Below are positions 1 to 64,000 of a stretch of DNA of 64,000 nucleotides, one piece after another (position 1 is the stretch's first letter; the number at the start of each line of letters is the position of its first letter). Made by a program: the position numbers and the translations under genes. The DNA comes from Epilithonimonas sp. JDS (GTDB taxonomy: Bacteria; Bacteroidota; Bacteroidia; Flavobacteriales; Weeksellaceae), in assembly GCF_021261315.1 (NCBI RefSeq), contig NZ_JAJSAX010000004.1:124001-188000 (forward strand). Reading direction: 5' to 3'. A model generated the notes under the pieces. That model had not been told where the DNA came from, searched no databases, and saw nothing but the letters and a program-made list of their open reading frames with translations.

Positions 1-897
1 TTTGCATGGGTATCCGTCATTTACTATTACCTTGGAAAGATCTCAGAGGCTAAGAATTTGGATGATTTTGTGATCGGCTATTACAGTAAAATCGATTCCA
101 TCTTTGTCAAAGAAGGATTTATCCTACCGGAGGTTTATAAAAGTTACAATTATCTCATCAGCTATTATAAAAACAAAGACCTCGACAAACAATTGTATTA
201 TACTGATCAGCTTCTGAAGGCGGACAGTATGATCAGCAAGGATTATCCATACTTATCAGGAAAACTTCATAAGGAGTACGACCGCAGGTCACTCATTGAG
301 CAAAGAGAAGACATTGAGAAGGCAGGCAGGAAAAAAATGCGGATCGCCCAATTCCTGATCTTGTCGAGTACGATTACTATTATATTTTTTGTCATCCGAT
401 ACCGGAAGGACCGCAGAATAAAAAAACAATATGACCTACTGCAAAAGAGAATTGAAGAAGGCTCTTATGGCATTGCCAATACTGTTGAAGAGCAATCTCA
501 GGAATACTCCTTAAGAAAAACTTTCCTGACGCCTGAAGTAACATCTGACATTGGTGAAAGGCTGGAAAAATTCGAGAGAGAACTGCAATTTACAAAGAAA
601 GGCATTACTCAAAATAGTATTGCTGCCAAACTTAATACCAACGCAAATTATCTATCCATCTATATCAATGAGAATAAAGGGATGAATTTCACAAGGTATA
701 TTGCAGAACTCAGGATCAATTATATAACAAACCTCTTAAACACCAATACTAAATACCTCAACTACACCATAGAAGCCTTGGCAGAAGAGTGTGGGATTGC
801 AGCCCGTCAGAATTTTTCAAATCTTTTCTACGATATCAATGGCATCCGACCAACAGATTACATCAAAAAGCGGAAAAAAGAATTGAGAATCAGCTGA
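1..897 (+). CDS. AraC-type HTH regulator with transmembrane segment and probable TPR sensor region (5' end missing)
   Basis: The frame is open from the first base of the window, so the gene starts upstream; 298 residues are visible. The first half is helical and rich in Tyr and Lys, as in the tetratricopeptide sensor part of this flavobacterial family. A single hydrophobic segment (about bases 340-400) is followed by a basic stretch and a linker. The last 100 residues are a two-helix-turn-helix AraC DNA-binding domain ending in the usual GIRPTDYIKKR-type tail. It is probably anchored in the inner membrane with the DNA-binding domain in the cytoplasm. Its targets are unknown. It lies 46 bp before rteC on the same strand and could be co-transcribed with it. 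Confidence 0.8.
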   Translation, partial: FAWVSVIYYYLGKISEAKNLDDFVIGYYSKIDSIFVKEGFILPEVYKSYNYLISYYKNKDLDKQLYYTDQLLKADSMISKDYPYLSGKLHKEYDRRSLIEQREDIEKAGRKKMRIAQFLILSSTITIIFFVIRYRKDRRIKKQYDLLQKRIEEGSYGIANTVEEQSQEYSLRKTFLTPEVTSDIGERLEKFERELQFTKKGITQNSIAAKLNTNANYLSIYINENKGMNFTRYIAELRINYITNLLNTNTKYLNYTIEALAEECGIAARQNFSNLFYDINGIRPTDYIKKRKKELRIS

Positions 898-943
898 ATG
901 AGCCGTCGCTAAACGTTTTTTTGTAAATTTCTAAAAAAAGGAC

Positions 944-1786
944 ATGGTAACAAAAACTATTTTTAGAAAAATTGCAAAACTGCATGAAGATTTAGAGCTT
1001 AAGATCAATGAAATGTATGATGAAAATGATATGTTGAAAGTTGCAGAAAAATCTTTAATCTTAATCGATAATTCTATCAGACAATTAAAGTCTTTAGTGT
1101 CTGCTCATCATTTTGAGAATTTGGGCGAAGAAATTCATTTCTTCAAAAAGCTGAAACCAAAATTCATTTCCAAGTTCATTTATTATTCAACGGTTTTAGA
1201 TGTAGAATCTCATAAGCCCAATGTCGGAAATAAAGCCTTGAAGAAATACTATGAGGCAGAGCAGAGAAAGCTCGAAAAATTTTATGCAGAACAATCTGAT
1301 TTTTACAGTTATTATAGGAGGGAAGCGACTTATCTGGATCATAAAGTATTTGTCAGGGATTCCTATGATCTTAAAATGAAACTCTCATTGGGGTTCTACA
1401 ATTTCGATACCAGCTTCACGACCTCTCATGATCAGCTTATTGCCAAATTTATGGCGAACGAAAAATTTGACCAGTATTTAAAAAAGCAGATTGACGGTTT
1501 ATCAGATAGAGATAGCAGCAAATCTACATCGCCATTAGTCTGGTCAGCATCCAAGGTTGGACTTATTGAGCTGGTCTATGCCTTATACCATATGCGGTGC
1601 TTTAACGGCGGAAATGTTGAACTTAGCGAAGTGATCAAGTCTGTTGAAAAATCATTGGATACAGACCTTGGAAACTTCCATAAGACCATCTTTGAGATCC
1701 GAAACAGGAAGCAGGGACCGACTAAGTTTTTAAATATCGTCAGCGATAATCTTTCTCAGCATTTTCAAAATATTGAGGGGGAGTGA
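944..1786 (+). CDS. rteC: RteC-family regulator of conjugative transposon excision/transfer
   Basis: A 280-residue soluble, helical protein matching the RteC family. In CTnDOT, RteC is the tetracycline-induced protein that switches on excision genes. Recognisable features are the N-terminal helical region and the C-terminal half with the block LIELVYALYHMRCFNGG followed by a helix-turn-helix-like segment. The ATG at 944 follows an A-rich leader. The two-component partners RteA and RteB and the tetQ gene of CTnDOT are not in this window, so the inducing signal may differ. A strong hairpin follows the gene immediately. Confidence 0.85.
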   Translation: MVTKTIFRKIAKLHEDLELKINEMYDENDMLKVAEKSLILIDNSIRQLKSLVSAHHFENLGEEIHFFKKLKPKFISKFIYYSTVLDVESHKPNVGNKALKKYYEAEQRKLEKFYAEQSDFYSYYRREATYLDHKVFVRDSYDLKMKLSLGFYNFDTSFTTSHDQLIAKFMANEKFDQYLKKQIDGLSDRDSSKSTSPLVWSASKVGLIELVYALYHMRCFNGGNVELSEVIKSVEKSLDTDLGNFHKTIFEIRNRKQGPTKFLNIVSDNLSQHFQNIEGE

Positions 1787-1790
1787 CCTA

Positions 1791-1836
1791 TGCTTGATAA
1801 ACCAGAATTGCTTTTAAGTTTCTGGTTTATCAAGCA
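1791..1836. terminator. Perfect 17-bp hairpin between convergent rteC and the efflux operon
   Basis: The arms TGCTTGATAAACCAGAA (1791-1807) and its exact reverse complement (1820-1836) flank a 12-nt loop. It sits 4 bp after the rteC stop and about 100 bp before the end of the convergent efflux operon, so it can stop transcription from both sides. There is no clean T tract, so termination may rely on the hairpin alone. Confidence 0.7.
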
Positions 1837-1939
1837 TTATTAAATTAGGTGATTGCAAATCAGGTTACCACTCATTATTTTTTATCTATGGCATCTACTT
1901 TAATTAGTCTCATTTTAAAAATCTAATCATAAAAAAGTT

Positions 1940-3532
1940 TTAATAAGGAATATTACCTTTCCCTAATCGTAAAACAACTTGTCGAATCTGTGGTAAAAAG
2001 AACAAAATAACAATTACGAAAATCACACCTGTCAGCATCCAATCATAATAATCTCTTGTAGCACGAGCCAATATCTGATGACCTATCATTTGATTAATAT
2101 AGGCTGAGGATAATGTTTTTGAAGTATAAATATCGCTGCCTGCGTTCATATATTGATTTTGAATATCCAGTAAGGTAGCTGGTAATTCAGGGTTGGTTTC
2201 CGTAACTGCTTCCCGAATCTTTTCACGAACTCCTGATTTTGCAAATAATTGAAGCTCGTTATTCAGTGCCAGACTAGCTGTAAACCCTGTAAACCTAGCC
2301 AATATACCAACAAGCGATGCATTGATAGCAATTGCTGGCGGTGCTGATGAAGCGGTAAACGAAACAATAGGAACAAATAAGACTCCTGTTGCCACACCAT
2401 AAATAAACATCGGTAAAATGAAATCAATTGTTTCGCCTTGTACAGAAACAAATAGTATCATATAAGCGTAATAAATCGCCATGAGTCCAAAGCCAGCAAT
2501 AATCATTCTTATCAGATTGTAGCCCATCAAGACAAATCTGGAGGTAATGAACATACTCACTGTAGTTCCAAAAATTACAGACGTCCATATCGGAATGGTG
2601 CTCAGTGGGTCATTTCCTAAAATTACCTCAAGATAGCCGTAAGCAAGTCCTGTACTTCCCTTAAAAATATAAAATGCAAAAAGTAATAATAGCCCAATGA
2701 CAAAATTCTTTGTCTTGAAAATCTGCAAGTTGATTAATGGTCTTTTAAGTTTCAATTCTCTACTGATGAAAAGTGAAAGAATCATTAGATTAACGACACT
2801 AAGCGAAGTTATTAATGGACTACCGAACCATCCCAATTGTCGTCCGTAAACTAGAATATATCCTAAGATTAATATAAAAGACACGTAAAACAGATAACCT
2901 ATCCAATCCACCTGATAAAGTGGAATCTTTTTGGTAAATCGAGCTTTACTGTTCATTGTTAGCAATAAAATAATTGTCAAAATGATGAGTATGACAATAA
3001 ATCCGTAGAATAGCCAGTTAAAATCAAAGAAATGAATAACCACGCTGGTAAAAATAGAATAAAAAGGAACGGCAATCTGTATGCTGCCATATAGTATGCT
3101 AAAAGCAATCACACGTGCACGTACGGACTGTAATCTTGGGAAAATAAGTTGTAAGACGATGCTTGACATCAATGCACAGGTAATTCCTTGAAAAAACTGG
3201 CAAATAACAAATAATGTCCAATCTTTGAAATGAAAACAGATCACAGAACATATTGCATTTACAGCAATAGCAATCAGTAAATATTTCCTTGGTGCAAAAT
3301 ATTTTACGATCCGAAAATCAAGTGCCAGGAAAGCTACGGTAGAGCCATAGATAACGACCATACCATATTGTACATCTGTAGGCTTTATCCCATAGAAACC
3401 CATTGCTGCAACCGGACTACCATAAAAAGCGAAACTAAACAGACAGGTCATCAGGATAGCAAATATGACGGATCTCGCCACCCATTCAGATACCCAGGAT
3501 TTGAAAATAGGAATTTTATGTGCTTGCATCAT
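1940..3532 (-). CDS. MFS drug exporter, DHA2/EmrB-like, 14 membrane segments
   Basis: A 530-residue, very hydrophobic protein with about 14 predicted membrane segments, the size and layout of EmrB-type proton-driven exporters. These work in the inner membrane with an EmrA adaptor and a TolC channel to move lipophilic drugs across both membranes. Its start overlaps the adaptor stop codon by one base (TAATG), which indicates translational coupling. It is the last gene of the operon of small ORF, TolC-like, HlyD-like and MFS. The substrate cannot be read from the sequence. The soluble loop between the last two membrane segments is long, as usual for the subfamily. Confidence 0.88.
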   Translation of the reverse strand: MMQAHKIPIFKSWVSEWVARSVIFAILMTCLFSFAFYGSPVAAMGFYGIKPTDVQYGMVVIYGSTVAFLALDFRIVKYFAPRKYLLIAIAVNAICSVICFHFKDWTLFVICQFFQGITCALMSSIVLQLIFPRLQSVRARVIAFSILYGSIQIAVPFYSIFTSVVIHFFDFNWLFYGFIVILIILTIILLLTMNSKARFTKKIPLYQVDWIGYLFYVSFILILGYILVYGRQLGWFGSPLITSLSVVNLMILSLFISRELKLKRPLINLQIFKTKNFVIGLLLLFAFYIFKGSTGLAYGYLEVILGNDPLSTIPIWTSVIFGTTVSMFITSRFVLMGYNLIRMIIAGFGLMAIYYAYMILFVSVQGETIDFILPMFIYGVATGVLFVPIVSFTASSAPPAIAINASLVGILARFTGFTASLALNNELQLFAKSGVREKIREAVTETNPELPATLLDIQNQYMNAGSDIYTSKTLSSAYINQMIGHQILARATRDYYDWMLTGVIFVIVILFFLPQIRQVVLRLGKGNIPY

Positions 3533-4578
3533 TAATCTTTTAAAACATAAACGTTAGCATTCATCCCGGCAGAGAGTTTCCCTAATTTTTCAGGCGTATC
3601 GGTCAGTTTAATTCTTACAGGAATCCGTTGGATGATTTTGACAAAATTACCTGTTGCATTATCCGGTGGAAGTAGCGAATAACGTGAACCTGTGGTGGGC
3701 GAAAGTGATTCGATAGTACCTTTGAATTTTTCATTCGGGAAAGCATCAACTTCTATAAACACTGCTTGTCCAATCTTAAAGTTGCCAATCTGTGTTTCTT
3801 TAAAATTTGCAATCACCCATTTTTCCTCGGCTTTGTTCAACAAAAAAGCCAAAGTTTGCCCAGCTTGTATCAATTGACCTTCCTGAATGGTCTTTTTACC
3901 AATTTGCCCATCAAAAGGTGCAGTGATAACCGTATATCGAATGTCCAATTCCTGTCTTTGAACAAGTGTTTCTTTAATTTTTATCTCTGCCTGTATAGCA
4001 TTATGTTGAGCTCTGAAATCATTAAGTTTAGATTCTGCTACTTCTAAAGAAGCTTTAGCCTGATCATAATCTGACTGTGCAATGGATAAAGAAGCACTGA
4101 TGTTGTCGAATTTTTGTTGTGTGGTAGATTCATCCGCCAGTAGATTTTTATAACGGTCAAATTCTTTTTGCTGTTGGTTCAATCTCGCTTTTGCTCCTGC
4201 TAATTGTGCTTTTATAACCTCAATACTTTTAAGTTGCGTTTCTTCGCTCGCCGTCAAAATCGGTAATTTAGCGTGTGAACTCATGAGTTCTGCTGATGCA
4301 GCATCTTTTTTCAGTCCATACTCGTCCAACTCAATGACAACAAGTGTATCACCTTTTTTAACAAGCTGATTGTCCTTGTAATATATTTTACTGATATAGC
4401 CACCCACTTTTGCGTTTATGGGCGACAAGTAAGCATCTACCTGAGCGTCGTTGGTCTGTTCATAGCGATATCCTTTAAAGAAATAGATAGCTCCCCAAAT
4501 AATGATCCCTATGAATAATGCAATACCAAACCATTTGGTCAGGCCTACAACAATTTTATCTGTTTTATTTTTGTTCAT
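3532..4578 (-). CDS. HlyD/EmrA-family periplasmic adaptor
   Basis: A 348-residue membrane fusion protein. It has one N-terminal membrane anchor (residues about 14-30), then a biotinyl-lipoyl-like half-motif (GYISKIYYKDNQLVKKGD), an alpha-helical hairpin rich in Gln, Lys and Ala (about 90-200), and a second lipoyl half followed by the beta-barrel region (TAPFDGQIGKK onward). It joins the inner-membrane MFS pump to the outer-membrane TolC-like channel. It is encoded 10 bp after the TolC-like gene and overlaps the pump start by one base. Length and architecture fit EmrA. Confidence 0.9.
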   Translation of the reverse strand: MNKNKTDKIVVGLTKWFGIALFIGIIIWGAIYFFKGYRYEQTNDAQVDAYLSPINAKVGGYISKIYYKDNQLVKKGDTLVVIELDEYGLKKDAASAELMSSHAKLPILTASEETQLKSIEVIKAQLAGAKARLNQQQKEFDRYKNLLADESTTQQKFDNISASLSIAQSDYDQAKASLEVAESKLNDFRAQHNAIQAEIKIKETLVQRQELDIRYTVITAPFDGQIGKKTIQEGQLIQAGQTLAFLLNKAEEKWVIANFKETQIGNFKIGQAVFIEVDAFPNEKFKGTIESLSPTTGSRYSLLPPDNATGNFVKIIQRIPVRIKLTDTPEKLGKLSAGMNANVYVLKD

Positions 4579-4588
4579 AATAGTTGTA

Positions 4589-5923
4589 TTAAAGAATTCC
4601 TACAATTGTCAATAGTCTGATATGGCTTACTTTTACGTTTGTCTGTGCTGTTATCAGATTGAATTTTGCTTCCAGTAAAGCATTTTCTGCCTCCAAAAGA
4701 TCGGTCAGTAGCGATTCCTGGTTTAAGTAGCTACTTCTGATGACACGAACGGTCTCGGTGCTTTTGATGATATTTTGTTCAGCCGTTTCCACGCTCTCCA
4801 AAGCCTGTTGCTGCTGTAAATAAGCTTCTTTTACTTGAAGAGAGATTTCGTCCTTCTTCATCTCTGCTTTTTCTATAGCTTGATTGTTAACAACTTGGGC
4901 ACGAGCAATGGTGTGTTTACTTTTGTACAGATTATCAATAGAATACTGTACTTTAATTCCTGCCTGACCAAATCCCCACAGGTCATTTGAGTATGGATAA
5001 AAGGAAATCTGTGGATAGTTGTAATTATAGTTAGCGTACAAGGAAACTTTTGGTAATCGTGTCGCCTTGATCTGCTTTATATTCAGTTCGCTCCATTTGA
5101 TGTCGCTATTGACTATTTTGTATTCTGGAGATTTGTTGAAAGCAATGTCTACATAGTCATTGTAATCACCGTCTGTGATAGCGTTTAATTCAATTGTATC
5201 TTCGTATTTGATTGCTAGCCCCATATCATTTTCACGTCCCATCAGAATATTGAGCCGTTGTTTGGTGATTTCAATCTTTTTTGTAACATCAGAAAGATTA
5301 AGTTCCAGTTGAGACAATTTCACGGAGGTTCTCAGTACATCACTCTTTAATACGGTACCGTTTTTATGCAAACTTTCTATCAATCTCAATTGTTTTTTTT
5401 CTGCTTCAATCTCTGCATGAAGAAAATCATAGAAATGCAAAAACTTATACAAATCAAAATAAGCAACTGAGACATTATATTTTACACTATGCTTTTGCAG
5501 CTCAACTTCATATTGTTTTCGTGTCTCTTCTTCCTTTTTCATGGCAATGTTTCTTTTGTCTTTACCACCATTATAAAGATTAAAGTTCAAGTTGTAGCCT
5601 ACTCCGTACCCGTAACCTTTTACAGGCACATCCTGTGGAGAAGAGAATAATCCATTTTCATAGATCAGAAATTTGGAGTTGAGTTTTACGTCTCCACCTA
5701 CTGAAAGCTCGGGCAACAACCGATCTTTGGCTTCCAATATTTCTATTTTACTCTGCTGAAGATTTAGGTCGGATAGTTTTAGTTGTCGATTATTCGTTTC
5801 AGCCACTTTCCATATTTCTTCTAAACTTAGTAATTGTTTATTTTCTGTCTGCTGAGCGTAAATAGAAGATGCAAATAGCAGCAACAGTATGCCCAAAATC
5901 GGAACTGTTTTATATTGTTTCAT
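4589..5923 (-). CDS. TolC-family outer membrane efflux channel
   Basis: A 444-residue protein with a Sec signal peptide (residues 1-23, cleavage after an SIYAQ-type site) and two internally similar OEP repeats rich in coiled-coil heptads (about 35-230 and 250-440). These are the hallmarks of TolC/OprM-type trimeric channels that span the outer membrane and periplasm. Its ATG lies inside the 3' end of the preceding 86-codon ORF (14-nt overlap). Together with the downstream adaptor and MFS pump it makes a complete tripartite exporter. Confidence 0.9.
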   Translation of the reverse strand: MKQYKTVPILGILLLLFASSIYAQQTENKQLLSLEEIWKVAETNNRQLKLSDLNLQQSKIEILEAKDRLLPELSVGGDVKLNSKFLIYENGLFSSPQDVPVKGYGYGVGYNLNFNLYNGGKDKRNIAMKKEEETRKQYEVELQKHSVKYNVSVAYFDLYKFLHFYDFLHAEIEAEKKQLRLIESLHKNGTVLKSDVLRTSVKLSQLELNLSDVTKKIEITKQRLNILMGRENDMGLAIKYEDTIELNAITDGDYNDYVDIAFNKSPEYKIVNSDIKWSELNIKQIKATRLPKVSLYANYNYNYPQISFYPYSNDLWGFGQAGIKVQYSIDNLYKSKHTIARAQVVNNQAIEKAEMKKDEISLQVKEAYLQQQQALESVETAEQNIIKSTETVRVIRSSYLNQESLLTDLLEAENALLEAKFNLITAQTNVKVSHIRLLTIVGIL

Positions 5924-6170
5924 TAGTTTTGTTTTTATAAATGATTGGTTTTTTTCTACTTTCTAACCATTGTTTTAGCATCTTTTTCAATTCATCAAAA
6001 GCAAAGCTTAAATCGACTATTGGCATAAAGGGACTGGAATAGGCACAAGCTAACCAGTAGCTGTTAGCTTTATCAACTTCTTCATCCGGATGAAGTGGTT
6101 TGTGTTCAAATTTTTTAGCTTGTATTTCAAGTTCAAAATACTTGTCAGTTTTTATGATTTTATGTTTCAT
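5910..6170 (-). CDS. Small protein of unknown function, first gene of the efflux operon
   Basis: An 86-residue, soluble, charged ORF with no signal peptide or membrane segment; I do not recognise a family. It overlaps the start of the TolC-like gene by 14 nt and is the promoter-proximal gene of the operon, divergent from the AraC regulator at 6263. Overlap and position argue that it is translated, possibly to couple translation into the channel gene. Confidence 0.55.
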   Translation of the reverse strand: MKHKIIKTDKYFELEIQAKKFEHKPLHPDEEVDKANSYWLACAYSSPFMPIVDLSFAFDELKKMLKQWLESRKKPIIYKNKTNETI

Positions 6171-6249
6171 AATGATTCTGCTATTATTAACAAAGCAAAA
6201 TTATTCAACACATCAATCTGTTTTTTTATATAATTAGCCTAATATTTGT

Positions 6250-6257
6250 TATATTTG
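6250..6257 (+). promoter_or_regulatory. Bacteroidetes -7 box (TATATTTG) of the AraC regulator
   Basis: TATATTTG matches the TAnnTTTG -7 consensus used by the Bacteroidetes primary sigma factor. It ends only 5 bp before the GTG start at 6263, so the mRNA would be nearly leaderless unless translation starts at the ATG at 6323. The 92-bp gap also has to hold the promoter of the divergent efflux operon. A clear -33 box was not found. Confidence 0.45.
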
Positions 6258-6262
6258 GCAAA

Positions 6263-7042
6263 GTGGAAATTCTTAACCAATTAATAAATAGTGTTGATCA
6301 ACATCCTGATTCAATCCTCGTGATGCGACAACAGACGGAGCAGCGTTTGCCCTCTCATCAACACAATAAGGCTCAGTTATTATTGGTTTATGGAGGAATT
6401 GCTTATTTACAAACAGAGGCAAAAGATTTCTATATTCCGTCTAATCATTATATCTGGATACCGAAAAATTATCCTCACAATTTGATGTTTAATACACAGG
6501 ATTTATATATTATTAATATTTATTTTCCAGAAAAAAAAGTGAGAGGTTTTTATGATGAATTGGGTATCTATCCCGTGAGTAAGTTGCTTGCAGAGATGCT
6601 CTCATTTAGCGAGAAATGGCAGGGTAATTATTTTAAAGGTTCATGGGAATTTGAATTTTTGACCATGCTTAAGAATGTATTATCAAAGGAAAATCTCAAA
6701 AAATTCTCCATCCAACTTCCTACAACGGACGATCAACGGCTCAATGCGATAATCGACAGTTTTAGAAATCGATTAAGTGAAGATCTAAGTTTAGATACTA
6801 TTGCTCAGCAATCGGGAATGAGTGTGCGTAGTCTGACCAGATTATTTCAAACGAAATTGCATATTACTTTTGTTCAATACTTAAAAATGCTCCGGATAAT
6901 CCGGGCGATGGAATTGATAAAAGATACAGATCTGAACATGACCGAGATAGCCTATGAAATAGGATATTCGAATATAGCAGCATTTAGCAATAATTTTCAG
7001 CAACTGACCAACATGAGACCTACTGAATTTAAGACCAAATAA
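6263..7042 (+). CDS. AraC-family regulator with cupin sensor domain, likely controls the efflux operon
   Basis: A 259-residue protein. The N-terminal half is a cupin-like ligand-binding domain (SHQHNKAQLLLVYGG and later HYIWIPKNYPHNL). The C-terminal about 100 residues are an AraC two-HTH domain with the typical end AYEIGYSNIAAFSNNFQQ. The start is GTG at 6263; the first in-frame ATG (6323) would cut into the cupin. It is divergent from the efflux operon, the usual arrangement for a local regulator that senses a pump substrate. Confidence 0.85.
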   Translation: MEILNQLINSVDQHPDSILVMRQQTEQRLPSHQHNKAQLLLVYGGIAYLQTEAKDFYIPSNHYIWIPKNYPHNLMFNTQDLYIINIYFPEKKVRGFYDELGIYPVSKLLAEMLSFSEKWQGNYFKGSWEFEFLTMLKNVLSKENLKKFSIQLPTTDDQRLNAIIDSFRNRLSEDLSLDTIAQQSGMSVRSLTRLFQTKLHITFVQYLKMLRIIRAMELIKDTDLNMTEIAYEIGYSNIAAFSNNFQQLTNMRPTEFKTK

Positions 7043-7089
7043 GAAGTACGGCTATAGATTTATTAGCTATAATTTTCCCCTAAAAAGTT

Positions 7090-7118
7090 AATAGATCACT
7101 TAATTTAAATGATCTATT
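7090..7118. terminator. Inverted repeat between convergent genes
   Basis: AATAGATCA (7090-7098) and TGATCTATT (7110-7118) pair perfectly around an 11-nt AT-rich loop. It lies between the ends of the AraC gene (+) and the VOC gene (-), so it probably acts as a bidirectional terminator. Confidence 0.5.
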
Positions 7119-7131
7119 GGTGGTTGGCAAG

Positions 7132-7518
7132 CTATGCAATATTATCCTTAAATGGACTAACACTTATTTCTATCATCAGTTTTTCAAAAAAGAAATAGAA
7201 GCCAAATGTATTCCTGATTTTCTTAGGTTCACTTTCAAATTGTAAGTAAGTTTCTGGTTTTAACTTTTCATAAATATCCCAAACTGTTTGCTCATCCTTC
7301 TGATAAAATCCGATGTGGAAATTCTCTGGATATTCAGGCGTATTTTCTTTGTGGTTCAGTTCCTGTCCCCAAATAACTAAGGCGAAATTATTGCCGTTTT
7401 CCAGAACTGCCATTTTGCTGTTTCTATTCACAATTAAACTAAAACCCAGGTGTTTTGTAAATAAATTTACAGCTTTATCTACGTCTTGCACAACGATGTT
7501 AATGTGATTTAAATTCAT
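7132..7518 (-). CDS. VOC (glyoxalase/bleomycin-resistance fold) protein
   Basis: About 128 residues starting MNLNHINIVVQDVDKAVNLF, the first beta-alpha unit of a vicinal oxygen chelate domain; the second unit begins near NFHIGFYQ. The ATG at 7518 is preferred over an upstream TTG (7545), which would add nine unrelated residues. VOC proteins bind metal and act as glyoxalases, dioxygenases, or drug-binding or thiol-transfer resistance proteins; which applies here cannot be told. It lies directly downstream of an AraC gene on the same strand, and the two are probably one transcript. Confidence 0.75.
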   Translation of the reverse strand: MNLNHINIVVQDVDKAVNLFTKHLGFSLIVNRNSKMAVLENGNNFALVIWGQELNHKENTPEYPENFHIGFYQKDEQTVWDIYEKLKPETYLQFESEPKKIRNTFGFYFFFEKLMIEISVSPFKDNIA

Positions 7519-7547
7519 TTTATTCTTATTTTGATTACAGAACAAAA

Positions 7548-8312
7548 TTACTTTTCCGGCATCAGGCTAAATTGGATAAATCGGTCGTTTTCATTTTTAT
7601 TTAAAATAATTGGTTTTACTCCTGCAAATTTTTTCACTTCCCTTATAAAATGTGATTGGTCTGCATAATCGAGTTGGGGGTAGAAATCTCCATTTTTTAG
7701 TTGTTTTAATGAGTTGGAGAAACGGATTATATTTAGATAGGATTTAAGCGTTACGCCCAACCATTTGTGGAAATAACGATTCATTTGTCTGCTACTCCAA
7801 AAAATATTTTCTTCGAGTTCTTTTACCGTAATTTCTCCTTTAGAAGCATGAATGCGTTTAAATAACTTCTTTTTTCGGTCGTCTATTTCTTTGGATAATA
7901 ACGAAGAAATAACCTTTGTAGTTTTATGGTAAAATTGATTAAAATCATTCAGATCATCTCTTGAAAATCCCCAGTACCCTGTCTGAAGTGTTTTCTTGAT
8001 GTTATTTAAATCTGCAAAAGATTGGTTGAAAATATATTCGGCAGCAATGGGATAAAAGCTGATTGCAAACATTGTAGATTTGGGAAATGGAGGTTTGGTG
8101 ATTGGAGCAGAACATATTCCGGAAATGAAAATTTCAAAATTTCCATTTTCATCAGCTAGCAGAAATAAATCTATTTTTCCATCCGGAACTATAATGCCTT
8201 CTTTTTCTTCATCAGAGTTGTTTTTTACCATCCAAATGCTTTCCACTATATCTATTAGTGGTTCATCGGGTTTGAGACAGATATATTCTAATTTATTTCT
8301 TCGCAAATTCAT
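7548..8312 (-). CDS. AraC-family regulator with DUF6597-like N-terminal domain
   Basis: A 254-residue protein. The N-terminal part (PDEPLIDIVESIW ... IIVPDGKIDLFL) is the sensor-type domain found before AraC HTHs in many Bacteroidetes. The C-terminal HTH region contains WSSRQMNRYFHKWLGV and DYADQSHFIREVKKFAGVKP. It is transcribed towards the VOC gene, with about 30 bp between its stop and the VOC ATG, and is its likely regulator. The ligand is unknown. Confidence 0.8.
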   Translation of the reverse strand: MNLRRNKLEYICLKPDEPLIDIVESIWMVKNNSDEEKEGIIVPDGKIDLFLLADENGNFEIFISGICSAPITKPPFPKSTMFAISFYPIAAEYIFNQSFADLNNIKKTLQTGYWGFSRDDLNDFNQFYHKTTKVISSLLSKEIDDRKKKLFKRIHASKGEITVKELEENIFWSSRQMNRYFHKWLGVTLKSYLNIIRFSNSLKQLKNGDFYPQLDYADQSHFIREVKKFAGVKPIILNKNENDRFIQFSLMPEK

Positions 8313-8475
8313 CTATAATTGTTTGAGTACAAAACTATGAATTTATAGACCTACCTTATATCAGTTAAGATGAAATGCCAATAAGGCGAAGAATATCAAA
8401 AAACTATCATTATAACCTGATATTTATTACGTAGTATCTAAATGTTATCAATATTATTTTTTAAGAGAACCTTTT

Positions 8476-8907
8476 TTAAACAAATTTCTTAATACTCATT
8501 ATGTATCCCAAATGCAGATCCTAGTGATAATTTTTGTACGCAAAAGCATCTTGTATAGAAATTTGATGAAAGCCAATACCAGTGATGCTTTTGTTGTAGC
8601 GGATAAAGATGCCGTTTTCGAAATCATTAATTGTGCGCTCAATTTTTGAAGTCAAAAATGATTTAAGTTCATCTGCTTCTTGTCGAGAAACTGATTCTGT
8701 TGGTTTTGTTCTCGATTGGTATTTTTTAAACAACTCATCTGAAATATATCCTTGTAGGGGAGAACCTATGTAAATAAGTTTTTGTTGTGTTACAATGATG
8801 TGTCCGATGTTCCAAATAATGTTGTTGTTAAAACTGACTGGAATCCTATTGAGTTGGTATAATGAATATTTGTAAAAAAAATCTAGATATAACTTTCGGC
8901 TTGTTTT
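8476..8907 (-). pseudogene. Decayed DinB-family (metal-binding four-helix) gene
   Basis: Read on the minus strand, the open frame from 8907 gives a clear DinB-superfamily core: NRIPVSFNNNIIWNIGHII (about 8770-8830), then VTQQ, SDELFKKYQSRTKP and FAYKNYH. A TAG codon (8521-8523) interrupts the frame just after the conserved NYH. Beyond it the same frame goes on as DLHLGYIMSIKKFV to a TAA (8476-8478), which is exactly the expected family C-terminus. At the 5' end the frame is closed by TGA (8908-8910) with no good ATG, so the N-terminus is also lost. A TTG at 8733 would give only a 70-residue fragment. The nonsense codon removes the helix carrying a metal-ligand His. Confidence 0.75.
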
Positions 8908-9155
8908 TCACGTTTAAAACAGGGTTTTCATTTTTCTTTTTTGAATTTGCAAATATTCTCTTTAGCATCAAGAATAGATATGCTTGTAAAAGTCCTAACA
9001 AAAGTAAAAATTATGATTAAAGCTATAGTTTTGACAATTGGACTGTAAACAATAATTATCATTATGACACAGAAACGATGAATCTATCTTTCATGATGTG
9101 AGACCAACTTAATTTAGATAAATGTCAGGGCTTCGCTATTGAGTTAATTTACAAA
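8908..9155. other. Intergenic, no gene recognised
   Basis: A 248-bp AT-rich stretch between the DinB remnant and the end of the coupling-protein gene. I see no ORF with family features and no strong hairpin; it may hold further debris of the degraded gene. Confidence 0.4.
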
Positions 9156-11150
9156 TTACTGCACCAAATGCTGCAAATCGGAGTCATTAGAAATTCTTTC
9201 TATTTCACTTTTTATGATCTGAAGAATATCAGTTTTAATACTTCTGTAATTTTTTTCAATTTCATGTCTCATACCGTCATTGCCGTCCTCGTCTGCAAAA
9301 GAACGAATTTCCGGTATCTTTTGATAATGCTTTTCCTCCGCTGAAAGTTTTGCAGTATCAACGACAATTTCCGAATGAAAAATCTTTTGTTCTATTCTTT
9401 CATCAAAATTATCCGAAACAGCACCTACAAAAAATCCCTGAGTCAAGGTTGAAATCTTAGATGCAGGAATCAGACTGTCTAGTTGCGTGGAGATAGATGT
9501 CGAGGTATCATTCCTGTTAATGGATATACTTTGTCTCTTCTGTAGAACCTTACCAAATCTTTCGGATAAAGCCTTTGCTGTTTCACCAACCACCTGTCCG
9601 CTGAAAATGTTTCCGACTGTGTTCTGAATGACCTTACTTTCTTTATCACCATAGTCCCGGGTAAGCTGGGAAAAATCCTGAAATCCCAAGCAAACAGAAA
9701 CCTTATTGCTTCGTGCTGTTGCAATAAGGTTATCAAGACCTCTAAAATAAATGGTAGGTAACTCATCAATAATGACTGAGCTTTTCAGTTGCCCTTTTTT
9801 ATTGATCAGTTTTACAATTCTTGAGTTGTAAAGCCCCAGTGCCGCAGAATAGATATTCTGACGGTCAGGGTTATTACCGACACACAATATTTTTGGTTCT
9901 TTCGGATTATTAATATCCAAAGAAAAATCGTCTCCCGTCATTACCCAATACAGTTGCGGCGATATCATCCTTGATAAGGGAATCTTTGCTGAGGCGATCT
10001 GTCCCTGCAATTGATCCTGTGCACCTCCCTGCCAGGCATCCATAAAAGGGGAGAGGTAGTTTTCCAATTCAGAATAGGATGTCAGAATGGTAAATACATC
10101 TTCATATTTTTTGTTCAGCAGCTCAATAGCGTGTGGAAAAGTACAGTACTTACCATCATCATAGATTTTCAAAAACCAGATAATAGCGGCCAGAAGAATA
10201 ATTGGGGATTCCACAAAAAAGTCACCCTGCTTCTGTATCCAGCTTCTGTTAAGATTTAACATTATCGTGTATGCTGCTTCATAGGCATCCGAAATATCCG
10301 TCATAAAATCAGGATTTAATGGATTACAGCGGTGGCTTTTTCGAGGATTATCAAAGTTGATGATATAAAATTTTGGCTTTATGGTATAAGAATCGGAATG
10401 ATGTAGAAGATGATTATAAGCGATTGTTGAAAGGTCATCAAATTTAAAATCATAGATATACATTGAAAAGCCCTTTTCGATATGTTGCCTAATGTAATTG
10501 TTGACTACAGCATAAGATTTTCCTGAACCGGGTGTCCCTAAAACAATGGTTGCACGAAATGGATTGACGACATTGATCCATCCTTGATGCCAGTGTCCTC
10601 GATAGTAGAATTTAGTAGGTAGATTGACTGAGTAGTCATTGTAAAGCAATCTAGTCTCCTGCTGAAAACTTTCATTTTCACTGTTGAAGACATCATCCAT
10701 CAAATTGTTTTTCAATATACGGCTCATCCATATACCAGCCTGCATTAACAAAATATATCCTAGTCCGGTAGAAAGCAAATAGAGATATACAATAATGTCG
10801 TCGTGAAATTTTAGCAACCAGCCGTTCAAGAAAAATAATAGAAACCCAATTATGAGAGTTCGTATGATTTTGTTCCAGGTTATCTGCTCACTTTTTACGC
10901 CCTTTGTTCCAAGGCAGCTCAGACCTAAAAGTATGACTGCAAATAATTTGGTATATAAGGGATGTGAGAATAGACCTGAAGTCCGGTTAAAATTATGCAG
11001 CATCTTTGCAATGATGCCGATTGTCCACTGATGCTTATCAAAAAATCCATAGCAAAACCAGTAAAGATGCATCATCACAACGATAATGCTTACCGCTCTC
11101 ATGAATCCCATAATTTTAGCTAATCCCCTTACGTCATCTTCTCCTTGCAT
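9156..11150 (-). CDS. mobC: Type IV coupling protein (MobC/TraG/VirD4-like) of the conjugation system
   Basis: A 664-residue protein with about four N-terminal membrane segments (about 15-35, 62-80, 96-114, 118-140), a Walker A motif GTPGSGKS (205-212) and a Walker B motif VIIDELP (459-465), then the region GLDNLIATARSNKVSVCLG typical of TraG/VirD4 ATPases. It links the relaxosome to the secretion channel and powers DNA export at the inner membrane. It lies downstream of the relaxase and MobA genes on the same strand, with a 237-bp gap that shows nothing obvious. In Bacteroidetes elements this protein is called MobC or BfmC. Confidence 0.92.
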   Translation of the reverse strand: MQGEDDVRGLAKIMGFMRAVSIIVVMMHLYWFCYGFFDKHQWTIGIIAKMLHNFNRTSGLFSHPLYTKLFAVILLGLSCLGTKGVKSEQITWNKIIRTLIIGFLLFFLNGWLLKFHDDIIVYLYLLSTGLGYILLMQAGIWMSRILKNNLMDDVFNSENESFQQETRLLYNDYSVNLPTKFYYRGHWHQGWINVVNPFRATIVLGTPGSGKSYAVVNNYIRQHIEKGFSMYIYDFKFDDLSTIAYNHLLHHSDSYTIKPKFYIINFDNPRKSHRCNPLNPDFMTDISDAYEAAYTIMLNLNRSWIQKQGDFFVESPIILLAAIIWFLKIYDDGKYCTFPHAIELLNKKYEDVFTILTSYSELENYLSPFMDAWQGGAQDQLQGQIASAKIPLSRMISPQLYWVMTGDDFSLDINNPKEPKILCVGNNPDRQNIYSAALGLYNSRIVKLINKKGQLKSSVIIDELPTIYFRGLDNLIATARSNKVSVCLGFQDFSQLTRDYGDKESKVIQNTVGNIFSGQVVGETAKALSERFGKVLQKRQSISINRNDTSTSISTQLDSLIPASKISTLTQGFFVGAVSDNFDERIEQKIFHSEIVVDTAKLSAEEKHYQKIPEIRSFADEDGNDGMRHEIEKNYRSIKTDILQIIKSEIERISNDSDLQHLVQ

Positions 11151-11387
11151 TTTCTTTACATTAAATGTTAGGACTGGAAATTATTTACTAAGTAGATACT
11201 ATGGTATATCTGGGAATATTTGTAAATAAATGGCGCTATTTGGCAGTCCAAACTCAAACAAAGTTGGTAGGAAGCGGTAGAAATTTATAAAGATGAAACT
11301 GATCTATATTGAACTTGGCTATGAGACTTGTATCGTTCCAAAAATACTATTGAAAAACGTTGTCAGTTTATATTAGACCTTATCTAG

Positions 11388-12647
11388 TTATTTCTTTTTT
11401 CTCATTTTTCTTTTCTTCATTCTGCTGGCAAATTCAATTTCTTCATAATCATTTTCATTACTTACAGGCGGAAGAATTCCACCAAAGGATTCGAAAAAAG
11501 AATCTCCGCTACTTTCAACTGCATTGAAAAGATGATGACTGTCTTGAGTAGGTTTTAGATGAAAAATATGTTGATCATTCATTTCCTTATCTCCCGTCTC
11601 ACTTGGCTTATTCCATTGATCATTAAAAACATTCGCTGAACATTCCTTTCCCAAACGTGATCCATTCCAAACTGTTTTAGATGGATGGTCAATAAATGTC
11701 ATTCCATAAATTCTTCCTTCATTATTTTTACGGATCACTGTATCAACTCCTTCTTTCTGTAATTTTTTTGTGAATGATTTTTCATCGTTTGAAGATTGTA
11801 CTGTCAATACGATTTTTTCTTTTAGCTTTTCCCTCACAGGAAGACTTTTCATTCTTTTTATGGAAGACTCAAAGTGCCTTTCCAAAGAATCAAGACCAGC
11901 CTTTTTTCCAAACAGCGATGCTTTAAAAGGATGGCCTGTCTTTTTGCCATTCCGGTCTGTTGGAAAGTACAGTAAACCTTTTTGCAAATGACCGTGCAGT
12001 TCTCCTTCCACTTTTTCCGCAGTAATATTGAAAAGAGTGAGCAGGGCATTGTATTCCCCCAACGACTGAAATTGATATTGAGAACTAATATGTCTTACCA
12101 CTGAGGCAATCTGACTTTTAATATCGCCTCTGTTATAATCGACCGCCTTAAAAATCGGGCTGTTCAACTTATTTTCTTTTTCCAGGGCAGATATTAATCC
12201 GAATTTCTCTTCCAGTTCACGGCATACTTTCATTGACCGAACCTTTTCGAATTTATCAGAGATTTTTTTACCATCCTCATCGACGCAAACAGAAACGATG
12301 TGGATATGACTTCTGTCTATATCCGTATGTTTAAATACTACGAAAGGCTGTTCGCCATAGCCCATTTCCTGCATATATTTCTGGGCGATTTCCGTATACT
12401 GCTGATCAGATACGTGATCTTTAGGATCAGGATTTAAAGAAATATGCAGCGTATGTTTTTCTGTATTTCGATTGGCTAATAAATAAGGCTCAAAAGATTT
12501 TGCGAGCTGACTTACCGTGTACTTTCCATCTGCCGTTTCAATAATTTTGTTAGTCAGCAGAATTTTTCCTTTCTCCTTCTCTATTTTCAAATTATTGTAG
12601 GACAATGTACCGAACAAATTGCTGCTTCTACCAATTTTCGCAATCAT
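11388..12647 (-). CDS. mobB: Relaxase (MobB/BfmB-like)
   Basis: A 419-residue relaxase/mobilization nuclease. The metal-binding motif III is HTDIDRSHIHIVS (His107, His114, His116). A Tyr in LFGTLSYNN (Tyr17) is the candidate nicking residue, and HTLHISLNPD (about 65-74) is the motif II strand. It cuts one strand at oriT and stays bound to the 5' end during transfer. The C-terminal tail is strongly basic, suiting DNA binding. It starts one base after the mobA stop, so the two are translationally coupled. Confidence 0.92.
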   Translation of the reverse strand: MIAKIGRSSNLFGTLSYNNLKIEKEKGKILLTNKIIETADGKYTVSQLAKSFEPYLLANRNTEKHTLHISLNPDPKDHVSDQQYTEIAQKYMQEMGYGEQPFVVFKHTDIDRSHIHIVSVCVDEDGKKISDKFEKVRSMKVCRELEEKFGLISALEKENKLNSPIFKAVDYNRGDIKSQIASVVRHISSQYQFQSLGEYNALLTLFNITAEKVEGELHGHLQKGLLYFPTDRNGKKTGHPFKASLFGKKAGLDSLERHFESSIKRMKSLPVREKLKEKIVLTVQSSNDEKSFTKKLQKEGVDTVIRKNNEGRIYGMTFIDHPSKTVWNGSRLGKECSANVFNDQWNKPSETGDKEMNDQHIFHLKPTQDSHHLFNAVESSGDSFFESFGGILPPVSNENDYEEIEFASRMKKRKMRKKK

Positions 12648-12648
12648 A

Positions 12649-13083
12649 TTATTCGTCTTTCTTAAGATGTTTTTGATTAAATTCTTCAGTCAGTTGAACT
12701 ACTTTTTTGAATATTTGCACCATTTCTATAGTCTGCTTTTCCAATTTAAAAAGTAAAGCCGCCGCTTTTTTCTCAGAAAAATGAGTGTATAGCAGTTTAA
12801 CAATCTGATTGTAATTAATACCGACCGCACGGAACTGGCTGTGAAATGAGGTAAGCCTCATATAAAAATCAATCGTTCCTTTATCCAATTTCACAGTTTT
12901 TATCGTCTTTTCAAAGATGCAGGATGTTATAAAATGAGCTTTGACGGTCATTCCTGATCGGTCAAAAAGTTCAAGAAACCGGGAGTGTTCGACCTCATTA
13001 AAAGAGATCGTATATCTAATTTTAGCAGGATCAGCTTTTGGGCGACGACCTGTCTTTTTTGGGGCTTTTCCATTTTCATTCAT
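12649..13083 (-). CDS. mobA: MobA relaxosome accessory protein
   Basis: A 144-residue protein with a basic N-terminus (KKTGRRPKADP), a ribbon-helix-helix-like segment (IRYTISFNEVEHSRFLELF) and a helical C-terminal half. This is the pattern of Bacteroidetes MobA/BfmA, which bind oriT and help the relaxase. It is the first gene of mobA-mobB-mobC and starts next to the intergenic region that probably carries oriT. Confidence 0.85.
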   Translation of the reverse strand: MNENGKAPKKTGRRPKADPAKIRYTISFNEVEHSRFLELFDRSGMTVKAHFITSCIFEKTIKTVKLDKGTIDFYMRLTSFHSQFRAVGINYNQIVKLLYTHFSEKKAAALLFKLEKQTIEMVQIFKKVVQLTEEFNQKHLKKDE

Positions 13084-13144
13084 AATGATCTAATTTAATT
13101 TTATAAAACAACGACTTCGGAGATTGTTTCTAGGCTCCCTGCAA

Positions 13145-13202
13145 GGGCAAGTTGTTTTCAGCAGCCGAAAAGGTTTCGAGATGCTGAAAACACAACTTGC
13201 CC
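13145..13202. repeat. Long inverted repeat, candidate relaxase/MobA recognition structure
   Basis: The left arm GGGCAAGTTGTTTTCAGCA (13145-13163) pairs with the right arm (13182-13202), which is its reverse complement with two extra bases (CA), leaving one bulge. The 18-nt centre is itself partly dyadic (CCGAAA/TTTCGA). It lies 60 bp from the mobA start. Long inverted repeats beside nic are common in oriTs; the link is by position only. Confidence 0.55.
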
Positions 13203-13445
13203 CTTTCGGGTGAAAGGATAGTCCTATCAAATGCAATAGATCAGATGCTCCTGATGTATGCCTTGAGATTAGAAAAATAGAATATTAAAAATTTCTCAAG
13301 ACCATTCCATTCTCCACTGACAAAGTAATTGACAATGCGTAAATGTGTATATGCATTAGAAAATGCCAAAAACCACCATTGCCGGCCAAAGACAACCACT
13401 ATGAAACCCGACATTGTTTGATGTCGGTTATTTGTACAGGAATCT

Positions 13446-13459
13446 CAGCACGCGTGCTG
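13446..13459. repeat. Perfect 14-bp palindrome CAGCACGCGTGCTG
   Basis: A self-complementary GC-rich site in the mobA-traA intergenic region, 280 bp before traA. Its symmetry suits a dimeric DNA-binding protein. An upstream TACAG repeats part of it (TACAG ... CAGCACGCGTGCTGTA). No binding protein can be named. Confidence 0.4.
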
Positions 13460-13740
13460 TACGACAAAATTGTTTGAGCCCCTGAAGGCAGGCTTTTCGG
13501 ATTGCCAGAAAGCCAGCAGTACTGACCACAATAAGTAAGGAATTCCATCTTGCCTGAAGTACAGAATCTGTTCACGGCAATACGCTTGACCGCCTGACTG
13601 CCTGAAAGCTGATTATAAGGCTGTACATCAGGAACGCTTTCAGGCTTGGAAGATCTTCGTACGAGCAGATTTCATTCTAGCCGGAGCGTAAGCATCCTCA
13701 TATTGATTAAAACCAAAGTTTAACAATAAAATCAAAAAAA

Positions 13741-14508
13741 ATGAAAACAAAAAAACAACCACTCATCATTGCCTTTTCGACTCAGAAAGGAGGGGTAGGA
13801 AAAAGTACTTTCACAACATTGGTCGCCAGCATACTGCATTATCGAATGGGATACAATGTTGCGGTATTCGACTGTGATTTTCCACAATACAGTTTAATGC
13901 AAATGCGGGAACGGGATTTGAAGACCGTGATGCAAAATGAGGCACTGAAAAAAATGGCTCACAGGCAGTTTACAAGCCTAAATAAAAAAGCATATCCCAT
14001 TTTTCAAAGTAAGGCCGACACGGTCCTGGAAGAAATGCAGGAGTATATAAGTAATTCAGAGACGGCATCCGATGTTATTTTTCTGGATCTTCCCGGAACG
14101 GTCAATACAGCGGGTATTTTGCGAACGCTCGCCAGCGTACATTATATTTTTTCACCTGTAACTGCGGATAGGGTTGTTCTTGAAAGCACATTAAGTTTTA
14201 CGGATGTACTTACGAACGTCCTGATGAAAGAAAAACAGACTGCAATTAAAAGCATACAGCTCTTCTGGAATCAGGTGGACGGAAGAGAAAAGACGCTACT
14301 GTATGAAAATTTCAGCAAGGTAATCAAAGATCTCGGACTTCAGCTTATGGAAACTTCCATAAGCGACAGCAAAAGATTCCGTAAGGAAGGGGAGACGGTT
14401 GCAAAGACGGTCTTCCGTTCAACTTTGTTACCTGCAGATCCTAGATTGATGACCTTATGCAGGCTTGACAGTTTTATGGAAGAGTTTTTAAAAATTGTCA
14501 ATTTGTAG
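13741..14508 (+). CDS. traA: TraA, ParA/MinD-family ATPase
   Basis: A 255-residue P-loop ATPase with the deviant Walker A KGGVGKST (residues 16-23), CDFPQYSL (about 49-56) as switch I, and FLDLPG as Walker B. It is the first gene of the tra cluster in Bacteroidetes conjugative transposons, where TraA is a ParA-like protein of unproven role, perhaps placing the DNA or the channel. It is followed after 4 bp by the DUF3408 gene. The ATG at 13741 is preceded by an A-rich leader. Confidence 0.88.
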   Translation: MKTKKQPLIIAFSTQKGGVGKSTFTTLVASILHYRMGYNVAVFDCDFPQYSLMQMRERDLKTVMQNEALKKMAHRQFTSLNKKAYPIFQSKADTVLEEMQEYISNSETASDVIFLDLPGTVNTAGILRTLASVHYIFSPVTADRVVLESTLSFTDVLTNVLMKEKQTAIKSIQLFWNQVDGREKTLLYENFSKVIKDLGLQLMETSISDSKRFRKEGETVAKTVFRSTLLPADPRLMTLCRLDSFMEEFLKIVNL

Positions 14509-14512
14509 AAGT

Positions 14513-14908
14513 ATGGAAAATGATAAGAAAAACAGCGAAGACCATGGTATAGATGAACATTACCTGATGTCCATTATGGCTGGTAGTGCGAAGAAAGAAT
14601 CGCAAAAGCAGGAGTTGGAAGCCCCAAATGAAAAGCCCGTGACGAAGCAAAAAATGAAACATAAAAAAAACATTGACGTAACCTATGTCGAACAGTTTCT
14701 GAGCAAGCATTCTATGACAAAACGTGGTGATAAAAGCATTTACATCCGTGCAGAATATCACGAGCGGCTCTCAAGAATCATCCAGATCATTGCAGATGAT
14801 CAGATTCCATTGTACGCATATCTCGACAATATCCTAGCTCATCACTTTGAAATGTTTGAAAAAGAGATCACCGATGATTTCAACAATAAATACCGTCCCA
14901 TCTTTTAA
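14513..14908 (+). CDS. DUF3408 protein (TraB position)
   Basis: A 131-residue soluble protein starting MENDKKNSEDHG; an upstream in-frame ATG (14495) lies inside traA and is less likely. The N-terminal half is charged and probably disordered. The C-terminal half (KRGDKSIYIRAEYHERLSRI ... YLDNILAHHF) is the DUF3408 domain, ribbon-helix-helix-like and predicted to bind DNA. In this family of elements it always sits between traA and traD, like a ParB/CopG-like partner of the TraA ATPase (inference). Confidence 0.75.
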   Translation: MENDKKNSEDHGIDEHYLMSIMAGSAKKESQKQELEAPNEKPVTKQKMKHKKNIDVTYVEQFLSKHSMTKRGDKSIYIRAEYHERLSRIIQIIADDQIPLYAYLDNILAHHFEMFEKEITDDFNNKYRPIF

Positions 14909-14919
14909 TACTTACTTAT

Positions 14920-15543
14920 ATGGAAAAAATAATCATAATAGGTCTAGTGATCATTATAGTTCTGCTATTGTTAGACAAGAAGCTTTCTATTCCTAATCCT
15001 CGAAAAAAACGCACCGATAAGTGGTTGGACGCGCCGTCTGTCATGGGAGAAACAAAGAAACCTGACAGACCATTAATGCCATATGCTTCCCATCAGCGAC
15101 AGGAAGCTTCTGAAATTGTAAGTCGTGATAAGTTTGATCCAGAAACCACTGAGGAAATTTTTGACAGGTATGATCAGAAGAAAAATATAGAGGACATACT
15201 GGACAAAAACAACGCCTGGGAGGAAGAGGAAGAAGACTGGCAATATCAGGAATTATCTGAAACTGAAAGCGGGTTTGCCACAGGGGTTACCTTCGATGAA
15301 TTGAGCACTGCGGGGCACATTCTTCAACAGGATGTTTTGGAGCCTGTCTTAGAACAACAAGCGGTCAATATCATTCAGAAAATTCACGGAACCGAGCTTT
15401 TCAGCCTTTTGGAAAATTCATTGGGTGATGCTTCAAAAAAGATTGCTGATCTCCTGAATAAAAGTATGCCGAATGCCGATGCTGTAATAACTTCCAACCA
15501 TAAAAATGATGCAGAAGGTTTCGACATCGGGGAGTTTGTTTAA
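14920..15543 (+). CDS. TraD-like conjugal transfer protein
   Basis: A 207-residue protein with an N-terminal hydrophobic anchor (IIIIGLVIIIVLLLL), then a charged, Pro- and Glu-rich, probably disordered region with an acidic patch (EEEEEDW near 100). The C-terminal quarter is more ordered and helical. Size, anchor and position after the DUF3408 gene match the protein called TraD in Bacteroidetes conjugative elements; its function is not established. Its stop codon lies inside a terminator hairpin. Confidence 0.6.
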   Translation: MEKIIIIGLVIIIVLLLLDKKLSIPNPRKKRTDKWLDAPSVMGETKKPDRPLMPYASHQRQEASEIVSRDKFDPETTEEIFDRYDQKKNIEDILDKNNAWEEEEEDWQYQELSETESGFATGVTFDELSTAGHILQQDVLEPVLEQQAVNIIQKIHGTELFSLLENSLGDASKKIADLLNKSMPNADAVITSNHKNDAEGFDIGEFV

Positions 15544-15560
15544 ACAAATTCCCCTTTTTT
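15529..15560 (+). terminator. Terminator overlapping the traD stop codon
   Basis: A near-perfect palindrome with GGGGA (15529-15533) pairing to TCCCC (15550-15554), TTTGTTTAAACAAA at its centre and only one mismatched pair, followed by six Ts. The traD stop TAA is in the middle of the stem. It ends the traA-traD transcript, so the traE-traQ block needs its own promoter. Confidence 0.75.
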
Positions 15561-15625
15561 AATTTATCGAATCCGAGAGAATGATAAAAGAAATTTGTCG
15601 AGATGAGATTAGAGTCATTACCCCT

Positions 15626-16729
15626 TCAAAACTCAAAACCAGTCTTATTTCTCCTGTCTATTTCATCCTGTGTTGATGGAAGGAGCTTATCTAGCATTTG
15701 CACTGCGCCTGCATGTATGTCCTCTATGAAAGGGCGGAGATCTTTGTTATAATCTTCAAATGCCAGCTTAGTATCTCCATTGCATTTTTTAAAGGCATCT
15801 GCCAAAGCAGTAGCCCCTATGATAGCAAGAGAACCGCCCATTCCGGCTGCCGGCGAAGCGCAATAACCCGCATCACCTACCAATGCTACACGGCCTTTCG
15901 TCCAGGATGGCATTTTTATTTGACAGAATTTATCAAAGTAAAAGGATTTTGAGTTTAATAATTCGTCTCTCATTTCTGAAGCTCTCCAATTCATTCCTTG
16001 TATATGGTCAAGAACAATCTGTTTCATTTGCTCTTGATTTCGGTAATCATAAATTATTTCCTTTTCAGGACGGAAGGTGAAAATGATGTCGGTTTTATGG
16101 TTATAAGCATACAGAGCGAGACCTTTATTTGGTTCTGCGTACATTTGATAAGTGCCTTCTTCCACCAATAATCTGTTGGCAATTGCAATACAAAAATACT
16201 GTCCTAGAAAATGAGCATACTCTGCTTCTTCTCCAAACCATATTCTCCGCACCGCAGAATGAATTCCGTCACAACCAAATACCAATTCAAATAGATTTTG
16301 AGTACCATCTTTAAAACCGACTTGAATGCCATATTCTTTTTCATCTAAAGACGCAATGCTATTATTAAAGATAAAATTAACGTCGTCTTTGATAAGATCA
16401 AAAAGCATATTAAGCAAATTATCCCTTTCAATCTCAAACTCATTATCTAACGGTTTATCCAATAAAACAATTTTTTCACTCACGTCATCAGCGTTTTTAA
16501 ACTCCCATTTTTCAGGTCCTATTCTTTGCGCTTTTATTTGTTCAAAAAGACCCATCCGTTTTACTATTTCAACGGTTTCATCTTTAATATCTACAGGAGT
16601 TCCACCCATTTTAAGATCATTACCAATCTCCACTACTGTCACTTCGTAGCCCATTTTATTCATCCAATATGCAGTGGTAAGTCCTGCGAAGCTAGCACCC
16701 GATACCAGCACTTTGTTATTCTGTTCCAT
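15626..16729 (-). CDS. FAD-dependent monooxygenase (class A, TetX/PHBH-like fold), ICE cargo
   Basis: A 367-residue flavoprotein. The N-terminal FAD-binding motif is GASFAGLTTAYWMNKMGY, with Ser for the middle Gly of the usual GxGxxG. An FGCDGIHSAVRR block (about 150-161) is the DG motif, and GRVALVGDAGYCASPAAGMG (about 283-302) is the GD motif. Such enzymes hydroxylate aromatic or antibiotic substrates with NADPH and oxygen. TetX is a relative of similar length, but I cannot say this enzyme attacks tetracyclines. It lies with its AraC regulator in reverse orientation inside the tra cluster, a cargo insertion. Confidence 0.85.
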   Translation of the reverse strand: MEQNNKVLVSGASFAGLTTAYWMNKMGYEVTVVEIGNDLKMGGTPVDIKDETVEIVKRMGLFEQIKAQRIGPEKWEFKNADDVSEKIVLLDKPLDNEFEIERDNLLNMLFDLIKDDVNFIFNNSIASLDEKEYGIQVGFKDGTQNLFELVFGCDGIHSAVRRIWFGEEAEYAHFLGQYFCIAIANRLLVEEGTYQMYAEPNKGLALYAYNHKTDIIFTFRPEKEIIYDYRNQEQMKQIVLDHIQGMNWRASEMRDELLNSKSFYFDKFCQIKMPSWTKGRVALVGDAGYCASPAAGMGGSLAIIGATALADAFKKCNGDTKLAFEDYNKDLRPFIEDIHAGAVQMLDKLLPSTQDEIDRRNKTGFEF

Positions 16730-16807
16730 TTCTAAGCATTTAAATTCTAATGCAAAATTCTTAAATAAAGCAGATTGGTAAAATAAGAAGACGTGGTAAG
16801 AATTGGA

Positions 16808-17653
16808 CTAATCGTGGTATTTGTTACGAAAGGAAAGTGCAGACATTCCTGTTGCTTTGGTAAAGAGTCTTGAAAAATAGGTATAGTCATCGTAGCCCAA
16901 TTCAAATGAAATTTCTTTAATGGACTTATCGCTGTAATAAAGCATCCTTTTGGCTTCTAAAACAACTCTGTTCTGGATATGCTGCGAAACTGAAGAACCT
17001 GTTGTATTCTTTACACACTCATTCAGATAAGATGTCGAAATATTTAGCTGATCAGCGTATGCAGCCGGTCTTTTATATGTCCTGTAATTTTTTTCTAATA
17101 ATTTTTTGAAATGTTGAGTGATAATTTCAAATCTTGAATGATGGGTCTCCTCCTTTTTATGATCCAAAAATTGAGAGATCAGAAATGCAACCACCATATT
17201 GCAGCTGTCTTTAAATAAAGAATAATGAAGCTTACTGTTTTTTTCAATGGAGAACTTGTGGCAAAGTTTAAATAGGTCATAAAAAACCAAATAATTTTTA
17301 TCACTAAGTTCCAAAGGTGTAGTAGGTGTAATCTCTTCTAATAATTTGAGGTAATCTGGATTAAGGTGTTCATCATTTACAGACAAGGAGCAGATTGTAA
17401 TATGATCAAAAGATAAAATGCGGTGTACTTGATTTGGATGCATATAAACCACACAAGGCGCAGAGATCTCATATTGATTAAAATCGATTTCTAAATGTAC
17501 AGTCCCTTTTTCAAGAATGTGAAAAGTATGTCCTTCATCCCGGTGGGAATGCGTGAAATCTGATTTCTCCAGATTGATTTTGTCAATAGAAATACCTTGA
17601 TGGGAATCGCTATCCATTGAATTGACAGGAATGTTATGAGTGTTTTTACGCAT
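16808..17653 (-). CDS. AraC-family regulator with cupin domain, likely controls the monooxygenase
   Basis: A 281-residue protein. The N-terminal cupin contains FTHSHRDEGHTFHILEKGTV and MHPNQVHRI. The C-terminal AraC domain contains LNISTSYLNECVKNTTGSSV and ELGYDDYTYFSRLFTKATG. It lies 78 bp upstream of the monooxygenase gene on the same strand. This pair, like the two AraC pairs at 6-8 kb, looks like a self-contained detoxification cassette. Confidence 0.85.
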   Translation of the reverse strand: MRKNTHNIPVNSMDSDSHQGISIDKINLEKSDFTHSHRDEGHTFHILEKGTVHLEIDFNQYEISAPCVVYMHPNQVHRILSFDHITICSLSVNDEHLNPDYLKLLEEITPTTPLELSDKNYLVFYDLFKLCHKFSIEKNSKLHYSLFKDSCNMVVAFLISQFLDHKKEETHHSRFEIITQHFKKLLEKNYRTYKRPAAYADQLNISTSYLNECVKNTTGSSVSQHIQNRVVLEAKRMLYYSDKSIKEISFELGYDDYTYFSRLFTKATGMSALSFRNKYHD

Positions 17654-17908
17654 TGATCTTGGTTCGTATTGCTACAATATAATTTTATATGTTGTGTAAC
17701 GATTCAAAGCTACAAAATAATACAAGTACTTAAAATATAGCATTACTCACATTGATGTTTATGATATTTTCTTTTTCTCGTCCAAAGCCAGTTTTTGCCA
17801 AACAGTACCGTCAAACACCAAGTTATTACTATCCAGCTTTTTCTATAACACTTTTGTCTCATCAACCCACAGAGTGTGGGCCAAAGTAACAAATAATCTG
17901 TTTCAGTT
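17654..17908. other. Intergenic region upstream of traE
   Basis: 255 bp between the divergent AraC gene and traE. It holds a small hairpin, CCCACA/TGTGGG with a GAG loop (17866-17880), 28 bp before the traE start. The promoter for the traE-traQ operon should be here, but I could not pick a convincing -7 box. The minus-strand ORF overlapping it is a shadow of traE. Confidence 0.4.
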
Positions 17909-18214
17909 ATGGAAAAACAAAGAAAGAAAATACTGCTGTCAGCTCTGACCATTTTAGCAGTAACGGGTGCTTTTGCCCAAGGCAATGGTACCGCTGGAAT
18001 CAATGAGGCCACGCAGATGGTTACCTCTTATTTCGAACCAGCCACCCAACTTATTTACGCCATCGGTGCAGTCGTGGGATTGATCGGTGGGGTAAAAGTT
18101 TACAACAAGTTCAGCAGTGGTGATCCTGATACGAGTAAGACTGCTGCCAGCTGGTTTGGCGCGTGTATCTTCCTGATTGTTGCAGCGACAATCCTTCGGT
18201 CATTCTTTCTTTAA
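17909..18214 (+). CDS. traE: TraE (DUF4134), channel subunit
   Basis: A 101-residue protein: signal peptide (cleavage after GAFAQ), then two hydrophobic segments (LIYAIGAVVGLIGGVKVY and ASWFGACIFLIVAATILRSF). Length and pattern match DUF4134/TraE, comparable to VirB2-type pilin or small channel proteins. It is the first gene of the secretion operon and is followed within 2-11 bp by traF. Confidence 0.88.
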   Translation: MEKQRKKILLSALTILAVTGAFAQGNGTAGINEATQMVTSYFEPATQLIYAIGAVVGLIGGVKVYNKFSSGDPDTSKTAASWFGACIFLIVAATILRSFFL

Positions 18215-18215
18215 A

Positions 18216-18557
18216 ATGATGATTATGAATACCTATCATATCAATAAAGGAATTGGAAGAACGGTAGAGTTCAAGGGACTAAAAGCACAATACCTGTTCG
18301 TTTTTGCAGGAGGTTTATTAGGATTACTCATTTGTGTGATGATTATGTATATGGCTGGGGTCAATACCTATCTGTGTCTGATTCTCGGAGGAGCCAGCAG
18401 TGGTTTGCTTATCTGGCAGACTTTCGCACTGAACGGAAAATATGGCGAGCACGGTTTGATGAAAATGGGCGCTCGAAAGAAGCATCCTAAGTACATCATC
18501 AGCCGCAAAAGTATTTACCGCTATCTGAAAACTAACAGTAAAAAAGCTTTCATATGA
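18216..18557 (+). CDS. traF: TraF (DUF4133), small membrane protein
   Basis: About 110-113 residues with the start MNTYHINKGIGRTVEFKGL typical of DUF4133; ATGs at 18216 and 18225 are both possible. Two adjacent membrane segments form a hairpin, followed by a basic tail. It resembles VirB3, which acts with the VirB4 ATPase; here the VirB4-like traG overlaps its stop codon (ATGA). It is an inner-membrane part of the conjugation channel. Confidence 0.85.
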   Translation: MMIMNTYHINKGIGRTVEFKGLKAQYLFVFAGGLLGLLICVMIMYMAGVNTYLCLILGGASSGLLIWQTFALNGKYGEHGLMKMGARKKHPKYIISRKSIYRYLKTNSKKAFI

Positions 18558-21064
18558 GAAATTCTTCCAAAGCAGCCACGTTGGAAAGTAAATTTCCCTT
18601 GCTGGCTATTGAAAATGACTGTATCATTTCAAAAGATGCCGATGTTACAGTTTGTTTTAAAGTTAGGCTTCCTGAACTGTTTACCGTTGCTTCCGCAGAG
18701 TATGAAGCTATGCATTCCGCTTGGTTTAAAGCAATCAAAACGCTTCCAGATTTTACCGTTGTCCATAAGCAGGACTGGTTTATCAAAGAGAACTACAATC
18801 CAGATTTGTCAAGAGAAGACCAAAGTTTTCTTTCAAAATCATTTGAAAGACATTTCAATGAGCGGCCATTTCTAAATCATTACTGTTATCTGTTTATTAC
18901 AAAAACCAGTAAGGAGAGAATGCGGATGCAAAGCAATTTTTCATCTCTCTGCAAAGGCAAATTGATTCCGAAGGAGATCAAGGATAAAGAGGTTGTGAGC
19001 CGTTTTCTGGAAGCTGTCGATCAATTCGAAAGGATTATGAACGACAGTGGATACATCCATCTGGAAAGGATGACTGAAGACGAAATATCAGGAACTTCCG
19101 AAAGGTCAGGATTACTGGAACAGTATCTGACTTTATCCCGAGAAATCAATCCTCCATTACAGGATATCAAGTTAGGGTCAGAAGAAATGCGGATTGGCAA
19201 CAACCGTATCAGCATGCACACCTTGTCAGATACGGAGGATTTGCCGGGTACTGTTTCATCGCATAGCCGTTATGAAAAGCTAAGTACAGACCGCAGTGAC
19301 TGTCTCTTGTCATTTGCTTCTCCTGTGGGACTTTTGTTAAGTTGTAATCACATTTACAATCAATACCTGTTCGTAGACAACAGTGATGAAAACCTTCGTC
19401 AGTTTGAAAAATCTGCAAGGAATATGCATTCATTGGCGAGATACAGCAGGGCGAATCAGATCAATAAAGAATGGATTGAGAAATATCTGAATGAAGCTCA
19501 TTCTTATGGTCTGCAATCCATCCGTGCGCATTTCAATGTGATGTCCTGGTCTGATAATCCTGCTGAGCTCAAGCAGCTGAAAAATGATACAGGGAGTGCT
19601 TTAGCCTTAATGGAATGTAAACCCCGCCATAATACCACGGATACAGCCACTCTATATTGGGCAGGAATCCCGGGCAATGCAGGAGATTTTCCAAGTGAAG
19701 AAAGTTTTTACACATTCATCGAACCGGCATTGTGTTTTTTCACCGAAGAAACCAATTACCAGGATTCACCGTCACCATTTGGGATTAAGATGGCTGACCG
19801 TCTTACCGGAAAACCCATTCATCTGGATATTTCAGATCTGCCGATGAAACAGGGGATTATCACGAACAGAAACAAGTTTATCCTCGGACCTTCTGGAAGC
19901 GGTAAATCTTTCTTCACCAACCATATGGTACGACAGTATTATGAGCAGGGCGCTCATGCACTCTTAGTCGATACAGGAAATTCCTATCAGGGATTGTGTG
20001 AACTGATTAAAGGAAAGACGAAAGGTGAGGATGGGGTGTATTTTACCTATACCGAAGATAATCCCATTGCTTTCAATCCATTCTATACTGATGACGGAGT
20101 CTTTGACATTGAAAAAAGGGAGAGTATCAAAACCCTGATTCTGACGCTTTGGAAAAGAGACGACGAACCACCAACCCGTTCCGAGGAAGTAGCATTGTCC
20201 AATGCCGTCAGCGGATATATTGAAAAGATTAAGTCCAATGAAGAGCATCCTTCTTTTAATGGCTTCTATGATTATGTCAAAGAGGATTATCAAAAAGTAT
20301 TGGAGCAGAAGAAAGTCAGAGAAAAGGACTTTGATATTGCCAATTTCCTTAATGTGCTGGAACCTTACTACAGAGGCGGGGAGTATGACTATCTGCTCAA
20401 TTCAGAAAAGCAGCTGGACTTGTTATCCAAACGCTTCATCGTTTTTGAAATCGATGCCATTAAAGATCATAAGATTCTGTTCCCTATTGTGACCATTATC
20501 ATTATGGAAGTCTTTATCAATAAAATGCGAAGACTTAAAGGAATCAGAAAGCTGATCCTCATCGAAGAAGCTTGGAAAGCAATCGCCAAGGAGGGTATGG
20601 CAGAGTACATTAAATATCTTTTTAAGACGGTAAGAAAATTCTTTGGGGAAGCCATTGTGGTGACCCAAGAAGTCGATGACATCATCCAGTCACCCATTGT
20701 GAAGGAAAGTATTATCAACAATTCAGACTGTAAGATTCTTTTGGATCAGCGAAAGTATATGAACAAGTTCGATGACATCCAGGCAATGCTGGGATTGACT
20801 GACAAGGAAAAATCTCAGGTACTGTCGATTAATATGAACAACAATCCACGAAGACTGTACAAAGAAGTATGGATTGGACTGGGGGGAACACACTCTGCGG
20901 TCTATGCCACCGAAGTTTCTACCGAAGAATATCTGGCTTATACCACTGAAGAAACAGAAAAGATGGAAGTGATGAATCTTGCATCAGAACTTGATGGAAA
21001 TGTAGAACATGCCATCAAGCGGATTTCTCTCAAGAGAATTAAATCGAATACAAAAGACCATTAA
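18554..21064 (+). CDS. traG: TraG, VirB4-type ATPase of the conjugation channel
   Basis: An 836-residue protein. The N-terminal DUF3875-type region is followed by the ATPase core with Walker A LGPSGSGKSFF (around 444-454), Walker B LILIEEAWKAIAKEGM (about 678) and the following TVRKFFGEAIVVTQE motif. It powers assembly of and transport through the type IV secretion system and is the largest protein of the tra cluster. Its start overlaps the traF stop (ATGA), so expression is coupled. It is complete, with no frameshift. Confidence 0.95.
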   Translation: MRNSSKAATLESKFPLLAIENDCIISKDADVTVCFKVRLPELFTVASAEYEAMHSAWFKAIKTLPDFTVVHKQDWFIKENYNPDLSREDQSFLSKSFERHFNERPFLNHYCYLFITKTSKERMRMQSNFSSLCKGKLIPKEIKDKEVVSRFLEAVDQFERIMNDSGYIHLERMTEDEISGTSERSGLLEQYLTLSREINPPLQDIKLGSEEMRIGNNRISMHTLSDTEDLPGTVSSHSRYEKLSTDRSDCLLSFASPVGLLLSCNHIYNQYLFVDNSDENLRQFEKSARNMHSLARYSRANQINKEWIEKYLNEAHSYGLQSIRAHFNVMSWSDNPAELKQLKNDTGSALALMECKPRHNTTDTATLYWAGIPGNAGDFPSEESFYTFIEPALCFFTEETNYQDSPSPFGIKMADRLTGKPIHLDISDLPMKQGIITNRNKFILGPSGSGKSFFTNHMVRQYYEQGAHALLVDTGNSYQGLCELIKGKTKGEDGVYFTYTEDNPIAFNPFYTDDGVFDIEKRESIKTLILTLWKRDDEPPTRSEEVALSNAVSGYIEKIKSNEEHPSFNGFYDYVKEDYQKVLEQKKVREKDFDIANFLNVLEPYYRGGEYDYLLNSEKQLDLLSKRFIVFEIDAIKDHKILFPIVTIIIMEVFINKMRRLKGIRKLILIEEAWKAIAKEGMAEYIKYLFKTVRKFFGEAIVVTQEVDDIIQSPIVKESIINNSDCKILLDQRKYMNKFDDIQAMLGLTDKEKSQVLSINMNNNPRRLYKEVWIGLGGTHSAVYATEVSTEEYLAYTTEETEKMEVMNLASELDGNVEHAIKRISLKRIKSNTKDH

Positions 21065-21085
21065 ATCATTTAAAATTTTATAACA

Positions 21086-21718
21086 ATGAAACAATTAATC
21101 ATCAAAACAATGATGGTAGCATTCTTTGCTACCGTAACATTTACTAAAGCGCAATTTGTAGTGACTGATCCTGCGAACCTCGCCTCCGGAATACTGAACT
21201 CAGCCAATGAAATTGTGCAGACCTCATCGACGGTATCTAATGTGATAAAGAACTTCAATGAAGTTAAGAAAGTTTATGAACAGGGAAAGGAATATTATGA
21301 TCAGCTGAAAGCTATTAATAATTTGGTGAAAGATGCCAGAAAGGTTCAACAGACTGTTCTTTTGGTAGGCGATGTTTCTGAAATGTATGTGAACAATTTC
21401 GGAAAGATGCTGAATGATCCCAACTTCAATGCTCAGGAATTAGCTTCTATTGCCAATGGTTATTCTGCACTTCTTACCGAGAGTACAGAACTCTTGAAAG
21501 AACTGAAAGAAATCATCACCTCGAATGGTCTTTCTCTGAATGATAAAGAAAGAATGGATGTTGTTGACCGAGTGTATAAGGAGGTTAAAGCTTATCATAA
21601 TCTGGTAAGATACTATACCAATAAAAATATTTCGGTAAGCTATCTAAGAGCTAAAAAGCAGAACAACACCCAAAGAGTGCTGAATCTTTACGGAACTTCT
21701 AATCAAAAATACTGGTAA
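21086..21718 (+). CDS. traI: TraI (DUF4141), secreted channel protein
   Basis: A 210-residue protein with a signal peptide (MKQLIIKTMMVAFFATVTFTKAQ) and a helical, coiled-coil-prone mature part. It corresponds to DUF4141/TraI of Bacteroidetes conjugative transposons, similar in layout to VirB5. It is probably periplasmic or on the pilus. It lies one base before traJ; there is no traH between traG and traI. Confidence 0.85.
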   Translation: MKQLIIKTMMVAFFATVTFTKAQFVVTDPANLASGILNSANEIVQTSSTVSNVIKNFNEVKKVYEQGKEYYDQLKAINNLVKDARKVQQTVLLVGDVSEMYVNNFGKMLNDPNFNAQELASIANGYSALLTESTELLKELKEIITSNGLSLNDKERMDVVDRVYKEVKAYHNLVRYYTNKNISVSYLRAKKQNNTQRVLNLYGTSNQKYW

Positions 21719-21719
21719 G

Positions 21720-22712
21720 ATGGAACCGAACAACTTACACGAAGTCCTGCGTTCCGTCTACGAAGAAATGATGCCGATGTGTGCAGATATGGCGGCTGTA
21801 GCCAAAGGCGTTGCCGGTCTGGGAGCCCTGTTCTATGTGGCTTTAAAAGTCTGGCAATCGCTGAGCCGCGCGGAACCGATAGATTTGTTCCCGATGCTCA
21901 GACCCTTTGCCATAGGGATTTGTATTATGTTCTTTACCACATTGGTCTTAGGAAGTCTGAATGGAGTGATGAGTCCTATTGTTCAGGGCAGTCATTCCAT
22001 GCTCGAAAACCAAGTTCTTGATATGAATGATTTGCAGCAGAAAAAGGATCTTTTGGAACGAGAAGCCATGCTTAGAAATCCTGAGATGGCGTATTTGATT
22101 TCAAACGAAGAATTTGACAAAAAGCTGGAAGAGTTAGGTTGGTCACCATCTGATCTGGTGACAATGTCAGGAATGTATATTGAGAGAGAAATGTTTGCGA
22201 TTAAGAAAGATATCAGAGATGGTTTCCGTGAATTTCTTGAAATCCTCTTTCAATCGGCTGCATTGGTTATCGATACCATCAGAACTTTCTTTCTGATTGT
22301 ACTTTCCATTTTAGGACCGATTGCCTTTGCTATTTCAGTTTGGGATGGATTTCAGAGTACATTGAGCCAATGGTTAACAAGATACATCAGTGTTTATCTA
22401 TGGCTTCCGGTTGCAGATATATTCAGTGCTATTCTTGCCAAGATACAAACCTTAATCTTAGAACGGGATATCGAGATGCTCGCCGATCCCACCTTTATTC
22501 CTGATACTTCTAATACGGTTTATATCATCTACATGGTAATTGGCATCATAGGTTATTTTACTGTACCAACGGTAACGGGCTGGGTCATTCAGGCAGGAGG
22601 CGCAGGTAATTTCATGCGCAATGTAAACCAGACAGCTACGAAATCGGGCAATGTTGCTGGAGCAGCGGTTGGTTCAGCATCAGGAAATATTTCGGGAAGA
22701 TTACTAAAATAA
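21720..22712 (+). CDS. traJ: TraJ, polytopic inner-membrane channel protein (VirB6-like)
   Basis: A 330-residue protein with about six hydrophobic segments, among them LFYVALKVW, IGICIMFFTTLVLGS, TFFLIVLSILGPIAFAISVW and YIIYMVIGIIGYFTVPTV, and a Gly/Ala-rich tail (GNVAGAAVGSASGN). This matches conjugative-transposon TraJ, the counterpart of VirB6/TrbL. It forms the inner-membrane pore. It starts one base after the traI stop. Confidence 0.9.
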   Translation: MEPNNLHEVLRSVYEEMMPMCADMAAVAKGVAGLGALFYVALKVWQSLSRAEPIDLFPMLRPFAIGICIMFFTTLVLGSLNGVMSPIVQGSHSMLENQVLDMNDLQQKKDLLEREAMLRNPEMAYLISNEEFDKKLEELGWSPSDLVTMSGMYIEREMFAIKKDIRDGFREFLEILFQSAALVIDTIRTFFLIVLSILGPIAFAISVWDGFQSTLSQWLTRYISVYLWLPVADIFSAILAKIQTLILERDIEMLADPTFIPDTSNTVYIIYMVIGIIGYFTVPTVTGWVIQAGGAGNFMRNVNQTATKSGNVAGAAVGSASGNISGRLLK

Positions 22713-22725
22713 AAAATACAGTTCT

Positions 22726-23349
22726 ATGGAATTTAAAACTTTAAGAAATATTGAGAGCAGCTTCAAGCAGATCCGACTGTTTACGTTTGTTTTTGCGGTG
22801 TTGTGTTTTGGAGTCGTAGGGGTTGTGGTATTCAAATCCTATCAGTTTGCTGAAGAACAGCGCCAGAAAATCTATGTGCTGGACAATGGTAAATCTTTAA
22901 TGGTTGCCCTATCACAGGATATGTCAATCAACAGACCCGTTGAAGCAAGAGAACATGTGAGACGATTTCACGAATTATTTTTCACGATAGCACCCGATAA
23001 GAATGCCATTGAAAGCAATGTAAAGAGAGCCTTTAATCTGGCAGATCAATCAGCATTCAATTACTACAAAGACCTTCAGGAGAAAGGTTATTATAATAGA
23101 ATCATTTCCGGTAATATTCAACAGAGGATTGAGGTAGATAGTGTCGTGGCGAACTTTAACAGTTATCCGTATGGCGTGAAGACTTATGCCAGACAATTTA
23201 TTATCCGATCCAGTAATTTGACCATCAGGAATTTAGTGACAGACTGTTTCCTGGTTAATTCAGTACGGTCTGACAGTAATCCTCAGGGATTTACGATTGA
23301 AAAATTCAATGTGATTGAAAATAGAGATGTTGAAACCGTTGAACGCTAA
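22726..23349 (+). CDS. traK: TraK, bitopic channel protein (VirB8-like)
   Basis: A 207-residue protein: short cytoplasmic N-terminus, one membrane segment (LFTFVFAVLCFGVVGVVVF), then a soluble periplasmic domain. This is the topology of VirB8, and size and position match TraK of Bacteroidetes elements. The block FFTIAPDKNAIESNVKRAF is conserved in the family. It is followed by traL, whose probable start is 10 bp downstream. Confidence 0.9.
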   Translation: MEFKTLRNIESSFKQIRLFTFVFAVLCFGVVGVVVFKSYQFAEEQRQKIYVLDNGKSLMVALSQDMSINRPVEAREHVRRFHELFFTIAPDKNAIESNVKRAFNLADQSAFNYYKDLQEKGYYNRIISGNIQQRIEVDSVVANFNSYPYGVKTYARQFIIRSSNLTIRNLVTDCFLVNSVRSDSNPQGFTIEKFNVIENRDVETVER

Positions 23350-23359
23350 ATCGAATGGA

Positions 23360-23629
23360 ATGAAAAAGTTAAGAGATAAAATTGAACATTTTGTTTTGAC
23401 GACAGAGATTCATTGGAAAGCTCTTTCTGTGGAAAAACAAAGATTGCTGACCAAGGTTTTCTTTGGTGGATATTGTTTGCTGACTGTTATCGTCATAATC
23501 CATGTTATTGTTTCAACGGGTCAAAAGAGTAACACCATATCTATCGATCACATTGACGGCATTTCTACGAAGTTGGTAGAAAAAGCTTCAGAACAGAACA
23601 ATCTTATAGAATCACCCATTAAAAAATAG
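23360..23629 (+). CDS. traL: TraL, small membrane protein
   Basis: 89 residues starting MKKLRDKIEHFVLTTE; the longer frame from 23315 would overlap traK and adds no family-like sequence. One membrane segment (VFFGGYCLLTVIVIIHVIVS) divides a basic cytoplasmic part from a short periplasmic tail. Position between traK and traM identifies it as TraL. Its role is unknown; it is presumably a minor channel component. Confidence 0.7.
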   Translation: MKKLRDKIEHFVLTTEIHWKALSVEKQRLLTKVFFGGYCLLTVIVIIHVIVSTGQKSNTISIDHIDGISTKLVEKASEQNNLIESPIKK

Positions 23630-23632
23630 CAT

Positions 23633-24931
23633 ATGAAAGATTTAGAGAAAATTAAATTGACAGAGAATGATCTCTCTCATAATTCAAATGACATGAGTGA
23701 TAATTCCCAGGTTAAATGGGAGAAACTGAAAAAACCCATTATATACTTTTTGATGACAGCAGTTTGTTTAGGTTGCTTTTATCTGATCTTTAGACCAAAA
23801 TCAGATAATAAAATTGTTGAAGAAGCTGGTTTTAATGCTGCTATTCCACAGGCAAAGGATGGTCAGTTACAGTCTGATAAGCAAAAAGCTTATGAGCAGC
23901 AGCTGTTGGAGCAAAAGAATGAGGAGAAAAGAAGTGCAATGACCACTTTGTCCGACTATTGGAATGACCAAAACGGTTTAAATTCAAAAACTAATCCATC
24001 AAGTCCAACTGTTGGTATTGGTGGGCTTCAACAGTCCGATCAGAATGCTGTAAACAGCTATCGTAATGCACAGCAAACCTTGAGTTCATTTTATGGCCGT
24101 GATGATCAGGAAGTCAATAATCTTAGGAAAGAAATTTCAAGATTAAAGAATGAAGCCATGCAGAATAATGCTGCTCCCGCAGGTCTTGGAATGAACGATC
24201 AGTTGGAGCTAATGGAAAAGTCCTATCAGATGGCAGCTAAATACCTTCCAACGAATACAAAACAGGAAGGACCAGCAGGAAAAGAAGAGCAAGAAAAACC
24301 TGCCGAAAAGAAAGTGAAGTTGACACCCGCAAAACCAGCATTTAACAGAATTGTTTCGACATTATACAGAGAGCCTTCTGACAGTGCTTTTAGTGCAGGT
24401 TTGAATCAGAACAGATTTTATGAGACACAAAATGATTCAAATCATTCAGTTCAATCTAAAAATGCAATAATGGGTGTGGTTTATGAGACCAAAACCGTAA
24501 TTAATGAAAGTACATTATCCATCAGACTTTCAGAAGGAATGAAGCTGGGGCACATAGAAATTCCTTCGGGAAGCTTACTGACTGCTATATGTAAATTTCA
24601 GGGAGGGAGGCTTCAGTTAAAGATTTCTTCCATTCAATACAGAGGAAATGTCTATCCTGTAGAAATTAATGTTCACGACAATGACGGTCAATCCGGTTTA
24701 TATGTTCCTTACTCACCAGAACAAACTGCCGTAAGCGATATTGTGGCCAATATGAGTCAGACTTCGGGAACCAATATTATGATGACCCAGTCTGCAGGAC
24801 AGCAGGTCGCAGCAGATTTAAGCCGTGGGGTAGTACAGGGATTATCAGGCTATTTTCAAAAGAGGGTAAGACAATTGAAAGTCACAGTGAAGGCAGGGCA
24901 ACAGGTCTTACTGGTACCTAAAAATAATTAA
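23633..24931 (+). CDS. traM: TraM, VirB10-like channel protein
   Basis: A 432-residue protein with a charged N-terminus, one membrane segment (PIIYFLMTAVCLGCFYLIF), a long Gln/Lys/Pro-rich periplasmic linker with coiled coil (about 70-230), and a folded C-terminal domain (about 265-432). The latter includes IRLSEGMKLGHIEIPSGSLL, like the VirB10/TrbI barrel that bridges both membranes. It matches conjugative-transposon TraM. It lies 3 bp after traL and 15 bp before traN. Confidence 0.9.
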   Translation: MKDLEKIKLTENDLSHNSNDMSDNSQVKWEKLKKPIIYFLMTAVCLGCFYLIFRPKSDNKIVEEAGFNAAIPQAKDGQLQSDKQKAYEQQLLEQKNEEKRSAMTTLSDYWNDQNGLNSKTNPSSPTVGIGGLQQSDQNAVNSYRNAQQTLSSFYGRDDQEVNNLRKEISRLKNEAMQNNAAPAGLGMNDQLELMEKSYQMAAKYLPTNTKQEGPAGKEEQEKPAEKKVKLTPAKPAFNRIVSTLYREPSDSAFSAGLNQNRFYETQNDSNHSVQSKNAIMGVVYETKTVINESTLSIRLSEGMKLGHIEIPSGSLLTAICKFQGGRLQLKISSIQYRGNVYPVEINVHDNDGQSGLYVPYSPEQTAVSDIVANMSQTSGTNIMMTQSAGQQVAADLSRGVVQGLSGYFQKRVRQLKVTVKAGQQVLLVPKNN

Positions 24932-24946
24932 TTAAAATTTTAAAAA

Positions 24947-25855
24947 ATGAATGTACATAAGATTTACAGCAATATAATAATTCTACTCCTGCTCTTTGCA
25001 GGAAGGGCTTTTGCTCAGGATTATGATTCCAATAAAACCTATGTTTCCTTGGAAGAAGCGAAGCTGAATCCTTTCAGGATGCAAGTCACTTACAACAAAA
25101 CCAGTCATTTGATATTTCCTTCACCAATACGTTATGTAGATCTGGGAAGTGAATTGTTGGTTGCTAACATAGCAGAGCCTGTAGGAAATGTTTTAAGAGT
25201 TAAATCTGCAGTCAGAGATTTCGAGGAAGAAACCAATTTTTCTGTGATTACGGAAGATGGTAAGTTTTACAGTTTTGATGTCTTTTACAGTGTTTATCCT
25301 GATGTTCTCAGCTATGATCTTTTAAAGATGCAGAGAAGCAATGAACGGCAATACTCAACCGATGTACTTTTTGAAGATCTCAGAGGAAGTTCTTCATCTC
25401 TGACAGACTTGATTATGGAAAATCTGTACAGAAAAAGCCACAAAACCGTAAAGCATATCGCCTCGCAAAGTTTTGGGATTCAGTTTTCAGTCAGAGCATT
25501 GCACGTCAATGACAGTAAATTCTATTTTACCATCGAAGTTGATAACAGCAGCAATGTAGCGTATGATATTGAACTGATCAACTTCAAAATTGTAGATAAG
25601 AAGAACTTAAAAAGAACAGTTGTTCAGGATAAGCTGCTAGAGCAGATTAGAGTTTATTTTCCGATGATGACCGCAATGCACCATTCTAACATAAAGGGTG
25701 TTTACCTATTGGAGCAATTTACTTTGTTAAAAGATCAGGTCTTAGAAATTGAGATTTTGGAAAGAAATGGCGGACGCCATCAAAAAGTTCAGCTTGAGAA
25801 TAACGAGTTAATCAATGCGAAACTGATCAATAGTTTAAATTTCAAAACCAATTGA
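24947..25855 (+). CDS. traN: TraN (DUF4138), VirB9-like periplasmic protein
   Basis: A 302-residue protein with a signal peptide (cleaved near AGRAFAQ) and a beta-rich body: an N-terminal domain with KTSHLIFPSPIRYVDLG, the family hallmark, and a C-terminal domain. DUF4138/TraN plays the part of VirB9 in the outer-membrane core complex with TraM and TraO. It starts 15 bp after traM and ends one base before traO. Confidence 0.9.
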   Translation: MNVHKIYSNIIILLLLFAGRAFAQDYDSNKTYVSLEEAKLNPFRMQVTYNKTSHLIFPSPIRYVDLGSELLVANIAEPVGNVLRVKSAVRDFEEETNFSVITEDGKFYSFDVFYSVYPDVLSYDLLKMQRSNERQYSTDVLFEDLRGSSSSLTDLIMENLYRKSHKTVKHIASQSFGIQFSVRALHVNDSKFYFTIEVDNSSNVAYDIELINFKIVDKKNLKRTVVQDKLLEQIRVYFPMMTAMHHSNIKGVYLLEQFTLLKDQVLEIEILERNGGRHQKVQLENNELINAKLINSLNFKTN

Positions 25856-25856
25856 G

Positions 25857-26417
25857 ATGAAAAAATTATTGATAACAATGCTTTTCATTTTAACAATGAA
25901 TGTACAATCATTTGCACAGCAGATGATTCCAAAGCAAAAAGGATTTGAAATATCCTATTCAGTATTTCCTAAATCTCCAGAAAAGCAGAATTATGTATTT
26001 GCGGCTGGTCTTATTTCTTATGGTAAGAACGGTAGATATGTTTTTGGAAGGGCTGAATACAGCAGGAAATATTTTGAGTATAGAGACTACGATATACCGA
26101 TTGATACCTATCTATTGAATGCCGGTTACAGTTTCTATTCGGTAGGTGAATCAATGCGAAATGTAAATTTGAATTTGGGAATCGGTGCTCTTGGTGGTTA
26201 TGAACAGGTTAACAGGAATAAACTAATACTTCACGACGGTTCCTTACTAAACACTACAGAAAGTTTTGTATACGGATTTTCTGGTAGGCTATCTTTAGAA
26301 AGTTATCTGACTGAACACTTGGTTTTTATCGTAGATGGTCAATTACGGTTTTTACAAAATAGCCCGCTTGGAACTTTACATTCGTTGTTTGGATTAGGAC
26401 TAAGGTATAATTTTTAA
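25857..26417 (+). CDS. traO: TraO, outer-membrane-associated conjugation protein
   Basis: A 186-residue protein with a signal peptide (about 1-20, MKKLLITMLFILTMNVQSFA) and a beta-barrel-like mature part with alternating hydrophobic and Tyr/Gly-rich strands, ending in Phe (GLGLRYNF) as outer-membrane barrels do. Size and place after traN identify TraO. Probably part of the outer-membrane pore. Confidence 0.85.
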   Translation: MKKLLITMLFILTMNVQSFAQQMIPKQKGFEISYSVFPKSPEKQNYVFAAGLISYGKNGRYVFGRAEYSRKYFEYRDYDIPIDTYLLNAGYSFYSVGESMRNVNLNLGIGALGGYEQVNRNKLILHDGSLLNTTESFVYGFSGRLSLESYLTEHLVFIVDGQLRFLQNSPLGTLHSLFGLGLRYNF

Positions 26418-26427
26418 AATTTCTAAT

Positions 26428-26868
26428 ATGAAAAATGCAATTAATTATAAAATACTCAATCTTTTAAAGTATTCATTTATTCTGTTTTTAATGGGTATAG
26501 TTTTTCATTCATGTCAGGATAATGATTTGGAAATAAGTCAGAACTTTCCGTTCGAAGTCAAGGTGATGCCCGTTCCAAGTAAAATTAAAGAAGGTGAAAC
26601 AGTAGAAATAAGAATGTCTTTAGAAACCGCTGCTAACTTTATTGAAACTAAATATAGTATCCGATATTTTCAATACGAAGGAAGCGGCAAACTTCAACAT
26701 TATAATGATGTACCATATCTTCCTAATGATGAATATGTATTACCGCAAAAACAGTTCAGGCTGTATTATACATCTGAATCCGCAGAATCTCACCAATTCA
26801 GTATTTGGATTACGGATAATTTTGATAATGAACAGAAAATAGATTTTGAGTTTGATAATGTTTTATAA
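26428..26868 (+). CDS. traQ: TraQ (DUF3872) lipoprotein
   Basis: A 146-residue protein with a lipoprotein signal (GIVFHSC lipobox) and a single Ig-like beta domain (FEVKVMPVPSKIKEGETVEI), the DUF3872/TraQ pattern. It closes the traE-Q operon; the primase-like traP usually found between traO and traQ is absent. A strong terminator follows directly. Confidence 0.82.
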   Translation: MKNAINYKILNLLKYSFILFLMGIVFHSCQDNDLEISQNFPFEVKVMPVPSKIKEGETVEIRMSLETAANFIETKYSIRYFQYEGSGKLQHYNDVPYLPNDEYVLPQKQFRLYYTSESAESHQFSIWITDNFDNEQKIDFEFDNVL

Positions 26869-26888
26869 TACTATTTGATGTGATGTTG

Positions 26889-26921
26889 ACGGCTTGGTTT
26901 TAAACCAAGCCGTTTTGATTT
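26889..26921 (+). terminator. Terminator of the tra operon
   Basis: ACGGCTTGGTTT (26889-26900) pairs with AAACCAAGCCGT (26902-26913); the hairpin is followed by TTTGATTTT. It lies 21 bp after the traQ stop, and the methylase gene starts 84 bp further on. Confidence 0.85.
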
Positions 26922-27004
26922 TGAAGCCAATAAGAACAAAAAACCGACAGTTAATACCATCTCAAAGTTTTCAGCTTTTATTTAAAAGAGATTGCAAATA
27001 AAAA

Positions 27005-27994
27005 ATGAATTATTTGGGATCGAAAGTTAGATTATCAGGTTTTATCTTTGAGCAAATAAAGAATTCGGTAAATGAAAGGCTTGGTGATCTAAGCTTCTGC
27101 GATTTATTTGCAGGAACAGGCGTTGTTGGAAATTTTTTCCATACAAAAGTAAAAAGTGTTTTGTTCAATGACAGAGAATATTATAGTTACATAGTCAACA
27201 AAGCATTTTACAGTAAAGTAAATGGACACAGATATCTGTCAATGTTGGAAGAACTCAATCAATTGAAAGGTATAGAGGGGTTTATTTTTGAAGAATATTC
27301 CGAGTATGGTTCAGCAGGAAGGTTGTATTTTAATGAGAGCAACGGAAAGAAAATTGATGCAATAAGAACTCGGATCGAATATTTATATTCAAGTTCTCAA
27401 ATTGATAAGGATTTCTATTATCTGTTATTAGCTACTTTACTTTTAGCCGTTGATAAGGTTGCCAATACTGCATCAGTATATTGCGCTTATTTGAAAAAGC
27501 TCAAGAAAACAGCAACATATAAAGTTAAAATGATTCCCATTCAAAGAGCTTTGAAGCCTGTTGAAAATACAATATTCAATGAGGATAGCAGTGTTTTGAT
27601 CAAGAAAATAAAAGGAGATATACTATACTTAGATCCTCCTTATAATGGTAGAGAATACAGTTCCTACTATCACTTATTAAATACAATTGCTTTATATGAT
27701 ACAAATTTTATCCCAAGAGGTAAGGCAGGATTAAGATTCTACGAAACATCAAATTTCTGTTTAAAGAAAGAGGCAGAGAATAGCTTACTTCAAATACTTA
27801 CAGATTCAAATTTTAAATATATTTTTCTAAGCTATAATAATGAAGGCTTTGTTAAGCCTTCAAGGATTACAGAGATGATGTCAAGTTTAGGGGAATATGC
27901 TTGTTCTTATGTAAAATATCCTAAGTTTAAGAGTTGTAAAACGAATTCAAAGCAATACACAGAAGAGTATTTACATTGTTTAATTAAAGATTAA
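27005..27994 (+). CDS. D12-class N6-adenine DNA methyltransferase, orphan
   Basis: A 329-residue enzyme with the order of D12 (alpha-class, Dam-like) methylases: YLGSK at 3-7, the AdoMet-binding FAGTG (35-39), and the catalytic DPPY (210-213) in ILYLDPPYNGREYSS. It should methylate adenine in a short DNA site. No restriction endonuclease lies beside it. It follows the tra operon terminator and probably protects the ICE from host restriction or marks its DNA. It is more AT-rich than the tra genes, which suggests separate acquisition. Confidence 0.85.
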   Translation: MNYLGSKVRLSGFIFEQIKNSVNERLGDLSFCDLFAGTGVVGNFFHTKVKSVLFNDREYYSYIVNKAFYSKVNGHRYLSMLEELNQLKGIEGFIFEEYSEYGSAGRLYFNESNGKKIDAIRTRIEYLYSSSQIDKDFYYLLLATLLLAVDKVANTASVYCAYLKKLKKTATYKVKMIPIQRALKPVENTIFNEDSSVLIKKIKGDILYLDPPYNGREYSSYYHLLNTIALYDTNFIPRGKAGLRFYETSNFCLKKEAENSLLQILTDSNFKYIFLSYNNEGFVKPSRITEMMSSLGEYACSYVKYPKFKSCKTNSKQYTEEYLHCLIKD

Positions 27995-28258
27995 AACTTA
28001 TTAACTCGCAACTTTTTCGAAATGAAAAGATCGAGCGATGGAACTCGAAAGTGTTGCTCCAAAAAAAATAAAAAAAGATATTTTCAACTATAGAGCGAAA
28101 TTATCTTTTTTGTCATTTTTAAAATGACATATTAACTTCTCCACAACTTTTTTGAAATCTTTGCTGTGGGGCTGGCAGTTCAAATAGGTTGTGACATATT
28201 ACTACGCAAAAAGACTGTTCCGACCTAAGTCGGAATTGTCTTTTTGCCGAATTTTTTT
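27995..28258. other. Intergenic region between methylase and ThiF gene
   Basis: 264 bp between convergent genes; it includes the bidirectional terminator at 28208-28245. No ORF is credible. Confidence 0.4.
28208..28245. terminator. Bidirectional terminator between methylase and PRTRC operon
   Basis: AAAAAGAC (28208) pairs with GTCTTTTT (28238-28245), and TTCCGAC (28218-28224) with GTCGGAA (28229-28235) around a CTAA loop; one 2-nt mismatch lies between. T runs follow on both strands, so it can stop transcription from either side. It lies just past the end of the ThiF gene. Confidence 0.85.
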
Positions 28259-29056
28259 TTAGTCAATTTTCAGCGGATGAGTATTAAAGTCTTTAAGATT
28301 ATGAAAGAATCCTCGGTAGGGTGTCAAACCATATCTAAATAGATTCCATAGCAGACTGCAACCCATCTGTGCCAATGAGGAGTTAATAAATAAATCCTGT
28401 TTTTCAAGTGCTTCAGCCACAGAACAGCTTGGTGTATCATCATTCTGTTCTGATTGTTTCAGTAAATCTCCGAACTCATCTGTAATAAAAGGAAGATTTT
28501 CAACAGTTATATATTTTTCCGAATTCGGCTGTCTGACTATGCCTATCGTAGAAAGTATAGCTTGTCCTCTGTCTTTGGTATTGCCGAAGTCCAGCCAATA
28601 TTTAAGATTTGAATTATGATGTCTTTTGTGTTTGAGAATATCGGCAATTTCAAAACGTGCCGATACGCTATCAACACAGGAGATATAGATATTCGCTTCC
28701 ACATTTTCGGGATAGTGATTTTCTCTTTCCCAATCAAATTTTTTGGTTTCTGCTTTCCAATTAGTCCCCATCCAACGATTACAACGGTTTATCAATGCAA
28801 CGGATTTATACAGTCCTTTCTCAGATTCTGCAAATCTCTGTCTTCCTAAGTTGGCTGATGTAATAATATCATCATCCCAAAGGCGAACCTGCAGACCAGG
28901 ATGTTCCATTTCGTTTAAGCTGTGATTCATTTCCATGAGTGCAGTCAATACTTTTGAACCTGTACCGCCTGCTCCGATAACATTCACAGTTACTGGGTTT
29001 GTGGGGTTTATCAAATGATTATCAGTAAAATGAACTTTTGTTTTTTCAGTTGTCAT
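28259..29056 (-). CDS. PRTRC-system ThiF/E1-like ubiquitin-activating-type enzyme
   Basis: A 265-residue Rossmann-fold E1-like protein. Visible motifs: GAGGTGS (28-34) for nucleotide binding; WDDDIITSANLGRQRF (60-75), the E1 D..N.RQ adenylation motif; the Lys of GLYKS (84); SCVDSVSARF (127-135); and NDDTPSCSVAEAL with Cys211 as the candidate catalytic cysteine. No CxxC zinc pairs are present. Family knowledge: E1-like enzymes adenylate the C-terminal Gly of a ubiquitin-like protein and take it up as a thioester. The start overlaps the PRTRC B stop (ATGA). The probable partner is PRTRC C, three genes upstream. Confidence 0.88.
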   Translation of the reverse strand: MTTEKTKVHFTDNHLINPTNPVTVNVIGAGGTGSKVLTALMEMNHSLNEMEHPGLQVRLWDDDIITSANLGRQRFAESEKGLYKSVALINRCNRWMGTNWKAETKKFDWERENHYPENVEANIYISCVDSVSARFEIADILKHKRHHNSNLKYWLDFGNTKDRGQAILSTIGIVRQPNSEKYITVENLPFITDEFGDLLKQSEQNDDTPSCSVAEALEKQDLFINSSLAQMGCSLLWNLFRYGLTPYRGFFHNLKDFNTHPLKID

Positions 29057-29790
29057 GTCAGTAAGTCTTTAAGGGTTTTGTTTGATTTTTTCAAGACATT
29101 TTTTGGAAATGAATTTTCTGTGTTAATCAGTTCTTTCCATAAAGTGACACAATTTCCTTTGATGGGATTGTGCCCATTCATCAAATGGCTGAAATAACTG
29201 TTAAAAAAATAGTCCTCCCAAGCTTTTGTAAATTCTTCTACAGAGATGGAACTTTTAATGTTGACATCTACAGTTCCCATGCAAACATTTCCGTTGTCAT
29301 ACACATTAAAAAATGGTGCGTGATACAACTTGGTCTTTTCCGTCGGTCTTCTGTCAGAAGTTAAAGCAAACAAGATTAAGCCCTGCTTGTTGGCAAACCA
29401 TAGTAAGGCAGGAATTTCCGCTTGACCATTAGCAATTTCTAAATTTTCAGAGAAGAACAGGCTTTGTTTATGGCTTTTGCTGTACCAAATAACAGAACCG
29501 TTCGCACTTGGGTTAATATGCAGTATATTTTCTGTAATAACGGTTTGAGGTTTTAAAAACTCTTTGCTTTTTATCGTTTCAACAGAAAGAGCTTTTGATA
29601 AGTATTTTGCTTCATTCAGAGTCAAAGGGTGAGCATTGATTGGATTTCCACTGCTATCCATATCAAAATGTTCTACATAAGTTTCTCTGTCTCTTTCAGA
29701 AGATTGATAAAAAACTAAGGCTGATACGGGGTTATAAAGCACTCCAAAATCTTTTGTAATATTTTCCATTGGTTTAGGTTTAAAGGTCAT
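29053..29790 (-). CDS. PRTRC protein B, E2-like (ubiquitin-conjugation fold)
   Basis: A 245-residue protein matching PRTRC system protein B (Pfam name Prok-E2_D, from memory). The segment HAPFFNVYDNGNVC (157-170) has the H..N....G..C order of E2 conjugating enzymes, so Cys170 is the likely thioester residue and His157 and Asn162 the supporting ones. The N-terminal half is beta-rich and more variable. ATG 29790 overlaps the upstream gene by 11 nt; an alternative ATG is at 29769. The stop is coupled to ThiF. Its biological target is unknown. Confidence 0.85.
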   Translation of the reverse strand: MTFKPKPMENITKDFGVLYNPVSALVFYQSSERDRETYVEHFDMDSSGNPINAHPLTLNEAKYLSKALSVETIKSKEFLKPQTVITENILHINPSANGSVIWYSKSHKQSLFFSENLEIANGQAEIPALLWFANKQGLILFALTSDRRPTEKTKLYHAPFFNVYDNGNVCMGTVDVNIKSSISVEEFTKAWEDYFFNSYFSHLMNGHNPIKGNCVTLWKELINTENSFPKNVLKKSNKTLKDLLT

Positions 29791-30946
29791 TCATTAGGTC
29801 AATCAATTCTTCAATCAGATTAAATATCTGATGTTCAAAGTCCAGATTACTTTCACTTATGTTTGAATCAGTAAAATATTTAATGACGGCAGGTTCTTCA
29901 ATCTGCCCGTATTCCTGCAGTTCATTATTGACACTTTGAAAAAGCATATTAAATAAAGCACCTTTTGCTTCGGCACAGAATGAAATGTACTTGTCCATTG
30001 TAACGGTGTTTTCTTCTTGCTCCTCTTCATCATATTCATTGAAGATGATTTTTGATTGAGCATTTTTCATGATGTTTGAGTTGGGAAACTGTATAAATAA
30101 ATTGTAAGCGTTCTGCGCCAACATCAAACAGTTTTCATCTAATTCATCTTGGGCTGTAAACTGCTTTAATCTTAATTTAAAATGTTCCAAGTTCTGAACA
30201 CTGAATATTTTCTTTTCAATGATGTCGCCTATCCATTCTGCATGTTTTAGTTCTAATAAAAGATTGATATTTTCTTCATCTTCATCATCTTCATTTGCCC
30301 ATTGTTCAAACATTTCATACATCCAATAGAGATAACTAACTTCCTGTCTGTAATATGGGATATCAACAATATGATACAAGTAGCTGTAAACAGACAGCAG
30401 AAGACGAAAAGCTTTATTGTACTTTTTGATTTTGGATAACCTGTAAAGCGGAATTACGGGAATGTAGTAAAGCGTTGCACCTGTATTGTACCGTTCTTCA
30501 CTTGTGAAATAAACCTTTCCTTTGTCCTGTATCAGCTGAATTTCTTCCCAATCTCTTACTTTGGTCTTGAGCTGATTCTGTACATTTTGAATTTCTAAAG
30601 CAATATTATAGGGAAATTCAAAATTTTCAAACTGTTCTGAATTAAGCTGATAATGTTCTTTGAGATAGGAAAGGGACTGATAAAAATCCCTTTCGAATCT
30701 TTTAGACTTTCTACAAGCCTGTCTATTTTCAGTTTCCTGTAATTTGGGAAGAAATGAACACTTTAATAAAGCATTGGAACCATTGCTATCGGTACAGATT
30801 TCCGTTGGTCTTTTCTGATTTCGTTGGCATCTTTTGGGCGGTTCATCCATTGTGCGAACTCGGCTAACTGCCTGTGCAGTTGTTTCTGTTTGGTCTGCTG
30901 TGGGACTTTGATAGTTCCCGAAATGATATTGCGTTGCATAGGTCAT
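29780..30946 (-). CDS. Large protein in the PRTRC F position, unknown function
   Basis: A 388-residue ORF between PRTRC C and PRTRC B, where other PRTRC cassettes carry protein F, so it may be a divergent F; I cannot confirm this by motif. The first 90 residues are polar, of low complexity and possibly disordered (several Cys, Gln, Thr), and the real start may be further in. The remainder is soluble and helical, Tyr- and Leu-rich, with acidic patches (ANEDDEDEENI near 220 and EYDEEEQEENT near 310). It overlaps protein B by 11 nt. Confidence 0.6.
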   Translation of the reverse strand: MTYATQYHFGNYQSPTADQTETTAQAVSRVRTMDEPPKRCQRNQKRPTEICTDSNGSNALLKCSFLPKLQETENRQACRKSKRFERDFYQSLSYLKEHYQLNSEQFENFEFPYNIALEIQNVQNQLKTKVRDWEEIQLIQDKGKVYFTSEERYNTGATLYYIPVIPLYRLSKIKKYNKAFRLLLSVYSYLYHIVDIPYYRQEVSYLYWMYEMFEQWANEDDEDEENINLLLELKHAEWIGDIIEKKIFSVQNLEHFKLRLKQFTAQDELDENCLMLAQNAYNLFIQFPNSNIMKNAQSKIIFNEYDEEEQEENTVTMDKYISFCAEAKGALFNMLFQSVNNELQEYGQIEEPAVIKYFTDSNISESNLDFEHQIFNLIEELIDLMNDL

Positions 30947-30962
30947 AATCTTGTCTTAAAGG

Positions 30963-31181
30963 TTATCCTTTTGTACCCATAACACTTTCAAAGGTGTATT
31001 GTAAAGTATCATCACGAATTACAGGCACAGATACTTTTGCAGTAGTTAGAATGGGGTAGGTATTGGCGTAAAAATTCATTACTGTTTCTACACTCCATTT
31101 AGGTTCGGGGTCGCTGAGTTTTATCTCCTGTCCTTTGTCAATAATAACAAAGACTCTTTCTAATTCTGTTGCGAGTAACAT
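30963..31181 (-). CDS. PRTRC protein C, ubiquitin-like protein ending in Gly
   Basis: A 72-residue protein matching PRTRC system protein C, grouped by Pfam with prokaryotic ubiquitin-like proteins (Prok_Ub, from memory). The core is SDPEPKWSVETVMNFYANTYP, a beta-grasp helix region, and the protein ends MGTKG with Gly72 as the last residue. That free C-terminal Gly is what an E1 needs, so no maturing protease would be required. It lies in one operon with E1-like ThiF and E2-like protein B. Confidence 0.85.
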   Translation of the reverse strand: MLLATELERVFVIIDKGQEIKLSDPEPKWSVETVMNFYANTYPILTTAKVSVPVIRDDTLQYTFESVMGTKG

Positions 31182-31198
31182 AGATTTAATTTTTGAGG

Positions 31199-31717
31199 TT
31201 ATGAGGTAAATAAATTAGGGGCAAATTCTTTTTCGTAAATCTCCTGTTTTTCCAAAATCTCTTTAGAATATTCGGGATAGTCAGAGGCTTTAGGCAATGC
31301 CGACCATGCATCCTTAAATTTTGAATCATTTTCAAGTTCCTCCGCTTTTTTCATCGCATCTCTATATTTTTTATCCCTTTCGTCTTTGGCTTTCTTTTCT
31401 TTGTCAGCATTTTGCTTTTCCATTGCAGAATGTTTTTTGGCTTCTTCCAATTGCACCATAAAAGAATCCATGTTAACCATTAAGTAAGAAGCGGACTGAA
31501 TGGGTTGGGTAATATTTTCAAAAAAACCATTGTCCAAATCTTCAGAAGTGCCACGCAGATTTAAAGGCGGGATTCTGTTTTTAGCTTCGTCTCCGCATTG
31601 GCTGTTGAGCAGTAATACAGAAACAATCCAATTATTGTCTGTTGCTTTCTGAATCGATATATTTAAATTGCCTGTAAACTCTATTTGGTTGATCAGGCTG
31701 AAAAAATTAGTCTTCAT
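31199..31717 (-). CDS. PRTRC protein E
   Basis: A 172-residue protein matching PRTRC system protein E: an N-terminal folded part with NRIPPLNLRGTSEDLDNGFF (about 46-65), the family hallmark, then a Lys/Glu/Ala-rich coiled coil (about 90-135) and a short tail. Its role is unknown. It overlaps the upstream small ORF by 11 nt and precedes protein C by 17 bp. Confidence 0.82.
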   Translation of the reverse strand: MKTNFFSLINQIEFTGNLNISIQKATDNNWIVSVLLLNSQCGDEAKNRIPPLNLRGTSEDLDNGFFENITQPIQSASYLMVNMDSFMVQLEEAKKHSAMEKQNADKEKKAKDERDKKYRDAMKKAEELENDSKFKDAWSALPKASDYPEYSKEILEKQEIYEKEFAPNLFTS

Positions 31718-31934
31718 TACAATTGTTTTTTAAGATTGATTTTTTAGAATTACCATTATAATTAACCTTGTAGCCATTGGATTGAATAATGGTTTCAAGT
31801 AAATTTCTTGCTTTGGTAAAATCTTCATCATCTATTTTTGTCATACTTAAAAGATGAAGATTTTCGAATTCTTTGATAACACGACCGATGATAGCTAGTG
31901 CTTTGTATTCAGTCTTTTGAGATAGAATGCTCAT
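31707..31934 (-). CDS. Small ORF in the PRTRC operon, unknown
   Basis: 75 residues, soluble, with helical propensity; no family recognised. It overlaps the small ORF before it by 26 nt and protein E after it by 11 nt. That tight packing is the main evidence that it is translated. Confidence 0.5.
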   Translation of the reverse strand: MSILSQKTEYKALAIIGRVIKEFENLHLLSMTKIDDEDFTKARNLLETIIQSNGYKVNYNGNSKKSILKNNCNED

Positions 31935-32118
31935 TTTGTTTCTTTTTTAAGATGAGTAATTTTTCATAGATGTCAGTCCAATAAGCTTTCTGTCTTTTAT
32001 CAAATTCTGCAAAGCTTTTATCTTGATGAGAGTAGCCTTTGAAAGTTTCCGCTTGTTTAATCGCTTTTTCCAAATCGGTTATTTCAAGACCTTTTCCGTG
32101 TAAATCCTTAATTTTCAT
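31909..32118 (-). CDS. Small ORF in the PRTRC operon, unknown
   Basis: 69 residues from the ATG at 32118 (MKIKDLHGKGLEITDLEKAI). The open frame runs further upstream into the DUF932 gene, but that part would have to be read through another gene and a hairpin, so the short start is preferred. The protein is charged, with an amphipathic helix pattern and aromatic residues in the middle. Similar small proteins often follow DUF932 genes in Bacteroidetes mobile elements. Function unknown. Confidence 0.55.
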   Translation of the reverse strand: MKIKDLHGKGLEITDLEKAIKQAETFKGYSHQDKSFAEFDKRQKAYWTDIYEKLLILKKKQNEHSISKD

Positions 32119-32133
32119 AATAATGTTTTTTAA

Positions 32134-32161
32134 AGGTAACTGCCATGCAAGGCAGTTACCT
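32134..32161 (-). promoter_or_regulatory. Perfect 11-bp hairpin between DUF932 gene and small ORF
   Basis: AGGTAACTGCC (32134-32144) and GGCAGTTACCT (32151-32161) pair perfectly around a 6-nt loop. It lies 6 bp after the DUF932 stop and 15 bp before the next start. There is no U tract in the sense of transcription, so it may stabilise or attenuate the mRNA rather than end it, making DUF932/SSB more abundant than the PRTRC genes. Confidence 0.6.
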
Positions 32162-32167
32162 CTGAGA

Positions 32168-33241
32168 TTAATTAAGATCAAAAATATCTTTGCCCTCTTT
32201 TGCGAATCCCGTACATAATTCAAATGCTTTTTGCGATTTGATTTGCGCAGTTCCGCCCATAACAATAGATTGTAGTTTGGCTTCATCATCTTTGTAGGTC
32301 TTTACATTTTGGTAAAAACCAGTAACGGCATTGTAAGCTCCAAATAATGTCCCTTTGGTAGTTTCCATCTGCTGGGTATCGCTCATCATAGCGTAAGCAA
32401 AAGCATCATCAACAGTATTTTTAAAGACAGTTGACAGTTCGTCAAAATTCCCCTTTTGCAGATGATTTAAAGTTTCTTTGTTTGGGCAGAGTGCCAATCG
32501 AATGAGCTTTTTCATTTCAGCGTCTCCAACAGTTATTTTTGACCAATGATTAAACGTGTTTTCCAATTCATTACTTAATTTGTTTGCTAATCCCATGACT
32601 TTGTGAGCATCATCTAAACGTTGTTTTGCTCCTGCGGTATGTCTGATTCGTACCACATTACTCATGTTTTTTAGGGATGCATTTAAAGTGTTTTGGCAAA
32701 CGATACGGATTGGAGTAAATGCGGCGGTAATGCTTCCGCTTCCATCATGTGAGGTTGTTAAGAAAATATATTTTTCTGTAATATCATCACCGTTTCCAAC
32801 ACGGATATAATCGGGAAGTTTAGCCGTAATAAAAATTCTTTCGCCATTTCCTAAAGCTCCTGCAGTCTCGTATAAAATACCGTTTCCACCGCCTACAATC
32901 GAATCAAAAAAAGAAAAGGCTTCACGGTTTTGTACAATATGATAATCTTTTCCCACTACACCTAACACGGTATTGTTATCACTACGGATATTGGCGAAGT
33001 AATTTGGAACTTCCAATTCAGAATCAATTATTTCAATTCCGTTGTCATTTTCTAAAATTCCTGAACCTTTGGTAAATAGGGGCGATTTCTCCACATCATA
33101 GTCAAGTCCTGCAAACTTAATTGCTTCCTCACTTGTCGGGTGTTCCTGCACAAGCTGTCCTAAGTTGTGCCATGCTTTTTCTTTAACAGTAAAAAATGAG
33201 TATTTCCCTGTTCTGTTGTTGAAATTTAATTGATGTGCCAT
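32168..33241 (-). CDS. DUF932 protein (phage/plasmid-like)
   Basis: A 357-residue protein beginning MAHQLNFNNRTGKYSFFTVKEKAWHNLG (given in part: FTVKEKAWHNLG). It has the DUF932 core including VVGKDYHIVQNREAF and TPIRIVCQNTLNASL. The family is common on phages, plasmids and ICEs and its biochemistry is unknown. It follows the SSB gene by 36 bp on the same strand and precedes the PRTRC block, so it is probably part of a single-strand-DNA/establishment operon (inference). Confidence 0.85.
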   Translation of the reverse strand: MAHQLNFNNRTGKYSFFTVKEKAWHNLGQLVQEHPTSEEAIKFAGLDYDVEKSPLFTKGSGILENDNGIEIIDSELEVPNYFANIRSDNNTVLGVVGKDYHIVQNREAFSFFDSIVGGGNGILYETAGALGNGERIFITAKLPDYIRVGNGDDITEKYIFLTTSHDGSGSITAAFTPIRIVCQNTLNASLKNMSNVVRIRHTAGAKQRLDDAHKVMGLANKLSNELENTFNHWSKITVGDAEMKKLIRLALCPNKETLNHLQKGNFDELSTVFKNTVDDAFAYAMMSDTQQMETTKGTLFGAYNAVTGFYQNVKTYKDDEAKLQSIVMGGTAQIKSQKAFELCTGFAKEGKDIFDLN

Positions 33242-33277
33242 GATAATGATTTTAAATGTTAATAATTGTGATTGATT

Positions 33278-33679
33278 TTAGAATGGTAAATCATCGTCGC
33301 CCTCGTTTTCTGCTGATTTTGATTTTGCATTTTCTTCTTTGTTTTTAGGTGTTGTACTATTACTATCCTTTTTACTACTGCTGTGGAGTTTAATCTGTGA
33401 TGTAAGGAAATTCAATCCTGCGTGTGCTTCTCCGTCTTTGCCTATCCATGCAGAAGTGTAGGCTCTACCGTTTAATTCTACTAAAGCTCCTTTGGTAAGT
33501 ATTTCAGCCACTTTCGGAGAAATCCAATAAGAACAGTCGAAATAGGTAGTTTGTTCAATTCTTTCGCCTTGTTTATTACGATAATTGTCATTGGTAGCAA
33601 TTGAGAAATTGACTACTTGTTTTTCATTTGACAGGGTGCGTACTACCGCATCTCTTGTCAGTCTTCCGATGATGTTCAT
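33278..33679 (-). CDS. ssb: Single-stranded DNA-binding protein
   Basis: 133 residues from MNIIGRLTRDAVVRTL. The frame is open upstream to 33832, but the family always starts here. OB-fold blocks are VVNFSIATNDNY and TTYFDCSYWISPKVAEIL; the C-terminal linker is polar and ends in the acidic tip DDDLPF that binds partner proteins. It is probably the first gene of the operon that runs through DUF932 to ThiF. ICE-borne SSBs coat the transferred strand in the recipient. Confidence 0.92.
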   Translation of the reverse strand: MNIIGRLTRDAVVRTLSNEKQVVNFSIATNDNYRNKQGERIEQTTYFDCSYWISPKVAEILTKGALVELNGRAYTSAWIGKDGEAHAGLNFLTSQIKLHSSSKKDSNSTTPKNKEENAKSKSAENEGDDDLPF

Positions 33680-34064
33680 AACTGTTTGTTTTAAGATTGT
33701 ACATTTTGATTTGTTTTCAATCTCTTCTCCGTCCTTTCTTACAAAGCCTTGTCGGCTTCGCTGAATATTTTTCAAAAGAAAAACCGGAAAAAAGAAAGCA
33801 GATATGAAGTGTTGACAAAGAGAAAAAACCAAAAGGAAACGGAATAATTGGAGGGTACCTTTAGGGAGGAAACCGTTTATGCCGTAGTCTTTTGCTGGGA
33901 TGAGCTGAAGGATGGCAACAATACCTTAGCTGCCTTTTTACCGGTTTATTATGGAAAATGTTAATAAAACAACCGTTAATTAATCTATATTATTTACTAC
34001 TATTACTTTGAAAATACACTGTAAATGCACTATATTTACAATGTTCATTTAAACCTTAACACTT
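33680..34064. other. Divergent promoter region between ssb and dprA-like gene
   Basis: 385 bp. The right part is very AT-rich and contains TATATTTAC (34031-34039), a weak match to the -7 box, 26 bp before the dprA-like ATG. The left part keeps the ssb frame open by chance. A 38-codon frame (33848-33964, TTG start, VYAVVFCWDELKDGNN) has a protein-like composition and could be a gene remnant, but I do not call it. Confidence 0.4.
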
Positions 34065-34739
34065 ATGCAGATTGGTTCTTTTAACGATTACTATGATAAG
34101 CTGACCACTATTGAGAAAAAAAACAGTCCCAAAGAAATATTTTATAAGGGGGACTTTTCTTTGTTGGAAAATGGTAGGAGAGTAGCAGTTGTTGGTTCTC
34201 GTAAGGTTTCAGATCTTGGCGTAAGAAGAGCTAGAAAGATTGCTAAATTATTAGTGCAAAATGATATAACTGTAGTAAGCGGTTTAGCTGAAGGTATTGA
34301 TACTATAGCGCATAAAACGGCAATTGAATCCCAAGGACATACCATTGGTGTTATAGGAACTCCTATTGATAAATATTTTCCGGCTGAGAACAAGCAGTTA
34401 CAGGATTTTATTGCTGAAAATCATTTGCTGATTTCTCAGTTTTCTGAAAATTATCCAGTAACTCCAAAAAGTTTCCCGATCAGAAATAGAACCATGGCAT
34501 TGATAAGTGATGCAACGATCATTGTTGAGGCCAGTGAAAAAAGCGGTACAAAACATCAGGGATGGGAAGCGCTAAGATTGGGAAGGCAGCTTCTTATTAT
34601 GGAAAATGTTCTCAATCAAAAAGTTTCATGGGCAGAAGAAATGCTAAGTTATGGTGCACAGGTTTTGACCAACGACAACTTTGAATTTCTAATTGAAAGC
34701 ATTCCTTTTTTAACCACAAAAAAAGAGTATGTCTTTTGA
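34065..34739 (+). CDS. DprA/SLOG-family Rossmann protein
   Basis: 224 residues containing only the central DprA (Smf) Rossmann domain: VAVVGSRKVSDLG (about 40-52), VVSGLAEGIDTIAHK (about 70-84), GVIGTPIDKYFP and FPIRNRTMALISDATIIVEA. It lacks the N-terminal SAM-like and C-terminal winged-helix domains of full DprA (about 360 residues). DprA binds single-stranded DNA and loads RecA; other SLOG proteins bind nucleotides. The next gene overlaps it by 11 nt. Its location beside ssb suits handling of entering DNA; a defence role is the alternative. Confidence 0.85.
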   Translation: MQIGSFNDYYDKLTTIEKKNSPKEIFYKGDFSLLENGRRVAVVGSRKVSDLGVRRARKIAKLLVQNDITVVSGLAEGIDTIAHKTAIESQGHTIGVIGTPIDKYFPAENKQLQDFIAENHLLISQFSENYPVTPKSFPIRNRTMALISDATIIVEASEKSGTKHQGWEALRLGRQLLIMENVLNQKVSWAEEMLSYGAQVLTNDNFEFLIESIPFLTTKKEYVF

Positions 34740-35337
34740 GTTTCTTACCTTTCTGGCCTATTCTCCAAGAGGTAAGTCTGAGATTGAAATTAATTCACGC
34801 ACAGTTGCCGGTTCTTGTAAAAATGGAGATGTCAGCTTCAGTACAAGATTAAGCCAAAGAATAGAAGAATCAGATTTATCAGAATATTTTGCAAACTCAT
34901 CCTTAGTTCCTGTTCCAAGAAGTACTCCTCTTGTAGACGGAGCTGTTTTTCCAGCAAAAGTAATTTGTGAAACACTGGTCAAAAATGGATTAGGTGAAAG
35001 TGTTACTGTTTGTGTTGATCGTGCATATGCTATTCCTAAATCAAGCGGGCAGTTTCATGCCGACACAAGAAATACAGTTCAAACTCATCAAGATAGCTTA
35101 ATCATAAGACCTGTTATTATCACCGAACCAACGATTATCTTGGTTGATGATATTCTGACATTAGGTCGCACATCTATGGCTGTTGCTCTTGAACTTCAAA
35201 AGATTTATCCGGAAAAAGAGATCAAAATTTTCTGTGCGATAAGAACAAGAGGCTGGAAGAATTTAGAAAATATTATAGATGTCAGTAGAGGCCATATGAG
35301 CCTTACAGCCAATGGCGGCGTTCAGTTACCGGACTAG
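34729..35337 (+). CDS. ComF-like phosphoribosyltransferase-fold protein
   Basis: 202 residues. LVPVPRSTPLVDGAVFPAKV (about 59-78) resembles the VPVP motif of ComFC. IILVDDILTLGRTSMAVALEL (136-156, shown as IILVDDILTLGRTS) is the PRPP-binding loop of type I phosphoribosyltransferases, and RNTVQTHQDSL fits the ComF R.N...A region. The N-terminus has no zinc finger. ComFC and DprA both act on single-stranded DNA in natural competence, and here their relatives form an overlapping gene pair. The substrate and product are unknown. Confidence 0.8.
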   Translation: MSFEFLTFLAYSPRGKSEIEINSRTVAGSCKNGDVSFSTRLSQRIEESDLSEYFANSSLVPVPRSTPLVDGAVFPAKVICETLVKNGLGESVTVCVDRAYAIPKSSGQFHADTRNTVQTHQDSLIIRPVIITEPTIILVDDILTLGRTSMAVALELQKIYPEKEIKIFCAIRTRGWKNLENIIDVSRGHMSLTANGGVQLPD

Positions 35338-35613
35338 GCTCATAGTACATATTATTTTAATTTGCAGGAAATTATTACCTCGAATACTGATAAACCCGCA
35401 ATTGATTTGTGCAGGTGTATAATCATAGGTATTATCCGGACATCCACCGCTTTGGTTATTAGTTATGTTTATAACGAAAAGGTAAGAAATTTTTTAATTT
35501 AAAATAGAGTTGTAATCAACAGCCAAAAAAGGACTTTTACGACAATAGCTTGATCGATAATATGCTACCCATTTAAATTACAATGTTTGAGAACAATCTT
35601 CAATCACATTGTT
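35338..35613. other. Intergenic, no gene recognised
   Basis: 276 bp between the ComF-like gene and the small ORF. Short open frames exist but none has family character. Promoter elements for the recombinase genes may lie here; I could not fix them. Confidence 0.35.
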
Positions 35614-35826
35614 ATGAAGAAAGCTAAATCAAAAAATGAATCCCAGCAACCTGAAATTAATAAATATATTCCTTCAATACCTTTAAAAAAAATTCCTTCT
35701 GAAAAGGCGCTACAGATATTAAGGAAAGCAGGTCATGATGTAAATGAAGAACAGTCAGAAGAGATTATGGAATTTCTATACACTATAGTAAAACTTACTT
35801 TAAAAGAATTTTTTACATCTGATTGA
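35614..35826 (+). CDS. Small protein preceding the recombinase
   Basis: 70 residues from MKKAKSKNESQQPEINKY (35614). An upstream TTG (35587) is unlikely. The C-terminal half (IPSEKALQILRKAGHDVNEE) looks like a helical domain. Small ORFs of this kind commonly precede large serine recombinases in Bacteroidetes elements. It could be a recombination directionality or regulatory factor (speculation). The gap to the recombinase is 98 bp. Confidence 0.6.
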   Translation: MKKAKSKNESQQPEINKYIPSIPLKKIPSEKALQILRKAGHDVNEEQSEEIMEFLYTIVKLTLKEFFTSD

Positions 35827-35924
35827 TAATTTGTACCTTAGCAGTATATCGGAAAGATGAATTTCTACTGCATCAGTTTCTATGATGCGAATCTAAAACT
35901 CAATTTTAACGAAATACTACAACT

Positions 35925-37487
35925 ATGGTTATTGCAGATCTTTATATAAGAGTATCTACCGATGAACAGGCCGAAAAAGGTTATTCACAAAGAGATCAGG
36001 ATGAAAGGTTAAGAAAATATTGTGCTAATAACAATATAGCTATCAATAGAGTGATTTTTGAAGATCATTCAGCAAAAAGCTTTAATCGCCCTGAGTGGAA
36101 AAAATATCTTCTTGAAATAAGAAAGAAAAGTCACAAAAGCAACTTAGTTCTATTTACCAAGTGGGACAGATTCAGTCGTAATACTGCAGATGCTTATCAA
36201 ATGATAAGTTTGCTGCATAAAAATCACATCATCCCTCAGTCTATCGAGCAGCCATTGGATATGTCTGTTCCTGAAAACAAGCTTATGCTTGCGATTTATC
36301 TCTCCACTCCGGAGGTAGAAAATGACAGAAGGGCACTCAACACGTTTCACGGTATGCGGAGAGCAAAAAAAGAAGGCAGGCTGATGGGAATTGCTCCCTA
36401 TGGATATATCAACAGAAGCCATGAAGACGGTAAAAAGTATATTGCCATCAAAGAGCCGGAAGGATCTAATATAGCTTGGGCATTTAAAGAGGTTGCAAAA
36501 GGGCATATTCCGGCAGATCATGTAAGATTGCAGATGAATAAAAGGGAGGGTGCTTCAATGTCAAGAAGTGCGTTTGCAAAAGCTATGAGAAACCCGGTTT
36601 ACTGTGGTAAAATATATATTGAGGATTATAAACAGGAAGAAGCATATTACAGTGATGGAAAACATGAGCCACTGATTAGCGAACGACTGTTTAGTCAGGT
36701 GCAGCAGATTATGGACAAAAAAAGGAAGGTAGAAGGGCCAGGCGGAAGAGTATTAGGTAATGAACGTTTTCCATTACGTGGACTTTTACGTTGTCCAAGG
36801 TGTGGCAAAAATCTTACGGCAAGCGGGGCTAAAGGAAAGTCTAAAACCTATTACTATTATCATTGCCATTATAAATGCGGATTTCGTTTTGATTCAGACA
36901 GATTGAACCAACTCTTTGAATTGGAAATTTCCAAATTTGAATACAATCCTATCATAAAAGATTTGATGAAAGATATACTTTTAGATAACTACAAACAATT
37001 CACCTTTGATATAGATGCAAAGAGAAAGTCCATATTAAAAGAGATTAATGAGCTTAATGAAAAAGTAGCGAATGCAAGAGATAAATATCTTGCTGATAAG
37101 TTAGATGAAGAAGATTACAAAGAGGTGAAGAAAATAACAAAAGAACAAATTGAACAGTTGGAACAAGAGATCCAACATATTGTTTCAGAGAGTAAAGAAC
37201 TTGATATAAAAACAAAAATAGAAAATGCTCTCGACTCAATGGAAAACCTGGCAAACCTTTATCAGCAGGGCGATTTACAGACAAAAAGAACTATAGGGTG
37301 TTTGATATTTCCTCAAAAAGTCGAATTTGACGGAAAAAGTTTTCAAACACCTAAAATGAATATTGTCGCTCAATGTATCTATCAGTATAACAACGGATTA
37401 GGAAATAAAAAAAACCGACATAAGAGAAAAAAATCTACAAATGTCGGTCTTGTGACCTCGACAGGATTCAAACCTGTAACCTTCTGA
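35925..37487 (+). CDS. Large serine recombinase (ICE integrase)
   Basis: 520 residues. The resolvase catalytic domain starts ADLYIRVSTDEQ with Ser11 as the nucleophile; other catalytic-domain blocks are FTKWDRFSRN and NDRRALNTFHGMRRAKKEG. A recombinase domain (about 160-280), a zinc ribbon (CPRCGKN ... CHYKCG, about 290-330) and a coiled coil (about 370-430) follow. This is the standard large serine integrase layout. The last 12 residues (VGLVTSTGFKPVTF region) are encoded by the 3' half of the tRNA-Arg gene on the opposite strand, so the stop codon is supplied by the target site. It integrates and, with a directionality factor, excises the ICE. Confidence 0.92.
   Translation: MVIADLYIRVSTDEQAEKGYSQRDQDERLRKYCANNNIAINRVIFEDHSAKSFNRPEWKKYLLEIRKKSHKSNLVLFTKWDRFSRNTADAYQMISLLHKNHIIPQSIEQPLDMSVPENKLMLAIYLSTPEVENDRRALNTFHGMRRAKKEGRLMGIAPYGYINRSHEDGKKYIAIKEPEGSNIAWAFKEVAKGHIPADHVRLQMNKREGASMSRSAFAKAMRNPVYCGKIYIEDYKQEEAYYSDGKHEPLISERLFSQVQQIMDKKRKVEGPGGRVLGNERFPLRGLLRCPRCGKNLTASGAKGKSKTYYYYHCHYKCGFRFDSDRLNQLFELEISKFEYNPIIKDLMKDILLDNYKQFTFDIDAKRKSILKEINELNEKVANARDKYLADKLDEEDYKEVKKITKEQIEQLEQEIQHIVSESKELDIKTKIENALDSMENLANLYQQGDLQTKRTIGCLIFPQKVEFDGKSFQTPKMNIVAQCIYQYNNGLGNKKNRHKRKKSTNVGLVTSTGFKPVTF
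37414..37448 (-). terminator. Terminator of tRNA-Arg
   Basis: ACCGACAT (37414-37421) and ATGTCGGT (37441-37448) pair around a 19-nt loop. Read on the minus strand the hairpin follows the tRNA 3' end by 4 nt and is followed by a run of Ts. It lies inside the last codons of the recombinase gene. Confidence 0.6.
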
Positions 37488-37526
37488 GCCGTAATCAGAT
37501 GCGCTATTCAGTTGCGCCACGAGGCC
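37453..37526 (-). tRNA. tRNA-Arg (anticodon ACG), ICE attachment site
   Basis: Read on the minus strand: acceptor GGCCTCG/CGAGGTC, D stem GCGC/GCGC, anticodon stem TCTGA/TCAGA with loop TTACGGC (anticodon ACG, Arg CGU), and T arm ACAGG-TTTGAAT-CCTGT. All stems pair, with one G-U in the acceptor. CCA is not encoded. Its 3' 35 nt overlap the end of the recombinase gene, marking the right junction of the element. Confidence 0.93.
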
Positions 37527-37573
37527 TTGTTTAAAGGTTTGCAAATATAGTACTTTTTTGCTTTCTTTGGAAG

Positions 37574-38626
37574 ATGAAACGCATTTTTTTACTACTAATT
37601 TTATTTCTTCTTTCAAATTCCTGCAAAAAAGAAATTGTTCAAAAATCAAATGAAAATATAACCATCTCATCACGAGTGAATTATATTGAAAATTCCGACA
37701 ACCTGACTTTGACCTCAGGAAAATTCAAAAATGTTATTCCGAGCAAAAATCTGCCTTTCAAAAAAGCAATGCTGCTAAATTCTAGCTTGATTGGCTTCTT
37801 TTCTGAACTTGATTTAGAAAATAAAATCACCGGCGTCTCAAGTCCGGAATATATTTTCTCAGAAAAAATCCACCAGCTAATCAACGAAAACAAAATCCTC
37901 AACATCGGAAACGAACAAAAATACGACATCGAAAAAATCCTTTCCAACAAACCGGATGTCATTTTCACCAATTATGTTCCCAACTTCGCAAACACTTACG
38001 AAGTCTTGAAAAACAACGGAATCGAACTTATTTTCCTCGACGATTTTATGGAACAAAATCCATTAGAAAAATCAAAATACCTTTTGCTCTTCGGAAAATT
38101 ATTCGGAAAAGAAAAAGAAGCGGAAAAAGCCTATCAAAACATCGAAGACAATTACAAGAAAATCCAAGCCTTAAGCAAAAATTCAAAATCAAATTCCTTG
38201 GTTCTCTGCAACGAGATGTACGGAAGCCAATGGTTTCTCCCAGGCGGAAACTCTTTCGTAGCCAAACTCATTAATGATGCCGATGGAAATTACATCCTGA
38301 AAGACAACAAAGAATCCACCTCGGTTCCACTAAGTTTCGAGGAAGTTTTCATCAAATCAAAACAGGCCAATTTTTGGATTAACATCAGTCCCCACAAAAA
38401 CAGAAAAGAACTTCTAACGCTCAATCCGAATTATTCAAAAATGGACGTTTTCAATTCCGGCAAATTATATATGATAAACAACCGCGAAAAAGATCAGGCC
38501 AACGACTATTTCGAAAGTGGTGTTGTCCGTTGCGACGTGGTTTTGAGAGATTATTTCAAGATTTTTCATCCAGAAGACGTAACTTTCCAGTCAGAACCGT
38601 TGGTCTATCTCAAAGAACTTAAATAA
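37574..38626 (+). CDS. Periplasmic-binding lipoprotein of ABC importer (BtuF/FecB-like)
   Basis: A 350-residue protein with a lipoprotein signal (LLLILFLLSNSC, Cys about 17) and two lobes of the helical-backbone type III binding fold: KAMLLNSSLIGFFSELDLENKI and NKPDVIFTNY in the first, and NSLVLCNEMYGSQWFLPGG in the second. Such proteins feed cobalamin, haem or siderophore to an ABC permease, which is not adjacent. The stop joins directly to the next ATG (38627). First chromosomal gene beyond the ICE. Confidence 0.82.
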   Translation: MKRIFLLLILFLLSNSCKKEIVQKSNENITISSRVNYIENSDNLTLTSGKFKNVIPSKNLPFKKAMLLNSSLIGFFSELDLENKITGVSSPEYIFSEKIHQLINENKILNIGNEQKYDIEKILSNKPDVIFTNYVPNFANTYEVLKNNGIELIFLDDFMEQNPLEKSKYLLLFGKLFGKEKEAEKAYQNIEDNYKKIQALSKNSKSNSLVLCNEMYGSQWFLPGGNSFVAKLINDADGNYILKDNKESTSVPLSFEEVFIKSKQANFWINISPHKNRKELLTLNPNYSKMDVFNSGKLYMINNREKDQANDYFESGVVRCDVVLRDYFKIFHPEDVTFQSEPLVYLKELK

Positions 38627-39442
38627 ATGCAGGAACAAAATTACAAAGTCGATTTTTTCATCGGAATCATCCTCGTGGTCGGACTTTTCATCGGGCAATC
38701 ATTCGCGTACGCCATAGGTTTGGGATTATCGGCGTTATTCAATCAAGACATCAGCGAATCTGGCGGATTCAATATCTTTATGTACTGCGCGACAATGCTC
38801 ACACCCGTTTTATTCTTCGACCTTCTAGTCGTTAGAAAAGAGAAAAAGAAACTCAATTTCGACTTTTCCACCAAGCCATTTCGCGTTTATTTACTCATCT
38901 TCCCAATGATGTTCGGGATGATGCTCGTCGCAGATTACACCACGCAACTTATCCCAACAGAAGGCGGAATCCTCGGTCCGATTTACGAACTCTACACCAA
39001 AGAATTCGCAAAACTCCTCAAAGACCCTGTCGCACTGGTGATTATGACCGTCATACTCGCACCAATCCTGGAAGAAATCCTTTTCCGAGGCATCATAATG
39101 AAAGGGATGATAAACAACAAAGTCGCTCCAGTCACCGCAATTATCGTCTCCGCCTTGATTTTTGGCGCTGTCCATTTCAATCCGTGGCAATTTGCGGGCG
39201 CATTTTTGCTCGGTTTGGTATTAGGTTTGGTGTACTACAAAACGAAATCTCTGCTGATGCCGATATTGTTGCACGCCTTCAATAACTTACTGTCCGCATT
39301 GATGATGATGTACTCGGATTCAGAAACTTTTTCCGGATTATTCAACGTAAACAAAGAACTTCTTCTTGTCGCCGGCGTGGTAATTTTCGCAATTCCATTT
39401 TATTTTTTCGCCATCCACAAGAATATTATTTATAAAGATTAA
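38627..39442 (+). CDS. CPBP-family intramembrane metalloprotease
   Basis: 271 residues with about eight membrane segments. Catalytic motifs of the CAAX protease/bacteriocin-processing family: EEILFRG with Glu149, Glu150 and Arg154; FGAVHFNPW with His183; and LLHAFNN with His216. Family members cleave substrates within the membrane (Rce1-like) or give bacteriocin immunity. It begins one base after the preceding lipoprotein gene, so the two share a transcript. Confidence 0.88.
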   Translation: MQEQNYKVDFFIGIILVVGLFIGQSFAYAIGLGLSALFNQDISESGGFNIFMYCATMLTPVLFFDLLVVRKEKKKLNFDFSTKPFRVYLLIFPMMFGMMLVADYTTQLIPTEGGILGPIYELYTKEFAKLLKDPVALVIMTVILAPILEEILFRGIIMKGMINNKVAPVTAIIVSALIFGAVHFNPWQFAGAFLLGLVLGLVYYKTKSLLMPILLHAFNNLLSALMMMYSDSETFSGLFNVNKELLLVAGVVIFAIPFYFFAIHKNIIYKD

Positions 39443-39453
39443 AATTATGGCAA

Positions 39454-39546
39454 CTTATCCGTCTTCCGCTCCCAATCTTTTTGCCCTCGCTTTTCCAGCC
39501 ACAAAAAAGGATTTCCGCTCAAGCCGGGTTGCGCTTCGCAAAGTCC
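39454..39546. repeat. Dispersed repeat element, copy 1
   Basis: This intergenic stretch shares its layout with 60576-60670: TATCCG, a C/T-rich part with CTTTTT, then AAAAAAGGAT(T/A)TCCGCT, and a GCGC-containing end. It is non-coding. Such degenerate elements are spread through flavobacterial genomes; function unknown. Confidence 0.55.
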
Positions 39547-39636
39547 AACATTTGTCATCCATTCAAACTTTTTCAAAGTTTCGAACTTTCACAAATTAAA
39601 TCATAATCATTTATCAACTATCATTTATAACAACAT

Positions 39637-40221
39637 ATGGAAATCCTAATCGCCACACATAATTTACATAAAAAAGAAGAAATCCAACAAATCCTCGGAC
39701 CAGAATTCATCGTGACCTCACTCACGGATTACAACCTGAACGACGAAATCATCGAGGACGGAAACACCTTTCAGGAAAACGCCCTCATCAAAGCAAAATA
39801 CTGCTTCGAGAAAACCGGAAAGGGAAGTGTTGGCGACGACAGCGGATTGGTTGTGGAAGCCTTGGACGGACGACCTGGGATTTATTCCGCACGTTACGCC
39901 GGAAATCACAACTTCAAAAAGAACATCGAGAAAGTTTTGGAAGAACTGAAGGATGAACCAAACCGTCGCGCTTACTTCATCACCGTTCTATGTTTCAAAG
40001 ACAACGACGGCGAACATTACTTCGAAGGCCGGGTTTACGGAAACATCACGACAGAAGTTTTTGGCGAAGATGGATTCGGTTACGACCCGATTTTCATTCC
40101 AGACGACCACAATATGACTTTCGCACAGATGTTACCGGAAGAAAAAAATAAAATCAGCCATAGAAGTGAAGCTTTGAAAAAATTCTTAGAATTCCTCAAT
40201 TCCAAAGGGGGTCTTTTGTGA
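39637..40221 (+). CDS. rdgB: RdgB/HAM1 XTP/dITP pyrophosphatase
   Basis: 194 residues, full length for the family. Motifs: ATHNLHKKEEI (5-15, substrate Lys), GDDSGLVVEALDGRPGIYSARYAG (shown in part: GDDSGLVVEALDG, catalytic Asp), FGYDPIFIP and a C-terminal SHRSEALKK. It hydrolyses non-canonical purine triphosphates such as dITP and XTP to monophosphates and so cleans the nucleotide pool. Chromosomal housekeeping gene; rnz follows after 55 bp. Confidence 0.95.
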   Translation: MEILIATHNLHKKEEIQQILGPEFIVTSLTDYNLNDEIIEDGNTFQENALIKAKYCFEKTGKGSVGDDSGLVVEALDGRPGIYSARYAGNHNFKKNIEKVLEELKDEPNRRAYFITVLCFKDNDGEHYFEGRVYGNITTEVFGEDGFGYDPIFIPDDHNMTFAQMLPEEKNKISHRSEALKKFLEFLNSKGGLL

Positions 40222-40276
40222 TTTTTACGATGTTTTCGTATATTTACCCTTTTAATTTTCAATACAAGCAAGAAAA

Positions 40277-41194
40277 TTGAGTACATATCTTACCATTTTG
40301 GGATTCAACTCCGCAATTCCAACCATCAATTCCTCTCCAACTTCTCAGTTTTTGGAAATGGAAGAACGTCATTTCCTCATCGATTGTGGCGAAGGAACTC
40401 AGGTTCAAATGCGAAAAGCAAAAGTGCGGTTTTCCAAAATCAATCATATTTTCATTTCCCATCTTCACGGCGACCATTGTTTCGGTTTGCCGGGATTGGT
40501 TGCCTCTTTCCGACTTCTGGGAAGAAAAACCCCACTGAATATCTACGGCCCAAAAGGCATCAAAAAAATGATGGATACGATTTTCGAAATTACGGAAACG
40601 TACAAAGGTTTTGAGGTCATCTATCACGAATTGGAAGGTAAAGAATCGGTAAAAATCTACGAAGACAAAAGGGTAGAGGTCTTCACCATTCCGCTCAATC
40701 ACAGGATTTATTGCAACGGTTATCTCTTCAAAGAAAAACCAAAAGAGCGCCACCTGAATATGAAGGAAATCTCAAAACACAAAGAAATTGAGATTTGCGA
40801 TTTCCAGAATCTGCGTTTAGGAAAAGATTTCGTTTTAGAAGATGGAAATATCATAGATAATGCATCACTGACGACTGACCCGCAACCTTCCGTTTCCTAC
40901 GCATTTTGCAGTGACACAAAATACAAAGAAGACATCATCCCAATCATCGAAAACGTCGACGTCCTCTACCACGAATCCACTTTCCTGAATAACCTGAAAG
41001 AAATGGCAGATTACACCGGGCATTCTACAGCTTTGGAAGCTGCGACGATTGCCAAAAAAGCACAAGTTGGAAAACTGATTTTAGGACATTTTTCCAACCG
41101 CTACAGCGACCTCAGTGTAATGACAGACGAAGCGAGACAGATTTTCCCGAATAGTTTTCTACCAAAGGCTTTGGAGACGGTGAAGGTTGGGTAA
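40277..41194 (+). CDS. rnz: Ribonuclease Z
   Basis: 305 residues of metallo-beta-lactamase fold with the zinc motif SHLHGDHCFGLPG (His62, His64, Asp66, His67), SYAFCSDTKY with the bridging Asp, and LGHFSNRY with the last His. The start is TTG at 40277; the next ATG would remove conserved N-terminal sequence (LTILGFNSAIPT). It cuts the 3' trailer of tRNA precursors, consistent with the tRNA-Arg above not encoding CCA. Confidence 0.93.
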   Translation: MSTYLTILGFNSAIPTINSSPTSQFLEMEERHFLIDCGEGTQVQMRKAKVRFSKINHIFISHLHGDHCFGLPGLVASFRLLGRKTPLNIYGPKGIKKMMDTIFEITETYKGFEVIYHELEGKESVKIYEDKRVEVFTIPLNHRIYCNGYLFKEKPKERHLNMKEISKHKEIEICDFQNLRLGKDFVLEDGNIIDNASLTTDPQPSVSYAFCSDTKYKEDIIPIIENVDVLYHESTFLNNLKEMADYTGHSTALEAATIAKKAQVGKLILGHFSNRYSDLSVMTDEARQIFPNSFLPKALETVKVG

Positions 41195-41197
41195 TTG

Positions 41198-41461
41198 CTA
41201 AATTATATCTTCAATTATAATTTCATCTTTAGTTACAATAAAACAATCAAATCCGGCTGTTTGTTTAAAAGTGTAGAATTTATTTTTCGCAGATTTTAAT
41301 TCATCTAATGAATCTGATGAAATGTAATTTTTCATTTTTTGAAAATACAAATTGTGTTTTTTAGAAAATGTTGCAAAATTATCATCAATTTCGACTGTGT
41401 TAAAGATGTTCACGAAATCAAATTGTGAAAACTCTTGCCAAATTACATTGGCAAATATCAT
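41198..41461 (-). CDS. Hypothetical protein
   Basis: 87 residues, soluble and rich in Phe and Asp/Asn; no family recognised. It converges on rnz with a 3-bp gap. A 32-residue ORF lies just upstream on the same strand. The two may be parts of one operon or of one broken gene. Confidence 0.5.
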   Translation of the reverse strand: MIFANVIWQEFSQFDFVNIFNTVEIDDNFATFSKKHNLYFQKMKNYISSDSLDELKSAKNKFYTFKQTAGFDCFIVTKDEIIIEDII

Positions 41462-41494
41462 TTTTTTTGTAGGCTTTGAATGTGTTTTTATATA

Positions 41495-41593
41495 TTATCC
41501 AAATTCTAAAGTAGTTTTCCTTTCTTGAAAATCTACATTTAAGTTATAAACAAATAAATCTCCTAATTCTCTTGTTACTTTATCACTGTACAT
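41495..41593 (-). CDS. Very small ORF upstream of the 87-residue hypothetical
   Basis: 32 residues beginning MYSDKVTRELGDLFVYNL, from ATG 41593 to TAA 41495. It is 33 bp from the next gene on the same strand. Composition is protein-like, but there is no other support. Confidence 0.3.
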   Translation of the reverse strand: MYSDKVTRELGDLFVYNLNVDFQERKTTLEFG

Positions 41594-41608
41594 TTTAATC
41601 TTTATTCA

Positions 41609-41902
41609 TTAAACCACATCAATACTCACAATACAAACCGCCAACGATATACAAATCAAAGCTACAAAGAAAAGAATATCAGCAATATTTTCTAATTTGT
41701 CCGACAGCTTTTCCTTGTCTGTTCTGATGGCAAGGAAAGATAAAGTGCAACTCACCATCAAACAGAAAATCGCGCCAACGGTAAATTCATCCAAATAAGA
41801 ATGATGGCTGAACTTCGTAATCTTCAGAGAAGTGATGATGACTAAACAAAATCCCAGAAGATTGGTGGAAGCATTCAGAATGTGTGGTGCGGTTTTTTTC
41901 AT
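41609..41902 (-). CDS. Small membrane protein
   Basis: 97 residues from MKKTAPHILNASTN (an upstream ATG at 41923 would add seven). Three hydrophobic segments: LLGFCLVIITSLKI, TVGAIFCLMVSCTLSFLAI and IADILFFVALICISLAVCIVS. A charged loop (RTDKEKLSDKLEN) lies between the second and third. Conserved-looking but unnamed; function unknown. It is divergent from the E1 gene. Confidence 0.6.
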   Translation of the reverse strand: MKKTAPHILNASTNLLGFCLVIITSLKITKFSHHSYLDEFTVGAIFCLMVSCTLSFLAIRTDKEKLSDKLENIADILFFVALICISLAVCIVSIDVV

Positions 41903-42033
41903 TGGTTCAAATTGATGATTCAAAAATATTCATTAATTCTCTGGAAAAAATATAATTGATGAATTTTTATACTTTATAAAATTATCTTATTTTTACGAAA
42001 TATCAAATCAATAAAAATTTCAGTAAAAAATTT

Positions 42034-42041
42034 TATATTTG
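42034..42041 (+). promoter_or_regulatory. -7 box (TATATTTG) of the E1 gene
   Basis: An exact TAnnTTTG match 15 bp before the ATG at 42057. It covers the alternative TTG start at 42039, which therefore cannot be the real start. No clear -33 TTTG was found. Confidence 0.6.
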
Positions 42042-42056
42042 TCAAAATTCAAAGTT

Positions 42057-44489
42057 ATGCAAACAACCTACATAGAAACTCAGCAAATCTCATTTCAGGA
42101 TTTTAAAAACAGCATTTTGGAAGACTATCGTTTAGGTAGGATTTCCCGCGAAATGTCCTACTTGGGAAGGCGCGAAGTTTTGACCGGTAAAGCAAAATTC
42201 GGGATTTTCGGAGACGGAAAAGAGTTGCCACAGTTGGCAATGGCGAAGGTTTTCAGGAATGGTGATTTCCGTTCAGGTTATTATCGCGACCAGACTTTTG
42301 CATTGGCCATCGATGCGGTTTCTGTGGAAAGTTTCTTTGCACAATTATACGCTGACACAAGCGTGGAAAGAGAACCAGCATCTGCCGGAAGACAAATGAA
42401 CGGCCATTACGCCACAAGAAGTTTGAACGCAGACGGAAGTTGGAAAAACTTAACTGAACAGAAAAATATTTCATCAGACATTTCGCCAACCGCTGGACAA
42501 ATGCCGAGATTATTAGGATTGGCTCAGGCTTCCAAAGTTTATAAATCAGTAAAATTCGATGGTTCTGAGAAGTTTTCAAAAGACGGAAACGAAGTTGCCT
42601 TTGGAACGATTGGCGACGCTTCAACAGCTGAAGGTCATTTTTGGGAAACTTTGAACGCCGCTTGTGCTTTGCAAGTTCCGATGATTGTTTCGATTTGGGA
42701 TGATGGCTACGGGATTTCGGTTCCGACTCAAAACCAAAGAGCGAAAGCGGATATTTCCGAAATGCTTTCTGGTTTCCAAAGAAAAGCGGACGAAAAGCAA
42801 GGTTGCGAAATCATTCAGGTGAAAGCTTGGGATTATCCGGCGTTGATGGAAGCTTATGCGAAAGCTGAGCATTACGCGAGATACGAAAGTGTTCCAGTGG
42901 TGATTCACGTGACGGAAGTGACACAACCACAAGGACATTCAACTTCTGGCTCGCACGAGCGTTACAAAAACGAAGAACGTCTGAAATGGGAATCTGAGTT
43001 CGACGGAATGTTGAAATTCCGTGAATGGATTTTGGATTACAGCATCGAGATTGAAGGAAATGAAGAATATTTGGCTTCGGTAGAAGAGTTGGATGCAATC
43101 GATTCTGAATCTAAAAAATTGGTAAAAGACGGTCAGAAAAAAGCTTGGGAATCTTACCAAAAGACAATCTCAGATTTAAAAAATCAAGTTTTACCATTTG
43201 TAGAATCCATTAAAAATCAAAATATTGAAGTTGCTCAATTAATTGAAAACTTTAATAAAATCATATCTAAAAGCAAAAGAGATGTTTTCCATTTGGTAAG
43301 ACAGTCTTTATTAGTGACAAGAGCTCAAAACTCCGCTGAAAGAACTGCTTTGAAATCGAAATACGAAGAAATCTTCAAAGTTGAGAAAGATAATTATTCG
43401 TCGCATTTGTATTCTCAATCTGAGTGGAAAGCAACGAATGTAAAAGAAATCAAACCAATCTATTCTGATGCTTCCGAAGAAGTGGATGGTAGAGTTGTGG
43501 TACGAAATAACTTCGATAAAATCTTTGCAAAATATCCGCAAGCTTTGGTTTTCGGTGAAGATGCAGGAAATATCGGCGATGTAAATCAAGGTTTGGAAGG
43601 ACTTCAGGAGAAATATGGTGAAGTTAGAATCGCTGACACAGGAATTCGTGAAGCAACAATTCTTGGACAAGGCATTGGAATGGCTATGCGCGGTTTGAAA
43701 CCGATTGCTGAGATTCAATATTTAGACTATATTTTGTACTGTTTGCAAGGGATGAGCGATGATTTGGCAACCGTTCAATACAGAACGAAAGGTGGTCAAA
43801 AAGCACCTGTTATCATTAGAACTCGTGGACACAGATTGGAAGGCGTTTGGCATTCCGGTTCGCCAATGGCTGGAATCCTTAACCTATCAAAAGGAATTAA
43901 TATTCTGGTTCCAAGAAGTCTAACGAAAGCTGCAGGTTTTTACAATACAATGCTTCAAAGTGATGAACCAGCCGTGATTGTAGAATGCTTGAATGGTTAC
44001 AGATTGAAAGAAAAACAACCGGATAACTTAGGAGAATTCACGATTCCTGTCGGAAAAATCGAAGTGACCAAAGAAGGTAAAGATGTGACTTTGGTAACTT
44101 ATGGTTCCACTTGGAGAATTGTTACGGAAGCAGCGAATGAATTAGAAAAATTAGGAATTTCTGCGGAAGTGATTGATGTTCAGTCGTTGATTCCATTTGA
44201 TTTGACTAATGAAATTGCGGAAAGTGTGAAGAAAACAAACCGCTTGGTCGTAATCGATGAAGATGTGGAAGGAGGAACTTCAGCATTTATTCTTCAGCAG
44301 ATTTTGGAAAAACAAAAAGCTTTCAAATATTTGGATTCTGAGCCGTTGACGATTTCTGCAGAGAATCACAGACCAGCTTTTGCAAGTGACGGCGATTACT
44401 TCAGCAAGCCATCTTCTGATGATATGGTTGAGAAAATCTATGCGATGTTTAATGAGAACAATCCTCAAAAATATCCACCGATTTATTAA
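42057..44489 (+). CDS. Fused alpha/beta 2-oxoacid dehydrogenase E1 component
   Basis: 810 residues. The N-terminal half is the E1 alpha unit with the thiamine diphosphate motif GDASTAEGHF ... WDDGYGIS (about 180-220). The C-terminal half is the E1 beta unit, including VFGEDAGNIGDVNQGL, RIADTGIREATILGQGIG and a transketolase C-terminal domain (VTLVTYGSTWRIVTEAANEL). It decarboxylates a 2-oxoacid, probably branched-chain or related, and passes the acyl group to an E2; no E2 is in the window. The E3 (lpd) lies at 51972. Single-chain fusions are usual in Bacteroidetes. Confidence 0.92.
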   Translation: MQTTYIETQQISFQDFKNSILEDYRLGRISREMSYLGRREVLTGKAKFGIFGDGKELPQLAMAKVFRNGDFRSGYYRDQTFALAIDAVSVESFFAQLYADTSVEREPASAGRQMNGHYATRSLNADGSWKNLTEQKNISSDISPTAGQMPRLLGLAQASKVYKSVKFDGSEKFSKDGNEVAFGTIGDASTAEGHFWETLNAACALQVPMIVSIWDDGYGISVPTQNQRAKADISEMLSGFQRKADEKQGCEIIQVKAWDYPALMEAYAKAEHYARYESVPVVIHVTEVTQPQGHSTSGSHERYKNEERLKWESEFDGMLKFREWILDYSIEIEGNEEYLASVEELDAIDSESKKLVKDGQKKAWESYQKTISDLKNQVLPFVESIKNQNIEVAQLIENFNKIISKSKRDVFHLVRQSLLVTRAQNSAERTALKSKYEEIFKVEKDNYSSHLYSQSEWKATNVKEIKPIYSDASEEVDGRVVVRNNFDKIFAKYPQALVFGEDAGNIGDVNQGLEGLQEKYGEVRIADTGIREATILGQGIGMAMRGLKPIAEIQYLDYILYCLQGMSDDLATVQYRTKGGQKAPVIIRTRGHRLEGVWHSGSPMAGILNLSKGINILVPRSLTKAAGFYNTMLQSDEPAVIVECLNGYRLKEKQPDNLGEFTIPVGKIEVTKEGKDVTLVTYGSTWRIVTEAANELEKLGISAEVIDVQSLIPFDLTNEIAESVKKTNRLVVIDEDVEGGTSAFILQQILEKQKAFKYLDSEPLTISAENHRPAFASDGDYFSKPSSDDMVEKIYAMFNENNPQKYPPIY

Positions 44490-44499
44490 TTTATCAAAA

Positions 44500-44754
44500 T
44501 CAAAATAAACCTAAAAAACCTTTTGAAGATTCAATTTTCAAAAGGTTATTTTTTTTAAGATCTTCTACAAAATGTTCCTCATTTCCGTGACGGATTTCAA
44601 TTTTTTCAAAAGTCATTTTTCGGTACGCATAACCTTCCATAAATTCTTTGTTATCGCTCCAATACTGAAGATCCATTTTCCTCATCCAGCTGATAAAATG
44701 AACATGGGAATCCGCACGAAAACTCTTGTTTCGCTTGATTAAAGTATATTTCAT
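44500..44754 (-). CDS. Hypothetical protein
   Basis: 84 residues, basic, beginning MKYTLIKRNKSFRADSHVHF, with W and Y spaced as in a small beta-sheet fold. Family not recognised. Its last 16 codons overlap the terminator hairpin of the convergent E1 gene, an economical but unusual arrangement. Confidence 0.6.
   Translation of the reverse strand: MKYTLIKRNKSFRADSHVHFISWMRKMDLQYWSDNKEFMEGYAYRKMTFEKIEIRHGNEEHFVEDLKKNNLLKIESSKGFLGLF
44517..44556 (+). terminator. Terminator of the E1 gene
   Basis: AACCTTTTGAA (44517-44527) pairs exactly with TTCAAAAGGTT (44537-44547), followed by A and eight Ts. It lies within the 3' coding end of the opposite-strand ORF. Confidence 0.8.
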
Positions 44755-45050
44755 GAATTAATTTTATACAAATCTAATCATAATAATCGATTATTTTTAT
44801 TAATTTAAAATTAAATTTTTGATTTAACCTTTTGAAAATTATACATTTATAAATAAGAGATTAAATGACTTGATTAAAATGCCGGCATTTTTCCTTTTGT
44901 ATTTTTTTAAATAAAAATTAAAACAACAGTTTAATTTTTTCGTGTAATGATAAAAATTAGAGATCAGTTGATTCTTATCATTTTTGAACAAGACATCGAT
45001 AAGAATCAATATAAAAAAAACAAATTAAATTATTTTATTTTCAATAATTA
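44755..45050. other. AT-rich intergenic region with a 12-bp inverted repeat
   Basis: About 300 bp, extremely AT-rich, between a minus-strand ORF and the GbsR gene. It contains TTGATTCTTATC (44968-44979) and its perfect complement GATAAGAATCAA (44998-45009), spaced by 18 nt, about 65 bp upstream of the GbsR promoter. It could be an operator for GbsR or another dimeric regulator. Confidence 0.5.
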
Positions 45051-45080
45051 TTGAAAATTCAAAAATATTAATTATATTTG
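45051..45080 (+). promoter_or_regulatory. Bacteroidetes promoter of the GbsR operon
   Basis: TTG (45051-45053), 19 bp spacing, then TATATTTG (45073-45080), which fits the TTTG-N19-TAnnTTTG consensus. The ATG at 45105 lies 25 bp after the -7 box; a TTG at 45078 inside the box is rejected as start. Confidence 0.7.
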
Positions 45081-45104
45081 TACAAGAAATCAATCTTTAA
45101 AAAA

Positions 45105-45605
45105 ATGAAACTCGACGAAGCCAAAGAAAAATACATCCAAACTTGGGGAACATTTGCCACCAGTTGGGGAATCAACCGAACAATGGCGCAGGTTCACGCT
45201 TTGCTTCTGGCAGAAGGAAAACCTTTATCAACGGATGAAGTGATGGAAATGCTCCAAATCTCACGAGGCAATGCGAATATGAATCTCCGGGCTTTGATGG
45301 ATTGGGGAATTGTAAAAAAAGAGTTTGTGAAAGGGGATAGGAAGGAATATTTCATCGCTGAAAAAGATGTCTGGTTTCTTTTTAAACAAATCACGAAAGA
45401 ACGCAGAAAACGAGAAATAGAACCAGTTGTAGCTTTTTTGGAAGAACTGAAAAATGTAGAAGATGATTCCGATGAAGCCAAAGAATTTATCAAACTGATG
45501 GACGATTTCGGAAACGTGACCAACAAGATCAACAATATTATGGACCTGGCTATAAAAAGCGATGACCATTGGCTGGTAGGAAAGATTACCAACTTGTTAA
45601 AATAG
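45105..45605 (+). CDS. GbsR/MarR-type transcriptional regulator
   Basis: 166 residues from MKLDEAKEKYIQTWG. A winged helix (about 20-95) has TMAQVHALLLAEGKPLSTDEV, LQISRGNANMNLRAL (recognition helix) and GIVKKEFVKGDRKEYF (wing); a helical dimerisation tail with DDFGNVTNKINNIMDLA follows. This is the GbsR family (betaine/osmotic or membrane-related repressors). It heads a run of forward genes up to 48698 which it may control. Confidence 0.85.
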   Translation: MKLDEAKEKYIQTWGTFATSWGINRTMAQVHALLLAEGKPLSTDEVMEMLQISRGNANMNLRALMDWGIVKKEFVKGDRKEYFIAEKDVWFLFKQITKERRKREIEPVVAFLEELKNVEDDSDEAKEFIKLMDDFGNVTNKINNIMDLAIKSDDHWLVGKITNLLK

Positions 45606-45679
45606 AAGGGACATCATTTTCCTTTTTTATTTCAAATTAAGTTTCAAAAATTACTGAAAATATAAAAATATTAATAATT

Positions 45680-46084
45680 ATGAAAACACTTTTAAGACAA
45701 GAATTTAAAATTCAATGTATTACTGTCGGATTATTTCTATTCAGTTTTCTACTTATTAAGTTTATTGATGACGATGTAATTGCTAAAATAATTATTTCTG
45801 AATTCTTTCTCATTGCTGTTGTACAATACAGTTTTAATATTATAAAATTCATTTCGAAAGAATATGTTAAAACTGACTCAAGACGTGTGTATATTTTCCT
45901 TGCCAGCTATGTAGTGATTGGGTTTTTATTATTAATTATTTTTTCAATCTTTAATATTAATAAAGGTAGTCTTTCACTTAAAAACTTATTTGAATTGATC
46001 GTAATGTCTTGGGTAGTGATTTCTCCGATACTTATTATTCAATCTCTATTTATCAGTCATTTTGATACAGAAAACAAATTATGA
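45680..46084 (+). CDS. Membrane protein, four segments, unknown
   Basis: 134 residues with four hydrophobic segments (CITVGLFLFSFLLIKFI, IIISEFFLIAVVQYSF, VYIFLASYVVIGFLLLIIF, LIVMSWVVISPILIIQSLF). No motif is recognised. It overlaps the following 27-codon ORF by ATGA, hinting at a coupled small protein. Confidence 0.65.
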   Translation: MKTLLRQEFKIQCITVGLFLFSFLLIKFIDDDVIAKIIISEFFLIAVVQYSFNIIKFISKEYVKTDSRRVYIFLASYVVIGFLLLIIFSIFNINKGSLSLKNLFELIVMSWVVISPILIIQSLFISHFDTENKL

Positions 46085-46164
46085 AGAATCTAATATTTAA
46101 AATCATAATGTTCTTTCTTTTCAGAAACAATAAAAGAACAAAAGCCGATTTTCTGAATTTGTAA
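46081..46164 (+). CDS. Possible 27-residue small protein, translationally coupled
   Basis: MKNLIFKIIMFFLFRNNKR, then a short polar tail; the ATG overlaps the previous stop (ATGA). The hydrophobic N-terminus with a basic middle would suit a tiny membrane peptide. Only position and composition support it. Confidence 0.35.
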   Translation: MKNLIFKIIMFFLFRNNKRTKADFLNL

Positions 46165-46185
46165 TTAATTCTAAAACCCAACACA

Positions 46186-46548
46186 ATGAAAACTCTACAA
46201 AACCACATCCTCATATACGACAACGATTGTCCAATGTGTAATGTTTATTCCAAAGGATTTATAAAAAGCGGAATGCTTGATGAGAATGGAAGGGAAGCCT
46301 TCTCAGAAATCTCTCCAGAGATCAAAAATAAGATTGATTTTCACCGTTCAAAAAACGAAATAGCATTGATCAATACTAAAGAAAATAAAGTTATTTATGG
46401 ATTAGAAAGTCTTTTAACTATTATAGGAAATTCTTTCCCGACGTTAGAAAAAATTGCCATAACAAAACCTTTGTATTGGTTTTTTCAAAGACTTTATAAG
46501 TTCGTTTCTTACAACAGAAAACAAATCATTCTTCCGCAAAAGATTTGA
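46186..46548 (+). CDS. DCC-family (DUF393) thiol-disulfide-like protein
   Basis: 120 residues. It starts with ILIYDNDCPMCNVYSKGF, the DxxCxxC signature of DUF393 (Cys15 and Cys18), with a thioredoxin-like fold. It is predicted to have redox activity; the substrate is unknown. The next gene begins with a TTG that overlaps its stop, suggesting translational coupling with a membrane partner, as is common for DCC proteins. Confidence 0.82.
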   Translation: MKTLQNHILIYDNDCPMCNVYSKGFIKSGMLDENGREAFSEISPEIKNKIDFHRSKNEIALINTKENKVIYGLESLLTIIGNSFPTLEKIAITKPLYWFFQRLYKFVSYNRKQIILPQKI

Positions 46549-47006
46549 CAAAGGACAATTGCGTTCCGGATTTCAATCTCAAATACAGACTTTTTTATAT
46601 TTCATTTGTTTTAATTTTTTCCGCTTATGTTTTGGGATTTTACAATCAACGTTTGTTTCCGGATTTCAAAAATAATTTTGGATTGGAGTTTTTCATTTGT
46701 TGTATGCAAATCGTTTGGCAGAGCTTGTTTATGGGAATTTATCTCAAAGACAGAATTTGGGATTATCTCGGGAATATGATGACGATCTCTTTGATTGGAA
46801 CACTACTTTTAATTCCAACTTTATTCTTTCATTTTAATCAGATTTTCTATTTCATTTACTTCGGAATTGTAGTTTTCATTATGTTTTTGGAACATTTGAG
46901 ACGATGCAGAATGTTGAGATTCGGGATTGTCCCGACGATTTCCTGGATGATTTTCCGACTCACTTTCGGAGCAGTTCTTTTATTAAAAATACATCTCGCA
47001 GATTAA
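46545..47006 (+). CDS. Membrane protein coupled to the DCC protein
   Basis: 153 residues with about four membrane segments (FYISFVLIFSAYVLGF, LEFFICCMQIVWQSLFMGIYL, MMTISLIGTLLLIPTLFF, IYFGIVVFIMFLEHL). The start is TTG overlapping the DCC stop. No family is recognised; similar membrane partners accompany DUF393 genes elsewhere. Confidence 0.65.
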   Translation: MTKDNCVPDFNLKYRLFYISFVLIFSAYVLGFYNQRLFPDFKNNFGLEFFICCMQIVWQSLFMGIYLKDRIWDYLGNMMTISLIGTLLLIPTLFFHFNQIFYFIYFGIVVFIMFLEHLRRCRMLRFGIVPTISWMIFRLTFGAVLLLKIHLAD

Positions 47007-47078
47007 GCAAATTAATTTGATTTTAAGTTGTAAATCTGTTCAATCAGCTTAATCTACAAGAATTAAAAATTAAACGAA

Positions 47079-47792
47079 ATGAAATTCCTAACAGCAGAAT
47101 GGCGAAAACTGGCCATCATCAATTACGAAATAGATCCAGAAGTTCTAAAACCGTATTTACCGAAAGGAACTCAACTTGATTTTCACAAAGGAAAATGCCT
47201 GGTAAGTCTCGTTGGATTTATGTTTTTGAATACAAAACTTCTTGGAATTTCCGTTCCATTTCATAAAAATTTTGAAGAAGTTAATTTGAGATTTTATGTA
47301 AAAAAATTGGAAAAAGGAATTTGGAAAAGAGGCGTTGTCTTTATCAAGGAAATTGTTCCTAAAAATGTTTTGAGTTTGGTTGCCAACACATTTTATAATG
47401 AGAATTATTGGACTTTGCCAATGTCACACTCAATTATTGAATCCGATAATGAAATTTCAGTTTCTTACAGCTGGCAAACTTCAAGACTGAATAAAATGAC
47501 TTTAAAAGCTGACAATATTCAGGGAGAAATGATTGACGGTTCTGATTTCGAATTCATTACCGAACATTATTTTGGGTTTACCAAAAACGAAATTCAAACT
47601 TCTGAGTACGAAGTTAAGCATCCAAAATGGAATTTCTATGATGTCAAAAATTATGAAATAAAAGTAGATTTCAAAGAAAATTATGGAATTGATTTTATTG
47701 TTTTGAATAATGCAAAACCAATATCAATAATGCTTGCAGAAGGTTCTGAGATTGAAGTTCATACAAAGAAGAGTTTAGAATTTGCTATTTAA
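47079..47792 (+). CDS. DUF2071 (YqjF-like) protein
   Basis: 237 residues, beta-rich and soluble. It begins MKFLTAEWRKLAIINYEID and includes LVSLVGFMFLNTKLLGISVPFHKNFEEVNLRFYVK (shown in part: FHKNFEEVNLRFYVK), as in DUF2071, whose members have an acetoacetate-decarboxylase-like fold. Biochemical role unknown. It lies between the DCC pair and the TIGR01777 epimerase, an association seen often in Flavobacteriia. Confidence 0.8.
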   Translation: MKFLTAEWRKLAIINYEIDPEVLKPYLPKGTQLDFHKGKCLVSLVGFMFLNTKLLGISVPFHKNFEEVNLRFYVKKLEKGIWKRGVVFIKEIVPKNVLSLVANTFYNENYWTLPMSHSIIESDNEISVSYSWQTSRLNKMTLKADNIQGEMIDGSDFEFITEHYFGFTKNEIQTSEYEVKHPKWNFYDVKNYEIKVDFKENYGIDFIVLNNAKPISIMLAEGSEIEVHTKKSLEFAI

Positions 47793-47807
47793 TTTAAAAT
47801 TAAACAA

Positions 47808-48698
47808 ATGAAAATAATCATCACAGCCGGAACTGGTTTTCTGGGCAAAAACTTAGAACATTATTTCATCAACAAAAATCACAAAGTCAAAATCCTGACC
47901 CGAAATCCAAAACGTGAAAACGAAATCTTCTGGGACGCAAAAACTTTAGGAAATTGGAAAACCGAATTAGAAAACGCAGACGTGCTTATCAATCTTGCAG
48001 GAAAATCTGTGGATTGCAGATACAACGAGAAGAACAAGAAAGAAATCTATGATTCCAGGATCTATTCCACAAAAGTACTTCAGCAAGCCATTGACGAATG
48101 TCAAAATCTACCAAAAATTTGGCTGAATGCAAGTTCTGCAACAATTTACACCCATTCAGAAATCCATCTCAATACGGAGAAAAATGGAATCATCGGCGAT
48201 GATTTCTCAATGAATATTTGTAAATCCTGGGAAAAAGAATTCTTCAAAGTTGAAAATCAAAATATCAGAAAAGTGGCGCTCAGAACTTCCATTGTTTTAG
48301 GAAAAAATGGCGGCGCTTTTCCAAAATTTAAACAAATCTCAAAACTCGGTTTAGGCGGAAAACAAGGTAGAGGAAATCAAATGATGAGCTGGATTCATAT
48401 TGATGATTTCTGCGAAGCCGTTAACTTCATTATTGAAAATGAATACTTAAAAGGTTCAATTAATATCACAGCACCAAAACCTTTATCAAATATAGAAATG
48501 ATGAAGCAACTTCGTAAGAAAATCAAAATTCCATTCGGGATTCCAAGTCCGGTTTGGTTATTGGAAATTGCAGCAATCTTCATCAAAACAGAAACTGAAT
48601 TGATGCTGAAAAGCCGAAATGTTTATCCAGAAATTTTATTGGAAAATGGATTTCAGTTTCAATATAATAACTTTGAAAAAGCATTAGACAAGCTATAA
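47808..48698 (+). CDS. TIGR01777-family SDR epimerase (YfcH/SDR39U1-like)
   Basis: 296 residues. The Rossmann N-terminus is IIITAGTGFLGKNLEHYF, with Ala in place of the usual Gly before the GTGFLG core. NLAGKSVDCRY and WLNASSATIYTHSE give the catalytic Ser/Tyr region, and RTSIVLGKNGGAFPKF and SWIHIDDFCEAV follow. The C-terminal DUF1731 domain (KKIKIPFGIPSPVWLLEI) is present. Nucleoside-diphosphate sugar epimerase-like; substrate unknown. Last gene of the GbsR-headed run, ending at a palindromic repeat. Confidence 0.88.
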   Translation: MKIIITAGTGFLGKNLEHYFINKNHKVKILTRNPKRENEIFWDAKTLGNWKTELENADVLINLAGKSVDCRYNEKNKKEIYDSRIYSTKVLQQAIDECQNLPKIWLNASSATIYTHSEIHLNTEKNGIIGDDFSMNICKSWEKEFFKVENQNIRKVALRTSIVLGKNGGAFPKFKQISKLGLGGKQGRGNQMMSWIHIDDFCEAVNFIIENEYLKGSINITAPKPLSNIEMMKQLRKKIKIPFGIPSPVWLLEIAAIFIKTETELMLKSRNVYPEILLENGFQFQYNNFEKALDKL

Positions 48699-48767
48699 CT
48701 TCGACTCCGCTCAGTGTGACAAATCTAATATTTTTATTTACCGATGTCAGTCTGAGCGGAGTCGAAG
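48699..48767. repeat. Palindromic repeat element (CTTCGACTCCGCTCAG type)
   Basis: CTTCGACTCCGCTCAG (48699-48714) pairs perfectly with CTGAGCGGAGTCGAAG (48752-48767), with a second pairing GTGACA/TGTCA inside. It begins one base after the epimerase stop. It is much richer in GC than its surroundings and matches a repeat I recall as common between genes of Flavobacterium and Chryseobacterium. It can also act as terminator. Confidence 0.7.
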
Positions 48768-48890
48768 ACTTTCAATTCAATAACTAATTTCAAAACTTTG
48801 GAAGCTGACTTTCAAAGTTTTTTCTTAAATTTTCAAAAATATTTCCAACCTTTTTTAAACTCTTGCATCTTTCCTTATAAACGCCAGAAT

Positions 48891-49415
48891 ATGGAACACG
48901 AATTATACATAAGATGCAAAAATAAAGACCGCAATGCACAGCGGAAACTTTATGAAGAATATGCAGGTCGATTCTTCTCAACCTGCAAACGTTACCTGAA
49001 AAACGACGAAGACGCGGAAGAAGTTTTAGCGGATTCTTTCTTTCTGATTTTCACAAAACTTGACCAATTGAAGGAATTGCAGGTTTTTGATGCTTGGGCA
49101 AAGAAAATCGTTGTGAATCAATGTCTTCAGAAACTTCGCAAGAAACAACCGTTTTCGATTTCAATTGAAGAGAATTTTGTGGATTTGGCAGAAGCTGAAC
49201 CAGAAAATATTTCGGAGGAAAGAGGAATTTTATCACTTCTCAATTTTCTACCCGAAGGTTGCCGTACGATTTTCAATCTGTTTGCGATGGAAGGTTATCC
49301 GCACAAAGAGATTGCGCAAATGCTTTCTATATCGGAAGGCACGTCCAAATCTCAGGTGAATTTCGCTCGCAAAAAATTGCAGGAACTGGTGAAACTTCAA
49401 ACAATTAATTCTTAA
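48891..49415 (+). CDS. ECF-type RNA polymerase sigma-70 factor
   Basis: 174 residues from MEHELYIRCKNKD; the frame is open further upstream but that part is not family-like. Region 2: NAQRKLYEEYAGRFFSTCKRY and DAEEVLADSFFLIFTKLDQL. Region 4: FLPEGCRTIFNLFAMEGYPHKEIAQML (shown in part: GYPHKEIAQMLSISEGTSKS). It is followed after 11 bp by a protein with an anti-sigma-like N-terminus, the usual sigma/anti-sigma order. Confidence 0.9.
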   Translation: MEHELYIRCKNKDRNAQRKLYEEYAGRFFSTCKRYLKNDEDAEEVLADSFFLIFTKLDQLKELQVFDAWAKKIVVNQCLQKLRKKQPFSISIEENFVDLAEAEPENISEERGILSLLNFLPEGCRTIFNLFAMEGYPHKEIAQMLSISEGTSKSQVNFARKKLQELVKLQTINS

Positions 49416-49426
49416 AGTTTAAAAAA

Positions 49427-51868
49427 ATGGAAAATCAAGATATCGATAAAATGTTCAGCGAAGCCGGAAAATCTGCGGAAGAAACACCGACTTTCCCAAA
49501 TTTCGAAAAAGTGTGGCAAAATGTTGAAAATAAATTAGATAAAAAAGAACAGAAGAAAAGAATAATTCCACTTTGGTTGCCTTACGGAATGGTTGCTGGT
49601 TTGGCTTTGACCTTTGGCGTATTATATTTTGTGAATGATAAAGACACGAAAATAGAACCTCAAATCGCATCAAACGATTACGGAAAACCTGTCAATCAAA
49701 ACAAGATATTGGAAACGCCGGAAAACGTTGAGAACATCAACAGAACTTTCAAAGAGAATTTGAAAAGTAATCCCGTGAATACTTCCGAAAATGGAAAGGA
49801 GATTTTTGCTCATCACGATGCAGAAGGTCAAAAGGAAATTTCTTTGCCTCCAATTCCCAGGTCAGAAGGAATAGCTTCTATTTCACCTCCTCAAATAGTC
49901 GTGAATGAAGTGAGAGAAGAGATTAGCGGTCCTCCAGCTGAATCAAATTATATATATTCTGAAAAATCACAAGATATCGAAGGTGTTGTTGTGACTGCAA
50001 TGGGAATCAAAAGAGAGCAGAAAAGTCTGGGTTACTCATCAACAGTTGTGAATAAAAATTCGATGAATAAAAAAGAGAAATCTTATTCACCGCCAGCTCC
50101 GCCACCAGCAACGGGAAAAGTGATGACTCAAGCGTATGTTGACCAAGTTTTGAACGGACGCGTTGCTGGACTTCAGATCGCTCCTGCAAATCCTGGAAAT
50201 TCGCCACAATTGATGATTCGAGGTATTGCTTCATTGACTTCGAACAATCAACCTTTGTATGTGATTGATGGGATTCCATATCAAACTGCAAATCTTGAGA
50301 ATATTAATCCTAAAAAAATAAAGGATGTTCAAATTTTGAAAGATGCTGCTGCAATTTCACTCTATGGAACACGTGGAAGTAATGGTGTAATTATCATTAA
50401 AACTAAAGGTTTATCCAAAGATGAAATCAAATATTTGAATAATTCACAACCTGTTCAAAATCAGGAATCTTACGACGAGTGGAAGGAAAATCAATTCGAA
50501 TCCGCAAAAGCCAATCCACTTTCGACATTTTCAATTGATATAGATAATGCGTCATATTCCAATGTTCGAAGAATGATAAATAACGGACAAAAAGTGGACA
50601 AAAATGCTGTGAGAATCGAGGAAATGATTAATTATTTCAAGTACGATTATCCTCAGCCACAAAGCAATCAGCCATTTTCCATCAATACAGAATACAATGA
50701 TTCGCCTTGGAATCCAAAACATAAACTTTTGAAAATCGGTTTGCAAGGTAAAACTGTGAACGATAAAGAATTACCAGCTTCAAATTTGGTTTTCCTAATC
50801 GATGTTTCCGGTTCGATGAATGAGCAGAATAAATTGCCGTTGCTGAAAACCTCGTTCAAAATCTTGCTGGATAAACTTCGTCCACAAGATAAAGTGGCAA
50901 TCGTCACTTATGCGGGAAGCGCAGGCGTAGTTTTGGAACCGACGTCTGCTAAAAATAAGGAGGAAATCCTGACAGCTTTGGAAAATCTGAGCGCTGGCGG
51001 AAGTACTGCTGGCGGTCAAGGAATTGAATTGGCTTACAAATTAGCGCAGGAAAATTTAGTTAAAAAAGGAAATAACCGTGTGATTCTCGCAACAGATGGT
51101 GATTTCAATGTTGGTGTTTCTGATAATTCTGAACTTCAAAAGTTGATTGAGGAGAAGAGAAAATCTGGAATTTACCTCACTTGTCTTGGTTTCGGAATGG
51201 GAAATTACAAGGACAATCGTCTGGAAATGCTGGCTGACAAAGGCAACGGAAATTACGCTTACATCGATAATATGCAGGAATCTAATAAATTTCTTGGGAA
51301 AGAATTTGCCGGAAGTATGTATGCGATCGCGAAAGATGTGAAGATTCAAATTGAGTTTAATCCAAAGTTTGTAAAATCTTATCGATTAATTGGTTATGAA
51401 AATCGAAAATTAAAAAATGAAGATTTTAAAAATGATAAAATCGATGCGGGAGAATTGGGAATTGGTCATACGGTGACAGCGATTTATGAAGTTATTCCGG
51501 TTGGTTCAGATTCCGAATTCAGTCCGCAAGATGTTGATTTAAAATATTCTAAGACCGATTCTAAAAATGAATTTGGAGACGAATTGGCAACGGTGAAATT
51601 CCGGTACAAAAATCCGGATGAAGATGTAAGTAAAGAATTAATTCAGACTATCAAAGATTCTAAAAATCAATTAAATAACGCTTCTCCAGATTTCAAATTT
51701 GCATCGTCTGTGGCTTGGTTTGGTTTGGTTTTAAGACAATCCGAATTCATCAAAGATAAAGACCTCGATAAAATCATCAATCTTTCAAGACAAGGAAAAT
51801 CGAATGATGAGAATGGTTACCGCTCAGAATTCATCCGACTGATTGAAAGCTACAAGCAGATAAAGTAA
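49427..51868 (+). CDS. Composite anti-sigma-like / TonB-plug / von Willebrand A-domain protein
   Basis: 813 residues. Residues 1-45 are cytoplasmic and resemble an anti-sigma N-terminus; 46-69 form a membrane segment. Residues 185-328 match a SusC-type TonB plug: VVVTAMGIKREQKSLGY, VLNGRVAGLQIAPANPG, YVIDGIPYQ, LKDAAAISLYGTRGSNG. Residues about 361-450 are the YfbK-type vWF N-terminal domain, and from 454 a vWA domain with the MIDAS LIDVSGSMNE (Asp459, Ser461, Ser463) is followed by a DUF3520-like C-terminus. The plug has no barrel, so it is a borrowed interaction module. Probably periplasmic, signalling to the ECF sigma factor encoded just upstream (inference). Confidence 0.85.
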   Translation: MENQDIDKMFSEAGKSAEETPTFPNFEKVWQNVENKLDKKEQKKRIIPLWLPYGMVAGLALTFGVLYFVNDKDTKIEPQIASNDYGKPVNQNKILETPENVENINRTFKENLKSNPVNTSENGKEIFAHHDAEGQKEISLPPIPRSEGIASISPPQIVVNEVREEISGPPAESNYIYSEKSQDIEGVVVTAMGIKREQKSLGYSSTVVNKNSMNKKEKSYSPPAPPPATGKVMTQAYVDQVLNGRVAGLQIAPANPGNSPQLMIRGIASLTSNNQPLYVIDGIPYQTANLENINPKKIKDVQILKDAAAISLYGTRGSNGVIIIKTKGLSKDEIKYLNNSQPVQNQESYDEWKENQFESAKANPLSTFSIDIDNASYSNVRRMINNGQKVDKNAVRIEEMINYFKYDYPQPQSNQPFSINTEYNDSPWNPKHKLLKIGLQGKTVNDKELPASNLVFLIDVSGSMNEQNKLPLLKTSFKILLDKLRPQDKVAIVTYAGSAGVVLEPTSAKNKEEILTALENLSAGGSTAGGQGIELAYKLAQENLVKKGNNRVILATDGDFNVGVSDNSELQKLIEEKRKSGIYLTCLGFGMGNYKDNRLEMLADKGNGNYAYIDNMQESNKFLGKEFAGSMYAIAKDVKIQIEFNPKFVKSYRLIGYENRKLKNEDFKNDKIDAGELGIGHTVTAIYEVIPVGSDSEFSPQDVDLKYSKTDSKNEFGDELATVKFRYKNPDEDVSKELIQTIKDSKNQLNNASPDFKFASSVAWFGLVLRQSEFIKDKDLDKIINLSRQGKSNDENGYRSEFIRLIESYKQIK

Positions 51869-51890
51869 ACTTCGCAATATTAAATTTTTG

Positions 51891-51916
51891 AAAAGCAACT
51901 CCAAGAGTTGCTTTTT
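51891..51916 (+). terminator. Terminator after the vWA gene
   Basis: AAAAGCAACTC (51891-51901) pairs with GAGTTGCTTTT (51905-51915) around a 3-nt loop and ends in Ts. It separates the sigma/vWA operon from lpd. Confidence 0.85.
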
Positions 51917-51971
51917 GTCATACGATGCTTTCAATAATTTTCCGTAAATTCGCTAAAATTTTTTAATCACA

Positions 51972-53363
51972 ATGAATTACGATATTATTGTTATTGGAAG
52001 TGGACCTGGCGGTTATGTGACTGCAATCAGAGCTGCTCAATTGGGTTTCAAAACAGCCATCATCGAAAAAGAAAATCTTGGCGGAATCTGCCTCAACTGG
52101 GGTTGTATCCCAACTAAAGCGTTGTTGAAATCTGCTCACGTTTTCAATTATCTGAAGCACGCCGAAGACTATGGTCTTAACAAAGTGGAAAATCCAGGCT
52201 TCGATTTTTCAAAAGTTATCCAAAGAAGTAGAGGTGTGGCTTCGAAAATGAGCGGTGGAATTTCTTTCTTGATGAAGAAAAACAAAATCGATGTCATTAT
52301 GGGAACTGCCACTGTAAAAGCGGGTAAAAAAGTGAACGTTGTAGATGCTGAAGGAAAATCAACTGAATATTCCGGAACCAACATCATTATCGCAACTGGA
52401 GCGCGTTCCAGAGAATTGCCAAACCTTCCTCAAGATGGTAAAAAAGTAATCGGATACAGACAGGCATTGTCTCTTCCTGAGCAACCAAAATCTATGATTG
52501 TTGTAGGTTCTGGCGCTATCGGAATTGAGTTTGCTGATTTTTATAACGCAATGGGAACCAAAGTGACTGTTGTAGAATTCTTGCCAAACATCGTTCCTTT
52601 GGAGGATGAAGAAGTTTCAAAACACGTGGAGAAATCTCTTAAAAAATCAGGGATTGAAATTATGACCAACGCTTCTGTAGAATCTGTGGATACTTCAGGA
52701 AACGGCGTGAAAGCTAGCGTGAAAACAGCTACTGGAAATATTACTTTGGAGGCCGACATCTTGCTTTCTGCAGTTGGAATTGCTTCAAACGTAGAAGGAA
52801 TCGGACTTGAAGCAGTTGGAATCAAAACTGAAAAAGGAAAAGTTTTGGTTAACGAATGGTACGAAACTTCTGTTCCAGGATATTATGCCATTGGTGACAT
52901 CATCCCAACTCAGGCTTTGGCTCACGTGGCTTCTGCAGAGGGAATCACTTGCGTTGAGAAAATCAAAGGTCTTCACGTAGAAGCTATCGATTACGGAAAT
53001 ATTCCAGGTTGTACCTATTGTCATCCGGAAATTGCTTCTGTTGGTTTGACTGAAAAGCAAGCGAAAGAAAAAGGTTACGAAATCAAAGTTGGTAAATTCC
53101 CATTCTCAGCATCTGGAAAAGCTACGGCTAATGGTGATGTTGATGGATTTATCAAAGTGATTTTTGATGCTAAATATGGCGAGTGGCTTGGTTGTCATAT
53201 GGTTGGTGACGGTGTTACTGATATGATTGCTGAAGCTGTGGTTGCGAGAAAACTAGAAACGACAGGACACGAAGTTCTTAAATCTATCCACCCGCACCCA
53301 ACAATCTCTGAAGCTGTGATGGAAGCTGTAGCTGCTGCTTACGGCGAGGTGATTCATATTTAA
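51972..53363 (+). CDS. lpdA: Dihydrolipoyl dehydrogenase (E3)
   Basis: 463 residues: FAD motif VIGSGPGGYVTAIRAAQLG (8-26), redox disulfide GGICLNWGCIPTK (Cys40, Cys45), NAD motif VVGSGAIGIEFADFY (about 177-191) and the C-terminal dimer motif HPHPTISEAVMEA with the catalytic His. It reoxidises lipoyl groups of 2-oxoacid dehydrogenase and glycine cleavage complexes. The E1 fusion 7.5 kb upstream is a likely user. Monocistronic between two terminators. Confidence 0.96.
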   Translation: MNYDIIVIGSGPGGYVTAIRAAQLGFKTAIIEKENLGGICLNWGCIPTKALLKSAHVFNYLKHAEDYGLNKVENPGFDFSKVIQRSRGVASKMSGGISFLMKKNKIDVIMGTATVKAGKKVNVVDAEGKSTEYSGTNIIIATGARSRELPNLPQDGKKVIGYRQALSLPEQPKSMIVVGSGAIGIEFADFYNAMGTKVTVVEFLPNIVPLEDEEVSKHVEKSLKKSGIEIMTNASVESVDTSGNGVKASVKTATGNITLEADILLSAVGIASNVEGIGLEAVGIKTEKGKVLVNEWYETSVPGYYAIGDIIPTQALAHVASAEGITCVEKIKGLHVEAIDYGNIPGCTYCHPEIASVGLTEKQAKEKGYEIKVGKFPFSASGKATANGDVDGFIKVIFDAKYGEWLGCHMVGDGVTDMIAEAVVARKLETTGHEVLKSIHPHPTISEAVMEAVAAAYGEVIHI

Positions 53364-53387
53364 TAAGAATAACATAATATTCATATA

Positions 53388-53417
53388 TAAAAACCGCAGA
53401 TTTTTCTGCGGTTTTTT
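53388..53417 (+). terminator. Terminator of lpd
   Basis: AAACCGCAGA (53391-53400) pairs with TCTGCGGTTT (53405-53414) around a TTTT loop, followed by Ts. The patatin gene begins 13 bp downstream. Confidence 0.9.
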
Positions 53418-53429
53418 TAATTTTACGTA

Positions 53430-54233
53430 ATGGAAAATTCGAAAATAGGATTGGTTTTGTCCGGAGGTGGAACACGTGGATTGGCTCACGCGGGTGTTTT
53501 GAAATTTCTAAATGAGAAAAACATTAAACCAGACATTCTCTCTTGCTGTAGCGCAGGTTCCATCGTTGGCTCTCTGTATGCCGTTGGGAAATCACCGGAG
53601 GAAATTTTGGATTTTTTCCAGTCGATTTATTTTTTCAATTGGAAACATTTTACGTTCAATCAGCCGGGATTTGTTTCCTCAGCCATTTTCACAATGTATT
53701 TGACACCTATTTTCCAGGATATGACAATTGGGGATTTGCAAAAAGATGTGAGAATTGTCGCTACAGAATTAATAACAGGACAACAAAAAGTTTTCGAAAA
53801 ACATTACAAAGTTGTGGATGCAATTATCGCTTCCTCTTGTATTCCCGGGATTTCTACGCCTTATTTTATTGGAGAAGAAATGTACAGCGACGGTGGAGTT
53901 CTCAATAATTTTCCTGCAGATATTATTAATAACGAATGCGATAGAATGATTGGAGTCTACGTCACGCCGCCTCAGGATGTCGAGGTTAAAGATCTTCGAA
54001 CCATTAAAGCTGTAACTACAAGAGCTTACGAATTGGCTTCACATCGGACAGAGATTTTCAAATTTGCCTATTGCGATTGGTTCATTACTTCCAAAAAGTT
54101 ATCGAAATATGGAATTTTCGAAAGAAAACCTCAGAATATGGAGGAGATTTTCAAAATAGGTTATGAAGAAGCCAAACGAACTTTTCTGGAAAATGAAGAA
54201 GAGTTTACCTCAATGTTTTCAAAAAAGGAATAA
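53430..54233 (+). CDS. Patatin-like phospholipase (RssA/YchK-like)
   Basis: 267 residues. The oxyanion loop is SGGGTRGLAHAGVL (11-24). The nucleophile motif is CCSAG (39-43, Ser41), with Cys where the family GxSxG has its first Gly. The dyad Asp is in SDGGVLNN (Asp154). Patatins are Ser-Asp lipid acyl hydrolases. No signal peptide, so probably cytoplasmic or membrane-surface. Its 3' end overlaps the convergent hydrolase gene by 29 bp. Confidence 0.85.
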   Translation: MENSKIGLVLSGGGTRGLAHAGVLKFLNEKNIKPDILSCCSAGSIVGSLYAVGKSPEEILDFFQSIYFFNWKHFTFNQPGFVSSAIFTMYLTPIFQDMTIGDLQKDVRIVATELITGQQKVFEKHYKVVDAIIASSCIPGISTPYFIGEEMYSDGGVLNNFPADIINNECDRMIGVYVTPPQDVEVKDLRTIKAVTTRAYELASHRTEIFKFAYCDWFITSKKLSKYGIFERKPQNMEEIFKIGYEEAKRTFLENEEEFTSMFSKKE

Positions 54234-55002
54234 TGGCCTGCCAGTTTTCCTCGCTGTCATCGTAGAAAGACGAAAGTGCCATAGTCCCGTGATGACCTTT
54301 GGTTTTTGCGGGGAGATAAAATTGCTTTTTGGATTTAATTGAATTATAAATAGGTTTCCATGTGGATTCTTCATTTCGCGCAGAAGAAGTATAAACTGGA
54401 ATCTTCACATCTTTTGCGAATTCCGAAATATTCTTATTTTCAATTTTAAAGTATTCTCCGGGAGAATAAGCAATCAGCGCTTTGTAATCTTTCGGATACT
54501 TTGCAGCCATATAAAATCCTAATGAAGCAGAGTATGAGCTTCCCCAATAGATTATTTTTCTGGATTTTATTTTATTTTTTGCATAATCAAAAGAAGCTTC
54601 CAAATCTGGAATTACATCCTGAAAAGCGGTAGATTTTCCTTGTTTTAAAGCTTCTTTCTGAGTCAGATTTGTAACCTGATTCACAATATCGCCGGAACGA
54701 AGATCAACCGCCAGAACATTGAAACCAAGATCAACCAATCTCGGCGCAATACTTCTGAATTCTCCTTTGCTGAAGCCTGCCTGATGGTAAAGAATAATAA
54801 GCGGACCTCGTTTACTGCTGCTTGAATAGAGGTCAGCATAAACATTCAATCCATCCGAGGTTGGAAACTTTACAGTTTTATAAGTGTGATGTTTGACATT
54901 TAGAATTTCGGAAGAAGTATTATCCGAAATGGATGCAGAAGCGGAACAATTGCACAAAAAATTAAGAAGGATGATCCCAAATATGAAATTGAAATTTTTC
55001 AT
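54205..55002 (-). CDS. Alpha/beta-hydrolase lipoprotein
   Basis: 265 residues from MKNFNFIFGIILLNFLC (ATG 55002; another ATG at 55008 adds two residues). A lipoprotein signal has Cys in NFLCNCSAS. The hydrolase core has LIILYHQAGFSKGEF (oxyanion region), IYWGSSYSASLGFY with the nucleophile Ser in GSSYS (last Gly of GxSxG replaced by Ser), and a C-terminal GHHGTMAL with the catalytic His. Probably a periplasmic-facing esterase or dienelactone-hydrolase-like enzyme; substrate unknown. Confidence 0.8.
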   Translation of the reverse strand: MKNFNFIFGIILLNFLCNCSASASISDNTSSEILNVKHHTYKTVKFPTSDGLNVYADLYSSSSKRGPLIILYHQAGFSKGEFRSIAPRLVDLGFNVLAVDLRSGDIVNQVTNLTQKEALKQGKSTAFQDVIPDLEASFDYAKNKIKSRKIIYWGSSYSASLGFYMAAKYPKDYKALIAYSPGEYFKIENKNISEFAKDVKIPVYTSSARNEESTWKPIYNSIKSKKQFYLPAKTKGHHGTMALSSFYDDSEENWQAIIPFLKTLR

Positions 55003-55139
55003 AACCACCTATTTAAACTATTTTCTGATTATAATTAAATATTATTTTCGATTCATCAAATATAACCGATTATTTTTAAATATTTATATTATAATATTAA
55101 TTTAACTTAAACTATGATGAAATTAATTTTTCGCTCAGA

Positions 55140-55967
55140 TTAGACGATCCTTTCTCCGCAGATTTTACAGAAACGTGCATTCTCGTCATTATCTTCGTTA
55201 CCACATCTGTTACACTGAAAATTGTTTTTCTTTTGCTTCCGAAATTCCGATGTTACAATTCCGGTTGGAACCGCGATGATACTGTATCCGCAAAGCATGA
55301 CAACTATGGATAATATTTTACCAATAGGAGTTCCGGGAGAAATATCACCGTAACCAACCGTGGTTATAGTCACAACTGCCCAATAAACACTTTGTGGAAT
55401 GCTGCTAAATCCATTATTCCCACCTTCGATTATGTACATCAACGAGCCAATTATAACAATGAAGATTGCCATGAATAAAAGAAAAATATAAATCTTCCTT
55501 GAACTGTGTTTAAGCGCAGAAACGATGAATCGTCCATCGTGCATATAGTCAGCAAGATTAAAAATCCTGAAAATTCTCAATAACCTTAACATTCTGATAA
55601 TTGCAACAAAATGCCATACCGGAAATAATAAACTGATGTAAAATGGAATTATTGAAAGGAAATCAATGATTCCTAGAGGACTAAAGATATATTCTTCCCG
55701 GTCCTTCACACAGATAATTCTCAAAATATATTCTATCGTGAATATTAAAGTGATAAAAAATTCCGCATAATAAAACTCTTTGTAATATTCCAATCTGAAA
55801 ATAGGAATCGTCTCCACCATCAGCAGAGCCGTACTTATGAGAATTAATGCAAGTAAACAGATATCGAATATTTTCCCGGCTTTTGTGTGGGACAGGTAAA
55901 CCGTTTCGTATATCTTCTTTCGCCATCCATCCTCTGGAATGAGGTCAAACTCTGGTTTGATTTTCAT
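55140..55967 (-). CDS. Voltage-gated-type potassium channel with C-terminal zinc ribbon
   Basis: 275 residues with six membrane segments. The fourth (FVAIIRMLRLLRIFRIFNLADY) carries regularly spaced Arg residues like a voltage sensor. The selectivity filter is TTVGYGDISPG (about 200-210) between segments five and six. The tail has two zinc-binding knuckles, CNRCG and CKICG (about 250-270), an uncommon cytoplasmic addition. It probably conducts K+ at the inner membrane. Confidence 0.88.
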   Translation of the reverse strand: MKIKPEFDLIPEDGWRKKIYETVYLSHTKAGKIFDICLLALILISTALLMVETIPIFRLEYYKEFYYAEFFITLIFTIEYILRIICVKDREEYIFSPLGIIDFLSIIPFYISLLFPVWHFVAIIRMLRLLRIFRIFNLADYMHDGRFIVSALKHSSRKIYIFLLFMAIFIVIIGSLMYIIEGGNNGFSSIPQSVYWAVVTITTVGYGDISPGTPIGKILSIVVMLCGYSIIAVPTGIVTSEFRKQKKNNFQCNRCGNEDNDENARFCKICGERIV

Positions 55968-56026
55968 TTTAGTAAATTAAAAATTGAAGGTAATAAAATA
56001 AATCAATTCACGATGAATAAAAAAAT

Positions 56027-56067
56027 AGACAAAAGTCTTTTTTATCAAGACAAAAGTCTTATCTTTG
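56027..56067 (+). promoter_or_regulatory. Promoter and two-site operator of the RES-Xre module
   Basis: AGACAAAAGTCTT occurs twice, at 56027-56039 and 56048-56060, each a dyad (AAGAC-AAAA-GTCTT), 21 bp apart, i.e. two DNA turns. The second copy abuts the -7 box TATCTTTG (56060-56067). The antitoxin starts about 20 bp downstream. Autorepression by the Xre antitoxin, or the complex, is the natural reading. Confidence 0.75.
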
Positions 56068-56085
56068 TGGAGTAGAAAAATAAAA

Positions 56086-56544
56086 ATGATGAAAAAATAT
56101 AAAACAACAGACACCACACATTCCGTAGCAGAGCCAGCTGCAGTCTACGGATATCAGAATTTTGACGATGGCGGCATCTTCAGAATGATAGAAATTGCAG
56201 AACGCGGTATTTCTTTCAAGCTTTTTGATAATCTTGTGAAAAAGTTCCCTTTCAGTTTTCAAGAGTGGGCTGGTTTTCTTCATATTTCTGGAAAAACATT
56301 GTCCCGTTACCAAAAAGAAGAGAAAACCTTTGACACACTGCAATCCGAGAAGATATTGCAAATAGAAATGCTCTACAAAAGAGGCGAAGAGGTTTTTGGT
56401 TCATCAGAATATTTTTTGATTTGGTTGCAAGCAGAAAATCTGGCTTTAGGCAAAACAAAACCACAAGACCTGATTGGCAGCAACTTTGGAATCTCTCTTC
56501 TAATGGATGAGCTTACGAGATTGGAGCACGGCATTTTAGCGTAA
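56086..56544 (+). CDS. Xre/MbcA/ParS-type antitoxin (RES-Xre module)
   Basis: About 152 residues from ATG 56086 or 56089. The N-terminal helical part (ISFKLFDNLVKKFPFSFQEW) is followed by an Xre-like HTH (FLHISGKTLSRYQKEEKTF). The C-terminal DUF2384 antitoxin domain has SEYFLIWLQAENLALGKTKP and a tail (LLMDELTRLEHGILA) that in relatives plugs the toxin active site. Only 3-6 bp separate it from the toxin gene. Confidence 0.87.
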   Translation: MMKKYKTTDTTHSVAEPAAVYGYQNFDDGGIFRMIEIAERGISFKLFDNLVKKFPFSFQEWAGFLHISGKTLSRYQKEEKTFDTLQSEKILQIEMLYKRGEEVFGSSEYFLIWLQAENLALGKTKPQDLIGSNFGISLLMDELTRLEHGILA

Positions 56545-56550
56545 TTCTTG

Positions 56551-57003
56551 ATGATAGTTTACAGGCTTTCAAAAGAAATCTATGCCAATGACCTTTCTGG
56601 AAAAGGTGCTGAAATAGCTGGTGGACGATGGAATAGCAAAGGCAACGCGACGTTGTATACAGGGCAATCTATAGCACTGTGTGTTACCGAAATCGCAGTT
56701 CACATTCCGCTTGGCATTATTCCAAAAGATTATCGATTGGTCCATATTGAGATTCCCGATATCGAGGTTTTTGAGCCGAAGAGATTCCCTAAGGACTGGA
56801 ACACTTTTCCACATCTGGACTCTACACAAAAAATGGGTGATAAATTTCTAAAGGAAAATAAATTCTTGGCGATGAAAGTTCCATCCGCGGCGGTTCAAGG
56901 GGAATTCAATTATATTATCAATCCTAGAAATGTCAATTTTAAAGATGTTAAAATCATAAAAGTGGAGAAATTCACTTTTGATGACCGATTGTTTATCAGA
57001 TAA
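56551..57003 (+). CDS. RES-domain toxin (NAD-degrading type)
   Basis: 150 residues: YRLSKEIYANDLSGKGAEIAGG (in part: YRLSKEIYANDLSG), GGRWNSKG with Arg26, TLYTGQSIALCVTEIAVH with Tyr36 and Glu47, and VPSAAVQGEFNYIINP with Ser112. These are the conserved R/Y/E/S positions of RES toxins (numbered from ATG 56551; a TTG at 56548 is also possible). Characterised members deplete NAD+. Antitoxin lies upstream, standard order for this module. Confidence 0.88.
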   Translation: MIVYRLSKEIYANDLSGKGAEIAGGRWNSKGNATLYTGQSIALCVTEIAVHIPLGIIPKDYRLVHIEIPDIEVFEPKRFPKDWNTFPHLDSTQKMGDKFLKENKFLAMKVPSAAVQGEFNYIINPRNVNFKDVKIIKVEKFTFDDRLFIR

Positions 57004-57014
57004 AAATTAAATTA

Positions 57015-58112
57015 ATGAAAATCAATGAATTTATAAAGGAGTTTGAAAAATTAATTCCTATAAAACAAGCTGAGGATTTTGATAACGTCGGTTTGCTTTG
57101 CGGAAATCAAGATAGGGAAATCTCAGGAATCCTGGTTGCTCACGACGCTTTGGAATCAGTGATTGATGAAGCTATTGAAAAGAATTTCAATCTCGTGGTT
57201 TGTTTTCATCCGATTATATTTTCTGGTTTGAAGTCAATCACTGGAAAGAATTATGTTGAAAAAGCAGTTCTGAAAGCTTTGGAAAACAAAATTGCAATCT
57301 ACGCGATTCACACGGCTTTTGACAATGATTATTTCGGTGTCAATTATAAAATCTGCGAAATTTTGGGTTTGAAAAATCAAAAAATATTGATGCCGAAACA
57401 AAATCAACTCAAGAAATTGCAAGTTTATGTTCCGGTTGATTCGGCTGAGAATTTGAAAAATGCTTTGTTCCAGGCTGGAGCGGGAAATATCGGTTTCTAC
57501 GATGAATGCAGTTTTTCTATTAATGGAAACGGCACTTTTCGTCCGTTGGATGGTTCGAATCCAGTGACTGGAAATCTTAACGAACGAGAAAATGCGGACG
57601 AAGTTTTGGTTTCGGTGATTTTTGAAGATTTTAAGAAAAACCAAATTCTTTCTGCGATGAAACAAAATCATCCTTACGAAGAAGTGGCTTACCAATTAAT
57701 ATCCCTCGACAACGAAAATCATTATACTGGATTGGGACGATTCGGAGATTTGGAAAGTGAAATGGATGAGGAGGATTTCTTACAATTTGTAAAGGAAAAA
57801 TTTGACCTTAATGTCATAAGACACAGTTCTTTAATTAATAAAAAAATCAAAAAAGTTGGCGTTTTGGGCGGAAGTGGAGCAAGCGGAATAAAGTCTGCAT
57901 TGTCTTCAAAATGTGATGCTTACCTCACGGGCGATGTGAAATACCACGACTTTTTCTCGGCAGAAGACAAAATGCTGATCTGCGATATCGGACATTTTGA
58001 ATCGGAACAATTTGTAACTCAACAATTATTTGAAATATTGTCCGAAAAATTCACTATATTTGCCATCGCAAAAACGACTAAGAAAACAAATCCTGTTAAT
58101 TATTTTATATAG
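57015..58112 (+). CDS. Nif3-like dinuclear metal-centre protein
   Basis: 365 residues. The N-terminal half contains DFDNVGLLCGN and VVCFHPIIFSGLKSI; the C-terminal half contains GGSGASGIKSALSSKCDAYLTGDVKYHDFF (in part: CDAYLTGDVKYHDFF) and CDIGHFESEQF, which supply the His/Asp/Glu metal ligands. A YqfO-type middle domain (about 130-235) is inserted, as in the longer members. Function unresolved, often labelled GTP cyclohydrolase I type 2. It is followed by the coiled-coil gene after 2 bp, a conserved pair. Confidence 0.92.
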   Translation: MKINEFIKEFEKLIPIKQAEDFDNVGLLCGNQDREISGILVAHDALESVIDEAIEKNFNLVVCFHPIIFSGLKSITGKNYVEKAVLKALENKIAIYAIHTAFDNDYFGVNYKICEILGLKNQKILMPKQNQLKKLQVYVPVDSAENLKNALFQAGAGNIGFYDECSFSINGNGTFRPLDGSNPVTGNLNERENADEVLVSVIFEDFKKNQILSAMKQNHPYEEVAYQLISLDNENHYTGLGRFGDLESEMDEEDFLQFVKEKFDLNVIRHSSLINKKIKKVGVLGGSGASGIKSALSSKCDAYLTGDVKYHDFFSAEDKMLICDIGHFESEQFVTQQLFEILSEKFTIFAIAKTTKKTNPVNYFI

Positions 58113-58114
58113 AT

Positions 58115-58900
58115 ATGGCTGATAAAAAAGTAAACGAAATTTCTGTTGAAGAAAAACTAAGAGCACTTTACGATTTGCAGATCATTGATTCCCGTTTGGA
58201 TGAGATCCGCAATACAAGAGGCGAATTGCCAATTGAAGTAGAAGATCTTGAGATAGAAATTGAAGGTCTTAACAAAAGAGCCCAAAAATTCGAATCTGAA
58301 ATTGCTGAGCAAAATGCAGAGATCAATGAGAAAAAAGATCTTATGAAAAGCGCTCAAGTATTGATTGACAAATATAAAACGCAGCAAGATAACGTTAGAA
58401 ATAACAAAGAATTCGAAACTTTAGCAAAAGAAGTAGAGTACCAGGAATTGGAAATTCAATTGGCTGAAAAAAGAATCAAAGAATTTGGAGGGAAGATCGA
58501 TCACAAAAAGGAAACTTTGGCTGATTTGACTGCTAAGATCGATGAGCTAAACAACCACTTGGTTCACAAGAAAAACGAGTTGGAAAACTTGGTTTCTGAA
58601 ACTCAAAAAGAAGAAGATTATCTATTGGAAAAATCTAAAGAATTTGCTGAGAAGATCGACCAAAGATTATTGGTTTCTTACCAAAGGATCCGTACTGGAT
58701 CTTCAACTGGTCTTGCGGTTGTAGGATTGGAAAGAGGAGCGCCAAAAGGTTCTTTCTTCACGATTCCACCACAGAAGCAAATGGAAATCGCTCAGAGAAA
58801 GAAGATCATCATCGATGAGCATTCTGGAAAGATCTTGGTAGATGATGAGTTGGTGAACGAGGAAACTGCAAAGATGGAAAGCATTATCAAATTCAACTAA
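58115..58900 (+). CDS. Coiled-coil 'zinc ribbon' protein that lacks the zinc cysteines
   Basis: 261 residues: long antiparallel coiled coil (about 12-180), then the C-terminal domain normally called C4-type zinc ribbon. The frame TIPPQKQMEIAQRKKIIIDE and HSGKILVDDELV matches the family, but at the usual CxxC positions the protein has ERGAPKGSFF and DEHSGKIL, so all four Cys are gone and zinc cannot bind that way. No frameshift is seen. It pairs with Nif3, 2 bp upstream, and ends at a strong terminator. Confidence 0.88.
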   Translation: MADKKVNEISVEEKLRALYDLQIIDSRLDEIRNTRGELPIEVEDLEIEIEGLNKRAQKFESEIAEQNAEINEKKDLMKSAQVLIDKYKTQQDNVRNNKEFETLAKEVEYQELEIQLAEKRIKEFGGKIDHKKETLADLTAKIDELNNHLVHKKNELENLVSETQKEEDYLLEKSKEFAEKIDQRLLVSYQRIRTGSSTGLAVVGLERGAPKGSFFTIPPQKQMEIAQRKKIIIDEHSGKILVDDELVNEETAKMESIIKFN

Positions 58901-58920
58901 TCGAAATTTGATTTAAATAT

Positions 58921-58956
58921 AAAAAGAGACCCAAATTTTCGGGTCTCTTTTTTTTT
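58921..58956 (+). terminator. Terminator of the nif3-coiled-coil operon
   Basis: AAAAAGAGACCC (58921-58932) pairs exactly with GGGTCTCTTTTT (58941-58952) around an 8-nt loop, with further Ts. It also faces the convergent DUF2807 gene. Confidence 0.92.
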
Positions 58957-58973
58957 GAGAAAATGATATAAAA

Positions 58974-59798
58974 TTACTGGATAGAAATAGATCCAGAACT
59001 ACTTTCGTTTTTAGTGATCTCATTCAAGCTTCCTCTTTTGATCACACGGATATCTCCGCTGGAAGATGCGCTTGCGGTCACACTTTTACTCACGCCAATG
59101 GTGATGTCGGCAGATGATGACGTTGCTAAAACAGCACTTTCTGTCGTGAAGTTTTCCGCGTCCACATCACCAGAAGATGACGCTTGGATGTTCACACTTT
59201 CAGATTTTCCTTTGATGTCGATTCCGCCGGAAGATGAGCTTTGCATATTCAAACTTTTCGCATTGACCTCGCCTTCGTAATTTCCGCTGCTTGAGGCTTG
59301 GATATTGATATTTCCGCCATTGATGTTACCTTTTATCGTTCCAGAGCTGGAAACTTTCACATCCAGATCAGAGAAACTGAAGTTGTCTTTCAAAGAGATG
59401 CTGCCGCTGGAATTGGCTGCCAAATGGTCAAAATCCTTAGCATAAACTTTAATTTTGATTCGATCTGTAGAAATACTTTTCATAGACTCAGATTGTATTT
59501 TCACCTGTACTTTTCCACCGTTTTGTTTCACGACCACATATTTCATCAGGTCAGAAGGTGCATAAACAACGATTTTCTCATTGTTAGATTTGAAGACTTC
59601 CGCATTCAGAGAAGTCGAAATTTCCAATTCGTCAAAATTGATGTCGTAAGTTTTCTCAACCACTTCACCTTTTCCGGAGTCAGAGATCAAGTTAGAAAAC
59701 ATCGCATCGTTTCCGTTGGAATTGTCACCTTTGGATTGTACACAAGAAAAATTTGCCGCAGAAGCCAAAAGGACCAGAGTTAAAAGTTGTATTTTCAT
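58974..59798 (-). CDS. DUF2807 beta-helix lipoprotein (head-GIN domain)
   Basis: 274 residues. A lipoprotein signal (LVLLASAANFSC, Cys19) is followed by a putative auto-transporter adhesin head domain: an N-terminal sheet, then repeated strands with NIQASSSG, NMQSSSSG and similar words about every 20 residues, forming a beta-helix rich in Ser. Cell-surface or periplasmic; role unknown. It was probably expressed alone; the upstream 137 bp are AT-rich. Confidence 0.85.
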   Translation of the reverse strand: MKIQLLTLVLLASAANFSCVQSKGDNSNGNDAMFSNLISDSGKGEVVEKTYDINFDELEISTSLNAEVFKSNNEKIVVYAPSDLMKYVVVKQNGGKVQVKIQSESMKSISTDRIKIKVYAKDFDHLAANSSGSISLKDNFSFSDLDVKVSSSGTIKGNINGGNINIQASSSGNYEGEVNAKSLNMQSSSSGGIDIKGKSESVNIQASSSGDVDAENFTTESAVLATSSSADITIGVSKSVTASASSSGDIRVIKRGSLNEITKNESSSGSISIQ

Positions 59799-59935
59799 AA
59801 GTATAATTTTTTATAGTTTTTGATTTTATATAACTAAGACACTTGAAAACTCGATTTCATTACATCAAAAAATTATTTTTTCTCATTCTAAATAATTTTC
59901 TAAATTTACAACATTAAAAAAATAAATATTAAAGT

Positions 59936-60427
59936 ATGAAAAATATATTGTTTGCATTTGTATTGATAGGATTATCCGTTTCAGCATTCGCACAATCCGG
60001 TCCGCCAGCAGGCGAAGCGAAAGTTGGTGAATACTACGGCCAGGATGTCTCCGCAAAAGCTGTTAAGAAAGCCATTTCTCCAGACGAACTCAATAAAGAA
60101 TTGAAAGCAACACCCAAAATCGCCAAAACTTCTGTCAAAGGAAAAGTGACCGGCGTTTGCCCTAAGAAAGGCTGTTGGGTAAGCTTGGCAACAGATTCCG
60201 GCGAAACATTCTTCGTGAAGATGAAAGATTATGCCTTCTTCGTTCCGACCGCTTTGGAGGGTAAAACCGTGATTTTGGAAGGCAGCGCAGAGAGCAAAAC
60301 CACTTCAGTAAAAGAATTGCAACATTATGCCGAGGACGCTAAAAAATCTCAGGCCGAGATAGATGCGATCACAGAACCAAAAACCGAAACCAGATTTTTG
60401 GCAAGCGCAATCAAGGTTGTAGAGTAA
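59936..60427 (+). CDS. DUF4920 secreted protein
   Basis: 163 residues: signal peptide (LIGLSVSAFAQ), then a small beta-barrel-like domain with VKGKVTGVCPKKGCWVSLAT (two Cys, possible metal or disulfide pair) and FFVKMKDYAFFVPTALEGK, the DUF4920 pattern. Function unknown. Monocistronic. Confidence 0.85.
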   Translation: MKNILFAFVLIGLSVSAFAQSGPPAGEAKVGEYYGQDVSAKAVKKAISPDELNKELKATPKIAKTSVKGKVTGVCPKKGCWVSLATDSGETFFVKMKDYAFFVPTALEGKTVILEGSAESKTTSVKELQHYAEDAKKSQAEIDAITEPKTETRFLASAIKVVE

Positions 60428-60789
60428 TATAAAATTGCTCCCTTTAGGGTTGTGGCAACAATTTTAACACAAGCTTCAGATTTTTCTGAGGCTTTTCTAT
60501 TTGGGCGTATCTCTTTGTTTTGCTTTCACGTTTAGTTTACCGAAAGACATTTTCAGCAAAGCAATACAAAGAGACCGGGCTATCCGCTACTATCTTTTTT
60601 CGCCAACGTTTTTCCCTCACCGAAAAAAGGATATCCGCTTCTATCCCTTACGCGCTGGCGCAAGATTCACGATTTGTCACAGTTAGAAAATGTTCCCAAA
60701 GAGGAAGCTTTGGCAATTGTCAAACTGCGAGATAATTCCTTTGAAACACCATCAATTCTGCTTATATTTACACTCTAAATTTTCAAAAA
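60428..60789. other. Intergenic region with terminator-like hairpin and repeat element
   Basis: 362 bp. AAGCTTCAGATTTTTCTGAGGCTTTT (hairpin AGCTTCAGA/TCTGAGGCT, about 60471-60499) should end the DUF4920 transcript. The rest is a degenerate repeat also seen near 39500; the small open frames over it (60501-60735) are not genes. Confidence 0.55.
60576..60670. repeat. Dispersed repeat element, copy 2
   Basis: Shares with 39454-39546 the series TATCCG, CTTTTT(T)CGCC, TTTTCC, AAAAAAGGATATCCGCTT and a GCGC-rich end. It is an intergenic element of the type common in Chryseobacterium relatives (from memory). Confidence 0.55.
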
Positions 60790-61626
60790 ATGGCAGACTG
60801 GAAAATCGTCAAAGAATACGAAGATATTACCTATAAAAAATCAAATGGCGTTGCAAGAATCGCTATCAACAGACCAGAAGTCAGAAACGCTTTCCGACCA
60901 AAAACAACCTCAGAACTTTATGACGCATTCTACGACGCTTACGAGGATTCGTCCATCGGCGTTGTGCTGTTGACAGGCGAAGGCCCAAGTCCAAAAGACG
61001 GCGGACACGCATTCTGCAGCGGTGGCGACCAGAAAGCACGTGGCCATCAAGGTTATGTGGGAGAAGATGGAAGACATCGCCTAAACATTCTGGAAGTTCA
61101 GCGTTTGATTCGTTTTATGCCAAAAGCGGTGATCGCTGTGGTAAACGGTTGGGCAGTAGGCGGTGGACACTCGCTTCATGTGGTTTGCGATTTGACTTTG
61201 GCAAGTGAGGAGCACGCGATTTTCAAACAGACCGATGCTGACGTTACAAGCTTCGACGGTGGTTATGGTTCTGCTTATTTGGCAAAAATGGTTGGTCAGA
61301 AAAAAGCCAGAGAAATATTTTTCTTAGGAAGAAATTATTCAGCAAAAGAAGCAGAAGAAATGGGAATGGTAAACGCCGTAATTCCTCACGCAGAATTGGA
61401 AGACACCGCTTATGAATGGGCGCAGGAAATCCTTGCAAAATCGCCGACTTCCATTAGAATGCTGAAATTCGCAATGAATCTGACAGACGACGGAATGGTT
61501 GGACAACAGATTTTCGCAGGAGAAGCAACGCGTTTAGCCTATATGACAGAGGAAGCAAAAGAGGGTAGAAATGCCTTCCTGGAAAAACGCAAACCAGACT
61601 TTGGTGACGACCAATGGATATCGTAG
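60790..61626 (+). CDS. menB: 1,4-dihydroxy-2-naphthoyl-CoA synthase
   Basis: 278 residues, crotonase fold. Motifs: AINRPEVRNAFRPKT, HAFCSGGDQKARG (oxyanion/CoA region), VVNGWAVGGGHSLHVVCDL and DVTSFDGGYGSAYLA with the MenB-specific Asp/Tyr area. It closes the naphthoquinone ring in menaquinone synthesis. The next gene is menA, the following committed step but one, so this is a menaquinone cluster. Confidence 0.95.
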   Translation: MADWKIVKEYEDITYKKSNGVARIAINRPEVRNAFRPKTTSELYDAFYDAYEDSSIGVVLLTGEGPSPKDGGHAFCSGGDQKARGHQGYVGEDGRHRLNILEVQRLIRFMPKAVIAVVNGWAVGGGHSLHVVCDLTLASEEHAIFKQTDADVTSFDGGYGSAYLAKMVGQKKAREIFFLGRNYSAKEAEEMGMVNAVIPHAELEDTAYEWAQEILAKSPTSIRMLKFAMNLTDDGMVGQQIFAGEATRLAYMTEEAKEGRNAFLEKRKPDFGDDQWIS

Positions 61627-61639
61627 CATCAACGATAGC

Positions 61640-61695
61640 TGATAAATGATAATTGATTTTATCTTCATTTATCATCTATCAATTATCATTTATCA
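61640..61695. repeat. Perfect 18-bp inverted repeat between menB and menA
   Basis: TGATAAATGATAATTGAT (61640-61657) and ATCAATTATCATTTATCA (61678-61695) are exact complements with a 20-nt spacer; ATTATCATTTATCA-like words occur three times. It ends 3 bp before the menA ATG, so a folded leader would hide the ribosome-binding region. Similar words precede rdgB (about 39600-39635). Confidence 0.7.
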
Positions 61696-61698
61696 ATT

Positions 61699-62628
61699 AT
61701 GAAACATTGGATACAAGCTGCGAGGCTTAGAACTTTACCACTTTCTATGAGTGGAATTATTATGGGCGCTTTCATTGCAAAATGGAGGATTTCTCACGAA
61801 GGCGGATTTTGGGATTGGCGGATTTTTGCTTTGGCACTTCTGGTCACTTTACTATATCAGGTACTTTCCAACTTCGCCAACGATTATGGCGACGGGGTGA
61901 AAGGAACAGACAAAAATAGGATAGGAGAAGCGGAACAAAGAGCAGTGGCATCAGGAAAAATCACAGCAAATCAAATGAGAAATGCGGTGATTCTACTTTC
62001 GATTTTATCATTTATAGCAACGGTTGCATTATTGTATGTCGCTTTCTATCCGGCTTACACCAGAGAATTTTGGATATTTATCGGATTGGGAATTGCCTCG
62101 ATTTTGGCAGCGATTGGATATACGGTTGGAAAAAAACCTTATGGATATTTAGGTTTAGGCGATATTTTCGTGTTCATCTTTTTCGGATTGGTTTCTGTTT
62201 GCGGGAGTTATTTTCTGTTTACGAAATCTTTCAGTTGGGACGTCCTGTTCCCTGCAATTGCAGTCGGAATGTTGAGTATGGCCGTTCTTAACCTGAACAA
62301 TATGAGAGACATCGTCAACGACGAATTATCAGGTAAAAAAACGTTTGCATTGAAGCTTGGTTACAAAAATGCAATGATTTACGAAATCATCTTATTGCAA
62401 TTACCGATTCTTTTGATGTTGGCCTTTTTGATGTACAACGGCTTTCAGGCTCAAGGGAAATATTATCCTTTCATCGTGATGATTCTGATTTTCCCATTCA
62501 TCAAATTAAGGAGAAGCATAATGGCTGTCAACGAACCAAAACTATTGGACCCATTCCTGAAACAAGTCGGAATCTTAACTTTCCTGATGGCAGTTTTGAC
62601 GGCTTTTGGCCTTAATTATTTTAATTAA
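61699..62628 (+). CDS. menA: 1,4-dihydroxy-2-naphthoate polyprenyltransferase
   Basis: 309 residues with about eight to nine membrane segments. The prenyl-diphosphate Asp motif is NFANDYGDGVKGTDKN (about 73-88) and the second motif is NNMRDIVNDELSGKKT (about 195-210). It attaches the isoprenoid tail to DHNA to make demethylmenaquinone in the inner membrane. Downstream of menB by 72 bp, probably co-transcribed. Confidence 0.93.
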   Translation: MKHWIQAARLRTLPLSMSGIIMGAFIAKWRISHEGGFWDWRIFALALLVTLLYQVLSNFANDYGDGVKGTDKNRIGEAEQRAVASGKITANQMRNAVILLSILSFIATVALLYVAFYPAYTREFWIFIGLGIASILAAIGYTVGKKPYGYLGLGDIFVFIFFGLVSVCGSYFLFTKSFSWDVLFPAIAVGMLSMAVLNLNNMRDIVNDELSGKKTFALKLGYKNAMIYEIILLQLPILLMLAFLMYNGFQAQGKYYPFIVMILIFPFIKLRRSIMAVNEPKLLDPFLKQVGILTFLMAVLTAFGLNYFN

Positions 62629-62642
62629 TAAATCTAAAAAAA

Positions 62643-63326
62643 ATGAAAATAAAATTCCTCGGACAAAACTGTTTTTTGTTCACATACAACGGAAAAACAA
62701 TTCTTGCAGACCCTTTCTACAACTATCAGAAAGAAAAATCAGGATTTGACATCACCGCTCAGAAAATCGATTATGTGTTGATTACGCACGCACACGGCGA
62801 CCATATTGCGGACGTAAAAGAAGTGCTTGAAAATCATCCTGATGCAACGGTAATCGGACAGCCTGAGATTTGCGGTTATTTCAAACACACCAATAATATT
62901 GATATCAATTTCGGTGGTTCTGCCAAGATTGAAGATTTGAAAATTTCTATGGTTCCTGCCTTACACACGAGCTCTTTTCCGGACGGTACTTACGGTGGAC
63001 TGGCTTCTGGTTATATTTTTAGATTTGCTGACGGGAGAAACCTTTATTTGGCTGGAGATACTGGTGTGACGGCTGAGATGAGCTTGTTTCCACAGGTTTT
63101 TGGGAAATTGGATTTGTCGATTCTACCAGTTGGAAAACATTACACGATGTGTCCTAGAAAAGCGGCTTTCGCAGCATCAGAATTATTGAAAACGCCACAA
63201 GTGATTGGTTGTCATTTCGATACTTTCCCACCAATTGAAATCAATCACGAAGAAGCAAAAAAGCATTTCTCTGACAAGAATATCGAATTTACATTACCAG
63301 AATTAGGACAGGAATTTGAGTTCTAA
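62643..63326 (+). CDS. UPF0173-type metallo-beta-lactamase-fold hydrolase
   Basis: 227 residues with THAHGDHIADVKE (zinc motif HxHxDH), VPALHTSS, LYLAGDTGVTAEM (bridging Asp) and IGCHFDTFPPIE (last His). The size and N-terminus MKIKFLGQNCFLF fit UPF0173 metal-dependent hydrolases, of unknown substrate. It follows menA by 14 bp and ends at a terminator. Confidence 0.9.
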   Translation: MKIKFLGQNCFLFTYNGKTILADPFYNYQKEKSGFDITAQKIDYVLITHAHGDHIADVKEVLENHPDATVIGQPEICGYFKHTNNIDINFGGSAKIEDLKISMVPALHTSSFPDGTYGGLASGYIFRFADGRNLYLAGDTGVTAEMSLFPQVFGKLDLSILPVGKHYTMCPRKAAFAASELLKTPQVIGCHFDTFPPIEINHEEAKKHFSDKNIEFTLPELGQEFEF

Positions 63327-63335
63327 ACAAAAAAA

Positions 63336-63380
63336 TTAAGAGATTAAGTAGTTCAAATTGAAACTGTCTTAATCTCTTAA
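63336..63380 (+). terminator. Inverted repeat after the metal-dependent hydrolase
   Basis: TTAAGAGATTAAG (63336-63348) pairs perfectly with CTTAATCTCTTAA (63368-63380), loop 19 nt. It lies between the hydrolase gene and the convergent SRP RNA and may stop both. Confidence 0.65.
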
Positions 63381-63398
63381 CTTTAAAAAATAAAAAAT

Positions 63399-63491
63399 GG
63401 CAAGCTACCTAAATCACACCGCTACGACCAATTACCTTTGCTGCGTTCCCACCCTGGAGGATTCTCAGGAGCTGGTTGTTTAGGACTTGCC
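63399..63491 (-). ncRNA. ffs: Signal recognition particle RNA (small bacterial type)
   Basis: Read on the minus strand, GGCAAG at the 5' end pairs with CTTGCC at the 3' end. The core CCAGGGTGGGAACGCAGCAA followed by AGG aligns with the E. coli 4.5S apical domain: GGAA tetraloop and GCAGC-AAGG internal loop that bind Ffh. The RNA is followed by a run of Ts (terminator). About 93-100 nt; exact ends are approximate. It targets membrane and secreted proteins with Ffh. Confidence 0.88.
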
Positions 63492-63614
63492 GGTGCAAAG
63501 ATAGAAAAATTAAGAAAAAAGAAAAAGGAAAACAGAGAAAAGAAATCAAGTGGACTCTAGATTGTTGATAGTCAGTTTGAAATATTTATCTCTTTTATCA
63601 AAAATTAAAAAATT

Positions 63615-64000
63615 ATGACAAAAAACCCTGTAACAATAGGTTTTATTTTATACGCTCTCACAATGTTGGCATTCTTCATTGTGTACTATTTCTTCGCAAA
63701 CGCCAACTACTTTGAGACCACAATGCAAGTCAATGCCTTTGGGATGACGTTCTTGTATGTCTTGGCTGGCTTTGCTTCAACCTATTGGTTAAGAGGTGGC
63801 ACGTTAATTACTTATCCTCAAGCTTTTAAACAAACATTTTTAACGCTTTTTACAGGCGGAATTATATCAGTATTTTCTATTTTTGCATTCCTGAATTATG
63901 TAGATACAGACGCACGGGATTTGCTCAATCACCAGTATATTCAGACAGAACTTGACAATCTGGACGAATCTTACGCTAAATTGAAAGTGGAAGCGGCCAA
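63615..64000 (+). CDS. DUF4199 membrane protein (3' end beyond window)
   Basis: 128 residues are visible from MTKNPVTIGFILYALTM. Three membrane segments can be seen (IGFILYALTMLAFFIVYYFF, GMTFLYVLAGFASTYWL, LTLFTGGIISVFSIFAFL), then the start of a soluble helical region. This matches DUF4199, a Bacteroidetes protein of unknown function. The ORF is open to the window end. Confidence 0.8.
   Translation, partial: MTKNPVTIGFILYALTMLAFFIVYYFFANANYFETTMQVNAFGMTFLYVLAGFASTYWLRGGTLITYPQAFKQTFLTLFTGGIISVFSIFAFLNYVDTDARDLLNHQYIQTELDNLDESYAKLKVEAA

What the first reader, a model, noticed from the sequence alone, without database searches (positions are those of the whole stretch)
28259..31717. Minimal ubiquitin-like conjugation cassette (PRTRC E-C-F?-B-ThiF) on an ICE
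Seen: a 72-residue protein ending in a bare Gly (MGTKG), a protein with E2-like HAPFFNVYDNGNVC, and a ThiF/E1 protein with GAGGTGS, D..N.RQ and a candidate catalytic Cys211, all in one overlapping operon. Known: Pfam places PRTRC C and B with prokaryotic ubiquitin-like and E2-like families (from memory); PRTRC is a named cassette without a proven role. Inference: the trio forms a working Ub-E1-E2 relay that modifies a target during ICE transfer or against a rival. The cassette has no JAB peptidase and no ParB, which other PRTRC sets carry; the Ub-like protein needs no maturation since its Gly is already terminal.
Basis: partly seen in the sequence, partly recalled or inferred. Interest (0 to 1): 0.9.

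Follow-up and report, generated by a model that had tools for sequence, protein, structure and literature searches.

The report
Bacterial ubiquitin-like tagging gene cassette
A set of five genes on a self-transferring piece of bacterial DNA very likely attaches a small ubiquitin-like protein to other proteins; the kind was predicted in 2006 and is common, but this branch lacks the usual removing enzyme.

Summary
Window 28259-31717 (minus strand) encodes PRTRC E, C (ubiquitin-like), an unnamed alpha-helical protein, B (E2-like) and ThiF (E1-like). It is not a new kind: Iyer et al. 2006 (PMC1779556) described it as operon type 6d and listed B. theta. Of 296 genomes of the window's family, 93 carry PRTRC ThiF above cut-off.

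The B model's 50 listed structural neighbours are all E2 entries, but at low Z.

Added here: JAB and ParB were found in none of 81 loci with the Bacteroidota-type helical gene. An extension after the C glycine occurs only where JAB is present: 57 of 77 loci with JAB, 0 of 91 without. All 8 extension changes on the tree fall on JAB-bearing branches (P = 0.0006), though strictly independent pairs are too few for a sign test. So the glycine is probably the working end of a conjugated protein, made ready in this branch. Target and role are unknown. A complete cassette also sits in Burkholderia phage BgVeeders33.

The parts
31199..31717 (-). PRTRC system protein E, 172 aa, function unknown
   Evidence: PF19556 E=6e-68, TIGR03741; found in 55 of 60 related loci; median dN/dS 0.10 over 8 pairs
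30963..31181 (-). PRTRC system protein C, 72-aa ubiquitin-like protein ending in a bare Gly (GTKG-stop)
   Evidence: PF14454 E=6e-26, TIGR03738; Gly72 in 57 of 57 rows of the same phylum incl. window, 153 of 154 non-redundant rows over all phyla; median dN/dS 0.07 over 10 pairs
29780..30946 (-). Unnamed alpha-helical protein, 388 aa, in the position of PRTRC F
   Evidence: No Pfam/NCBIfam match; AlphaFold model mean pLDDT 76.7, residues 75-388 mostly helical; no convincing fold match; no significant profile match to proteobacterial F; fastest-evolving of the five, median dN/dS 0.23 over 10 pairs
29053..29790 (-). PRTRC system protein B, E2-like, candidate catalytic Cys170, with Asn162 and His202
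   Evidence: PF14460 E=4e-37, TIGR03737; Cys170 175/176, Asn162 176/176, His202 174/176; model pLDDT 90, all 50 listed neighbours E2 entries, best Z 5.0
28259..29056 (-). PRTRC ThiF family protein, E1-like, candidate catalytic Cys211
   Evidence: TIGR03736 E=4e-69, PF00899 E=6e-10; Cys211, Asp61, Asn69, Arg72, Gln73, Lys84, Asp129 each 180/180; profile matches UBA6, UBA5, NEDD8 E1 and ThiF structures

Best explanation
The cassette is the JAB-less, ParB-less Bacteroidota branch of the PRTRC / type 6d ubiquitin-like conjugation systems, carried by a conjugative element. Most likely ThiF adenylates the terminal Gly72 of C, takes it as a thioester on Cys211, hands it to Cys170 of B, and B transfers it to an amino group of one or more target proteins. 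Because Gly72 is already terminal no processing is needed, and because no JAB is present the mark is probably not removed by the cassette itself. E and the fast-evolving helical protein are the best candidates for target recognition or for being targets. Shown: gene content, order, purifying selection, residue conservation, and the JAB/extension pattern. Inferred: each chemical step, irreversibility, the roles of E and F. Unknown: the target. I think the target most likely serves the mobile element (its DNA handling or a host function it must override), because the cassette rides on ICEs, plasmids and phages, often beside SSB, DUF932 or ParB genes.
For: Curated models for Ub-like, E2-like and E1-like members all score above cut-off. 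Six adenylation-site residues and Cys211 are 180/180 and Cys170 175/176 in non-redundant sequences of several phyla, including B and ThiF only 20-30% identical to the window's. B has the spacing N-x7-C with G-x-V-C that I recall from canonical E2s (HPN...C); Asn162 is 176/176. B model: pLDDT 90, all 50 listed structure rows are E2 entries. Extension after the C glycine occurs in 57 of 77 JAB-bearing loci and 0 of 91 JAB-less ones; all 8 parsimony changes of the extension lie on branches scored JAB-bearing, 39.5% of tree length, P = 0.0006. PRTRC_A is DUF2016 plus Prok-JAB in 5 of 5 scanned, with the JAMM motif in 78 of 79. All five genes are under purifying selection (median dN/dS 0.07-0.23). 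Gene order is conserved. SSB in 53 of 60 and DUF932 in 35 of 60 loci.
Against: No biochemistry exists here. Foldseek alone gave no match at E <= 0.001 for B, and the E2 rows reach only Z 5.0, a level the tool warns can be a common arrangement. B and C have no relative of known structure by sequence. The fold of C was not predicted. The JAB/extension link rests on few independent changes: JAB changes 5 times; strictly independent pairs that differ in JAB number 1 on supported branches (5 on all), and of 5 supported pairs that differ in extension JAB differs in 1 and is the same in 4, so no sign test can reach significance. Three of the 8 extension changes share a branch with a JAB change. 20 of 77 JAB-bearing loci have a bare C-terminus, so JAB must do something else there. 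Pelobacter C ends in Ala, not Gly. The His of the recalled HPN motif is absent from B.
Confidence: 0.7

Rival explanations
1. C is a sulphur or cofactor carrier like ThiS or MoaD: ThiF makes its thiocarboxylate and B is a partner enzyme, with no protein tagging.
For: ThiF and MoeB are among the solved relatives of the ThiF protein; the C glycine is also what a sulphur carrier would need.
Against: No sulphur-transfer or biosynthetic gene stood out among the 25 most recurrent ORF clusters of the 60 loci; eight representatives of recurring clusters were scanned and gave DUF1281, HTH, primase-like, integrase and response-regulator matches or none, so this is a partial check. B keeps an E2-like Cys/Asn/His set in nearly all of 176 sequences. 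The window ThiF lacks the CxxC zinc pairs recalled from ThiF/MoeB (read from the sequence). Systems elsewhere carry a JAB and an extended C.
Confidence: 0.1
2. The proteins form a non-catalytic or DNA-partition complex for element maintenance, and catalysis is vestigial.
For: One paper files PRTRC as a partition system on plasmids (PMC7466150 passages); ParB lies in 53 of 74 loci with the proteobacterial-type F; SSB neighbours in 53 of 60 loci.
Against: Catalytic residues are kept in 175 of 176 B and 180 of 180 ThiF and C is the slowest-evolving of the five genes, which loss of catalysis would not predict. Maintenance as the purpose of conjugation is not excluded.
Confidence: 0.1
3. The cassette conjugates C, but as an anti-phage or anti-rival weapon (in the manner of CBASS type II or Bil), rather than for the element's own transfer or upkeep.
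For: Other bacterial Ub-like systems are tied to immunity (PMC10097602, search listing; PMC13373217, passages, which names Bil as an anti-phage pathway but says Bub operons have not been shown to protect a host).
Against: PADLOC finds only weak E1-E2 similarity for ThiF (E 0.002-0.008), one weak restriction-enzyme match for B (0.017) and nothing for C, E or F; no effector gene was recognised among the recurrent neighbours looked at (not all were annotated); the cassette is itself carried by a phage.
Confidence: 0.2

Closest known systems
Operon type 6d of Iyer, Burroughs and Aravind 2006 (PMC1779556)
   Same: Small Ub-like protein with conserved C-terminal Gly, fast-diverging alpha-helical protein, E2-like protein with conserved Cys and a downstream His, E1-like protein; B. 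thetaiotaomicron is listed.
   Different: The paper states that a JAB peptidase is fused or always immediately adjacent; none was found in this branch (0 of 81 loci).
PRTRC cassette of NCBIfam, proteobacterial form ParB-E-C-F-B-A-ThiF
   Same: E, C, B and ThiF score above the PRTRC model cut-offs; gene order identical where shared.
   Different: No A (JAB), no ParB; the helical protein has no significant profile match to proteobacterial F; C has no extension in the JAB-less loci.
Bub operons, Bil systems and type II CBASS
   Same: Bacterial E1/E2-based conjugation pathways (PMC13373217 passages; details of Bub and Bil recalled, the Bub papers are not held).
   Different: Here E1 and E2 are separate proteins, no JAB and no cyclase is in the cassette, and PADLOC gives only weak matches.

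Membership tests
PRTRC cassette (NCBIfam) | E, C, B and ThiF score above PRTRC model cut-offs | tested here: met
   TIGR03741 38.2 vs 37.95; TIGR03738 57.4 vs 45.95; TIGR03737 134.2 vs 131.45; TIGR03736 232.5 vs 144.75 bits
PRTRC cassette (NCBIfam) | PRTRC A (JAB) present | tested here: not met
   TIGR03735: 0 in the own genome and 0 of 40 genomes of the phylum that carry PRTRC ThiF; control plasmids 3 of 4 positive, the fourth without an annotated A
PRTRC cassette (NCBIfam) | PRTRC ParB present | tested here: not met
   None among the ten window proteins scanned around the cassette; 0 of 81 loci with Bacteroidota-type F
PRTRC cassette (NCBIfam) | PRTRC F homologue | tested here: inconclusive
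   No NCBIfam match; hhalign to proteobacterial F 1.7% probability over 69 columns; same position and helical make-up
Operon type 6d (Iyer 2006) | Ub-like protein with C-terminal Gly, helical protein, E2-like with Cys and downstream His, E1-like | tested here: met
Operon type 6d (Iyer 2006) | JAB adjacent or fused to E1 | tested here: not met
   elsewhere A = DUF2016 + Prok-JAB, fitting the JAB-N + JAB of the paper
E2 / UBC superfamily | Conserved catalytic Cys with preceding Asn | tested here: met
   Cys170 175/176 (the exception, L112, has a Cys two residues on), Asn162 176/176
E2 / UBC superfamily | UBC fold | tested here: inconclusive
   All 50 listed entries are E2s but best Z 5.0; Foldseek E > 0.001
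E2 / UBC superfamily | His of the HPN motif (recalled) | tested here: not met
   Phe at that place in the window; conserved His202 downstream, 174/176, as described for 6d
E1 / ThiF superfamily | ThiF family match and ATP-site residues | tested here: met
   PF00899 above cut-off; six residues 180/180, glycines 28, 30, 31, 33 in 177-179 of 180
E1 / ThiF superfamily | Thioester on Cys211 | not testable with these tools
   Conservation only, 180/180
Ubiquitin-like proteins | Beta-grasp fold | not tested
   Both folding jobs went to B and F; only the Pfam Prok_Ub match is in hand
Type II CBASS E1-E2 | Fused E1-E2 protein | tested here: not met
   Separate proteins; weak PADLOC matches only

The most novel reading that the evidence does not exclude
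A widespread branch of bacterial ubiquitin-like systems on Bacteroidota ICEs has dispensed with its removing peptidase and makes a ready-to-use tag, so it marks targets one way only; ICEs, plasmids and phages share this machinery to override a host function on entering a cell.
Probability: 0.3. Interest if true: 0.8.

Novelty: new variant of a known kind. Interest (0 to 1): 0.5.

Why it matters
PRTRC / 6d systems have been predicted since 2006; in the held library I found no biochemical test of one (searches; most listed papers seen as listing only). The JAB/extension pattern gives a simple, testable reason to believe the tag is really used through its C-terminal glycine, and identifies two natural versions to compare: precursor plus peptidase, and ready-made tag without peptidase. 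The Bacteroidota version may need only three small proteins to reconstitute in a tube.

Tried and rejected
Searches with no result: sequence searches of solved structures with the C protein, the C profile and the B profile gave nothing usable, nor did the single ThiF protein, while its profile did. F gave no convincing fold (best Z 3.5, PhoU-like helical bundle); hhalign of the two F types was not significant. An apparent B-E homology in ORF clustering showed up through one deleted locus, L091, in the seven examples printed of 94, and was dropped. The phylogeny-blind contrast of JAB and extension was not accepted alone; treekit's independent pairs could not reach significance, so the event-placement test is given with that limit; it uses a FastTree tree, midpoint rooting and one parsimony reconstruction.

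Direct repeats marking the left end of the ICE were sought in the window and not found; the 22-base tRNA end occurs at two places in the genome, the other on a different contig. PMC4838322 matched 'PRTRC' only through the plasmid name pRtrCIAT899c; other Rhizobium tropici papers were not opened.

Rows dropped: C with identical last 72 residues were counted once. In one search loci lacking C, with B under 180 aa or ThiF under 200 aa were dropped, leaving 180, and 168 after removing rows identical in B and ThiF ends. In one search, 4 of 180 B and 5 of 185 ThiF rows were too short. In one search pairs with dS of 1.5 or more were left out of the medians; the ten pairs were chosen by me. JAB absence was scored within the fetched locus, backed by whole-genome or record searches in 40 genomes of the phylum and 12 other records, several of them partial and without a positive control in the same call. 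L093 was counted as JAB-less but JAB-bearing, because its A gene lies across the record start. The window is not among the 81 loci; 24 further loci there have neither F type (A in 12, ParB in 12), and the Bacteroidota ones among them that I recognise (L037, L063, L096, L150) have no A or ParB. An earlier count said 155 C sequences; the correct count is 154.
Full report
What is there. The window carries, on the minus strand, five consecutive genes: E (31199-31717), C (30963-31181), an unnamed 388-aa protein (29780-30946), B (29053-29790) and ThiF (28259-29056). C matches Prok_Ub, B matches Prokaryotic E2 family D, ThiF matches the ThiF family and E matches PRTRC_E, all above Pfam cut-offs; the PRTRC models of NCBIfam agree for all four; the 388-aa protein matches nothing up to E = 1. 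Spacing is 17 nt (E/C), 16 nt (C/F), 11-nt overlap (F/B) and 4-nt overlap (B/ThiF), so only the last two pairs overlap.

Where it sits. The element has a coupling protein, MobA-type relaxase, TraG P-loop, TraM and DUF4138 proteins (DUF4138 as TraN is recalled). A serine recombinase ORF at 35925-37487 overlaps a tRNA-Arg at 37452-37526, a plausible right end of the ICE. The left end was not found in the window. That the window's organism belongs to Bacteroidota is inferred from named relatives of the cassette and from the Tra families.

How common it is. PRTRC ThiF scores above its cut-off in 93 of 296 genomes of the same family and in 16 of 395 genomes sampled from the phylum. In the plasmid collection 365 records have a ThiF match at E <= 1e-5. 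Of 60 related loci fetched from the phylum, ThiF was found in 60, B in 59, C in 56, E in 55, the 388-aa protein in 55, SSB in 53, DUF932 in 35 and the window's neighbouring DNA methyltransferase in 1.

It is a known kind. Iyer et al. 2006 (PMC1779556; passages, section 14 in full) describe operon type 6d: a small Ub-like protein with conserved terminal Gly, a largely alpha-helical protein, an E2-like protein with a conserved Cys and a downstream His, an E1-like protein, and a JAB with an N-terminal domain. Their species list includes B. thetaiotaomicron and an entry 'Ppro', which I read as Pelobacter propionicus. The Pelobacter plasmid pPRO1 carries annotated PRTRC ParB, E, C, a hypothetical protein, B, ThiF and, across the record start, A. 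PRTRC A is DUF2016 plus Prok-JAB in 5 of 5 scanned, fitting their JAB-N plus JAB. In B. theta, BT2645 is annotated PRTRC E, BT2647 hypothetical, BT2648-49 E2 family D and ThiF; conjugative-transposon Tra genes are at BT2596-98 (PMC10434189, passages).

Within the phylum, Gly72 is the last residue in 57 of 57 rows, Cys170 is present in 60 of 60 and Cys211 in 60 of 61, where a 93-aa fragment is among the rows. Across all loci, the terminal position is Gly in 153 of 154 non-redundant C, Ala in Pelobacter. Cys170 is kept in 175 of 176 B proteins; the exception, L112, has a Cys two residues further on. Asn162 is kept in 176 of 176 and His202 in 174 of 176. In ThiF, Cys211, Asp61, Asn69, Arg72, Gln73, Lys84 and Asp129 are each 180 of 180. 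The N-x7-C spacing and G-x-V-C of B match the HPN...C motif of E2 enzymes as I recall it; the His of HPN is replaced by Phe.

Structure. The AlphaFold model of B has mean pLDDT 90.2. Foldseek alone found nothing at E <= 0.001. The second aligner, over 982 chains, put E2 enzymes in all 50 listed rows (identity read from titles and chain lengths), best Z 5.0 with 102 residues aligned. That is supportive but of a level the tool calls common. The model of the 388-aa protein has a low-confidence first 76 residues and a mostly helical remainder, with no convincing match. The ThiF profile matches UBA6, UBA5, NEDD8 and ubiquitin E1s, ThiF and MoeB.

The JAB-less branch. In 81 non-redundant loci with the Bacteroidota type of F, E is found in 80, C in 81, B in 81, A in 0 and ParB in 0; in 74 loci with the proteobacterial type, A in 67 and ParB in 53; in 24 with neither type, A in 12 and ParB in 12. 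PRTRC_A has no match in 40 of 40 genomes of the phylum that carry PRTRC ThiF, while the same search finds it in 3 of 4 plasmids, the fourth having no annotated A. The own genome has no Prok-JAB above cut-off.

The JAB/extension pattern. In many systems C continues after the conserved KG glycine, by 1 to about 100 residues. Counting 168 loci with complete B and ThiF: JAB present, 57 of 77 extended; JAB absent, 0 of 91 extended. On a B+ThiF tree the extension changes 8 times and JAB 5 times. All 8 extension changes lie on branches scored JAB-bearing, which hold 39.5% of the tree length; random placement gives this with P = 0.0006; three of the eight share a branch with a JAB change. Against this, treekit's strictly independent pairs that differ in JAB number 1 on supported branches (5 on all), and of 5 supported pairs that differ in extension JAB differs in 1, so significance cannot be reached that way. 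JAB has the JAMM motif in 78 of 79 sequences, the other being a 98-aa fragment. In the 20 JAB-bearing loci with bare C, JAB presumably removes tags.

Selection. Median dN/dS over 8 to 10 pairs is 0.07 for C, 0.10 for ThiF, 0.10 for E, 0.12 for B and 0.23 for the 388-aa protein. All behave as functional genes; the last evolves fastest, as a target-facing part might.

Phages. ThiF relatives lie at 46 loci on 45 IMG/VR contigs; one of these contigs is also a bacterial genome contig (L208 and L145), so not all need be viral. 30 of these loci hold E, C, F, B, A and ThiF, and L190 has a phage-type integrase near by. In the annotated phage collection the complete cassette is in Burkholderia phage BgVeeders33 (25952-30438), with C, E2, JAB, E1 and E confirmed by Pfam and F by position only; it is annotated as hypothetical proteins except for ThiF. 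So the cassette travels on ICEs, plasmids and at least one isolated phage.

Conclusion. The cassette is an ordinary member of a widespread, long-predicted family for which I found no biochemical test in the library searched; the lineage-wide lack of JAB and the JAB/extension pattern are what this work adds.

Noticed in passing
L234 (OK665841.1, phage BgVeeders33) 25952-30438: A complete E-C-F-B-A-ThiF cassette on an isolated phage, annotated as hypothetical proteins apart from ThiF; its C carries a C-terminal extension and its A is DUF2016 + JAB; F by position only.
   Followed up: partly
L188-L233: 46 loci on 45 IMG/VR contigs encode PRTRC-like ThiF, 30 with the full E, C, F, B, A, ThiF set; L190 has the cassette about 1.7 kb from a Phage_integrase ORF on the other strand, as at a prophage end.
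   Followed up: partly
L093 6864-7067: Pelobacter C ends GTKA: the only one of 154 non-redundant C whose terminal position is not Gly.
   Followed up: no
window 27005-27994: D12-class adenine DNA methyltransferase convergent with the cassette; a relative was found in only 1 of 60 related loci.
   Followed up: no
window 34065-35337: A DprA-family protein followed by a protein with weak phosphoribosyltransferase similarity (below Pfam cut-off), overlapping genes, on the ICE upstream of the recombinase.
   Followed up: partly
window 37452-37526: tRNA-Arg (acg) overlaps the 3' end of the serine recombinase ORF, marking the likely right end of the ICE.
   Followed up: partly
L091, L052, L063, L037: Incomplete cassettes that look decayed; L091 has an ORF that looks like the start of E joined to part of B.
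   Followed up: no
L097 8222-9738: Deinococcus plasmid with B and ThiF only: no C, E or F was found nearby, and the His202 position of B is Lys.
   Followed up: no
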